A stretch of 36,805 bases of DNA from Treponema sp. (GTDB taxonomy: Bacteria; Spirochaetota; Spirochaetia; Treponematales; Breznakiellaceae): contig JAITQK010000207.1 of assembly GCA_031288975.1 (NCBI GenBank), positions 1-36,805 on the forward strand, in the 5' to 3' direction. The notes under the pieces are model-generated. The model saw only the letters and a program-made list of their open reading frames with translations, did not search any database and had not been told where the DNA came from. The stretch's first letter is position 1. Every line of letters begins with the position of its first letter. The position numbers and the translations under genes are program-made. This document shows, in pieces, positions 1 through 36,805 of the stretch.

Positions 1-258
1 ATTTTGGTTAAGGATAGAAGTCTGGCAGAAGATATTTTAAAACGGGTCAAACAGGGCGCTCAATTTGAATCCCTGTCCCGGGAATTTTCTACCTGTCCTT
101 CAAAATCTTCAGGTGGGGACTTAGGCTGGTTTGGACCGGGGAAGATGGTGGCCCCTTTTGAATCGGCAGTTAAGGGACTTGCTCCCGGTTCGGTGGGCGG
201 TGTGGTGCAGACCCAGTTTGGGTATCATGTTATCAAATGTACAGGCCGCCGGGCATAA
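1..258 (+). CDS. Parvulin-type peptidyl-prolyl isomerase, C-terminal part (5' end outside window)
   Basis: The frame is open from base 1, reading ILVKDRSLAEDIL, which matches the start of the rotamase (PpiC) domain after the usual histidine. The remainder is a canonical parvulin domain: the central GGDLGWFGPGKMV block, then FESAVKGLAPG and the closing FGYHVIK segment. It ends at a TAA just after the domain. Parvulins catalyse cis-trans isomerisation of prolyl bonds and in Gram-negative bacteria usually assist folding of exported proteins. The N-terminus is missing, so a signal peptide or chaperone region cannot be assessed. The TTG at base 4 should not be taken as a start, because the domain clearly extends upstream. 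The family call is sure; full length and location are unknown. Confidence 0.9.
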   Translation: MLVKDRSLAEDILKRVKQGAQFESLSREFSTCPSKSSGGDLGWFGPGKMVAPFESAVKGLAPGSVGGVVQTQFGYHVIKCTGRRA

Positions 259-342
259 GGAGGTGGTAACAGCCGTGAACAGGTTGTAGTGGTATAGCTT
301 ATTTCTTGGTAATTTTTAAAAGTCAAGGATACTCATAATGTT

Positions 343-1578
343 ATGTTAAAAGAAGCGAGTTTTGAATCTATTTTGCGGCTTGATTCTGAACTGAATCAGA
401 TTCAAGACCTTGATCTCCTGTTGGAACGTATCTTGTTGGAGGCCAGGCAGATTATTCGCGCCGACGCCGGTTCAATCTATGTAAAGGAAAATACTGAAGA
501 AAATATTGAAAAACTGGTCATCAAATATGCCCAGAATGATACTTTACAACAACGGCTCCCACCAGGCCAAAAGCTGATTTATTCAATTTTTTCGCTTGCT
601 ATAGATGATAAAACAATTTCCGGTTACTGTGCCCTCACCAGGACCCTGGTCAATGTGTCGGATGTCTATCATATCAAACCAGATGCTCCTTATTCGTATA
701 ACACATCCTTCGATACGATAGCAGGGTATAAAACCACCTCCATCCTGTCGGTTCCCTTGAAAACAGCGGAAGGCAAACTGCTGGGGGTTATCCAGATCAT
801 CAACGCCATGGATGAGGAGGGGCATACGATACCCTTTTCCAAGGACGCTGAATTTGTGATCACCCATTTTGCCGCCAATGCTACTATGGTACTCCAGCGG
901 GCCTATAATACCCGGTCTATGATACTCCGCATGGTCAAGATGTCTGAACTGCGGGACCCCAAGGAAACCGGTTCCCACGCAAACCGGGTCGCCGGTTACG
1001 CAATCGAAATTTACGACCGATGGGCATTCCATCATGGGGTACCGGGAGTGGAACGGGAGAAAATCAAGGATATGTTTAAAATCGCCGCCATGCTCCATGA
1101 TGTGGGAAAGGTGGCAATTTCCGACTTGATTTTAAAGAAACCCAGCCGGTTTACCCCTGAAGAATTTGGGATTATGCAGCACCATACGATATACGGAGCA
1201 GGTTTGTTTAATGATCCCCAGTCGCCCCTGGATCTGATTGCCCGGGATGTGGCCCTGAACCACCATGAGAATTGGGATGGTTCAGGCTATCCCGGCTGGT
1301 ATGATCCGATTACCAAAGTGTCCCTTAAAACGGATCAGGATGGGAAGCCCCTGGGCAAGAAAGGTGAAGAGATCCCCTTATGGGGGCGTATCGTCGCCAT
1401 TGCCGATGTCTTTGATGCCCTCTGTTCTAAGCGGGTGTATAAAGACCCCTGGACCCAGGAAGAGGTGTTAGCGGAAATCCATCGACAGTCAGGTATTAAA
1501 TTCGAGCCTGAACTGGTGGATATTTTCTTTGAGATTCTTCCCCGGATCAAACAGATACAGAGCCTCTATCCTGAGTGA
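343..1578 (+). CDS. GAF domain / HD-GYP domain protein, probable cyclic-di-GMP phosphodiesterase
   Basis: 411 residues. Residues about 15-190 form a GAF-type sensor domain (LERILLEARQIIRADAGSIY, later SVPLKTAEGKLLGVIQIIN). Residues about 200-405 form an HD-GYP domain with the HD pair at 252-253 (MLHDVGK), a downstream HH pair, and the diagnostic GYP at 315-317 within NHHENWDGSGYPG. HD-GYP proteins usually hydrolyse cyclic-di-GMP, here presumably under control of a ligand bound by the GAF domain. No signal peptide or membrane segment is visible, so it should be cytoplasmic. The ATG at 343 is the only reasonable in-frame start, but the nearest purine-rich site (AAGGA, 325-329) lies unusually far upstream. 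The 3' end overlaps the convergent yaiI-like gene by 32 bases. An insert of about 20 residues follows the GYP motif. Confidence 0.9.
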   Translation: MLKEASFESILRLDSELNQIQDLDLLLERILLEARQIIRADAGSIYVKENTEENIEKLVIKYAQNDTLQQRLPPGQKLIYSIFSLAIDDKTISGYCALTRTLVNVSDVYHIKPDAPYSYNTSFDTIAGYKTTSILSVPLKTAEGKLLGVIQIINAMDEEGHTIPFSKDAEFVITHFAANATMVLQRAYNTRSMILRMVKMSELRDPKETGSHANRVAGYAIEIYDRWAFHHGVPGVEREKIKDMFKIAAMLHDVGKVAISDLILKKPSRFTPEEFGIMQHHTIYGAGLFNDPQSPLDLIARDVALNHHENWDGSGYPGWYDPITKVSLKTDQDGKPLGKKGEEIPLWGRIVAIADVFDALCSKRVYKDPWTQEEVLAEIHRQSGIKFEPELVDIFFEILPRIKQIQSLYPE

Positions 1579-2044
1579 GATCTGCGGGGAGCAGGGTTCC
1601 CCTGAGCTGGGTGAGGATGCGGTCGAAACTGTCAGCAAAGGCCTTGAGTTCCCGTTTACCGTAGCTTGTCCATCGTGTACTGCCAAGGCCGTTTTCCGCA
1701 AGGTCTACCATGAAATTTCTGAGGGAAAGCCGTTCCCGGATGTTTTCTTGGGTATAGATTCGTCCCCGGTCATCGAGAACCATGATTGACGCCTCCACCA
1801 GGCGGCTTGCCAGGGGTATGTCCCTGGTAACGACCAGGTCTCCGGGGCAGGCTAACTCAACGATGCGGTTATCCGCCGACCCTTCTCCTGGGGGACAGAG
1901 TTCCATCACCGCCGTTTCCCCTGCTATGTCGGGAATAGGGCGATTCGCCGCAAAAACCGCCTGGATGCCGGTCCGTGCGGAAGCCCGCAGTACTGCTTCC
2001 CGGACGAGCCGGGGACAGGAGTCTGCGTCTACCAGGATTTTCAT
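1547..2044 (-). CDS. YaiI/YqxD family (DUF188) protein
   Basis: 165 residues beginning MKILVDADSCPRLVREAV, the hallmark N-terminus of the UPF0178/DUF188 family. The later blocks DLVVTRDIPLASRLVEA and VLDDRGRIYTQENI are also typical. The fold is PIN-like with conserved acidic residues, so a nuclease function has been suspected for the family, but no activity is established and none is claimed here. The start overlaps the manA stop by four bases (ATGA), so it is translationally coupled as the last gene of the infC operon. Its 3' end runs 32 bases into the convergent HD-GYP gene. It is soluble, with no signal peptide or membrane segment. Confidence 0.88.
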   Translation of the reverse strand: MKILVDADSCPRLVREAVLRASARTGIQAVFAANRPIPDIAGETAVMELCPPGEGSADNRIVELACPGDLVVTRDIPLASRLVEASIMVLDDRGRIYTQENIRERLSLRNFMVDLAENGLGSTRWTSYGKRELKAFADSFDRILTQLRGTLLPADLTQDRGSVSV

Positions 2045-3273
2045 GGGGAATCCCCGCTTGCTGTTGAACCAATGCCCGCGGCGTAAAGGGTGTAGGTTCC
2101 CGTGAATGAGCGGTTTTCAGCTCCATCCCCAGCGGAGATAAAGGCGCTCTCCCCCTGTTCTAGTATGAGATCCGGGGTATTACGTCCCGATATGGTGAGC
2201 CGCCCTTCGGTTACGAGCACAATGGAAGGACCGGTTTCAGGAAAGGATAGGGTGTCCCCAGGGCACCGCATCCGGGAAAGGGAGAATTCCCTGCATGGGG
2301 TAGGGTATCTGAAAAAGGATGCCTGGGGATCAGGGGGTTTCAGGATCTCTGGCTTCAAGACAGAACAGTGTAATATACTTAAGAGTTCCGCCACATCCAC
2401 GTGCTTGGTGGTCAAGCCGCCTCGGAGTACATTATCTGAGTTGGCCATAAGCTCCACTCCAAACCCGTGAATATAGGCATGGAGCACCCCAGCGGGAAGA
2501 TACACCCCTTCCCCCGGCTCAAGCTCCATCAGGTTGAGATACAGGGGAGCAATCACCGCCGGGTCCCCAGGGTACTGTTCCGCAAAAGCGGCAGATTGTT
2601 TCCAGATGGCTTTCCTTTCCGGGTGTTTTTCCGAAAGAACCGATCCCTGTTGTATGGTGTATTCGCTCAATCCTTGTCGCAACTCCGGGGACAGGTCAAA
2701 GAGGGCCTTGAGGAACCCCCCAAGGCGCTCCTGATCTGAAGCCCCCTGGAGGGTAAGTGCCAGAGACGCAAGACCACGCTTGAGCGGTTCCGGTGCAGCC
2801 TGGGAAAAAACCGCAAGCCCCTCCCTGATTTCCCCAGGCTCCCGGAAGCCGCAGAGGGCCTTGAAGGGAGTGAGGGCACAGAGTATCTCCGGTTTATGAT
2901 TCGGGTCTTTGTAGTTCCGGTTTGGCGCCTTGAGAGGGATGCCTTCCCGGTTTTCCCGTTCCCAGCCTGAACGCGCCTGGATTAAACTGGGGTGGGCCTG
3001 AATTGACAGGGGCCTTTCTGCGGCAAGCAGTTTGAAGAGAAAGGGAAGGGTCCCAAAGCATTCGGCAACTGTGGCCCCCACATAGGAGACAGGGTCCTGG
3101 TTGATCAGCGCCGAAAGGGTACCCTCCTCCGTTTCCGAAGGCCCCTCTGGATGGATACCCATCCATACTTCCGCCCAGGGCCTTCCATCGGGATTTACCT
3201 GACCCATGAACTGCGGTATCCATTCCGGGGAACCCCAGGCATAATGCTTGATTGGGTTTTTGAGGCGTTTCAT
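2041..3273 (-). CDS. manA: Mannose-6-phosphate isomerase, class I
   Basis: 410 residues. The enzyme interconverts fructose-6-phosphate and mannose-6-phosphate in the cytoplasm. Zinc-site motifs are present: the QAHPS block after LLAAERPLSI, DPNHKPEILCAL with H and E ligands, and LPAGVLHAYIHG with the second histidine. The C-terminal cupin-like part (ILEQGESAFISAGDG) is complete and the length is normal for the family. The start overlaps the zapA-like stop by four bases, and the downstream yaiI-like start overlaps this stop in the same way, so all three are probably on one mRNA. A sugar isomerase at the tail of a translation and cell-division operon is an odd but plausible arrangement. Confidence 0.93.
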   Translation of the reverse strand: MKRLKNPIKHYAWGSPEWIPQFMGQVNPDGRPWAEVWMGIHPEGPSETEEGTLSALINQDPVSYVGATVAECFGTLPFLFKLLAAERPLSIQAHPSLIQARSGWERENREGIPLKAPNRNYKDPNHKPEILCALTPFKALCGFREPGEIREGLAVFSQAAPEPLKRGLASLALTLQGASDQERLGGFLKALFDLSPELRQGLSEYTIQQGSVLSEKHPERKAIWKQSAAFAEQYPGDPAVIAPLYLNLMELEPGEGVYLPAGVLHAYIHGFGVELMANSDNVLRGGLTTKHVDVAELLSILHCSVLKPEILKPPDPQASFFRYPTPCREFSLSRMRCPGDTLSFPETGPSIVLVTEGRLTISGRNTPDLILEQGESAFISAGDGAENRSFTGTYTLYAAGIGSTASGDSP

Positions 3274-3572
3274 GGCTCATGCAACCCCTCATCTTCCAGA
3301 ACCGCATCAATACGTGCAATTAAATCCACAGCACATCTTTTGATTTCCGGCTCGTCGGTTTCCCATTTCTGAATCCGTGCTATCTCATCGCAGAGCAAAA
3401 ACCCCGTCAAAACCGCTGTTTTAAGAGGATCCCTCAAACCCGTTGATTTTTGCGTTTTCTCAATAGCCAAACGGTATGTGTTGAGGAGATCTTTAAGATA
3501 AGTAACATCTTCTTCAGCGGCAATAGAAAGCGAGATCCCCAGTATGTCGATACGCAGATCGCTTTTCGGCAC
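3270..3572 (-). CDS. zapA: ZapA-like cell division protein
   Basis: 100 residues when started at the GTG at 3572-3570. That start has a GAGG site a few bases upstream and lies 7 bases after the preceding stop. A longer in-frame extension would overlap the upstream gene and contains no family residues. The sequence reads MPKSDLRIDILGISLSI, the typical ZapA opening (DI.G..... followed by acidic residues and a helix). An amphipathic helical region follows and the length is standard. ZapA binds FtsZ and bundles protofilaments at the division site. The coiled-coil protein encoded just upstream is a likely partner. The C-terminus overlaps the manA start by four bases. The family call rests on a short, divergent domain. 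Confidence 0.72.
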   Translation of the reverse strand: MPKSDLRIDILGISLSIAAEEDVTYLKDLLNTYRLAIEKTQKSTGLRDPLKTAVLTGFLLCDEIARIQKWETDEPEIKRCAVDLIARIDAVLEDEGLHEP

Positions 3573-3579
3573 GAAAACC

Positions 3580-3936
3580 TCAGAAATTATGATGTTCCAC
3601 GTTATCTTCGCTTTGACCAGAAGTGCTGTCCGGTGATCCCGTGCTTGCATCTTCAGATGGTACGATGCCGTCTTCGGAATGTTCGTCCCCCGTACTCTTC
3701 AGTGGAAGGGCGGAAGGTTTTTTCTCCATAGTGTCCTCAAATGTATTGAGCCGGCCAAGGGCGGAAAGTATCCCCTCCTGAATACGCCCCCGCTCTTCTT
3801 TAAAGCCCTGAATCAAAACCTCAAGCTCATTGATCCGTTTCTGATAAGAGGCGTTTTCCTCCCTTACCCGCTTAACAAAGTCAATGAGATCCGCGACTTT
3901 TGTTTCCAGCACCTTAACATGCTCAAGGGTTTCCAT
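3580..3936 (-). CDS. Coiled-coil protein, possible ZapB-like division factor
   Basis: 118 residues when started at the ATG at 3936, which has a GGGAG site upstream and begins one base after the rplT stop. Residues 1-70 are a strongly predicted coiled coil (METLEHVKVLETKVADLIDF, then a heptad pattern through ELEVLIQGFKEERGRIQ). The tail is acidic and low-complexity, rich in S, E, D, T and G. It lies directly before the ZapA-like gene, so a ZapB-type partner role is attractive, but there is no sequence motif that proves it. It has no signal peptide. The first 13 residues of the longest possible frame are excluded because they lie inside rplT. Confidence 0.65.
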   Translation of the reverse strand: METLEHVKVLETKVADLIDFVKRVREENASYQKRINELEVLIQGFKEERGRIQEGILSALGRLNTFEDTMEKKPSALPLKSTGDEHSEDGIVPSEDASTGSPDSTSGQSEDNVEHHNF

Positions 3937-3937
3937 A

Positions 3938-4297
3938 CTACGCTCCCAATGCCGCTTTTGCCTGGGATACCACAACCTTAAAAGCCTCGATATCCTCTAG
4001 CGCAAGGAGCGCCAAGGCTTTCCGGTTAATGGTTACCCCGGCCTTATTAAGGCCGTCTACTAAGCGGGAATAGGAAAGCCCTTCCGCCCGGCTGGCCGCA
4101 TTAATACGGATGATCCAGATCTGCCGGAAGTCCCCTTTCCGGTCCTTCCGATCCCGGTAGGCATAGGAAAGCCCTTTGGTAACCGCGTCTTTGGCGGTTT
4201 TGTAATTGGAATGCCGGCGGCCCCAGTATCCCTTTGCCTGTTTCAGTATTTTTTTGCGATGGTCTTTTCTTCTTGAACCATCTACTGCTCGTGACAT
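3938..4297 (-). CDS. rplT: Large ribosomal subunit protein bL20
   Basis: 119 residues, standard length. It has the basic N-terminal segment ([20 protein letters not shown]) followed by the globular part with [20 protein letters not shown] and [14 protein letters not shown], both diagnostic. bL20 binds 23S rRNA early in 50S assembly, and in many bacteria represses its own operon. It follows rpmI with a 15-base gap in the conserved infC-rpmI-rplT order. The downstream coiled-coil gene starts one base after its stop, so the operon continues. Confidence 0.98.
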
Positions 4298-4312
4298 TGA
4301 TACCCCCTCCCT

Positions 4313-4513
4313 TTATCCGTAAGGCAACAGTCTTTTTTTGATCACCTGCACATTATCCGACGACAAGATACCAGCATGACGGAGATGCCGTTTCCGTTTA
4401 CTGGACTTCTTGGTAAGAATATGGCGAAGGTTCTGTTTCTTGTACTTTACCTTGCCCGTTCCGGTGAAAGAGTAGCGCTTGGCGGCGCTCTTCTTGGTCT
4501 TCATTTTTGGCAT
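4313..4513 (-). CDS. rpmI: Large ribosomal subunit protein bL35
   Basis: 66 residues, very basic, opening [20 protein letters not shown], which is the family signature, and ending IKKRLLPYG. It is a structural protein of the 50S subunit. It sits between infC (10-base gap) and rplT (15-base gap) in the conserved translation cluster. Length and ends agree with the family, so the start at 4513 is secure. Confidence 0.98.
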
Positions 4514-4523
4514 GACACATCCT

Positions 4524-5042
4524 CTATTTCTTAGTCTTGGGGCTTAATACCATAGACATGAACCGGCCTTCCATAGCCGGCGCCTTATCCATCACATATT
4601 CCCCCTCAATACGCTTTAAAACGTCCTTGAGAACGTCCAATCCGAGTTCGGTATGAGCCAGCTCCCGGCCCCTGAAACGAATCGTGACCTTGACCTTGTT
4701 GCCTTCAGCAAGAAATTCCTGAACATGTTTTGATTTAAAATCCATATCATGTTCGTCAATCTTGGGCTGCATACGGATTTCTTTTAATTTAAGCAATTTC
4801 TGCTTCTTTTTTGAATCCCGGACCTTCTTTTCATTCTCGAATTTGAACTTACCGTAATCCATGATCTTGACCACCGGCGGACTTGCCTGGGGGGCAACTT
4901 CTACCAGATCAAGACTCTGTTCCTTAGCAATAGCGAGCGCTTCGAGGGTCGCAATAATCCCCTGCTGCCCACCATCATCCCGAATGAGGCGAACTTCCCG
5001 CACTCGAATTTGTTCATTAATCCGTAAATCCTTATCCGACAA
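4524..5042 (-). CDS. infC: Translation initiation factor IF-3, TTG start
   Basis: 172 residues. IF-3 binds the 30S subunit, prevents premature joining and checks the start codon. The N-terminal domain ([15 protein letters not shown], then [26 protein letters not shown]) and the C-terminal domain ([29 protein letters not shown]) are complete. The best start is TTG at 5042-5040, because AGGAGG lies 4 bases upstream. No in-frame ATG gives the full N-terminal domain. Since IF-3 itself discriminates against non-AUG codons, a non-AUG start is the classic basis of its autoregulation (AUU in E. coli). It is the first gene of the operon continuing to yaiI. Confidence 0.97.
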
Positions 5043-5098
5043 CTGACCTCCTCGTTGGTTCCCGGCACAACGGGATATGCGCCGATTACTTGAATAGA

Positions 5099-5128
5099 AC
5101 TATACTGAATTTCTTTCCCTTTTGTCTA
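5099..5128 (-). promoter_or_regulatory. Candidate sigma-70 promoter of the infC operon
   Basis: On the minus strand TAGACA (5128-5123) and TATAGT (5104-5099) are separated by 18 bases, five of six matches to consensus in each. Transcription would begin about 50 bases before the infC TTG. This is sequence matching only. Confidence 0.5.
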
Positions 5129-5313
5129 GCCCCTAACACGGCGATATGGCGTTTTATTTCAAGTATTAGCTTTAAACAGGCATATCCCTCCACCTATTTG
5201 CCAGAAAACCGATCCGTGTCTACGATCTGATACAGGCTATAAAAATGTGCAAAAATACTTGCGTACTGCAGAATTGACATTTTAAGGCTGTTTTATTACC
5301 CTGTTTCATCCGT

Positions 5314-5319
5314 TATAAT
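5314..5319 (+). promoter_or_regulatory. Candidate -10 element of the WD40 gene
   Basis: An exact TATAAT lies 24 bases before the ATG at 5343. The base string at the proper -35 distance (5291-5296, TTTTAT) is poor. A good TTGACA at 5274-5279 is too far away (34 bases) to pair with it. The leader would be very short. The rest of the 300-base gap between infC and this gene shows no other feature. Confidence 0.3.
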
Positions 5320-5342
5320 AATAAGGGAGATGGAGGAATACT

Positions 5343-7835
5343 ATGTGGGGTGTTGTCATAAGGCTCAAAAGTACGGTGAAGTTCCCGGTGAAACGGCTGT
5401 CTAGCCTACTGTGGGCAGGGTTATTGTATGTTGGCGTGGTTTCTTATGGGCCGGCCCAAGAGGTGGAAGTGTTTCCCCAAATAGGGCATAGCGGATGGGT
5501 AACCAGCGCTGCTTACAGTCCAGATGGACGGCGGATTGTTTCTGGATCCGTGGATAATACGGTCAAGATATGGGATGCAGAGAGTGGCCGGGAACTGCGG
5601 ACCTTCGCGGGGCATAGTGATTGGGTTAATGCGGTTATGTATAGCCCGGATGGACGGTTTATTGTTTCCGCTTCTTCGGATAATACCATCAAGGTATGGG
5701 ATGCGGAGCGGGATGCGCCCCGGACCTTTGCGGGCCATACTAAGGCGGTAAACGCGGTGGCTTACAGTCCTGATGGCCGCTGGGTTGTTTCCGGTTCTCA
5801 TGATAAGACCATCAGGATATGGGATGTCGAAAGCGGCCGGGAACTGCGGACCCTCCTGGGCCATACCGGCGGGATAGTTGCGGTGGCTTATAGCCCTGAT
5901 GGGACGCGGATCGTCTCAGGTTCGGTGGATCATACTATCAAGGTATGGGACGCGGTAAGTGGCCAGGAACTGGGAACCTTGTCCGGACATACCAAGGAGG
6001 TAAACTCCGTGGCCTATAGTCCTAATGGGAAGTGGATCGTCTCCGGTGCTGCGGATAATACGGTCAAGGTTTGGGATACGGAGCTGGGAGTATCCAAGAC
6101 CTTGACCGGACATACCAATAGCGTCAGTTTTGTCAGGTACAGCCCGGATGGGAAGTGGATCATCTCTGGCTCCGGGGATAATACGATCAAGGTCTGGAAC
6201 GTGGAGAGCGGATCATCCCGGACCTTGGCGGGCCATGTATCCCTGGTAAGCACGGTGGGGTACAGCCCGGACGGACGGCGGATCGTCTCTGGTTCACGGG
6301 ATAATACGCTCAGAATATGGGATCTGGAGCGCGGGCCTTTGCAGACCCTGGGGGGGCATACGGGCTGGGTCAGTTCAGTGGCCTATAGCCCTGATGGGCG
6401 CTGGGTTGTTTCTGGGTCAGTGGACAGTACCGTTAAGATATGGGATGTGGAGCAAGGATCCTCCCGGACCCTGGGAGGGCATACGCAGTCGGTATACGCC
6501 GTTGCCTATAGCCCTGATGGGCAGTGGATCGTCTCTGGCTCTGCGGATAATACCCTCAAGATATGGAATGTGGAGCGCGGATCCCCTTGGACCCTGGTGG
6601 GCCATACGGGCTGGGTCAGTTCGGTGACCTACAGCCCCGATGGGCGGCGCATCGTCTCTGGTTCTGGGGATAATACCATCAAGGTCTGGGACGCGGCAAA
6701 TGGCCAGGAACTGCGGACCCTGGCAGGCCATACGGGCTGGGTCAGTTCGGTGGCCTACAGTCCTGATGGGCGGCGGATCGTCTCTGGTTCACGGGATAGG
6801 ACCATCAAGGTCTGGGATGCGGAGAGCGGCCAGGAACTGCGAACCTTGACCGGCCATACTAAGGGTGTAAACTCCGTGGCCTATAGTCCTGATGGGAAGT
6901 GGATCGTTTCTGGTTCCGGGGATAACGCCATTAAGATATGGAACGCCGAGAGTGGGCAGGAATTGCGGACTCCCCTTTCAGGGTACACGGACCTGATAAG
7001 CTCTGTGGTGTACAGCCCGGACGGGCAGCGCCTAGTCACCGGTTCTGGATATACTAATACCCTTAAGGTGTGGGACCTCGATAGCGGGAAGGAACTCAAG
7101 ACCCTTACCGGGCATACCTGGAATGTAAACTCCGTGGCCTACAGTCCCGATGGCCGGCGGATCGTCTCTGGTTCCTGGGATGGTTCGATCAGGATCTGGG
7201 ATGGAGACAGCGGTACTGAGCTGCTGCGCTGTATTGCCTTTATTGGTGATGGTGAATGGGTCTGCATTACCCCAGAGGGCTACTATAACGCATCTCCCAA
7301 GGGGGATGAGCACCTCAATGTCCGGCGGGGGAATATGGTGTATTCTATAGATCAATACCGTTCTATCTATTATAAGCCTGAGTTGATTGCCACCTCTGTG
7401 GCGGGGAATACCCCTGCCCGTCCTGCTATCGAAATCGACGTCCCTACCGATGCCGCTTTTGCTCCGCCGGTGGTGGTTATCCGCAGCCCTGAACACAAAA
7501 GCACCCTTCCGCCAGGAGTGGGGCGGGTTTCTGTGGCAGTTATCGACAAAAAGCAGGGGCTTACGAACATTAAGGTGCTGGTGAATGGAAAGGTCATCAG
7601 GACTGAAACTATTGCGGTACCTGCCGAATCTGAGACCGGAGAGCGAGAACAGCGGATGGACTTTGTTTTTCCGATTACCTTTGCCCTGGGAATGAGCCAT
7701 ATTGAAGTGCGGGCAACCAATGAGTATGCCGAGGGGCGGGACAGTGTGGATGTTACCATTGATTCCAATGCGGACCCTGCGATAGACCCTTCACTCAAGA
7801 GTGATAGTATATTATACGAGCGTGTTTCACCATAA
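5343..7835 (+). CDS. Exported protein with 14 WD40 repeats and a C-terminal Ig-like region
   Basis: 830 residues. The start at 5343 has a good ribosome site (GATGGAGG). A basic stretch and hydrophobic segment (RLSSLLWAGLLYVGVVSYGPAQ) form a probable signal peptide, so the protein is likely exported. From about residue 48 to 630 there are 14 WD40 units of 41-43 residues. Each has GH near the start, a YSPDG turn, a SGS.D segment and a WD or WN end, which suits two seven-bladed propellers. Next come a conserved DGEWVCITPEGYYNASPKG stretch, a YSIDQYRSIYYKPELI block, and an Ig-like strand region (VSVAVIDKKQGLTNIKVLVNG). In relatives known to me this architecture often continues into a caspase-like (C14) domain, but here the protein stops. 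Such propellers are binding scaffolds; the ligand is unknown. cobT-like starts 9 bases after the stop. Confidence 0.85.
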   Translation: MWGVVIRLKSTVKFPVKRLSSLLWAGLLYVGVVSYGPAQEVEVFPQIGHSGWVTSAAYSPDGRRIVSGSVDNTVKIWDAESGRELRTFAGHSDWVNAVMYSPDGRFIVSASSDNTIKVWDAERDAPRTFAGHTKAVNAVAYSPDGRWVVSGSHDKTIRIWDVESGRELRTLLGHTGGIVAVAYSPDGTRIVSGSVDHTIKVWDAVSGQELGTLSGHTKEVNSVAYSPNGKWIVSGAADNTVKVWDTELGVSKTLTGHTNSVSFVRYSPDGKWIISGSGDNTIKVWNVESGSSRTLAGHVSLVSTVGYSPDGRRIVSGSRDNTLRIWDLERGPLQTLGGHTGWVSSVAYSPDGRWVVSGSVDSTVKIWDVEQGSSRTLGGHTQSVYAVAYSPDGQWIVSGSADNTLKIWNVERGSPWTLVGHTGWVSSVTYSPDGRRIVSGSGDNTIKVWDAANGQELRTLAGHTGWVSSVAYSPDGRRIVSGSRDRTIKVWDAESGQELRTLTGHTKGVNSVAYSPDGKWIVSGSGDNAIKIWNAESGQELRTPLSGYTDLISSVVYSPDGQRLVTGSGYTNTLKVWDLDSGKELKTLTGHTWNVNSVAYSPDGRRIVSGSWDGSIRIWDGDSGTELLRCIAFIGDGEWVCITPEGYYNASPKGDEHLNVRRGNMVYSIDQYRSIYYKPELIATSVAGNTPARPAIEIDVPTDAAFAPPVVVIRSPEHKSTLPPGVGRVSVAVIDKKQGLTNIKVLVNGKVIRTETIAVPAESETGEREQRMDFVFPITFALGMSHIEVRATNEYAEGRDSVDVTIDSNADPAIDPSLKSDSILYERVSP
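5484..7232 (+). repeat. Tandem array of 14 WD40-encoding units of about 123-129 bp
   Basis: The coding sequence consists of 14 consecutive units. Many share long near-identical stretches, for example the units starting near 6358, 6598 and 6727 all encode GHTGWVSSV followed by YSPDGR. DNA-level similarity this strong implies recent unit duplication or gene conversion, so the copy number may vary between strains. Confidence 0.85.
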
Positions 7836-7844
7836 GGGGGTGCT

Positions 7845-8852
7845 ATGTTTTTGTTATGTATTGGAGGGACTGAGCTGTCAAAAGTGCCAGGACTCTCTGC
7901 CGCAGGGGCGAATCCTGAGCTGGTGCCCTTTACTGCACCGGCGGATGCAGACCTGATTCGGTTTGGGCGTCCAAAGGTCGTGGACGGGGTCCCTCTGGAC
8001 CCGGAGGGACATCCCTCGCCGGCGCTCATCACCAGGGCGGCGGTTCTGGAGGCTGATATTCCGATCTGCGTGGTCAGGGCAGGTTCTTATATACCGCCGA
8101 CTCCCCCCTACATTGAGCTGGGCGCCGGATTTGGTAAGGATCCCCGTTTGGAACCGGCCGTACCTGATGGGGTGGAGGTCTTTGAACGGGCACGGGAGTT
8201 TGCCCGTGCTTTTGGCAGACACCACCAATCCATCATGATCGCCGAGTCGATTCCCGGGGGCACTACCACGGCGCTTTTGATCCTCCGGGCCTTGGGCTAC
8301 CGTGAAATGGTCTCTTCCGCAGGGCCTCAAAACCCCACGGCCCTTAAAGAAGCGGTCTGGAACCAGGCTTCGGAACGGATCGGCATCCGTCCTGGGGATC
8401 TCGCCCAAGACCCCTTGCGGGCGCTGACCGAGCTGGGGGATCCCATGCAGGGGGCGGTTGCGGGCTTGGTTATGGGGCTACCCCCTGAGACTGAAGTGAT
8501 CCTCGCCGGCGGGACCCAAATGCTGGCGGTTGCGGCCCTGGTACGCGCCTTGGGCGCAGTTCGAAAGCCTTTGGTGGCCACCACTAAGTACGTCCAGGGG
8601 GATGAGAGTTCCGGCTTTAACGCCTTGGCCCGGATCCTGGATCTTGAGACCTGGATAGCGCCCCTGGACTTCTCCAAGGTTCCATACCAGGGCCTCAGCG
8701 ATTACGAGCGGGGGTATGTCAAGGAAGGTGTGGGAGCCGGCGGTTCGGTGCTCTATGCCCAGCGAGCAGGGGTTGGGGTCGAGCGGATCATTGCCAAGAC
8801 CACGGAACTCTACGCGGAAATGATAAAACCGAGGGCAGAAGTGGTCAAGTGA
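7845..8852 (+). CDS. UPF0284/TIGR00303 family, CobT-like nicotinate-nucleotide phosphoribosyltransferase homologue
   Basis: 335 residues. It matches my memory of the UPF0284 family, known mainly from archaea and cyanobacteria. Key stretches are the opening IGGTELSKVPGLSAAGA, a middle PPYIELGAGFGKDPR, ESIPGGTTTALLILRALGY (phosphate-binding-like turn), and AGGTQMLAVAALVRALG. Archaeal members serve as an alternative CobT, joining nicotinate mononucleotide and a lower-ligand base to make alpha-ribazole phosphate for cobamide assembly. That role is inferred here, not shown. It is cytoplasmic. It starts 9 bases after the WD40 stop with AAGGGGG as ribosome site, and its stop overlaps the GTG start of the HAD phosphatase by four bases, so the pair is coupled. 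Confidence 0.8.
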   Translation: MFLLCIGGTELSKVPGLSAAGANPELVPFTAPADADLIRFGRPKVVDGVPLDPEGHPSPALITRAAVLEADIPICVVRAGSYIPPTPPYIELGAGFGKDPRLEPAVPDGVEVFERAREFARAFGRHHQSIMIAESIPGGTTTALLILRALGYREMVSSAGPQNPTALKEAVWNQASERIGIRPGDLAQDPLRALTELGDPMQGAVAGLVMGLPPETEVILAGGTQMLAVAALVRALGAVRKPLVATTKYVQGDESSGFNALARILDLETWIAPLDFSKVPYQGLSDYERGYVKEGVGAGGSVLYAQRAGVGVERIIAKTTELYAEMIKPRAEVVK

Positions 8853-9526
8853 ATCAGATAGAAGCGGTGATATTCGATCTTGATGGTACGCTGATCGATT
8901 CTATGGGGGTATGGGAACGGATAGATGGCGCTTTTTTACGGAACCGAGGCATTGAGGTTCCGAGTGATTACGGTGAGGCTATCCGGGCCTTGGGGTTCCG
9001 GCAAACGGCGCAATACACTATCCGGCGCTTTGGCTTTTCCGATACTGAGGAAGCGCTTATGGCGGAATGGCATGAAATGGCCCGTCATGAGTATGAAACT
9101 CGTATCCCCCTTAAACCTTATGCAAAGGAATATCTCCGTTCATTACAAGCAAACCAGGTAAAGCTCGGAATCGCCACGGCTGCCCCGCCGGCATTATACG
9201 AGGCGGTTCTGAGACACCACCGTATCCGGGATTTCTTTGAGGTGATCTGTTCCACCGACGAGGTGGGACGGGGTAAGGCCTATCCCGATCTTTTTCTGCA
9301 TACTGCGGCACGGCTTAACACCGCGCCTGAACATTGTCTTGTGTTTGAGGATATTCTGCAGGCCATAGAGAGTGCCCGGCGGGCGGGTATGATGGTCTAT
9401 GGTATCTATGATGATGCTTCCCGGAAGGATTGGGAGGCCATCACCCGGACCGCCGATGGGGCGCTCTTCGATTTTCAAGACGCCCCGCTGTCATATAATC
9501 AGAAATATGAGATAAACACTCAATAG
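8849..9526 (+). CDS. HAD-superfamily phosphatase, beta-phosphoglucomutase-like
   Basis: 225 residues starting at GTG 8849, overlapping the preceding stop (GTGA). Motif I is DLDGTLIDS near residue 10. Motif II is the T in LGIATAAPP. A lysine follows in VGRGKAYPDLFL, and the acidic motif is VFEDILQAIESARRAGM. The alpha-helical cap between residues 18 and 85 is of the beta-PGM/phosphatase type. Substrate cannot be read from sequence. Coupling to a CobT-like enzyme suggests it could remove the phosphate from alpha-ribazole phosphate, a step otherwise done by CobC, but this is a guess from context. A general sugar-phosphate phosphatase is the alternative. Confidence 0.85.
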   Translation: MNQIEAVIFDLDGTLIDSMGVWERIDGAFLRNRGIEVPSDYGEAIRALGFRQTAQYTIRRFGFSDTEEALMAEWHEMARHEYETRIPLKPYAKEYLRSLQANQVKLGIATAAPPALYEAVLRHHRIRDFFEVICSTDEVGRGKAYPDLFLHTAARLNTAPEHCLVFEDILQAIESARRAGMMVYGIYDDASRKDWEAITRTADGALFDFQDAPLSYNQKYEINTQ

Positions 9527-9529
9527 GAC

Positions 9530-9558
9530 TTGCATATTAACTCTATGTATGGTATTAT
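9530..9558 (+). promoter_or_regulatory. Candidate sigma-70 promoter of the alpha-CTD/sigma-R4 gene
   Basis: TTGCAT (9530-9535) and TATTAT (9553-9558) are separated by exactly 17 bases. The predicted transcription start lies about 35 bases before the gene, implying independent expression from the cobT-like/HAD pair. Confidence 0.55.
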
Positions 9559-9601
9559 TAAAGAAGGATACATACGATTATGAGCTTAATAGGAAGAGGA
9601 A

Positions 9602-12151
9602 ATGGTAATGGCTGAAAGTATCTCCCTTGATCAGGACGTATCAAAGCTTCCTTGGTTTCCTGAATATGGTGATCCAATAGAGGTGCTTAATCTATCGGTT
9701 CGTTCTACCAATGCCCTTATTCGGGCGGGGATTACCACGGTTGACAGGCTGTTGAATACGGACAAGAAAATTCTGTGCGATATTAGAAATTTAGGGGAAA
9801 AAAGCATTGCAGAAATCCTGGGGTGTCAAGAAAAACTTGTCAAGGCCCTGGCGGCGATTGATGCTCATAGCCCTGATAATCTCGCGAAAAATCGTGAGCG
9901 CTTAGAAAAACTGAAAAGCGCCTTTGCGGACATACCTGCGCAGCGGATGAATCACTCCCTTCACCGGTATTTGGCTTCATGTGCTGGGGAAGATATTATC
10001 GGTATTCTTGAGGAATTTAATGAATTATTAGCGCCGCTTACAACAATCGCTGAACTCCCGTCGGTATTTGAAAGTATTTGCACCAGCAATCGATCAACGG
10101 ATCGCTTCTTGTCTATACTCAGCATCTTATCTATTAATATGTCTTCAATGATTCAAGATATATTTAATACGGTCTATAGTGATTCCAGGAATAAGCGTGC
10201 GTACCTTGTGTTGTGTCAGCGTTCTGGAGGGATGACGCTTCAGGAAATCGCAGAAAAAATGGGAATAACCAGGTCCCGGGTACAGCAAATTGAAACCAAA
10301 GGATTGGATAAGCTGCTCAAGTATCTGGGTAATATAACGGTTGATTTCTTTTTGTTTATCAGTGCGGAACATAACGGTGATTATATCATAACCGTATCGG
10401 AACTGTGTGGTTATTTAGGTAAGTTTGAGTACATGAATCTGTTTCTCTATGTGGCAAAAATGACCTCTATGGGGAATACCTTCATCTATAACAGGGACCT
10501 GGGTGCGTTTTGCTATAAAGGGGCTGTACACAATTTTGAGCATCTCAAAGAAGTGGTAAAAAACCTGCCTTTTATCATTAACAAAGAAAAAAAAGATATG
10601 TTCCTCGCCGATATAAGTAAGGCTCATGAGCTCCCGTTAAAGGCAGTTGCTATTGAGTTTTATTATACCTACCGGTTAACGGGGAGCGTCTACTATCGGG
10701 GAAAGTTGATCTTAACCCAGGTATACGATTATATTTTAGATACCTATTACCCATCAGGCATCAAATTGTATGATGATGGTACGATAAACTCTTTTCGTAA
10801 AAAAGTTACTGAGATTTTCGGCGATATAGACCTGCCGGTAAATAACCGGGCGATTGACGCACGCCTGGGTGATATTGCGATACTATGTGAGCAGGGGACG
10901 TATATCCACCCCCATCATATTCAGATTGAGCGCGCCTTAATTGATGAGGTTTGTGTCTATATTATGAATTCCGGGCGGGTTGCCTTTTCGTTTAATGAAT
11001 TGTTTGAAACCTTTAAAGACAAACTGCTTGTGGAGAGCAATGTTCATAATAAATACTTTTTTCAAGGGGTACTTAAATATTATCTGAGTGATAAGTTCTT
11101 TTTCACCAGGGGTGTTATTGCAAAAGAGGAAGGAGCAGACATTATCGAAGACTTGGAAACGCTTATCCGGGAACGGGGGGAGATTCATAAGTCTGAGATT
11201 TTCGTGGAATACCCTGGGATTACGGATATCATGTTTATCATGAGAATAAACGCCAATAAAAACATCATATCCATCGGTAATGGTTCCTATATGCATGTGA
11301 ATAAACTGAAAATCATGCCCCGGGATTATCATATCAGAGAGGTACTGGAACAGCAGACCAAAAAGTTGCCGGTATCCTCGCGGAAAGTCCTGGAACTCTT
11401 AAAGGTATCATCCCCTCGATTTTTAACCCGTAATGATATAACGCATCACGAAAAATTGTTCGGGATTCTCAAGTATATGTTCGATACCGAATTTATCTTC
11501 TCCCGTCCTTATATTGCCAAATTAGGAACCGAAGAGATTTCTAATATTAACATCATTAAACAGTATCTTAAATCTTACGATTCAATAACCCTGGCGGATC
11601 TCACCCATTTATGTAATGAGCAGCGGGTGCGTTTCTTTTCACCTAAGATATTGATTAAAGACTTGAATGACGAATTCTTACGCATTGATAGTGAAACACT
11701 GGTACGCAGTGTGTTTAAACCTGATGAAGAGATCATTACCGAGATAGGCCGTATACTGCTTGAACGGATGAAGGTCAAGGGCTATCTGGTGGCGTCAACT
11801 ATTGGAGATTATATTGTATTTCCCCATATTCCCTTTCAGTGGAACGCTTTTGTGCTGAGGAGTTTGGTCGAAAAATACATGCATGATTTGATACACATCG
11901 TTGATATTCCTACTACCGATATCTATGCGATAAGTACTATTTTTGTTGACCCCATTCTTAAGGTCGAGAACTACGAGGCTTTGATTCAGTATATTCTTAA
12001 GACTGAACATACTAAGGCGCCTTTTAAGATCATCCGTAATGCGGTTGATTGGCTTCGCCAAGAGGGATTATTTATCGGTAATCCTCCTAAGTGCTTACTG
12101 GATGGCAGCATTATCTGTCTTGACAAATTTGGAAAAATAATAGTAAAGTAA
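9602..12151 (+). CDS. RNA polymerase alpha-CTD / sigma-70 region-4-like fusion protein, unknown function
   Basis: 849 residues. Residues about 23-75 match the RpoA C-terminal domain: EVLNLSVRSTNALIRAGITT and IRNLGEKSIAEI carry the helix-hairpin-helix signature that binds UP-element DNA and activators. Residues about 205-240 (GGMTLQEIAEKMGITRSRVQ followed by QIETKGLDKL) match sigma-70 region 4.2, which reads -35 DNA. The remaining 600 residues have no domain I recognise. They look mixed alpha/beta with several short helix-rich modules, resembling repeated winged helices. There is no signal peptide or membrane segment. It has no RpoA assembly domain and no sigma region 2, so it is neither a subunit nor a working sigma factor. 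The ATG at 9608 fits the AGAGGA site slightly better than that at 9602. It might redirect RNA polymerase or bind DNA alone. Confidence 0.85.
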   Translation: MVMAESISLDQDVSKLPWFPEYGDPIEVLNLSVRSTNALIRAGITTVDRLLNTDKKILCDIRNLGEKSIAEILGCQEKLVKALAAIDAHSPDNLAKNRERLEKLKSAFADIPAQRMNHSLHRYLASCAGEDIIGILEEFNELLAPLTTIAELPSVFESICTSNRSTDRFLSILSILSINMSSMIQDIFNTVYSDSRNKRAYLVLCQRSGGMTLQEIAEKMGITRSRVQQIETKGLDKLLKYLGNITVDFFLFISAEHNGDYIITVSELCGYLGKFEYMNLFLYVAKMTSMGNTFIYNRDLGAFCYKGAVHNFEHLKEVVKNLPFIINKEKKDMFLADISKAHELPLKAVAIEFYYTYRLTGSVYYRGKLILTQVYDYILDTYYPSGIKLYDDGTINSFRKKVTEIFGDIDLPVNNRAIDARLGDIAILCEQGTYIHPHHIQIERALIDEVCVYIMNSGRVAFSFNELFETFKDKLLVESNVHNKYFFQGVLKYYLSDKFFFTRGVIAKEEGADIIEDLETLIRERGEIHKSEIFVEYPGITDIMFIMRINANKNIISIGNGSYMHVNKLKIMPRDYHIREVLEQQTKKLPVSSRKVLELLKVSSPRFLTRNDITHHEKLFGILKYMFDTEFIFSRPYIAKLGTEEISNINIIKQYLKSYDSITLADLTHLCNEQRVRFFSPKILIKDLNDEFLRIDSETLVRSVFKPDEEIITEIGRILLERMKVKGYLVASTIGDYIVFPHIPFQWNAFVLRSLVEKYMHDLIHIVDIPTTDIYAISTIFVDPILKVENYEALIQYILKTEHTKAPFKIIRNAVDWLRQEGLFIGNPPKCLLDGSIICLDKFGKIIVK

Positions 12152-12169
12152 AACAAAGGTATCTAGTTA

Positions 12170-12757
12170 ATGAATAACAAATCGCAGCGTGCCGACCATC
12201 TGGTATGGAAGGAAGAGAGCCGTCGGGAAGTGTTCAAATGCCCTATTTTTTCACTCCGGGAGACTTCTTCCCGGTCCCCTGATAACGAGGTCCGGGTCTT
12301 TACCGTGATTGATGCCCCGGATTGGGCTATCGTGGTGCCGGTAATAGAAACAGACCAGGGCCGGGCATTTGTCATGGTACGCCAGTGGCGTCATGGGTCC
12401 CAGGAACTCAGCCTGGAATTTCCCGGCGGGGTCTTTGAAGCGGGAGAGCGTGCTGCAGAAGCGGCAGCGCGGGAACTGCGGGAAGAAACCGCATATACCC
12501 CAGGAAAAATCATCAAACTGGGGGAGATGAGTCCGAATCCGGCGATCATGTCAAACCATGTGCACTTCTTTTTAGCAGAGGAATTGGAGTATCTGGGAAA
12601 TCAGGATTTAGATGATGATGAATATGTGGATGTAGAACTGGTACCCATTGAAACGGTTTTCCAAAAGATGGGTACACCCCCCTATATACACGCCCTCATG
12701 GGTTCGGCCCTTGCCCTCTACACGACCTATCGGGAAAAGCCGAACCCCTTGGTTTAA
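12170..12757 (+). CDS. Nudix hydrolase, ADP-ribose pyrophosphatase type
   Basis: 195 residues. The Nudix box is intact (GGVFEAGERAAEAAARELRE followed by ETAY), with an alanine in place of the usual late glycine. Upstream is VVPVIETDQGRAFVMVRQWR, typical of ADP-ribose or sugar-nucleotide pyrophosphatases, and the segment PNPAIMSNHVHFFLAE follows as in that group. Expected reaction: metal-dependent cleavage of a nucleoside diphosphate linked to another group, for example ADP-ribose to AMP and ribose-5-phosphate. It is cytoplasmic. It starts 18 bases after the previous gene and its stop overlaps that of the convergent LysM-like gene by four bases. Exact substrate is not determinable. Confidence 0.9.
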   Translation: MNNKSQRADHLVWKEESRREVFKCPIFSLRETSSRSPDNEVRVFTVIDAPDWAIVVPVIETDQGRAFVMVRQWRHGSQELSLEFPGGVFEAGERAAEAAARELREETAYTPGKIIKLGEMSPNPAIMSNHVHFFLAEELEYLGNQDLDDDEYVDVELVPIETVFQKMGTPPYIHALMGSALALYTTYREKPNPLV

Positions 12758-13734
12758 CGGATCGGGGTATAGGTAAGCTGGGCATCCCACATGCCCTGGC
12801 GGACCTCACCCTGGATACTGGGAATATCCAGAATGGTACCTGGAGGCAGGACGTTGGGGTTATCGGGCTGGGGTAACTTCGCCTTATTCGCGTTATAGAG
12901 AATGCGCCATTTTGACGGATCTCCGTAGGCCCAGCTCCTGCCTGCAATATTCCAGAAACAATCCTTCGACACATTCCAGGGGCGCACGATATAGCGCGCC
13001 GGAAGAATCGGTGGTGTATTTTCCACAACCGGACGTACCGGCGGCGGAGCGGCAACCTCTACCATCACCGATGCGGGAGGCGGAGCTTCCTGAAGGGATG
13101 CCAGGGTCGTCATAACCTGCCGAGCAGAATCCATGGCGCCGTTCCAGTTTTCCGATGAACGAGCAATCTGCGCCCGTTCATATAAAGCCTGGGCTTGTCT
13201 GTATTCCGCAGGATACCGCCACAGGGCATCTATCGACACCGCCCAGTCAAGCCGGTTCTTAGCAGAGGCCAGGGCGTCATCGGTTTCCTTGATCTTCAGT
13301 TGGAGCGCCACATATTCATCAGACAAGCGGGCATACCGGATCGCCTCTGCCGCATATCTGGTGGACTCATCATAATCACCATCTTCCAGGGATTCCTGGG
13401 CCAGGTTGGTCAATCTGACACTTTCAATGAAATAGGTGTTATTCCGTATGTTTTGAGGAATCCCCTGAGAAGCGTCTGAATGAGCCGCATCCGCAAAGGC
13501 CGCTATGGGGGTAAGCACAGAGGACTCTGAGTCATCCTCTATCTCAAACTTCCACAAATAGGATGCCACATCATTAAACCCTGGCAACCAGAGACCAGAA
13601 TCAAAAGAAGATTCGTTCCGTTCAGTGGGTACGGGTCCAATAAACACCGGTTCTGGCAATTCACTCTGGGCGAATACCATTCCTATTCCAAAGACTACCA
13701 TTACTATGAGTAATGCTATACCACGATTCATCAT
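12754..13734 (-). CDS. Exported helical-repeat protein with C-terminal LysM-like domain
   Basis: 326 residues. A signal peptide is clear (RGIALLIVMVVFGIGMVFAQ). The middle (about 85-215) is alpha-helical, with tetratricopeptide-like spacing of A, Y and E residues (LAQESLEDGDYDESTRYAAE). A proline-rich linker (APPPASVMVEVAAPPPVRP) leads to a C-terminal LysM-like module: YIVRPWNVSKDCFWNIAGRS, then WRILYNANKAKLP and LPPGTILDIPS. LysM modules bind peptidoglycan or related glycans, so it is probably periplasmic and wall-attached. The ATG overlaps the stop of the upstream lipoprotein gene by four bases (ATGA), indicating that the two products are made and probably work together. Confidence 0.8.
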   Translation of the reverse strand: MMNRGIALLIVMVVFGIGMVFAQSELPEPVFIGPVPTERNESSFDSGLWLPGFNDVASYLWKFEIEDDSESSVLTPIAAFADAAHSDASQGIPQNIRNNTYFIESVRLTNLAQESLEDGDYDESTRYAAEAIRYARLSDEYVALQLKIKETDDALASAKNRLDWAVSIDALWRYPAEYRQAQALYERAQIARSSENWNGAMDSARQVMTTLASLQEAPPPASVMVEVAAPPPVRPVVENTPPILPARYIVRPWNVSKDCFWNIAGRSWAYGDPSKWRILYNANKAKLPQPDNPNVLPPGTILDIPSIQGEVRQGMWDAQLTYTPIR

Positions 13735-14936
13735 ACGCCTCCTTCAAAAACAAGTTCTGCTTTTTTTGCGTTTTCACCGCTTTCAAGCATCTTTTGTTCA
13801 GCCGTTTTAACCGCCTGTTTAGCCACGAGTAATTTCACCTCCGCCGCTTTACAGATTTCCAGAAACATGGTTTCCGATTGAACATAGAGCCTAGCAGCTT
13901 CATCGTATTTTTCCGACCGCAAGGCACGATCGGCCCGCTTATACACCGTGTTGGCCGCGTCGTATTCGTTCCGTACTGCCACATCAGCCCGCAGATCCAG
14001 GGCGGCCTGACGTTCCGTACTCGCACCAACCCCTTTATCCGCAGCAAAAGACACCCATCCAGTCCAGAGCACTGCGGTATACCCTGCCAAAGCTTCCTGA
14101 GCATTATCAAGCGCCTGGCCAGCCCGCCTGGATTCATAATTCCTTACCGCCGCTGCCATGTCCACTTCTGCTTTTTGAAAATTATTAGGATCATAGACTA
14201 TAAAACCACGTTTTACAATTTCCTGCCGTACTTTATATACATCCGCTTCTGTTTTCAGCACCTTATACATATCAAGGGCCAGAAAAACAGAAATTGCCGC
14301 AGGATAGTAATCAGCAGTTTCGTATTGCGCCACCGCTTCCGCAACTATCCGATCCACTCCTAAGAGATGAGCCGGAGATGCATCTTTAATGCCCGCGTTA
14401 ATCGCCACGGTTCGGGCACTTATGATTTCATTCTCCCGGTCCTTATAATAGAGGGGCAGACAACTACGAGCAAGGGCATCATAGGCATCGGCAACAGTAT
14501 TATACAACAACACCGCATCCTTAACCTCTCCCAGGGTAGTTCTCGGCAGCTCTGCAAAGGCCACATACTGAGACTCCGCCCGTTCCCAGGCTTGCGGGAT
14601 ATACTCAGGCCCCTCAAAATCAATGACAAGTTTCCTGCTGGTCTGCATCCGCGTAATTGCTACATTTAACGCATCCAGTGAAGCCTGGTTCGGCTCCCCC
14701 TGATCAAGATCCACAACCGGTTCAGGCGGTGTTTCAACCAGAGTAGATGACAACAACGGCACTGCTTCCGGTGCCAACACCACTTCTACCGGTTCCTCTG
14801 CCAGTGCAGGCTGCGCTTCATCTGCGCTTGATACCAACGGTGATGGTGTTTCATCCGGCGGAGGACCACTCGCACAAGATAGAAGCAAAAAAAAGACCAT
14901 TCCCCATAAAACAGGTATTAGTTTTTTACACTGCAT
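13731..14936 (-). CDS. Helical-repeat lipoprotein
   Basis: 401 residues when started at the ATG at 14936, which lies 6 bases after AGGAG. A TTG six bases earlier would overlap that site and is rejected. The signal sequence ends in a spirochaetal-type lipobox (FFLLLSC), so the cysteine is expected to be lipidated. A long linker rich in P, E and V follows. Residues about 90-390 are almost purely alpha-helical, with repeated A/Y/E patterns (AIRMQTSRK-like helices, QALDNAQEALAGYTAVLWTG, YKRADRALRSEKYDEAARLY) reminiscent of TPR units. Its role is unknown. Together with the LysM-like partner it suggests a peptidoglycan-to-membrane complex. Confidence 0.8.
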   Translation of the reverse strand: MQCKKLIPVLWGMVFFLLLSCASGPPPDETPSPLVSSADEAQPALAEEPVEVVLAPEAVPLLSSTLVETPPEPVVDLDQGEPNQASLDALNVAITRMQTSRKLVIDFEGPEYIPQAWERAESQYVAFAELPRTTLGEVKDAVLLYNTVADAYDALARSCLPLYYKDRENEIISARTVAINAGIKDASPAHLLGVDRIVAEAVAQYETADYYPAAISVFLALDMYKVLKTEADVYKVRQEIVKRGFIVYDPNNFQKAEVDMAAAVRNYESRRAGQALDNAQEALAGYTAVLWTGWVSFAADKGVGASTERQAALDLRADVAVRNEYDAANTVYKRADRALRSEKYDEAARLYVQSETMFLEICKAAEVKLLVAKQAVKTAEQKMLESGENAKKAELVFEGGV

Positions 14937-15046
14937 AGACAACTCCTTAGCAAATCATTTATAATGAACTTAAGTCCAAGCTTAAAATATTTATTAATTT
15001 ATTATCGACACATTTTCGGAAAAAACATATGATTTATTAGGATAAT

Positions 15047-16540
15047 TTATATTTTTAACGCACTTAAAGACCTAATTGCTTCCTGGGCCATGCGGTCGCA
15101 GCGTTCGTTAAACGTATCCCCTGCATGACCTTTAACCCATTCCCAGGTAATGGGAAACGCCGTCGCCAGCGCGTCCAAACGTACCCACAGTTCCTTGTTT
15201 TTCACCGGCTGTTTACCAGTAGTCATCCAGGCTTTTTTCTTCCAGGCATGGATCCAGATACTGATCCCCTTTTGCACATATTGAGAATCAGTATAAACCG
15301 TTACATTCCCGGGGGATAGCTTTAACTCGACTAAGGTCTCCAGGGCGGCAATAACTGCCTGTAATTCCATGCGGTTATTGGTAGTGTACTTCTCGGCGCC
15401 CCATTTTTCAATAATGATAGTAGGCTTATCCTGAGGATCTTTATCTCCGATGATCACATAGGCCCAGCCCCCTGGCCCCGGATTACCCGCACAGCCACCG
15501 TCGGTGTATATCTTTATGTCCCCAGTTTCAGGTCTCGGTACATCCTTAAGGGGTGTGGCATGATCCTGGGCTATATCTTGAACCGCCTCATGATCCTTAA
15601 AAATCTGCGCTTTAAAGAATAAACCCGTTGGGGTTATTGCCAGGCCCCCGGCGGCAGTTTCCTTCAGGCTCCCCGGCATGGTATCCCCAATCTCTTTCAT
15701 GGCAGAGACCACCTCATCAAAGGGTATCACGCTCTGAATGCCGGCAAGGGTCAAATCAACCGCAAGCACCGCGTTTATCGCTACAAAGGCATTCCGCTTG
15801 ACACAGGGCACCTCCACCAGGCCGGCCACCGGATCACAGGCGAGACCCAGGGAATTTTTGAGGGAAAGGGCTGCTGCGGAAAAGCAGTCCCCCAGGCTCA
15901 ACCCTTCCAGGTACCCCAGGGCAGAGGCCGCCATGGCCCCGGCAGCGCCACATTCCGCCTGACAGCCCCCCTCAGAACCGGCCAGGGTTGCCCGCTGGGC
16001 AATGAGCACCCCTGCGAGGCTGGCGATTAAGAAGGCACCGCGTACCGGAGCGGGGAAAGGCTGCGAAGGAGTGGGAGGGAGGGGGAGTAAGGAGGAGGTG
16101 TTTGAAGGTGTTTTCCGTGCCGCCCTCGCGCCAGAGGCGTGACTGTCCCACCAGGCCCAAATGGTCCCTGGTACGATGCCGCTGGAGCCGGCAGTGGGGA
16201 AGGAAACGATCTTGCCACCGCAGGCGTTCACCTCATTGATGGACAGGGAATAGGCAATGATCCGGCGGCAAAAGGGATCCTGCATGAGTCCCCGGTCTGA
16301 GGCGGCAAAAGACACTGCCCCACCCTTGGTAAGACCGGAACGGGAATGTTGTGGGGTTTCAAGCCCCTTGATGAGGGATCTTCTGGTAACGGCGATACGC
16401 CGATCAAGCTCGGTAAGGATACGCGCTTCAGAAGTCCCGGAAATGAAGGCTTCCCGTTTAACCGCATAATCCTCGGCAGTAATGTGTTCAGCTTGCAGTA
16501 TGCCCTCAAGCTCAGAAAATGTGTGAAACCTGAATTTCAT
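15047..16540 (-). CDS. L-serine dehydratase alpha chain fused to ribonuclease HI
   Basis: 497 residues in one uninterrupted frame. Residues 1 to about 330 are the iron-sulfur L-serine dehydratase alpha domain (FPTAGSSGIVPG, GSEGGCQAECGAAGAMAA, LACDPVAGLVEVPCVKRNA), which deaminates serine to pyruvate with the beta subunit. Residues about 341-497 are a complete RNase HI: YTDGGCAGNPGPGGWAYVI, NNRMELQAVIAALE, VYTDSQYV, and VKGHAGDTFNERCDRMA supply all four acidic catalytic residues plus the histidine. The dehydratase part carries an extra stretch of about 20-25 residues rich in P, S and T after GTIWAWWDS, and has TAGSSG where relatives usually have TAGSCG. The start overlaps the beta-subunit stop by four bases. 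No stop or ribosome site separates the domains. Confidence 0.88.
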   Translation of the reverse strand: MKFRFHTFSELEGILQAEHITAEDYAVKREAFISGTSEARILTELDRRIAVTRRSLIKGLETPQHSRSGLTKGGAVSFAASDRGLMQDPFCRRIIAYSLSINEVNACGGKIVSFPTAGSSGIVPGTIWAWWDSHASGARAARKTPSNTSSLLPLPPTPSQPFPAPVRGAFLIASLAGVLIAQRATLAGSEGGCQAECGAAGAMAASALGYLEGLSLGDCFSAAALSLKNSLGLACDPVAGLVEVPCVKRNAFVAINAVLAVDLTLAGIQSVIPFDEVVSAMKEIGDTMPGSLKETAAGGLAITPTGLFFKAQIFKDHEAVQDIAQDHATPLKDVPRPETGDIKIYTDGGCAGNPGPGGWAYVIIGDKDPQDKPTIIIEKWGAEKYTTNNRMELQAVIAALETLVELKLSPGNVTVYTDSQYVQKGISIWIHAWKKKAWMTTGKQPVKNKELWVRLDALATAFPITWEWVKGHAGDTFNERCDRMAQEAIRSLSALKI

Positions 16541-17310
16541 AGCGCCTCTCTGGTAAGGCCCGAACCTTCTAAAGCCGGAACCTGTATGACCTGGTAGATC
16601 GGGGGCAAGCCCTGGATCCCCTTGACGACTGAAGGGGGAATGGGACCGTCGGTTTCAACCACCAAAAGGGCCTCATCCCCCTTTTCCTTGCGGTGACTAG
16701 AGGTGGCGGCGATATTGATGTGCCCGGCGGCGAGTAAACGGGACACTTCCGCGATAACCCCAATCTCATCATGGTGTGAAACCAGGATAGCCTCCAGTTC
16801 TCCTGAAAGTTCTACCTGATATCCGTTGATTTCATCAAGACGGATGGACCCTCCGCCAATGCTGGAGGCCCGGATGACCAGGTGCTGCGGTCGCGGACTT
16901 TGTCCCGCCATAAGCTCCTGGGCGGCCGCTCCCCCGGAAGACTCACCGAAAAGTTCAAGGATAAGGCTATTCGGATGCCAGGATGGGGGTAATACGGGAA
17001 CCGCCTCGATAAGCACGGGAAATCCCTTTCCTGCGGCCTGCAATGCGCTGAGGAGCCGCTGCCCCTGGAAAAGCCGTTCATCCTCAGGAGGAATACCCAG
17101 CAGCCCGGCGCTCACCGCATCCCCTGAACCGTGGCCTTTCCAGGTAGCGGCCAGGGAACCGTAAAAGCGAACCAGGGCCTTTTGCGGGGCGGAACCGAAC
17201 ATCTTCCGGGTTAAAAAGGCTATCCGGGCGACTCCGGCAGTATGAGAACTGGAAGGCCCTATCATCACGGGGCCGAATATCTCAAATAAGGAAACTTGTT
17301 CTTTAGGCAT
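16537..17310 (-). CDS. sdaAB: L-serine dehydratase beta subunit
   Basis: 257 residues. The opening SLFEIFGPVMIGPSSSHTAG is the signature of the serine dehydratase beta domain. The C-terminal 75 residues form an ACT domain (AILVSHHDEIGVIAEVSRLL followed by AAGHINIAATSSHR), expected to bind an amino acid for control. It pairs with the alpha chain encoded immediately downstream (ATGA overlap) to form the iron-sulfur enzyme that makes pyruvate and ammonia from L-serine. Length and architecture are normal. It is cytoplasmic. An extended -10 promoter sits just upstream, and the gene is divergent from groEL. Confidence 0.93.
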   Translation of the reverse strand: MPKEQVSLFEIFGPVMIGPSSSHTAGVARIAFLTRKMFGSAPQKALVRFYGSLAATWKGHGSGDAVSAGLLGIPPEDERLFQGQRLLSALQAAGKGFPVLIEAVPVLPPSWHPNSLILELFGESSGGAAAQELMAGQSPRPQHLVIRASSIGGGSIRLDEINGYQVELSGELEAILVSHHDEIGVIAEVSRLLAAGHINIAATSSHRKEKGDEALLVVETDGPIPPSVVKGIQGLPPIYQVIQVPALEGSGLTREAL

Positions 17311-17342
17311 AAGGACTCCGTTCTATGGTGTTCTTTCAAACT

Positions 17343-17351
17343 ATTATAACA
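17343..17351 (-). promoter_or_regulatory. Extended -10 promoter of the serine dehydratase operon
   Basis: The minus strand reads TGTTATAAT, an exact TATAAT with the extended TG motif, about 35 bases before the sdaAB ATG. No good -35 is present, as expected for extended -10 promoters. Confidence 0.5.
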
Positions 17352-17401
17352 TATTTTTATCCTTGCCGCTGCCGCTTCGATTTAGTATTTTATAAGAAAA
17401 G

Positions 17402-17417
17402 CCCCATAACGATGGGG
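17402..17417 (+). other. Short inverted repeat upstream of groEL
   Basis: CCCCAT-AACG-ATGGGG forms a 6-bp stem with a 4-base loop about 75 bases before groEL. It is not a CIRCE element and has no T-run. A weak promoter-like pair (TTGCCG 17363-17368, TATTTT 17386-17391) precedes it. It could be a leader hairpin or operator; its role is unproven. Confidence 0.3.
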
Positions 17418-17475
17418 TACTAATCCATTTCATATTACACCGGTTCATTATATATGATTAAAAGGCCGGTCATAA

Positions 17476-19137
<1,662 letters not shown>

Positions 19138-19159
19138 TCCTAAAGCCCTGTTGGGTTGG

Positions 19160-19184
19160 TGGTTCGTCAGGCACTGGCGAACCA
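19160..19184 (+). other. Strong stem-loop after groEL
   Basis: TGGTTCGTCA (19160-19169) pairs with TGGCGAACCA (19175-19184), 10 bp including one G-T pair, with a 5-base loop. No T-run follows, so it is more likely an mRNA 3'-end protector or part of a two-hairpin terminator than a simple terminator. Confidence 0.45.
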
Positions 19185-19200
19185 TCGTACTTGACGAGTC

Positions 19201-19236
19201 AAACCATTGCCAGTAAGATAAGAGGTGATGGTTTTT
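19201..19236 (+). terminator. Candidate intrinsic terminator of groEL, directly abutting tRNA-Leu
   Basis: AAACCATTGCC (19201-19211) pairs with GGTGATGGTTT (19224-19234), 11 bp with two G-T pairs and a 12-base loop. The run of five T at 19232-19236 follows. The first base of the tRNA is 19237. Confidence 0.5.
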
Positions 19237-19319
19237 GCCGAGGTGGTGGAATGGTAGACACCGGAGACTTAAAATCTCCTCCCTGCAAGGGGGTACGAGT
19301 TCAAATCTCGTTCTCGGCA
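19237..19319 (+). tRNA. tRNA-Leu(UAA)
   Basis: 83 bases. Acceptor stem GCCGAGG pairs with TCTCGGC (19312-19318), with A as discriminator. The anticodon stem GGAGA/TCTCC encloses the loop CTTAAAA, giving anticodon TAA. A long variable arm (19280-19294) is typical of class II leucine tRNA. The T arm is ACGAG-TTCAAAT-CTCGT. CCA is not encoded. The tRNA 3' end borders an accessory region, a common integration site, although no duplicated 3' end was found in the window. Confidence 0.97.
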
Positions 19320-19384
19320 TTCTTTTCGGAGCAGACCGCAAGGGGGCATGAAATTTTTGTACCCCTTCACAGGGTATTCACCTT

Positions 19385-19493
19385 TATATAGTGTTATTAA
19401 TTTAATTATACGCTATATAGAGTGTATTTAAGCAGATCATAATTATCATGTACACTATATATGGCGTTTATCAAGGATAAATGGCACTCTATG
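19385..19493. promoter_or_regulatory. Cluster of TATATAGTGT-like operator sites
   Basis: Four related sites lie in 110 bases: TATATAGTGT (19385-19394, plus), CGCTATATAGAGTGTA (19411-19426, plus), TACACTATATATGGCG (19451-19466, the inverted form of the second with 14 of 16 matches) and CACTCTATG (19485-19493, weaker inverted copy). The second and third form an inverted pair centred 40 bp apart. CGCTATATA resembles the half-site I remember for E. coli ModE, and the next gene encodes a ModE-type winged helix. The 364-base gap between the tRNA and that gene otherwise holds only a promoter candidate. Confidence 0.55.
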
Positions 19494-19636
19494 CAGTGGC
19501 GTAAAGGGTTACAAATTTTTGAATACTTAGGCTCCCGCTATGCCAGCGCCGTTTGAGGGCTATTCACTCGTTCACTTAAAAGTTTCTGCCAGCATCGGCA
19601 AATATATTTCAGTATCAGCGAGTATCGAACATATGC

Positions 19637-19666
19637 TTGACACGCTCTACGAAATAAAACAATACT
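19637..19666 (+). promoter_or_regulatory. Candidate promoter of the ModE-like gene
   Basis: An exact TTGACA (19637-19642) is followed after 18 bases by AATACT (19661-19666). Transcription would begin only about 10 bases before the ATG at 19684; the site GAGGGAT fits that start. Confidence 0.4.
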
Positions 19667-19683
19667 TTCCATGAGGGATAAAG

Positions 19684-20448
19684 ATGTTTGAAGGGGAAAT
19701 GTTGGTAGCGGATGAGCAGGAAGCGGAAATAAAATTATTTCCGGTCGTTAAAGTTGTATTGATAAATAATAGCGGTATTAAAACGAAAACGGGCGAACTG
19801 GTTAAACCTTTTTGCGGGCCGGGTATGGTGAAACTGTTACGGGCAATCGATGAAACAGGCAATGTGAAGGAAGCCTGTAAAAAAGCAGGCGTCTGTTATA
19901 ATAAAGCGTGGAAACTGCTTAACCGCTTTGAAGAATGGGCAGGATATAAAATAACGTACCGTCAACGCGGCGGCGTGAACGGCGGAGGTCTAACAAGGCT
20001 CACTGAGGAAGGTACGGCCTTTCTTATGAAGCATCAAGAATTTCAGGAAAATTGCACCCACACGGTTCATGAAATATTTGTTAAATATTTTGGAGACACG
20101 TTGCTTTCTGATAAATCTTCAATGGTACAACCTGATTTTCCGCAAGGCACATCCAAGCAAGCCGCTTCTGTTCAAGAAGAATCACCTTTAAAAACCAGCG
20201 CTTTTTATAAAATAGCGCGAGTCAATGTTTCTGATTTTATCAATGATTGCTGTATCCGCGATGCTACCGCCCTTTGCCGCATCAAAGAACTATTCAATGC
20301 CTTTCAAAACTGGTGCGCCGTGAATAACAAACACCCTGCCGGCCGCCATGTCTTCAACGCCTGTCTTGCCGACTTGGGTATAAGTCAAATCCACACGGTG
20401 AATGCGCGGCTTTGGGCGGGGATTGCAATAAGAGGAGCAGAAACGTGA
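19684..20448 (+). CDS. ModE-type winged-helix protein with D5/P4-primase-type C-terminal domain
   Basis: 254 residues. Residues about 24-115 match the ModE/LysR-type winged helix (GPGMVKLLRAIDETGNVKEA, CYNKAWKLLNRFEEWAGYKI, GGVNGGGLTRLTEEG). No molybdate-binding (Mop) domain follows. Residues about 180-250 instead resemble the winged-helix tail of phage/plasmid D5- and P4-type primases: FINDCCIRDATALCRIKELF, AFQNWCAVNNKHPAGRHVFN, then LADLGISQ and ARLWAGIAIR at the end. An S/Q/E-rich linker joins the two. The protein is therefore probably a two-headed DNA-binding protein. It lies beside tRNA-Leu, suggesting origin from a mobile element. The ATG has a GAGGGAT site. The first domain is confident; the second is a pattern match from memory. 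Confidence 0.75.
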   Translation: MFEGEMLVADEQEAEIKLFPVVKVVLINNSGIKTKTGELVKPFCGPGMVKLLRAIDETGNVKEACKKAGVCYNKAWKLLNRFEEWAGYKITYRQRGGVNGGGLTRLTEEGTAFLMKHQEFQENCTHTVHEIFVKYFGDTLLSDKSSMVQPDFPQGTSKQAASVQEESPLKTSAFYKIARVNVSDFINDCCIRDATALCRIKELFNAFQNWCAVNNKHPAGRHVFNACLADLGISQIHTVNARLWAGIAIRGAET

Positions 20449-20464
20449 GGCGCTGGGTAACCAA

Positions 20465-21538
20465 TTAGCGGTGTCCCTTGTCAATCGCTTCCCAGAGACC
20501 GTTGAGGTAACACGCCCCCATAGCCCGGTCATAGAGACCGTAGCCCGGCATGCAGACTTCTCCCCACACCGCACGCCCGTGATCAGGGCGTATGGGACCA
20601 TCAAACCCAATGTCGTACAGCGCCTTCATGATAGCATACATGTCGAGAGAACCGTCGCCTGAAAGATGGGCGGCTTCCTCAAAATCAACAGCATCGGAGC
20701 TGTTGTAGCGGAGGTTCCGCACATGGGCTAAGTGGATGCGTCCCTTGAGGGCAGCGATGATGCCGGGGAGGTCGTTCCGGGGATTGGTTCCCAAGCTCCC
20801 CGTGCAGAGGGTAACGCCGTTCAGGGGATTATCCACGGCGCGCATCAGGCGGAGGATGTTCTCCTTGTTGTTGATGATCCGGGTAAGTCCAAAGACCGGC
20901 CACGCTGGATCGTCAGGGTGTATGGCCATGTGAATCCCGTATTTTTCACACACCGGCATGATCTTTTTAAGAAAATACGTGAGGTTCGCAAAGAGTTTCT
21001 CCCCATCAACATCCTTGTACATGGCAAACAGTTCTGCCAGGTGGGCAAGCCGTTCCGGTTCCCAGCCCACCATCACATAGCCCTTGGACTGGGCGTTCAT
21101 CGTTTTGGTCATGGCATCGGGATCGATGGCGTCAAGGGCCTTCTGGTTGTACGCCATGGTCGTGCTGCCGTCTTCCCGCTTCCGCGCCAGTTCCGTCCGG
21201 GTCCAGTCGAACACGGGCATGAAGTTGTAACACACGAGCCTCACCCCCGCCTGGCCCAGCCGCTCCAGGGTGGTGATGTAGTTGGCAATATAAGTTTCCC
21301 GTTCAGGGGCGCCTGTCTTGATCGCGTCGTGGATATTCACGCTCTCAATCCCTGCGAGGTGTAAGCCTGCGGCCTCGACCTCCGCCTTTAACGCGGTGAT
21401 TTCCGCGGTCTCCCATACCTCGCCGGGCAATTTCCCATACAGCGTGGTAATCACGCCTGTTACCCCCGGCACTTGCCGGATCTGTTCGAGGGTAACCGAA
21501 TCAAAGCCTTTTCCAAACCAGCGCATGGTCATCTGCAT
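20465..21538 (-). CDS. uxuA: D-mannonate dehydratase
   Basis: 357 residues when started at the ATG at 21538, 7 bases after AGGAG. The longer in-frame extension upstream has no family match. The enzyme dehydrates D-mannonate to 2-keto-3-deoxygluconate in glucuronate breakdown. Diagnostic segments are MTMRWFGKGFDSVTLEQIRQ, a middle VCYNFMPVFDWTRTEL, MAIHPDDPAWPVFGLTRIIN, LCTGSLGTNPRND, and the C-terminal IRPDHGRAVWGE with metal-binding D and H. Length fits. It is cytoplasmic. A LacI-type regulator lies upstream on the same strand, and an SDR dehydrogenase further on could supply mannonate. A palindromic operator overlaps its promoter. Confidence 0.96.
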   Translation of the reverse strand: MQMTMRWFGKGFDSVTLEQIRQVPGVTGVITTLYGKLPGEVWETAEITALKAEVEAAGLHLAGIESVNIHDAIKTGAPERETYIANYITTLERLGQAGVRLVCYNFMPVFDWTRTELARKREDGSTTMAYNQKALDAIDPDAMTKTMNAQSKGYVMVGWEPERLAHLAELFAMYKDVDGEKLFANLTYFLKKIMPVCEKYGIHMAIHPDDPAWPVFGLTRIINNKENILRLMRAVDNPLNGVTLCTGSLGTNPRNDLPGIIAALKGRIHLAHVRNLRYNSSDAVDFEEAAHLSGDGSLDMYAIMKALYDIGFDGPIRPDHGRAVWGEVCMPGYGLYDRAMGACYLNGLWEAIDKGHR

Positions 21539-21655
21539 TTTCTGACTCCTATCAAGATTAACAAGGAAGCACTTTGCGGGACCACTCACCCCATCCATAA
21601 GATTTTGGGACCTCGAAAAATTTCGGTTTAGTCTTTAAAGTGCTATTTTATTACT

Positions 21656-21685
21656 AACATACTAGTATGGTAGTATAAATGTCAA
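21656..21685 (-). promoter_or_regulatory. Promoter and palindromic operator of uxuA
   Basis: On the minus strand an exact TTGACA (21685-21680) is followed after 18 bases by TATGTT (21661-21656). The spacer and -10 contain a perfect 12-bp palindrome, CATACTAGTATG (21658-21669), next to an extra half-site GTAGTAT. Such TACTAGTA palindromes recall GntR/FadR-type operators, so the regulator may not be the neighbouring LacI protein, whose likely operator near 25397 looks different. Confidence 0.55.
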
Positions 21686-21837
21686 GTTTTTTCCAAGAAG
21701 AGCGAGTGACTGGCACTTCGATCAACGTTCTTACTTATATTAAGCAAGAACCATGCCAAGAAAGCCGTTAATCGTTTGTAAAAACTACAGTTTTATGGAG
21801 TTATGAGGCGTTTTTTAGTTACCGCAAGTTTAATACA

Positions 21838-21857
21838 TAAAACGATAGCAGTATCGT
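21838..21857 (-). terminator. Possible terminator of the LacI-family gene
   Basis: On the minus strand ACGATA-CTGC-TATCGT is followed by TTTTAT, about 35 bases past the regulator's stop. The 6-bp stem is short and AT-containing, so it is weak. Between this and uxuA (21539-21837) only the uxuA promoter and operator are visible. Confidence 0.4.
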
Positions 21858-21893
21858 CAGTTTCATTGCTTCCAATCCGTGAAAGTCCGCGTT

Positions 21894-23003
21894 TCAGCAG
21901 GATTCACGGAACAGGATATTCGCCTTGAGACGAAGGGACTCATAAGGCAATTGTTTTTCCTGCATCCGCTGTAATAAACGAGTCGCCGCCCTGGATCCCA
22001 TGGACTGGGCCGGCTGTACCACCGCGGTAATTGACGGGTTGGTCATGGAAAGCCACAGGTCATCGTCAAAGGTAATGAGGGCGACCTCTTCGGGGATACG
22101 GATAGCCGCCTCCCGGAGGCAGGTGAATACCCCTATGGCGGAGAGGCTGTTTCCGCAGATGACCCCCTGGATTGAGGCGCCCAGCAGTTCCTTCATGATC
22201 TGATACGATTCCGCGTAGAGGAGTTTGTGGATAGACAGGGACGTGCTGGGGACCGCCCTGATATAATCGGGATTGACTTCAAGGCCGGCTCCCCGGAAAG
22301 CCTGCTTATAACCGTCGATGCGTTCCATGATGGTTTCGTCAATAGTGGTTCCCCCGAAATGAAATGAAACAAACCCAATCCTGGTATACCCCTTCTTGAG
22401 CAGATACCGCGTCGCCTCACCGCTCGCTTCGGCGTTGTTCAGAAGCACACTGTCCGCTGGATAATTGGCAGGCTGCCGGTCCACGAAGACCAGGGGAAAG
22501 TCCGGGGGGAGCAGGTTCTTGAGATAGCCACAATCAGTGGTGGTAGGCGCCACGATAATGCCGTCAGCCCCCCGGACATACAGGGACTCGATGTTTTTCA
22601 TCTCCGTCTTTTTTGTTTCAGCAGAATCGATCAGCATGAGCTGGTAGTTCAGGGCGCTGAGTTCTTTCTCAATACCCTTGGCGATATTGACATAGAAGTA
22701 ACTTTCCATATTGGAGACCACAAAACCGATGAGCCGGGATTCTCCGCTTCTCAGGTTTCGGGCAATGGGATTGGCCTTGAATTGCAGTCTGTGTATGGCT
22801 TCCTGAACCTTGGCGGCTACCTCAGTGGAAACAAAGCGGGTACCATTCAAAACATGGGATACGGTAGATATGGAAACCCCTGCGGATTCAGCCACATCTT
22901 TCATGGTCGGCTTTCGGTACTCGTCTCTGAGATCCATGAACCCATAGTGTCGCTCTTTCGTTTTCTTGTCAAATAGGGATAGTACGTCGCTGGGCAGCGG
23001 CAT
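21894..23003 (-). CDS. LacI-family transcriptional regulator
   Basis: 369 residues at the longest start. The LacI headpiece is clear: KPTMKDVAESAGVSISTVSH, VLNGTRFVSTEVAAKV, then the hinge with RNLRSGESRLIGFVVSN. The periplasmic-binding-protein-like effector domain follows (ADGIIVAPTTTDCGYLKNLL, PLVFVDRQPANYPADSVLLN, ending VVQPAQSMGSRAATRLLQ). The effector is expected to be a sugar acid or its derivative, given uxuA and the SDR gene nearby. The true start is uncertain: the ATG at 23003 adds about 30 residues before the headpiece and has a weak ribosome site, and the ATG at 22937 is an alternative. A matching LacI-type operator lies at 25395-25418. Confidence 0.93.
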   Translation of the reverse strand: MPLPSDVLSLFDKKTKERHYGFMDLRDEYRKPTMKDVAESAGVSISTVSHVLNGTRFVSTEVAAKVQEAIHRLQFKANPIARNLRSGESRLIGFVVSNMESYFYVNIAKGIEKELSALNYQLMLIDSAETKKTEMKNIESLYVRGADGIIVAPTTTDCGYLKNLLPPDFPLVFVDRQPANYPADSVLLNNAEASGEATRYLLKKGYTRIGFVSFHFGGTTIDETIMERIDGYKQAFRGAGLEVNPDYIRAVPSTSLSIHKLLYAESYQIMKELLGASIQGVICGNSLSAIGVFTCLREAAIRIPEEVALITFDDDLWLSMTNPSITAVVQPAQSMGSRAATRLLQRMQEKQLPYESLRLKANILFRESC

Positions 23004-23011
23004 TTACCCGG

Positions 23012-23041
23012 TCATAAAAACATACGTGCAAAGCAATTGCC
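23012..23041. repeat. 30-bp direct repeat, left copy
   Basis: Starts TCATAAAAACATACGTGC and matches 25293-25322 at 28 of 30 positions. The two copies enclose the MATE-fusion gene. It contains TGCAAAGCA, a small dyad. Confidence 0.8.
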
Positions 23042-23056
23042 CTGCCTAAGGGCCAC

Positions 23057-23084
23057 TTGACAAAAAAAATTATTTTGTTAAAAT
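23057..23084 (+). promoter_or_regulatory. Candidate promoter of the MATE-fusion gene
   Basis: TTGACA (23057-23062) and TAAAAT (23079-23084), 16 bases apart. The SDR promoter at 25363 uses the same two hexamers, and both follow a copy of the 30-bp repeat, which suggests that the two upstream regions share an ancestor. Confidence 0.5.
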
Positions 23085-23129
23085 ACAAAAGTCATTCAGC
23101 CAAAAGTGCTATGACGTAGTTTTAAGGTA

Positions 23130-23168
23130 GCTTTTTCTCGGAAAAAACTCCAAATTTTCTGAAAAAGC
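23130..23168 (+). other. Alternative hairpins in the leader of the MATE-fusion gene
   Basis: GCTTTTTC (23130-23137) can pair either with GAAAAAAC (23141-23148) or perfectly with GAAAAAGC (23161-23168). The second pairing lies just before the ribosome site of the GTG start and could affect translation. No known riboswitch is recognised. Confidence 0.3.
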
Positions 23169-23179
23169 GAGGTAAAACT

Positions 23180-25165
23180 GTGGAAAAAGCACAGCAACGT
23201 AATAGCTATCTTATCACGGAACCCATAGGCAGACTCCTGCCCAAATTTGCGATTCCGTGCGTCATCTCCCTAATCATCTCATGCCTATACAACATTGTTG
23301 ACCAGATTTTCGTCGGAAACGGCGTCGGCTATCTGGGCAATGCGGCAACCGGAATCATTTTCCCGATTACCGTTGTGGGATGGGGTGTTTCCCTTTTGTT
23401 CGGTGACGGTGCGGCGGCTTATCTTAGCCTGTCGCAAGGGCGCGGAGACACAAAAAGTGCGGGTGTTGCAATCGCCAACAGCATCCTGTTTTCCATTTTG
23501 TCCGGCATACTGATAATACTGGTCTGCTATCTTTTCGGGGACCACATTCTTTATGCCCTTGGTGCAACGGAAGCCACCATCGGCTTAACCCGTGATTACG
23601 GATATATCATCTTTATAATGATACCGTTTGCGATGGTACAATTATCATTAGCATCCATCATTCGCTCGGACGGCAGCCCCCGCTACTCAATGATGACGAT
23701 GGGCGTTGGCGCCATCATAAACATTGTGTTTGACCCGATTACCATTTTCGTATGGGGCTGGGGAATCAAGGGTGCCGCTTATGCAACGATTTTTGGCCAG
23801 CTTGTCAGCTTTGTTTTGTGCGTTCTGTATCTTCGCCGGAGCAAAACCTTCCGTATCCGCTTATCGGATTTCAGACCGGACTGGAAAGCGATTAGGCAGG
23901 TGCTTCCCCTGGGCGGCTCCAGCTTTCTCACCCAGATTTCCATCGTCATCGTAACGATTGTAACCAACAAATTGCTGGTATCCTATGGCGCGTCTTCCCT
24001 GTATGGCCCGGACATCCCACTGGCCGCTTTTGTGGTCATTATGAAGCTATTCCAGATTGTACTGTGTATTGCCATCGGTATTGCGGCTGGTGCGCAGCCG
24101 ATCATCGGATTCAATTACGGGGCGAAACGATATGACCGCGTGAAACAGACTTTTCAATACATCATACTATGGACATGTGTTATATGCGCCGTTGCCACGG
24201 TTTTGTTCGAGAGCATACCATATACGTTTATCCGGCTGTTTGGCGCTGACGGAGAGCTATACACAACCTTTGCGATCAAGTGTCTGCGTGTTTATCTATC
24301 CCTTATTATCCTGACCTGTATTCAAAAAGCCTGCGCGATTTTCCTTCAGTCAATCGGGAAGGCAACCGCGGCTATCCCTCTGGCAATGATTAGGGATGTC
24401 GTTTTTCTGATTGTCTTTTCAGTTGTTTTCTCGGTATCTATGGGAGTAACCGGCATTTTCTGGGCGGCCCCCGCAGCGGATATTCTTGCGATAATCATTA
24501 CTGCCGTTGTCCTTTTTCGCGTATGGAAACAGCTTGATTTCGCAAAAGCAGAAGATACGCTTGTATCCGATGTTCCAACGCTCAAACCTTCCCGGAAAGG
24601 CGTGATTGTCGCAATCTCCCGCGAACACGGCTCTGCGGGAAAATACATCGGGCAGCTTGTTGCCAAAAGATTAGATATTCCTTTCTACTATAAAGAAATG
24701 ACCGCCCTTGCCGCGCAGGAGAGCGGTCTTGCGAAAGAGTTCGTGTCCGATCTCAATGCCAATTCCCCGTCCGTTATGCACGAGTTGTATTTGAGTACCG
24801 ACGTGGCTCGGCAGGCTATTATCGCACAGGAGAAAATTATTCGGAAGATTGCGGATAACGGTTCCTGCGTGATTGTGGGACGCGCCGCCGATTATGTATT
24901 GCGCGATTACGAGGATGTTGCCCGTATTTTCATTCACGCTCCACAGGCGTACCGGATAAAAAATGTGATGAAAACATACGGCGACACCGAACAGGAAGGC
25001 AAAAAGAGCATTGTGCGTTCCGATGCGGCGCGTGCAGCCTATTATAAAAATATTTCGGGATTGGAATGGGCAAACACGCGGCAATATGATCTGTGTATCA
25101 ATAGTTCTATCGGCGCGGAAAATACAGCCACAGCGATTTATGACTATATAAAAAGCAGAAGTTAA
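23180..25165 (+). CDS. MATE-family efflux transporter fused to a cytidylate-kinase-like domain
   Basis: 661 residues, GTG start 23180 with GAGGT 7 bases upstream. Residues 1 to about 455 are a MATE transporter with about 12 membrane segments (IGRLLPKFAIPCVISLIISC, LYNIVDQIFVGNGVGYLGNA, IIRSDGSPRYSMMTMGVGAI, GAQPIIGFNYGAKRYDRVKQ). MATE proteins export drugs or metabolites using proton or sodium gradients. Residues about 473-661 form a cytosolic cytidylate-kinase-like domain (VIVAISREHGSAGKYIGQLV with a P-loop-like turn, CVIVGRAADYVLRDYEDVAR, then RIFIHAP). Similar fusions occur in Firmicutes, as I recall; what the kinase-like part phosphorylates is unknown. The gene lies between two 30-bp repeats inside a sugar-acid locus and may be a horizontal insertion. 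Confidence 0.88.
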   Translation: MEKAQQRNSYLITEPIGRLLPKFAIPCVISLIISCLYNIVDQIFVGNGVGYLGNAATGIIFPITVVGWGVSLLFGDGAAAYLSLSQGRGDTKSAGVAIANSILFSILSGILIILVCYLFGDHILYALGATEATIGLTRDYGYIIFIMIPFAMVQLSLASIIRSDGSPRYSMMTMGVGAIINIVFDPITIFVWGWGIKGAAYATIFGQLVSFVLCVLYLRRSKTFRIRLSDFRPDWKAIRQVLPLGGSSFLTQISIVIVTIVTNKLLVSYGASSLYGPDIPLAAFVVIMKLFQIVLCIAIGIAAGAQPIIGFNYGAKRYDRVKQTFQYIILWTCVICAVATVLFESIPYTFIRLFGADGELYTTFAIKCLRVYLSLIILTCIQKACAIFLQSIGKATAAIPLAMIRDVVFLIVFSVVFSVSMGVTGIFWAAPAADILAIIITAVVLFRVWKQLDFAKAEDTLVSDVPTLKPSRKGVIVAISREHGSAGKYIGQLVAKRLDIPFYYKEMTALAAQESGLAKEFVSDLNANSPSVMHELYLSTDVARQAIIAQEKIIRKIADNGSCVIVGRAADYVLRDYEDVARIFIHAPQAYRIKNVMKTYGDTEQEGKKSIVRSDAARAAYYKNISGLEWANTRQYDLCINSSIGAENTATAIYDYIKSRS

Positions 25166-25172
25166 TTTAATC

Positions 25173-25188
25173 GGGGGCGCAAGCCCCC
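25173..25188 (+). terminator. GC-rich hairpin after the MATE-fusion gene
   Basis: GGGGGC-GCAA-GCCCCC, a perfect 6-bp stem with a GNRA tetraloop, 7 bases past the stop. The following bases contain no proper T-run, so termination may be partial. The rest of the gap to 25292 shows nothing recognisable. Confidence 0.5.
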
Positions 25189-25292
25189 TGTTGACAAAAA
25201 ACGTCATGGATCTTTCACGTTTTGCAATATAAAACCTGTAATCATGCGTAAGGTGAGTTATCAGAGCAATTTTGGCCTATAAGCCTTCTTTA

Positions 25293-25322
25293 TCATAAAA
25301 ACATACTTGCAAAGCAAATGCC
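25293..25322. repeat. 30-bp direct repeat, right copy
   Basis: Starts TCATAAAAACATACTTGC, with two differences from 23012-23041. It lies about 40 bases upstream of the SDR promoter. It contains the perfect dyad TTGC-AAA-GCAA, so a regulator site is as likely as an insertion footprint. Confidence 0.8.
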
Positions 25323-25362
25323 GTTGTCCTGACAGGTCGCGGAAAAATTGTAAAAATTTTTG

Positions 25363-25418
25363 TTGACAGATGAAAATGGCAATGCTAAAATTGGAAAAAC
25401 GTTGGCGCAAACGTTTTT
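25363..25418 (+). promoter_or_regulatory. SDR gene promoter with LacI-type operator
   Basis: TTGACA (25363-25368) and TAAAAT (25386-25391) are 17 bases apart. Immediately downstream is AAACGTTGGCGCAAACGTTT (25397-25416), a palindrome with one mismatched pair, which extends to 24 bases with flanking A and T. The central CG and AACGTT halves are typical of LacI-family operators. Bound there, a repressor would block transcription start. The LacI-family gene at 21894-23003 is the obvious candidate. Confidence 0.75.
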
Positions 25419-25448
25419 CTTAAAAAAACAAGGCTTAAAGGAGTCTTT

Positions 25449-26225
25449 ATGGGAATCATTGAAAAATTGCGGCTTGATAACAAGAAAGCCTTTGTAACCG
25501 GTGGCGCTCGGGGAATCGGTTACAACATCGCCATTGCCCTGGCCGAGGCTGGCGCGGATGTGGCAATCGTCGATATGGATGAAAAAACCGCCCGGGAGTC
25601 AGCGGAAAAAATTGCGGCCAGCACAGGACGGAAAACCATCGCGATCAGGGCGGATGTTACCAGCAAGGCCGAGGTGGACGGGATGATCGACGGCGTCCTC
25701 AAAGCCTTCGGCAGGATCGACGCGGCCTTCTGCAACGCCGGTATTTGCATGAACATCCCCGCAGAGGAGATGACCCTGGAAGATTGGAACAAGGTCATTG
25801 CCATCAACCTGACCGGCGTGTTCCTCACCGCCCAGGCAGCGGGGAAGGTGATGATCAGGCAGGGCGGCGGCTCGATCATCAACACCGCGTCCATGTCGGC
25901 CCACATCGTCAACGTGCCCCAGCCCCAATGTTCGTATAATGCGTCAAAAGCGGGGGTTATTCAGCTTACCAAGTCCCTGGCGGTGGAGTGGGCCTTGAAG
26001 CAGGTGCGGGTGAACTGTATCAGCCCAGGCTATATCGGTACTGACCTCATCCTGAATTCCGAGCTCCTAAAGCCCCTTATCGAGCAATGGAACGCCATGT
26101 CGCCTGTGAAGCGCATGGGCAGGCCGGAAGAATTGCAGGCCATCGCGGTGTACCTGGCAGGGGACTCAAGCGCCTTTACCACCGGCTCTGATTTTGTTAT
26201 TGACGGGGCCTTCACCTGTATCTGA
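25449..26225 (+). CDS. SDR-family dehydrogenase, possibly fructuronate reductase-like
   Basis: 258 residues. It is a classical short-chain dehydrogenase: TGGARGIG nucleotide loop near residue 17, DMDEKTARE after beta-2 (suggesting NAD preference), NAG, the serine in NTASMSAHI, and YNASK as catalytic Y-K pair. The C-terminal VYLAGDSSAFTTGSDFVIDG is typical. The subfamily resembles sugar-alcohol and gluconate-type dehydrogenases. Because uxuA is nearby, it may interconvert fructuronate and mannonate, as the SDR-type UxuB of Bacillus is believed to do; this is inference. The start has AAAGGAG upstream. Expression is probably repressed by a LacI-family protein. A hairpin terminator follows. Confidence 0.9.
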   Translation: MGIIEKLRLDNKKAFVTGGARGIGYNIAIALAEAGADVAIVDMDEKTARESAEKIAASTGRKTIAIRADVTSKAEVDGMIDGVLKAFGRIDAAFCNAGICMNIPAEEMTLEDWNKVIAINLTGVFLTAQAAGKVMIRQGGGSIINTASMSAHIVNVPQPQCSYNASKAGVIQLTKSLAVEWALKQVRVNCISPGYIGTDLILNSELLKPLIEQWNAMSPVKRMGRPEELQAIAVYLAGDSSAFTTGSDFVIDGAFTCI

Positions 26226-26271
26226 GGAACCACGGGGGAACTGCGCTACCCCGGAGTTATAACCACGGCGT

Positions 26272-26297
26272 AAACCCTTCGGGGTTTTAATATTTTT
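26272..26297 (+). terminator. Intrinsic terminator after the SDR gene
   Basis: AAACCC-TTCG-GGGTTT with a UUCG-type tetraloop, followed by TAATATTTTT. The decayed binding-protein gene starts only six bases past the T-run. Confidence 0.75.
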
Positions 26298-26302
26298 GTA
26301 AA

Positions 26303-26824
26303 GTGCGAAAGATTGTGGCGACGGTTTGTATGACAGCCCTCGTCATCGTGGCGGGAGGGTGTCAGAAAAAAGACACTGGATCAGCGGCGGCCCCGGGGGG
26401 AAAGGCCACCTTCGGTATCGGCATGACGGTAAAGGACCTCAGTAATCCGACCTGGTCCGCTACTTGTCAGCGGATAGACGAACTGGTTAAGGCCGATGGC
26501 GGGACCTTCACCTTTGTCGATTGTCAGGGCAATCCAAACAGCCAGATTCAGCAGGTGGAAAACTTTATTTCCAATGACGTGAATGTCATCATCATTCAGG
26601 TCGCTGAACCGAACGCCCTGGAAAACGTCTTGTCCCAGGCCCGCAAAGCTGGCATCAAGGTGTATTGCTGGGACAATGACATTGAAAATTCCGATGTCAA
26701 CTGGCTAATCAGCAATTACGAGCTGGGCCGGGTCATCGGTACTCAGGCGGCGGAATGGATCAACGCCAAATTCCCTGGGCATGGTCCTGATGAACGTTAC
26801 CCAATATATGCAGATGCTTATTAA
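26303..26824 (+). pseudogene. Sugar ABC transporter substrate-binding lipoprotein, truncated by deletion
   Basis: 173 residues, about half the usual length of RbsB-type binding proteins. The lipoprotein signal ends LVIVAGGC. The first lobe is intact (FGIGMTVKDLSNPTWSATCQ, FVDCQGNPNSQIQQVENFIS, VIIIQVAEPNALENVLSQAR, GIKVYCWDNDIENSDVNWLI). After AEWINAKF the reading becomes unrelated and stops within 16 residues. The bases beyond encode the tail of an ABC permease in another frame. In the usual order binding protein, ATPase, permease, one deletion of roughly 3 kb explains this. The GTG start has no ribosome site. It cannot support transport; expression is doubtful. Confidence 0.85.
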
Positions 26825-26894
26825 GGGCGCTGTTTTGCTGGTGGCGGTTGGTTTCGATTGCTATCAACGGCAGAAGAAGTCCGCCTCTGTGTGA
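26781..26894 (+). pseudogene. C-terminal remnant of a sugar ABC transporter permease
   Basis: The frame from 26781 reads VLMNVTQYMQMLIKGAVLLV, then AVGFDCYQRQKKSASV and a stop. This pattern (N-V-x-x-Y-x-Q-x-x-I-K-G, hydrophobic helix, basic tail) is the typical C-terminus of RbsC-type permeases. It overlaps the truncated binding-protein frame and marks the right edge of the deletion. No start is expected because the upstream part is gone. Confidence 0.7.
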
Positions 26895-26945
26895 ACAGGG
26901 AAAAGCGTCTTTGTAACGAAGTGTATCATAATCGTAGTTATGAAG

Positions 26946-27971
26946 CTACACGGTATAGGACGCGGCGAATAAATCCGTCTGTTTTTGCAAACGCAATTCG
27001 GTAACTTTTACCGCCATTGCCGACTGGTCAACGCCTATCCATTGCCGGTTTAGTCTATCCGCCACGGCAATGGTTGTGCCGCCACCCATAAAGGGGTCAA
27101 GTACCACATCGCCTTCATTACTTGCCATTTTGATAATGCGTTCAAGGAGCGCTTCCGGTTTTTGGGTAGGATAACCGATACGTTCGCTGGATTGTGATTG
27201 TACATTTTGAATATCAGTCCAGATATTTCCAAGTAATTGGCCTTTTTGTTCATTAAGATACCGTTTTAAGGCAGGACGTTTGGAATAATCATAATTTCCC
27301 TCGCTATCAGCCGGATAGTATATGTTCCCTTCATCATGCAGTTTTTGCATTGTTTCTTTTTCATATCGCCAGCCTTTTGCGGGATACGGAAACCCCTGCC
27401 ATTCGTACATCATATTCGGGCGTGGATTTGGGCTTGCCATATCTCCTAACCGATATAATCCTTTTCCATCACCATCATCATATTTATAAAAACTGTCAGT
27501 ATATTTCTCATCTAAAGAGCCATAAATTGGATTGTAGATACAGGTATCCGATTTTGTATAATACCAAATTGTATCGGTAAGTACAGCAAGCTTATTTTTA
27601 GCGTCATTATGTGAATTATGCCGTTGCCAAATAATCTCGCCGTGAAAATTATCCATACCAAAAATCTTATCTAAAATATCCACCCGGATATAAGCGTTTG
27701 CGTGCCAGTCGCAATGCAGGAAAATACTACCAGCCGGCTTTAATACACGGTGCATTTCTGTAACCCGTTCCTTGAGCCACGCGATATAATGGTCAATACC
27801 GCCCGCCCAGCGGTCCTGAAAACTGCGGACTTCCCCAGCATCTCCCCAGATAACCTCGTAATTGCGGTTGCTGAAAAACGGCGGGTCAAGGTAAATAAGG
27901 TCTACGCTCTCGCTTTCCAGCGTTTTGAGGGTTTCGAGGTTGTCGCCGAGAATAAGGCGATTCACAAGCAT
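26946..27971 (-). CDS. Amino-type DNA methyltransferase (beta class), probably orphan
   Basis: 341 residues. Motif IV DPPF is at 29-32 and motif I DPFMGGGTT at about 292-300, the order of beta-class N6-adenine or N4-cytosine methyltransferases. GYPTQKPEALLERII precedes motif I as usual. SAM is the methyl donor; the target DNA site cannot be read. No restriction endonuclease is adjacent, so it may be solitary or the survivor of a lost system. The ATG at 27971 has no clear ribosome site but lies 6 bases after the stop of a tiny proline-rich gene that has a strong one, so translation is probably coupled. Confidence 0.92.
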   Translation of the reverse strand: MLVNRLILGDNLETLKTLESESVDLIYLDPPFFSNRNYEVIWGDAGEVRSFQDRWAGGIDHYIAWLKERVTEMHRVLKPAGSIFLHCDWHANAYIRVDILDKIFGMDNFHGEIIWQRHNSHNDAKNKLAVLTDTIWYYTKSDTCIYNPIYGSLDEKYTDSFYKYDDGDGKGLYRLGDMASPNPRPNMMYEWQGFPYPAKGWRYEKETMQKLHDEGNIYYPADSEGNYDYSKRPALKRYLNEQKGQLLGNIWTDIQNVQSQSSERIGYPTQKPEALLERIIKMASNEGDVVLDPFMGGGTTIAVADRLNRQWIGVDQSAMAVKVTELRLQKQTDLFAASYTV

Positions 27972-27977
27972 ATTCTG

Positions 27978-28118
27978 TTACGGTTTCGCCTTCGGCGGCG
28001 GTGGAGGGGGCGGCGGCGCAGGCTGCCGTACCACGTTTACTAGCGGATTACGTCCGTCTTGTGTACGGCTTCCTTCACGAAGCACCAGCGGCAGCGGCTG
28101 CGGTTCTTTACGACTCAT
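27978..28118 (-). CDS. Small proline-rich protein coupled to the methyltransferase
   Basis: 46 residues, MSRKEPQPLPLVLREGSRTQ through a run of eight prolines and a KAKP end. The ATG at 28118 has AAGGAG 7 bases upstream, one of the best ribosome sites in this region, and the gene ends 6 bases before the methyltransferase ATG. It is basic, with no signal peptide or membrane segment. I do not recognise a family. The eight prolines would make ribosomes pause unless EF-P relieves them, so a regulatory leader for the methyltransferase is possible, as is a small partner protein. Confidence 0.6.
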   Translation of the reverse strand: MSRKEPQPLPLVLREGSRTQDGRNPLVNVVRQPAPPPPPPPPKAKP

Positions 28119-28189
28119 ATTGTTCTCCTTCCAATTCATCATTGACAACTCATTTCTGACCAATGTCAACAGGTTAAGAAGAATAGCAA

Positions 28190-28264
28190 CCACAAAGTAT
28201 CGCAAAGTTTCACAAAGTAAGATAGAGAAAGGAATACTTTGTGCGACTTCGTGTAACTTAGTGG
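28190..28264. repeat. Long imperfect inverted repeat built of 10-bp iterations
   Basis: The left arm 28190-28219 contains three successive units of the form CACAAAGTAT, CGCAAAGTTT, CACAAAGTAA. The right arm 28235-28264 is its inverted counterpart (ACTTTGTG, ACTTCGTG, ACTTAGTGG), matching at 23 of 30 positions around a 15-base loop. It resembles a dispersed intergenic palindrome rather than a terminator. It lies upstream of the proline-rich gene. Confidence 0.6.
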
Positions 28265-28655
28265 TTAATCTTCCTTATAATATCACTTACCCTGTTGATA
28301 TTGCATTTCCGGCCGGATTCAACTCAGTTCTGGCCAGCAAATCCGTGTTTTTGGCCGTAAAAGACCTGTTTTCCATTACCGCCGCGCCACTGGCAAGTAC
28401 CGGGGGCGCGGCGGTATGCGCCCAACCCGCACATGATGACATGAGGGAAACATACTAATTATTCTCCATCGGGGAACTGGTCCGGGGTCTGGACCTCCGG
28501 TGTATCATTTCGGGTTGGGCTGTCATTATGAAGCCTCCTGGGTTCAGTATGCTGGTCTCCACTCCCACGGTCAAGCGCCGGCCTTTTCAAGACCCCAACT
28601 CCGAACTGCTCACCTATGGCAATCGTTGCGGGCTCCTTTTCACCCATGCGCAAAT
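28265..28655. other. Stretch without a recognisable gene
   Basis: About 390 bases between the palindrome and the tandem repeat before the MMPL gene. Frames exist on both strands but none has a good ribosome site or family match. The best short one is a minus-strand 29-codon frame at 28287-28376 beginning MENRSFTAKN. The composition is mixed, with a GC-rich patch near 28380-28420. It may be decayed sequence. Confidence 0.5.
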
Positions 28656-28683
28656 GGAGTATATTAATTGGAGTATATTAATT
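28656..28683. repeat. Exact 14-bp tandem duplication before the MMPL operon
   Basis: GGAGTATATTAATT occurs twice head to tail (28656-28669 and 28670-28683), ending 24 bases before the GTG start at 28708. Each copy contains a -10-like TATATT, so the repeat may be an operator, a duplicated promoter element or a slippage tract. Confidence 0.75.
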
Positions 28684-28707
28684 ATAGAAAGAAATGAGGT
28701 GTTTCGC

Positions 28708-31350
28708 GTGTTAGAGAAATTTTTCAGGCATCCGTGGATAATTATCGCAGTGATTGGGGCTATAACCCTCTTTTTCGCCCTCCAGATTCCCCGCGCCCAG
28801 TTGGATAATAACAATTTTCGCTTTGTGCCGGAAAACGACACAGCCCGGCGGGTATCCACCTATATCGACGATACCTTTGGGAGTTCCAACTTCATCCTGG
28901 TGGGGCTTGAACGGCAATACGGTACGGTGTTTGATAGGGCCTTTCTCAACCGGCTCCGGGAGTATGTGGAACGGATAGAAACCATCGAGGTGGCGGGGAA
29001 GGTGAATTCCATCATTACCTCTGATTACATCACGAGCCGGGACGACGCCATTGTGGTGGAGAAGCTGTTGCCCGATGATTTTACCGGTACCCCCGAAGAA
29101 ATCACCGGGCTGAAGCGGAGGCTGCTCTCCTGGGATATGTACCGCCGCGCCCTCATCTCCGATGATTTTACCGCCACCCAGATCCTTGTGCCCATGGATA
29201 TTTCCCCGGAAGAGTCGGGTAACCCGGAGGTTATCGCCGGGTTTATCCAAATCAGGGACATTGCACGGGAGATGTTCGCAGACCTGGCGACGGTGTACGT
29301 TACAGGGCTTCCGGTGATAAGCGCCACCATCAACGAGTCTGTCCATGCGGACCTTATCCTCCTGGTACCCCTGGTGATCATCGTGGTGCTCTGTATCATC
29401 TTCCTCCCCCTGCGGCGGGTGAGCTTCGTGTGCCTATCCATCCTGGGGGTACTGGTGGCGGTGATCTGGTCTATCGGGGCCATGCCCCTCTTCGGGATCA
29501 AGCTGTCAATTATCAGCACTGTCTTGCCGGTGATCCTCATCGCTGTGGGCAACTCCTACGGGCTGCATGTAATCATCCACTATATTGAGGGGGCGGGGGC
29601 GGATTTTAACCGGATGAGCCGGGAAGCGCACTACCACTTTGTCATGGGTATGATCCGGGACCTTGCCAAACCGGTAGCCCTTGCCATGATTACCACCCTG
29701 GTGAGTTTCCTGGCCTTCTGTTTTACCAGGGTGCTTCCCATCCGGGAATTCGGCTATTTCTCCGCCTTCGGGGTGTTCGCCTCCTTTGCTGCGGCCATGA
29801 CCCTGATCCCCGCCCTGCTCCTCATCCGGGGCCCCAAGCCCTTGCACGTGCTGCGGATCAAGAAGCGGAACGGGAACGCTCAGACCCATCACTATATCAT
29901 GGACTTCTTAATGGGCCTAGCCCTGAAACCCTACCCGGTCCTGATCGGAGGCGCGATCCTGGTGGTGGTTTCCTTCTACGGCGGATCAAAACTGGTCATC
30001 GACAACGTGTTTGTAGAGTATTTCAAGCCCAACACGGACATCGTGAAGTCGGAAAACTTCATCCGGGAAAAGTTCGGCGGTTCCAAGGTGATAAGCGTGG
30101 TGGTCGAGGCGGACAGCCCTGAAATCCTGCTTCACCCTGATTCCCTCTGCGCCATGGACGGCCTTTCCACCTACCTCCTGGACAAGGTACCGGAAACCGG
30201 CAAGGTGATGGGCTTCACCGACCTCATCAAGCGGATTAACCAGGTCTTCAACGCCGATGAATCCCCCAGCGGAATCGTGAGGAGTGCGCAGGTAGCCGTG
30301 AACAGTGAAGCGTCTTTCGGGTTTGATGATGCGGGGACCGAGTCGGATAGCGCCTTCGGGTTCGGCGGCTTCGGCTTCGATACGCCTGAAGAGCCGGAAC
30401 TACCAGAGCCACTCCTTGCTTCAACTCCTCATTCCGCACCATCCCTGTTCATTCCTCTCTCGCTCCTGGACCAGGCGGAGACTTCCGCCGGGGACCGCAG
30501 TATGGACACGGCGGAACTGGTGTGGGAACTGAAACGCCTCACCAATTACGAGGGGGCCGCGTACTACGAGATACCTGCTGACCCAGCGCGCTATGGGAAG
30601 CGGGATCCCCAGGAGCTTCAGGGGCTGGTGTCCAACTATCTGGTGCTCCTTTCCGGAAACATCGACGACTACGCCAATGATCCCCTGGAACCCACAGCCA
30701 TACGGAGCCTGATACAGTTGCGGACCGTAGGACAGGAAGATACCGACCGGGCGGTGGCGGTGATTCATCGCTATGTGGCGGCGAATTTCCCGGATACGGT
30801 GCGGGTAACCGTGGGCGGGACCGCGCTGGTGGAAAAATCAACCAATGACCTGGTGGTACAGTCCGTGTGGACCTCCATGATCATCGCCCTGGTTTCCCTG
30901 TTTCTGATCGTGAGCGCCGTGAACCGCTCCCCGGTGGCCGGCCTTATCGGCGTCCTCCCCCTTTCCATACTGATCCTGGTCAACTTCGCGGTCATGGGCT
31001 TTGTAGGGATCAAGCTCAACATCGGTACTTCCATGATTTCGAGCCTGACCATGGGCATTGGGATTGATTATACGATTCATTTTATTGAAGCCTATAAACG
31101 GGAATCCCAGAAGGGGAATCAGGAGGGTGGATTCTTGAGAACGGTTTACCTCACCTCTGGAACGGCGATCCTGGTGGACGCGGTATCCACGAGCCTGGGC
31201 TTTGCGGTGCTGCTCCTCTCGCGGTTCACCATGCTTGCCGAGTTCGGCCTGCTGGTCGCCCTGTCCCTGTTGATGAGCGCCTTGGTGGGGCTTGTGCTGA
31301 TACCGGCGCTCTTGATCCTGATTAAGCCGAAGTTTATCGGCAGCGTTTAA
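28708..31350 (+). CDS. MMPL/RND-type transporter
   Basis: 880 residues from the GTG at 28708, 8 bases after GAGG; an earlier in-frame start has no ribosome site and adds unrelated residues. The protein has the duplicated layout of the MMPL/SSD family: an N-terminal helix (WIIIAVIGAITLFFALQI), a large periplasmic loop, a five-helix cluster (LILLVPLVIIVVLCIIFLPL onward), then the same again (helix near 410, loop, helices from about 720). It has no tripartite-pump signatures of AcrB type. The second loop contains a low-complexity FGFG and acidic segment. Proteins like this move lipids or hydrophobic compounds with the proton gradient. It leads an operon with a LolA-like protein and an outer-membrane barrel. 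Confidence 0.9.
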   Translation: MLEKFFRHPWIIIAVIGAITLFFALQIPRAQLDNNNFRFVPENDTARRVSTYIDDTFGSSNFILVGLERQYGTVFDRAFLNRLREYVERIETIEVAGKVNSIITSDYITSRDDAIVVEKLLPDDFTGTPEEITGLKRRLLSWDMYRRALISDDFTATQILVPMDISPEESGNPEVIAGFIQIRDIAREMFADLATVYVTGLPVISATINESVHADLILLVPLVIIVVLCIIFLPLRRVSFVCLSILGVLVAVIWSIGAMPLFGIKLSIISTVLPVILIAVGNSYGLHVIIHYIEGAGADFNRMSREAHYHFVMGMIRDLAKPVALAMITTLVSFLAFCFTRVLPIREFGYFSAFGVFASFAAAMTLIPALLLIRGPKPLHVLRIKKRNGNAQTHHYIMDFLMGLALKPYPVLIGGAILVVVSFYGGSKLVIDNVFVEYFKPNTDIVKSENFIREKFGGSKVISVVVEADSPEILLHPDSLCAMDGLSTYLLDKVPETGKVMGFTDLIKRINQVFNADESPSGIVRSAQVAVNSEASFGFDDAGTESDSAFGFGGFGFDTPEEPELPEPLLASTPHSAPSLFIPLSLLDQAETSAGDRSMDTAELVWELKRLTNYEGAAYYEIPADPARYGKRDPQELQGLVSNYLVLLSGNIDDYANDPLEPTAIRSLIQLRTVGQEDTDRAVAVIHRYVAANFPDTVRVTVGGTALVEKSTNDLVVQSVWTSMIIALVSLFLIVSAVNRSPVAGLIGVLPLSILILVNFAVMGFVGIKLNIGTSMISSLTMGIGIDYTIHFIEAYKRESQKGNQEGGFLRTVYLTSGTAILVDAVSTSLGFAVLLLSRFTMLAEFGLLVALSLLMSALVGLVLIPALLILIKPKFIGSV

Positions 31351-31374
31351 AAAAAATAAACTAAGGAGATTCTG

Positions 31375-32148
31375 ATGAAAAAGGTGTGTTTTATGGCGAT
31401 CCTGGTTCTGTCCGCTGCGTTGCTCAGTGCCCAGGATGCGGCGGCTCTCGTGGACGCCGCCCGGAACCGTATCCAGGCGGATACGGTTTCCACTCGTTCC
31501 CGCATGGTGATCACCGGCAAAAATGGTTCCACCACCGAGCGGCTCATGGATCAGTTTTCCAAAGATGGTCCCCAAGGTAACAACCGGACCATCATCGTAT
31601 TCCAGAAACCTGCTGCCGTGGCCGGGACCCGGTTTCTCACCATTGAAAACCCCAAAAGCGCCGATGATCGCTGGATATTTCTCCCGAGTCTGGGCAAGGT
31701 GCGCCGGATCGCCGCGTCAGAGGGTTCGGGCAGCTTCGTGGGAACCGACCTCTCCTACGATGATGTGTCCTCTGCCTCCCGTGATGTGAGCCTGGACAAT
31801 CACCGGCTGCTCCGGGAGGAAACGCTGAACGGGAGCGCCTGCTATGTGATTGAGTCGATTCCCAAGGACAGCGGGTATCAATACTCCAGGATGGTACAAT
31901 GGATAGACAAAAGCACCAGTGTAACCCATAAGATTGAGATGTACGACAAGAAGGGAACCCTGGTGAAGCGGCTGGAAATGGGGGCACTGAAAGACATACA
32001 GGGAAGGCTCACGCCAATGCAAACAAAAATGACCACCCTCACCGCAAACACCGCTACCACGATCTATGTGGACATCATAAAATACGATGATCCCATCCCC
32101 GAGACGGTCTTCACCACCCAGTACCTTGAAACCGGGAGAGCACGATGA
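31375..32148 (+). CDS. LolA-like outer membrane lipoprotein-sorting family protein
   Basis: 257 residues. Signal peptide MKKVCFMAILVLSAALLSAQ. The mature part fits the LolA-like family found next to RND/MMPL transporters: RSRMVITGKNGSTTERLMDQ, NPKSADDRWIFLPSLGKVRR, SFVGTDLSYDDV, and YSRMVQWIDKSTSVTHKIEM. The fold is an open beta-barrel able to carry a lipid in the periplasm. Start 31375 has AAGGAG 7 bases upstream; the stop overlaps the start of the barrel gene (ATGA). Likely role: passing a hydrophobic cargo between the transporter and the outer membrane. The cargo is unknown. Confidence 0.88.
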   Translation: MKKVCFMAILVLSAALLSAQDAAALVDAARNRIQADTVSTRSRMVITGKNGSTTERLMDQFSKDGPQGNNRTIIVFQKPAAVAGTRFLTIENPKSADDRWIFLPSLGKVRRIAASEGSGSFVGTDLSYDDVSSASRDVSLDNHRLLREETLNGSACYVIESIPKDSGYQYSRMVQWIDKSTSVTHKIEMYDKKGTLVKRLEMGALKDIQGRLTPMQTKMTTLTANTATTIYVDIIKYDDPIPETVFTTQYLETGRAR

Positions 32149-33656
32149 TAGTGAGACGTGTTGGGGTACAGGGGTTTTGGCCGCGCTTCATGCTCAGGGT
32201 GGGTTTGTTGGTACTGGGTGTGGTGGCGCCGCTTGCGGCCCAGGAGGACTTTGGGTTCGGGTTTGGTGATGAAACCGAGGAGGCGCCGAGCAGTTCCGGG
32301 GGGTTCTCCTTCATCTCCGGGGCCAGGGTGTCCGGGGAGGTTTCCGCCCAACTGTTAGGCTATGGGGACGATTTTACGTCGTCTTTCACCATAAAGGACA
32401 CCACCCTGGGGGATGTATTTTCTGGGAAGCTCAACTTCTCCGCCTCCGGGTCTAACGCCGAGGCGGTGATCAACTTGAACCTTGCCCCGGTATTTGACGG
32501 TTCCGCTTCGCCTGTGGCCATTGACGAGGCATACCTCCGGGCCTATTTCGGGGGCTTCACCATTGAGGGGGGCTTGCGGAAACTCACCTGGGGCAAGGCG
32601 GATAGTCTCGGCCCCCTGGATGTGGTAAATCCCCTGGACTATTCGGACCTCACCAACATGACCGACATCATGGGCCGCAAGATAGCCCGGCCCTTGATCC
32701 ACGCTTCCTACAGCCTCGGCTCCTTCTCAAAGCTGGAAGGGGTCTTTATACCCTGGTTTGAGGGGCACCGGTTTGCGAATGAGGGGCGTTGGGCGCCGTC
32801 GCAGCTTACGGATTTGCCGGACCAGATGACCGCAGCGACCGGTGCGTATATTATCGCTTCAGCTCCCCCAACGATTCCATCAGCAATGCTGCCAACGATT
32901 CTGGAGGGATTACCTTCTGATCCACCGGCATTTGAATATCCCAAAACAGACACGTTAAAATATGCGCAAGCAGGCTTGCGGTTCACTACCACCATCGGTT
33001 CATCGGACATCGGTGTTCAGTATTACTTTGGTAGGCTGCCGCGTCCTGCGGTCACATTGAATGGCGTGAAAGATTTCTGGAAACAGATGGATTTCAGCAA
33101 TCCGATGGAACCAATATATACGGGAACTATAACCCCCACCATCACCTATAACTGGTACCACCAAATCGGTCTGGACTACGCCCAGGTGATCGCCGGTTTC
33201 AACCTCCGCGCAGAACTAGCCGGCAATATCACTGAAGACAGCGCCGGGGACAACGGCTCGGTGTACAATCCCTCTATCGCCTGGTCTGTGGGCTTTGACC
33301 GGGACGTGGTATGGGGGATCAACCTGAACCTCCAGGCCACAGAAAGCATACGCCTTTTAAACGACCAGGCCGGTGGCAACATCGCCCTGGACACCGAGGC
33401 AGGTACGGATATGACTACAACGCGGATCACCGGGGTGCTGTCAAAGAAGCTGCTCCGGGACGAACTGGAACTCAAGGTTACGGGGATTTGGGGCATTGAA
33501 GATAAGGATTTCTTCATATTGCCCGCTATTATTTGGACCAAAGGAGATGTGGCAGTGGAACTCTCCGGGGGCATCCTCGGTGGAGATGCAGCAGGTGAAC
33601 TGGGGCAATATCACCGTAACGGTTTTGTGAAAGCCCTTGTGACCTATTCGTTTTAG
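32145..33656 (+). CDS. Outer-membrane beta-barrel protein
   Basis: 503 residues. A long basic N-region plus hydrophobic segment (MLRVGLLVLGVVAPLAAQ) serves as signal peptide. The mature start is acidic and low-complexity (EDFGFGFGDETEEAPSSSGG). Alternating hydrophobic strands fill the rest (VSGEVSAQLLGYGDDF, TIEGGLRKLTWGKADSLGPL, LDYAQVIAGFNLRAELAGNI), ending in VTYSF with a terminal aromatic residue, as expected for insertion by the Bam machinery. It resembles the DUF1302-type barrels seen with RND and LolA-like partners, by memory. Overlap with the upstream stop implies coupled translation. Probable role: outer-membrane exit or entry of the operon's cargo. Confidence 0.8.
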   Translation: MIVRRVGVQGFWPRFMLRVGLLVLGVVAPLAAQEDFGFGFGDETEEAPSSSGGFSFISGARVSGEVSAQLLGYGDDFTSSFTIKDTTLGDVFSGKLNFSASGSNAEAVINLNLAPVFDGSASPVAIDEAYLRAYFGGFTIEGGLRKLTWGKADSLGPLDVVNPLDYSDLTNMTDIMGRKIARPLIHASYSLGSFSKLEGVFIPWFEGHRFANEGRWAPSQLTDLPDQMTAATGAYIIASAPPTIPSAMLPTILEGLPSDPPAFEYPKTDTLKYAQAGLRFTTTIGSSDIGVQYYFGRLPRPAVTLNGVKDFWKQMDFSNPMEPIYTGTITPTITYNWYHQIGLDYAQVIAGFNLRAELAGNITEDSAGDNGSVYNPSIAWSVGFDRDVVWGINLNLQATESIRLLNDQAGGNIALDTEAGTDMTTTRITGVLSKKLLRDELELKVTGIWGIEDKDFFILPAIIWTKGDVAVELSGGILGGDAAGELGQYHRNGFVKALVTYSF

Positions 33657-33691
33657 ATTTTTACCAACATACGAGGAGAAACGGAGAACCT

Positions 33692-34189
33692 ATGAAAAAA
33701 ATAACGACCCTCTGCGTGGGGTTGTTCTTGAGTGTAAGGCTTTTTGCCGCAGACCCGGTGGAAGGTTACTGGGTCAGCGTCGATGATAAAACCGGAAAAG
33801 TTACTGCCGGTTGGGAAATGTATCAGACTGAGGGCAAACTCTATGGAAAGATGCTCTCAGTGGCGGATTTCCCCCAACATGCTAAAGCGGTGTATTGCAA
33901 GGATTCCTACCAGGGCTTCCCCGTGGCAGGTAAGGTGAATGAGCTGCCCGTGGTCGGCACCCCCTGGATTTTCGGTCTGATGATGGAAAAGCCAGGGCAA
34001 TGGAGTGGCGGCAATATCGTCGATCCCCAGAGCGGAAACATGTACAAATGTAAAATCACCTTCCGTCCGGTGGACGGCAAGCGTTTCAAGAGCAATACCC
34101 TGGAGATGCGCGGTGAGATAGGACTGGGTATAGGCCGCAGTCAGTTCTGGCGCAAGAGTACTCGTGAGGAAGCGGCGGGCCTACGGTAA
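33692..34189 (+). CDS. DUF2147-family exported protein
   Basis: 165 residues. Signal peptide MKKITTLCVGLFLSVRLFAA. The mature part matches DUF2147: EGYWVSVDDKTGKVTAGWEM, EGKLYGKMLSV, PVVGTPWIFGLMMEKPGQWS, GGNIVDPQSGNMYKCKI, and the late GEIGLGIGRSQFWRKS. The fold is a small beta-barrel thought to act in the periplasm; function is unknown, though an envelope-stress role is often proposed. The ribosome site is strong (AACGGAGAA). The 35-base gap after the barrel gene makes it the likely last gene of the operon. Confidence 0.9.
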   Translation: MKKITTLCVGLFLSVRLFAADPVEGYWVSVDDKTGKVTAGWEMYQTEGKLYGKMLSVADFPQHAKAVYCKDSYQGFPVAGKVNELPVVGTPWIFGLMMEKPGQWSGGNIVDPQSGNMYKCKITFRPVDGKRFKSNTLEMRGEIGLGIGRSQFWRKSTREEAAGLR

Positions 34190-34248
34190 CTTGACTAAAC
34201 GCTGCTGTCGATATTGCCACGGCGATGGAGCATTTTTACGCTTCAACG

Positions 34249-35769
34249 TTACCGGTCGCTGTCAAAGACCGTTGCCCCCAGAGATGAGGCATCCGGGTTT
34301 ATCCCAGCACGGTACTTGTCCAGAGCGACCTTTTCCAGCTCAAGGTCGCCAAAACTATAGACCGGCGTTCCCTGCTCATCAAGACTCACTTCGGGAACCG
34401 AATAGGCGCCCATCTCCTTGAGCACCTTGTCCTGGGCTGCTGCCAGGTTCTTGGGCCGGCATTCCGGCAGATCAGCCTGAATCTCACCACTTTTAACCGT
34501 CAGCGGCGTTGACCAGATCCGCCGGTATCCCACCTTCCGCAGGTTTTCAAGTTTGATGGCTTCATTTCCCATTTTCATAGAACCATAGCGCAGGGCCGGG
34601 ACGAGCCAAAACAGGAAGGAAAACACAAGGGGAATGACGCCGAGTCCCACGGCGATGATGGGGAGGGGTTGATTGATGCCCAGCACTGATAAGAGATAAT
34701 AGGTGACCTTATAGACATAAGAAGCGGCATCGAAGTGGGCCTGGGTAAGGATGTCCCCGGTGCTCAAGGCGTTGAACAGAAAATAAGAACCGAAAATTAG
34801 GTTGATCCCGTTGATGACGCTGAACCAGATATTCATCTGCTTGGGGTTGGAGGAGAATTTTTTAAGCCGCTTTAAGGGAGAGGAGCCGCCAAAAGAGCGA
34901 TCCCGTCTATCCGCCCGCAGGAGGAGTTCATCAAAGCGGTACACCACGGTTCCATCCTCACTCGCCTCGGGGCTTCCGCCGAATTCCACGCAGCAAGCGG
35001 TGATTGCTGTTTCCGCCTGTCCAGGGGGAAGCCCGGTGAGCATCATAAATTCCGGGAGGGAAATGACCCCCTGGTTGGCCTGTATGTAGGCGATAAGCTC
35101 CTGCTTTTCCTTGGCGGACAGCGCTCCAGGTACCCCGCCGTTTGGGTCATCCTCGCCGAACACAAACGAGAAGATCGCCTTGTACAACGGACGCTTCTTG
35201 GACTGGGGCGCTGTTGAGCCGAAACGGCCATAGCGGGAATCCAAGGTCCGGTCCATGGATTTGGTTAGTTCAGAATAGAACCATATCCTGATGATGAGAT
35301 TAAAGATACTGGAGGCGAAATACAGCCCCCCCAGGCCACCTCCACGGTTAGAACGGTTATTTGAACTGGAGGAACTGGCAGCCGCAGAAAGGACCAAGGC
35401 GGCTAAGGCGATGAGCATAAAAATCACGAAATACCCCACCAGCATCACCATGATCCAAACCTTAAAGACCCAACTGCTGACGATCCGCAACCCCTTGCTG
35501 AACTTTTCGGTGAATTTACGAAGTCCTGCCCGGAATCCCCGGTATTTGCTGATAAATCCCCGTGGAAAGGAGTAACATATTTCCCCGGATTGCGTTACCT
35601 CAAGGCGCCCAGAATACTCATCAGCCACCATGGGAACCAGTTCCCGGACCGTGTGCAAGGGTAGGCTGGTTTGAGCGACGATATCCGCAATGGTAGCGCC
35701 CTTCTGTTGTTTTTTGAATGTATCGGTTATGTGCTGATACGCTTCCCTGTTTTTTACGTGGTATCCCAT
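34249..35769 (-). CDS. Membrane protein with repeated winged-helix-like soluble segments
   Basis: 506 residues. Soluble segment 1 (about 10-70: GATIADIVAQTSLPLHTVRE then SGEICYSFP) and segment 2 (about 215-285: GVISLPEFMMLTGLPPGQAE then GTVVYRFDEL) both look like winged helices ending in a beta-hairpin. A third hairpin-like region (GTPVYSFGDLELEKVAL) lies at the C-terminus. Hydrophobic helices fall near 95-130, 150-170, 305-325 and 350-395. A run of S, N and G (SSSSSNNRSNRGGG) links helices 1 and 2. It recalls a conserved protein also found in cyanobacteria and plant chloroplasts (At5g03900-like), without certainty. Function is unknown. The IscR-like regulator gene is just upstream on the same strand, 28 bases away. 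Confidence 0.7.
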   Translation of the reverse strand: MGYHVKNREAYQHITDTFKKQQKGATIADIVAQTSLPLHTVRELVPMVADEYSGRLEVTQSGEICYSFPRGFISKYRGFRAGLRKFTEKFSKGLRIVSSWVFKVWIMVMLVGYFVIFMLIALAALVLSAAASSSSSNNRSNRGGGLGGLYFASSIFNLIIRIWFYSELTKSMDRTLDSRYGRFGSTAPQSKKRPLYKAIFSFVFGEDDPNGGVPGALSAKEKQELIAYIQANQGVISLPEFMMLTGLPPGQAETAITACCVEFGGSPEASEDGTVVYRFDELLLRADRRDRSFGGSSPLKRLKKFSSNPKQMNIWFSVINGINLIFGSYFLFNALSTGDILTQAHFDAASYVYKVTYYLLSVLGINQPLPIIAVGLGVIPLVFSFLFWLVPALRYGSMKMGNEAIKLENLRKVGYRRIWSTPLTVKSGEIQADLPECRPKNLAAAQDKVLKEMGAYSVPEVSLDEQGTPVYSFGDLELEKVALDKYRAGINPDASSLGATVFDSDR

Positions 35770-35797
35770 GGCTACTTGCTCCTATTGCCCGATCTCT

Positions 35798-36247
35798 TTA
35801 TAGTTTCTCTTTATTTTGCTCTAAATCTAAAGTTTTTTCCAGATGTTTATCCAGAATTGAAGCCAAAGTAACATTATTAAAAAAATTATTGACCAATTCG
35901 GTTACATCAGTCCATACCTCATGACTCAAACAATCCCCTAACCGCTCACAGGTTTCCGTATGTTTATCACAAGGGATAGCGTTGAGGTCTTCCCCAGCAG
36001 CGTCAAGGATGGCCTTAATGGTGAGTTTATCCAAAGGCTGGGCAAAATAAAACCCCCCTCCAGGCCCCCGGACCGAGGAGACAATCCCTGCCTTTCGGAG
36101 TTTAAAAAATATCTGTTCCAGGAACACCGATGAAATGTGCTCCTCTTCCGACAAATTGTTAATGGATACTGGGGATCCGTCCTTTCCCAGCCTTGCCAAC
36201 GCCAGCGATGCCCTGAGTGCATAACGGCCCCGTGTGGTAATTCTCAT
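35798..36247 (-). CDS. Rrf2-family regulator, IscR-like with three cysteines
   Basis: 149 residues. Winged-helix segment MRITTRGRYALRASLALARL, EHISSVFLEQIFFKLRKAGI, SVRGPGGGFYFAQPLDKLTI. The cysteines in IPCDKHTETCERLGDCLSHE have the C-x6-C-x5-C spacing close to that of IscR, so a [2Fe-2S] cluster is likely. Such regulators sense iron-sulfur status, nitric oxide or redox change. The ATG has AAGGGG upstream. It is probably autoregulated through the dyad over its -10. The downstream membrane-protein gene is likely cotranscribed. No iscS or iscU is seen in the window. Confidence 0.92.
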   Translation of the reverse strand: MRITTRGRYALRASLALARLGKDGSPVSINNLSEEEHISSVFLEQIFFKLRKAGIVSSVRGPGGGFYFAQPLDKLTIKAILDAAGEDLNAIPCDKHTETCERLGDCLSHEVWTDVTELVNNFFNNVTLASILDKHLEKTLDLEQNKEKL

Positions 36248-36262
36248 AGCAAAATCCCCTTC

Positions 36263-36299
36263 TATTATCGACTATAATAATACAGGATTATCTTAGCAA
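36263..36299 (-). promoter_or_regulatory. Promoter and dyad of the IscR-like gene
   Basis: On the minus strand TTGCTA (36299-36294) and TATAGT (36276-36271) are 17 bases apart. The -10 lies inside the inverted repeat TATTAT-CGACT-ATAATA (36263-36279). CGACTA recalls the core of IscR type-1 sites, consistent with autorepression. Confidence 0.5.
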
Positions 36300-36356
36300 A
36301 ATATACCATAAAAATATGGCTGGTTTTGAATAGGCCTTTGGGGCGAAGCGGGATAC

Positions 36357-36491
36357 CTATATAAGGGGCTGCTCAAAATAAACAAGATGCCAAGCGTCGC
36401 AATAATAGACCAATTTTTGAATTTTGAGCTGGTTTGATGGAACATAAGAAAGGATATAATACGATAAATAGTGAGCCGATACTCTTTTCAC
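36357..36491 (-). pseudogene. N-terminal fragment of a Panacea-domain (DUF4065/SocA-like) antitoxin
   Basis: 44 residues if started at the GTG at 36491, 7 bases after TGGAGG. The sequence SAHYLSYYILSYVPSNQLKI followed by QKLVYYCDAWHLVYFEQPLI matches the first 40 residues of Panacea proteins (a helix, then LKLQKLLYYAQGWHLA and PL). The normal family has about 140-170 residues, but here a TAG ends the frame right after PLI and no remainder is found downstream. It is probably a broken antitoxin gene. A toxin partner is not visible in the window. Confidence 0.7.
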
Positions 36492-36805
36492 TTTGAGTCC
36501 TCCAGTACAATTCTCCTTGATTTTGTCCATGGTGTCCAGTACCTGCAATTCCTGGCGCTATGGGTATAATAGCTGGTGTAATTATTCTTCTTTAATTGGG
36601 TTAAGCTCACAGGAGGGCTGTTTTTACGAAGCCGACATCGGGCTTGCCGTCACATTTTAGATATTATTTCTCATACCCTCCCCTTGATTATAAATTTAAA
36701 GTATAGTATTTTAAATTTAAAGAAAAGCGAGAGCTGTAATGTATGAGGAGTGGTAATTTATACAAATAATAGTGAATATCTTAGATATTTTCTGTATAAA
36801 AATTG
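36492..36805. other. AT-rich end of window without a recognised gene
   Basis: No frame of useful length is present. A direct repeat AAATTTAAAG occurs at 36692-36701 and 36713-36722, 21 bp apart, with TATAGT (36702-36707) between. This could be the regulatory region of a gene beyond the right edge. Confidence 0.4.

What the first reader, a model, noticed from the sequence alone, without database searches (positions are those of the whole stretch)
9602..12151. RNA polymerase mimic: alpha-CTD plus sigma region 4 on a 600-residue unknown body
One protein carries the DNA-reading domain of RpoA and the -35-reading helix-turn-helix of sigma-70, but neither the core assembly part nor sigma region 2. 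The C-terminal 600 residues match nothing I know. It has its own promoter. It could be a transcription modulator that occupies UP and -35 elements, a silencer, or the sensor of a defence system. This is my first candidate for an undescribed system.
Basis: partly seen in the sequence, partly recalled or inferred. Interest (0 to 1): 0.75.

Follow-up and report, generated by a model that had tools for sequence, protein, structure and literature searches.

The report
Orphan BREX-related promoter-motif DNA-binding protein
A termite-gut spirochaete carries a large, foreign-looking DNA-binding protein built from two pieces of the transcription machinery joined to a body related to the first gene of an anti-phage (BREX type 4) operon, so it is probably a stray part of a bacterial immune system rather than a piece of RNA polymerase.

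Summary
The 849-aa ORF (9602-12151 +) has an RNA polymerase alpha-CTD (54 bits) and sigma-70 region 4 (39 bits), both above Pfam cut-offs, with no alpha-NTD or sigma region 2. Residues ~362-760 are homologous to the unnamed protein encoded immediately upstream of brxP in spirochaetal Type-4 BREX operons: hhalign 98.3%, and a reciprocal whole-genome profile search of 294 genomes that returned only those BREX proteins and this family. One aCTD-sigma4 homologue itself sits in that slot upstream of brxP. The aCTD-HTH arrangement also recurs in PglW (BREX type 2). The family is patchy (18 of ~200 genomes of its family), usually 6-18 points lower in GC than its surroundings, under purifying selection and internally duplicated. 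Its neighbours vary and are mostly housekeeping. The window's genome (80% complete) shows no BrxP, PglZ, BrxC or BrxL. Best reading: an orphan, laterally acquired DNA-recognition protein of the BREX/PglW kind, using HhH(aCTD), sigma4-HTH and a repeated body to grip DNA. Promoter mimicry is possible but not demonstrated. Structure prediction failed (pLDDT 31 and 32), so the body's fold is unknown.

The parts
9602..12151 (+). ORF of 849 aa (P0001); probable real start ATG 9608
   Evidence: intact in congeners at 94% and 64% identity; dN/dS 0.235 against the 94% homologue
9674..9820 (+). RNA polymerase alpha-CTD (HhH) domain, residues 25-73; keeps counterparts of E. coli R265, N294, K298 (R34, N63, K67)
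   Evidence: Pfam PF03118 54.2 bits; whole-genome search 58.2 bits; residue table; roles of R265/N294/K298 in PMC7822876
9851..10141 (+). helical linker, residues 84-180, the fastest-evolving part (dN/dS 0.52)
10205..10315 (+). sigma-70 region 4 HTH, residues 202-238; recognition helix TRSRVQQ (TRERIRQ in most homologues)
   Evidence: Pfam PF04545 39.3 bits
10349..12148 (+). C-terminal body, residues 250-849
   Evidence: no match in Pfam, NCBIfam, PADLOC, PHROGs or PDB
10715..11881 (+). residues 372-760: region homologous to the protein encoded upstream of brxP in spirochaetal Type-4 BREX
   Evidence: hmmsearch 62.8 bits; hhalign 98.3%, E 1.2e-14; whole-genome profile E 6.6e-17
10697..11551 (+). 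internal duplication: residues 366-512 and 510-650
   Evidence: hhalign of the two halves 95.8%, E 7.6e-9, 81 columns; other segment pairs below 1%
11744..12148 (+). C-terminal segment, residues 715-849 (conserved WN.FLLR)
   Evidence: alignments

Best explanation
The protein is a solitary, laterally acquired DNA-recognition protein of the BREX/PglW kind. It grips DNA with three parts: an aCTD helix-hairpin-helix (minor groove), a sigma4-type HTH (major groove), and a duplicated body of probable winged-HTH units. Relatives of the body are the product of the gene directly upstream of brxP in spirochaetal Type-4 BREX operons and there probably serve as the DNA-scanning or target-recognition subunit. 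In this genome the protein has no BREX partners in reach, so it most likely acts alone or with unlinked host factors, binding promoter-like or A/T-rich incoming DNA and either repressing it or serving as a DNA-binding sensor. Shown: the domains, the homology, the adjacency in relatives, the low GC, the purifying selection and the lack of detected BREX parts. Inferred: DNA binding, the winged-helix nature of the body, lateral acquisition (from GC and patchy spread), the role in scanning, and any defence activity.
For: Domains. Body homology to the brxP-upstream proteins by hmmsearch against 132 control ORFs, by hhalign with reversed-profile controls all at or below 0.5%, and by a six-frame search of 294 genomes that returned only the BREX-4 proteins and seven proteins of this family, the window gene among them. 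Full Type-4 BREX operons with such a gene directly upstream of brxP in G532, G565, G142 and G112. An aCTD-sigma4 homologue directly upstream of brxP in G142:C340 (BrxP fragment 1.4e-91). Another subgroup beside a DUF2357/PD-(D/E)XK nuclease and AAA ATPase. Similar N-terminal architecture in PglW. GC 40.5% against 51.0% for the window, and the same deficit in most homologues. Patchy spread. Purifying selection, strongest in the aCTD (dN/dS 0.06) and the duplicated core (0.09). A single insert between housekeeping genes.
Against: The window's genome and nearly all carriers of the close relatives have no BrxP, PglZ or BrxC, and co-occurrence with BREX-4 is not significant (2 of 21 carriers against 1 of 58 non-carriers, Fisher p = 0.17). 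Neighbours are housekeeping genes, and the gene sits at one locus in the three congeners sampled, which also fits a domesticated regulator. No fold could be predicted. No function has been measured for any member.
Confidence: 0.5

Rival explanations
1. A promoter-occupying transcription regulator: aCTD on A/T-rich UP-like DNA and sigma4 on -35-like hexamers place the body over promoters, as a repressor or xenogeneic silencer, or as an activator that recruits RNA polymerase.
For: aCTD keeps R265, N294 and K298 counterparts; sigma4 recognition helix TRERIRQ is conserved in most homologues; both domains score above the Pfam cut-offs; three congeners keep the gene in the same WD40-gene neighbourhood.
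Against: In this genus the recognition helix is TRSRVQQ or TRQRICQ, so conserved positions are changed. Some relatives have two to four tandem aCTDs, unlike the geometry of RNA polymerase. The body is tied to BREX, not to known regulators.
Confidence: 0.25
2. A decayed remnant or domesticated leftover of a Type-4 BREX island, kept for an unrelated host role.
For: No BREX genes in the genome; body homologous to a BREX-4 operon gene; orphan position.
Against: The ORF is full length, intact and under purifying selection in the genus. Group A proteins form their own family spread across several genera, always solo, so a fresh remnant is unlikely.
Confidence: 0.15
3. Part of a phosphatase-linked signalling system: a HAD hydrolase is fused to the N terminus in one genus and encoded just upstream in the window.
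For: Five genomes of genus g10 encode HAD-aCTD-sigma4-body fusions; a HAD gene lies 75 bp upstream in the window.
Against: The two HAD proteins look like different subfamilies (best BLAST E 5e-5, motif I DLDGT against DLFFT). In congener G001 the HAD gene is not adjacent, and group B and C relatives have none.
Confidence: 0.07

Closest known systems
Protein encoded immediately upstream of brxP in spirochaetal Type-4 BREX (unnamed; no Pfam or PADLOC model matched)
   Same: Body residues ~362-760 are homologous (98.3%, E 1.2e-14); large protein of apparent DNA-binding kind.
   Different: Those proteins have no aCTD or sigma4 domain detected and sit in complete BREX operons; the window protein is an orphan.
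PglW of Type-2 BREX
   Same: aCTD followed by HTH-type modules (PMC12839542); colinear NCBIfam match of residues 25-227 to model positions 799-989.
   Different: No NERD nuclease, no kinase, no inactive STAND domain; 20.9 bits against a cut-off of 990.
Enterococcus plasmid cassette: 'sigma factor-like helix-turn-helix DNA-binding protein' + unknown ~405-aa protein + DEAD/DEAH helicase
   Same: A sigma4 module on a long C-terminal body, with aCTDs in the chromosomal versions L109 and L110.
   Different: Body not detectably homologous (hhalign 0.4%); has an operon partner helicase.
MzaA of the MZA anti-phage system
   Same: sigma4-like segment.
   Different: Match limited to about 60 residues and far below the cut-off (21 against 800 bits).

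Membership tests
RNA polymerase alpha subunit | C-terminal domain (PF03118) | tested here: met
   54.2 bits; 58.2 bits in the whole-genome search
RNA polymerase alpha subunit | N-terminal assembly domain | tested here: not met
   no Pfam or NCBIfam alpha-NTD match; the genome's likely rpoA is elsewhere, G000:C245
Sigma-70 factor | region 4 HTH | tested here: met
   39.3 bits
Sigma-70 factor | region 2 (core binding and -10 recognition) | tested here: not met
   no match
Type-4 BREX | BrxP, PglZ, BrxC and BrxL present with the gene | tested here: not met
   none in G000, 80% complete; congener G002 (90%) also has none
Type-4 BREX | homology to the gene immediately upstream of brxP in spirochaetes | tested here: met
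Type-2 BREX PglW | NERD nuclease and Ser/Thr kinase domains | tested here: not met
   no Pfam match; below the NCBIfam cut-off
Type-2 BREX PglW | aCTD followed by HTH/wHTH modules | tested here: inconclusive
   aCTD and HTH present; the wHTH nature of the body is inferred only, structure prediction failed
MzaA | full-length NCBIfam match above cut-off 800 | tested here: not met
   21.4 bits
Anti-phage defence protein | protects a host against phage | not testable with these tools
   needs an experiment

The most novel reading that the evidence does not exclude
A single-gene surveillance protein that reads the two upstream promoter signals of invading DNA (UP-like A/T tract by aCTD, -35-like hexamer by sigma4) and, through a body shared with an undescribed Type-4 BREX subunit, silences it or flags it. 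It would be a promoter-directed immune sensor that has become independent of BREX.
Probability: 0.15. Interest if true: 0.85.

Novelty: new variant of a known kind. Interest (0 to 1): 0.58.

Why it matters
It ties an unannotated, solo protein family of gut spirochaetes to an undescribed gene of Type-4 BREX that the defence library searched here does not model, and it shows the aCTD plus HTH arrangement known from PglW recurring outside Type-2 BREX. If the family reads promoter-type DNA, it would suggest that some bacterial immune proteins recognise invaders by their transcription signals, a testable idea about how BREX-like systems choose targets.

Tried and rejected
AlphaFold on the full protein with one 94% relative (pLDDT 30.9) and on residues 505-650 (pLDDT 32.2) gave nothing usable, so no fold search was run. 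The deeper alignment (loci from the genome search) was not handed to the structure tool because its stated rule does not list such loci. PDB search with the body profile: no hit up to E 10. No relative in viral contigs; in phage records only short aCTD or sigma4 matches by protein and no DNA match. Plasmid search with the protein: only short aCTD matches listed. Co-occurrence with Type-4 BREX is not significant, so a direct partnership in this genome is rejected on present evidence. A partnership with the upstream HAD gene was considered and rated low. Homology of the body to the Enterococcus/Firmicutes cassette body was tested and not found. First-stage promoter claim: not above chance.

Full report
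What is there. The window comes from a MAG whose close relative is titled 'Treponema sp.' isolate Po218_bin31 (94% identical homologue, L033); that the host is a termite-gut spirochaete is inferred from that title. The ORF 9602-12151 (+) encodes 849 aa. Pfam places an RNA polymerase alpha-CTD at residues 25-73 (54.2 bits) and a sigma-70 region 4 at 202-238 (39.3 bits), both well above the curated cut-offs. Neither an alpha-NTD nor sigma region 2 is present; the genome's likely rpoA is elsewhere. Residues 250-849 match nothing in Pfam, NCBIfam, PADLOC, PHROGs or the PDB.

Is the gene real and kept. Congeners carry it at 94% and 64% identity. dN/dS is 0.235 against the 94% homologue, lowest in the aCTD (0.06) and in residues 366-650 (0.09), highest in the linker (0.52). 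GC is 40.5% against 51.0% for the window, and most homologues are 6 to 18 points lower in GC than their own surroundings; L069 is the exception, 39.5 against 40.1. The gene lies among unrelated housekeeping-type genes: WD40 protein, a CobT-like protein (by sequence; no Pfam match), HAD hydrolase, NUDIX.

Family. A profile search of 200 genomes of the same family found homologues in 18. Group A has long bodies (G000-G002, G011, G032, G054, G179, G181-G183, G185, later also G611). Group B is G003, G058, G142, G223, and group C is G123, G124, G138. Many have two aCTDs. In one genus (g10) a HAD hydrolase is fused in front. More distant solo members were found in another spirochaete family (L111 = G517, L122 = G565). 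Neighbours differ between genera and are mostly housekeeping genes, so there is no conserved operon partner for group A.

The body has relatives in Type-4 BREX. In G532 (L126) a 950-aa body homologue is the first gene of an operon followed by BrxP (1e-233), BrxC (7e-286), PglZ (2e-87) and BrxL (5e-102). The other three Type-4 BREX loci found by BrxP and PglZ searches of 80 genomes (G142:C276, G565:C35, G112:C296) likewise have a related protein directly upstream of brxP. In G142:C340 an aCTD-sigma4 protein of group B, interrupted by one in-frame stop, is directly upstream of a second brxP (1.4e-91). A profile of the upstream proteins matches the window protein at residues 372-760 with 62.8 bits; among 132 control ORFs only family members were significant. 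hhalign of body profiles gives 98.3%, E 1.2e-14 over 359 columns, while all reversed-profile controls stay at or below 0.5%. A whole-genome six-frame search of 294 genomes with that profile returned only two BREX-4 proteins and seven group A proteins, the window gene at E 6.6e-17. The upstream proteins have no significant Pfam match, the one scanned against PADLOC has none there either, and the Type-4 section of a recent BREX survey (PMC12839542) lists BrxC, PAPS reductase, DUF4007, BrxL, PglZ and cysteine desulfurase, not this protein. A Methanosphaera Type-4 locus on a plasmid has no such gene upstream of its brxP, so the component is not universal.

Other defence signs. Group C genes lie convergent to a DUF2357/PD-(D/E)XK nuclease gene (G123, G124), followed in G124 by an AAA ATPase gene. 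The aCTD plus HTH arrangement recurs in PglW, where the kinase is followed by an aCTD-like domain and three wHTH modules (PMC12839542). NCBIfam PglW matches the window protein weakly but colinearly over residues 25-227. In L109, L110 and on Enterococcus plasmids, related aCTD and/or sigma4 proteins head a three-gene cassette with a helicase, though their bodies are not detectably homologous to this one.

How it may work. The aCTD keeps R34, N63 and K67 (E. coli R265, N294, K298), residues that insert into the minor groove or hold the backbone of UP-element DNA, so DNA binding by this domain is likely. The sigma4 recognition helix is TRERIRQ in most relatives but TRSRVQQ here, so -35 recognition may be altered. 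The body contains a duplication, 366-512 against 510-650 (hhalign 95.8%), whose sequence pattern suggests tandem winged-HTH units. This is inference: AlphaFold gave pLDDT 31 and 32. The simplest reading is a multi-contact DNA-recognition protein, as the BrxA/DUF4007 and PglW DNA-binding modules are proposed to be.

Limits. The window's genome is 80% complete. BrxP, PglZ, BrxC and BrxL are absent from it and from G002 (90% complete), and co-occurrence with Type-4 BREX over 79 genomes is not significant (p = 0.17). So the protein is related to a BREX component but is not, on present evidence, part of a BREX system. No activity has been tested.

Verdict. Confirmed observation; interpretation partly supported; a new variant of a known kind (aCTD/HTH DNA-recognition proteins of BREX-like defence), orphaned in this genome, with an undescribed BREX-4 gene family as a by-product.

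Noticed in passing
L126 7499-10351; L143 11491-13335 (-); L144 10201-12312 (-); L145 5450-6826: Unnamed protein family directly upstream of brxP in four of four spirochaetal Type-4 BREX operons found; no significant Pfam match, and no PADLOC match for the one scanned (L126).
   Followed up: yes
L006, L069, L070, L071, L074 (genus g10): HAD hydrolase (TIGR02253-like) fused in front of the aCTD-sigma4-body protein; motif I is DLFFT, lacking the second Asp of DxDGT phosphatases.
   Followed up: partly
L114 8164-13859; L115 8197-13872; L109 2846-9000; L110 236-5000: Three-gene cassette: aCTD and/or sigma4 protein, unknown ~405-aa protein, DEAD/SNF2 helicase, on Enterococcus plasmids among IS elements and in other genomes of the phylum; possible undescribed defence system.
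   Followed up: partly
L076 5236-12272; L077 1-3751: Group C aCTD-sigma4 gene convergent to a DUF2357/PD-(D/E)XK nuclease gene; an AAA ATPase gene follows in L076 (McrBC-like pair).
   Followed up: partly
L051 (G142:C340) 787-3165 (-): aCTD-sigma4 gene upstream of brxP is interrupted by one in-frame stop; BrxC in the genome's other BREX-4 locus (G142:C276) is split over two ORFs.
   Followed up: no
G001:C53:830-2203: A BrxL-like gene (273 bits) without BrxP, BrxC or PglZ in a congener's genome.
   Followed up: no
window 15047-16540 (-): ORF of 497 aa that by eye looks like an L-serine dehydratase alpha chain fused to RNase HI.
   Followed up: no
window 5343-7835 (+): WD40-repeat protein (14 repeats) that lies upstream of the aCTD gene in all three sampled species of the genus, directly in G001.
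   Followed up: partly

Follow-up and report, generated by a model that had tools for sequence, protein, structure and literature searches.

An in-frame fusion of the serine dehydratase alpha chain to RNase HI in a genus of the Breznakiellaceae, probably derived from operon neighbors by loss of a stop codon

A single uninterrupted reading frame in a Treponema sp. genome of the spirochaete family Breznakiellaceae joins the alpha chain of an iron-sulfur L-serine dehydratase (SdaA) to a complete RNase HI (RnhA). The window, i.e. the whole stretch of DNA that was analyzed (36,805 nucleotides), comes from a draft genome of 2.8 Mb and 79.9% completeness (G000), and the fusion recurs in all three genomes examined of the genus. 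It is a known kind of event with a new gene pairing: no published account of a serine dehydratase-RNase HI fusion was found in the literature. The reading that we favor, and consider probable, is that two operon neighbors were joined by the loss of a stop codon, that the joined gene was fixed by drift or by the convenience of co-expression, and that its product is a bifunctional protein with independent domains.

The preliminary description of this DNA had reported an in-frame fusion with exactly these limits (Table 1) and had credited it with all the RNase HI catalytic residues, and both statements hold. The frame encodes one protein with two Pfam domains: SDH_alpha (PF03313) at residues 30-301 (204.9 bits against a cut-off of 26.4; E 2.3e-60) and RNase_H (PF00075) at residues 342-489 (147.2 bits against a cut-off of 25.8; E 4.7e-43). 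The second half also exceeds the cut-off of the NCBIfam ribonuclease HI family (NF001236; 180.6 bits against 160). In an alignment to E. coli RNase HI its catalytic residues correspond, in the order of Table 1, to D10, E48, D70, H124 and D134, which we take to be the active-site residues of that enzyme, and the substrate-handle stretch WIHAWKKKAWMTTGKQPVKN is preserved. Judged by family scores and catalytic residues, this half is an RNase HI with a predicted hybrid-cleaving activity. On the dehydratase side, each of the three cysteines has a counterpart cysteine in the alignment to 4rqo, the Legionella enzyme, where they are presumably the ligands of the iron-sulfur cluster. The match to the NCBIfam L-serine ammonia-lyase alpha family (TIGR00718) reaches 237.7 bits against a cut-off of 243.2 and is split in two by a Pro/Ser-rich insertion, which is variable in length and differs in each relative.

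Table 1. Coordinates within the window of the fused gene, its parts and the neighboring genes
Feature	Coordinates	Strand	Remarks and basis
Fused gene sdaA::rnhA	15047..16540	-	497 codons + stop, ATG start, no internal stop; ORF call, Pfam/NCBIfam
Serine dehydratase alpha domain	15593..16540	-	Residues 1-316; cysteines C193, C235, C246; Pfam, alignment, model
Pro/Ser-rich insertion within the dehydratase domain	16046..16144	-	Residues about 133-165; variable; translations
Hypervariable linker	15518..15592	-	Residues 317-341; predicted disordered; without in-frame ATG/GTG/TTG; sequence, model
RNase HI domain	15050..15517	-	Residues 342-497; catalytic D347, E392, D418, H472, D482; Pfam, NCBIfam, alignment, fold search
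sdaB, serine dehydratase beta chain with ACT domain	16537..17310	-	Overlaps the sdaA start by 4 bases
groL	17494..19137	+	Divergent; upstream flank, conserved among relatives
403-aa protein, no Pfam match	13731..14942	-	Downstream flank, conserved
326-aa protein, no assigned function	12754..13734	-	Downstream flank, conserved
Nudix-like protein	12170..12757	+	Convergent; downstream flank, conserved among relatives

The adjacent beta chain matches the Pfam profiles PF03315 (48.1 against a cut-off of 26) and PF01842 (ACT; 30.7 against 27), and scores 156.8 against the cut-off of 161.2 for the NCBIfam family TIGR00719. The pair is like the two-subunit iron-sulfur L-serine dehydratase SdaAB in having an alpha chain with three conserved cysteines beside an ACT-bearing beta chain, but unlike it in that the alpha chain is extended at its C-terminus by RNase HI and contains the Pro-rich insertion, and in that both chains fall slightly below their NCBIfam equivalog cut-offs. 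In the same way, the nuclease half is comparable to the product of a stand-alone rnhA in all its catalytic residues and its substrate-handle region, as aligned to E. coli RNase HI, but differs in lacking a start codon of its own in the window and in being always an extension of SdaA in the three genomes of the genus.

These three are draft metagenome genomes that are 80-90% complete (G000, G001 and G002), and their fused proteins share 76-94% identity. The preliminary description had proposed a look for the same fusion in related genomes: it is present in G001, at 76% identity to the window protein over residues 1-492, and in G002, at 94% over residues 1-475, where the contig ends and the final 30 residues, along with the expected downstream genes, sit on a separate contig. 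Searches of 195 genomes of the family, 390 of the order and 392 of the phylum (overlapping sets, the last searched under a strict limit, with 9 of the 392 matched) gave no further uninterrupted two-domain protein among the matches listed. Named genome contigs gave 580 related loci; of the 80 best, 13 have both genes, which share a single frame only in L055, the locus of G002. Thus, among the matches listed in the genomes searched, the fusion is restricted to one genus. The Breznakiellaceae are described as the family holding most of the termite-gut spirochaetes (PMC13067680), and a termite-gut origin of the fused genomes would follow from this placement.

Within this one bacterial family the two genes form a series in which they stand apart, spaced, overlapping, one stop codon away from each other, and fused. 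Among the matches listed, 26 genomes of the family have a close full-length sdaA match: three carry the fusion, 13 have rnhA directly behind sdaA as a separate gene, six have it about 2.1-2.3 kb downstream (G018, G028, G063, G064, G065 and G164) and four have it elsewhere (G158, G078, G029 and G092). The gap between the two genes measures 88-158 nt in ten genomes of genus g10, with nearer in-frame ATGs also possible in G088. G142 and G147 have the genes overlapping at GTGA (-4), with rnhA in a different frame, and short overlaps of this type are described as an arrangement that couples translation (PMC10666635). At the junction of G157 the sequence is TAA-AAT-ATG, i.e. rnhA follows at +3 nt in the same frame, with a lone in-frame TAA between the domains. 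In the spaced arrangement of G028 the intervening genes encode a Gfo/Idh oxidoreductase and a DAHP synthase; in the Gracilinema-type layout (Gracilinema being a member of the Breznakiellaceae in the NCBI taxonomy) two genes likewise separate sdaB-sdaA from rnhA, beside groL. The flanks common to the window, G028 and G164 are groL upstream and, downstream, genes for two proteins with no assigned function and one for a protein that we take to be Nudix-like from its sequence. In G145, G138 and G058, from other genera, groL and rnhA are accompanied by the same downstream genes, but sdaBA is missing. The preliminary description had regarded identically flanked, separate neighboring genes in relatives as telling against the fusion. 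Such genes do occur in sister genera, but they point to its origin and leave it standing, because it is present in three genomes of the genus whose linkers differ.

G157 shows some peculiarities of its own. The relative of the 403-aa protein encoded there matches in about ten successive stretches (L135:5764-9999). The genome, among the intermediates the nearest to the fused state, also has a second rnhA, a point against the favored explanation, accompanied by its own copy of the block of the 403-aa protein, on another contig (L136:241-5166), and this extra block reflects either a duplication or a mixture of strains.

Phylogenetic trees place the fused proteins in one clade for both halves, with values of 98/95 for SdaA (29 rows) and 99/96 for RnhA (38 rows). 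This, together with the stepwise arrangements, is explained by one fusion event in the ancestor of the genus. A horizontal or chimeric origin of either half was rejected, as both cluster with the family's own genes, with one fused clade per tree. The preliminary description had offered an accidental read-through fusion as one possibility, and in view of the stepwise junctions of the relatives this emerges as the best explanation, in the form of a stop-loss between neighbors. In the proposed course of events, rnhA would have become the immediate downstream neighbor of sdaA within the sdaB-sdaA operon of the genus ancestor, and loss of the stop codon between them, along with that of the separate rnhA start, would have created one reading frame. 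The resulting single polypeptide would be an alpha chain that still pairs with the separate beta chain and bears RNase HI on a floppy tail, with both domains folding and working independently and the nuclease made only together with the alpha chain and in equal amount. The union would then have been fixed by drift or simple co-expression rather than for a joint reaction. From the genomic evidence we infer that the protein is expressed as a single chain, that both its domains are active, that it assembles with the beta chain and that the union is neutral. Deletion of intervening genes was considered as the cause, but it is indistinguishable from relocation of those genes, since the DAHP synthase family persists at another place in G000. 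Searches of the junction for a terminator or promoter gave matches at chance level only.

Both domains are under purifying selection while the linker drifts. In comparisons among the three fused genes, dN/dS (NG86) amounts to 0.165-0.19 in the dehydratase part and 0.196-0.263 in the RNase HI part; the linkers of G000 and G002 give 0.652, and that of G001 is unalignable. Five pairs of separate genes, used as controls, give 0.146-0.226 for the dehydratase and 0.069-0.218 for RNase HI, so that constraint on the fused RNase HI is perhaps slightly weaker than in genus g10, which could mean relaxed constraint. The linkers, delimited by the boundaries used for dN/dS, are 25, 31 and 38 codons long, all in frame. 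That of G001 contains a tandem repeat with a 15-base unit in about three copies (L004:1986-2031), a likely route by which its length changed in frame. The selection that the preliminary description had suggested as keeping the fusion is seen, in dN/dS, on each of the domains rather than on their union.

Several alternatives concern the question of whether the two domains are truly made and kept as one chain. An artefact of assembly, frameshift or sequencing might be suspected given that all three genomes are draft metagenome assemblies and the G002 contig breaks within the gene. It was nevertheless rejected, and we give it almost no credence, as the junction is common to three genomes with 6-24% protein divergence and different in-frame linkers, and the flanks agree on both sides; the sequencing error that the preliminary description had imagined, hiding a stop between residues 325 and 341, is contradicted by the same open but differing linkers. 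Free RNase HI might instead be produced, also or mainly, by initiation inside the fused gene, for which one could cite an in-frame ATG ahead of the RNase HI core in G001 (2 codons before it) and G002 (13 codons before it), and a G-rich stretch ahead of codon M288 in the window gene. Against this, the window gene has no in-frame ATG, GTG or TTG between codons 288 and 362, the latter being already past the first catalytic aspartate, and the M288 stretch also encodes the conserved end of the dehydratase. By comparison, in a survey of 43 distinct rnhA loci, three of them fused, all 40 separate ones examined have an ATG, GTG or TTG near the motif. The predicted ribosome-site energies in G001 (-1.5) and G002 (-3.8) are weaker than in G157 (-11.5) and most of g10 (-8.4), but loss of the ribosome site is only suggestive and not decisive as proof that there is no separate start, because several separate rnhA genes have sites as weak as those of the fused genes. 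A further consideration is that each of the three fused genomes has one RNase HII and one RNase HI match, the latter inside the fusion. The second rnhA that the preliminary description had thought worth seeking was thus not found in them, although at 80-90% completeness it could be missed. Since a stop in the linker would cost the window species its only known RNase HI, and since the second domain is constrained, the nuclease would appear to be made as part of the fusion, and internal initiation strikes us as quite unlikely.

Cleavage after translation, also raised in the preliminary description, would have the polypeptide cut in its linker to release two ordinary enzymes. An AlphaFold2 model (28 rows, single chain; mean pLDDT 82.6, pTM 0.62) has a confident helical dehydratase domain and an RNase HI fold, connected by residues 317-339 with pLDDT under 50, and a linker with such predicted disorder, and under no constraint in its sequence, could be cut by housekeeping proteases. 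Such a linker, however, being unalignable between G000 and G001, leaves no room for a conserved cleavage motif; cleavage is compatible with the stop-loss origin, but on the whole we regard it as unlikely. All 50 matches listed in a fold search of the model are RNase HI structures, including that of E. coli, with TM up to 0.87 to 0.91 of target length for solved RNase HI; no dehydratase structure is among these 50, and the assignment of the dehydratase fold consequently rests on the sequence matches. The disordered linker and the intact RNase HI fold of the model speak against a dependence of the nuclease on the oxygen-sensitive cluster, which the preliminary description had raised as a possibility. 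An adaptive union, in which tethering of RNase HI would couple R-loop removal to serine breakdown or to that cluster, gains something from the persistence of the fusion in three species despite a dS of about 0.67, and from related genera that keep both genes adjacent or overlapping, including the -4 overlap of the type described as coupling translation (PMC10666635). Yet the fusion occurs in one genus only and the genes are apart in four close relatives, both among the matches listed, its linker is unconstrained, and the best studied analogue is reported to have lost its partner domain with hardly any effect (PMC7466739); we accordingly hold an adaptive union to be very improbable. Still slighter is the chance of a working unit in which these anaerobes place or control the nuclease through the dehydratase complex, with hybrid removal tracking their redox state or use of serine. 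There is no positive sign of functional coupling beyond the persistence of the fusion, which leaves it unsupported, and the joining itself probably does little.

The analogue in question is the fusion of RNase HI to a CobC-type acid phosphatase in Actinomycetales (MSMEG_4305, Rv2228c), which is comparable in its unrelated metabolic partner, the purifying selection on both domains and the variable linker (PMC7466739). For MSMEG_4305, removal of the partner is reported to have hardly affected cells and the linker to be highly variable, and the authors conclude that the fusion was fixed by drift (PMC7466739). It differs from the present case in that RNase HI is N-terminal, the partner is CobC and M. 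smegmatis has a further rnhA (PMC7466739). The family of bifunctional RNase H/acid phosphatases (NF005567) scores the window protein at 35.3 bits against a cut-off of 326, through the RNase H part only, and there is no acid phosphatase domain. Fusions born of deletions are a recognized source of new frames when the material between genes is lost (PMC12803068), but, unlike in that description, two whole genes rather than fragments are here joined end to end.

The case calls for caution in two respects: toward the rule by which fused genes are taken to act jointly, and toward annotation that names a fused protein after just one of its halves. The fusion could further serve to test whether a large N-terminal partner is tolerated by RNase HI in cells.

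Some further genes of the window deserve mention. A second fusion (23180-25165, +) unites within 661 aa a MATE transporter and, behind it, a cytidylate-kinase-like domain. The 849-aa protein encoded at 9602-12151 (+), whose gene adjoins that of the Nudix-like protein in G002 as well, carries a sigma-70 region 4 helix-turn-helix at about residues 202-238 and, close to the N-terminus, an RNA polymerase alpha C-terminal domain, the remainder being without a Pfam match. A periplasmic protein of the sugar-binding type (26303-26824, +) is shortened to 173 aa, its match ending halfway through the Pfam profile; after it comes an N6/N4 DNA methylase gene in the opposite orientation (26946-27971). Finally, 14 WD40 repeats are matched in an 830-aa protein (5343-7835, +); WD40-repeat proteins are unusual in bacteria and known in spirochaetes.
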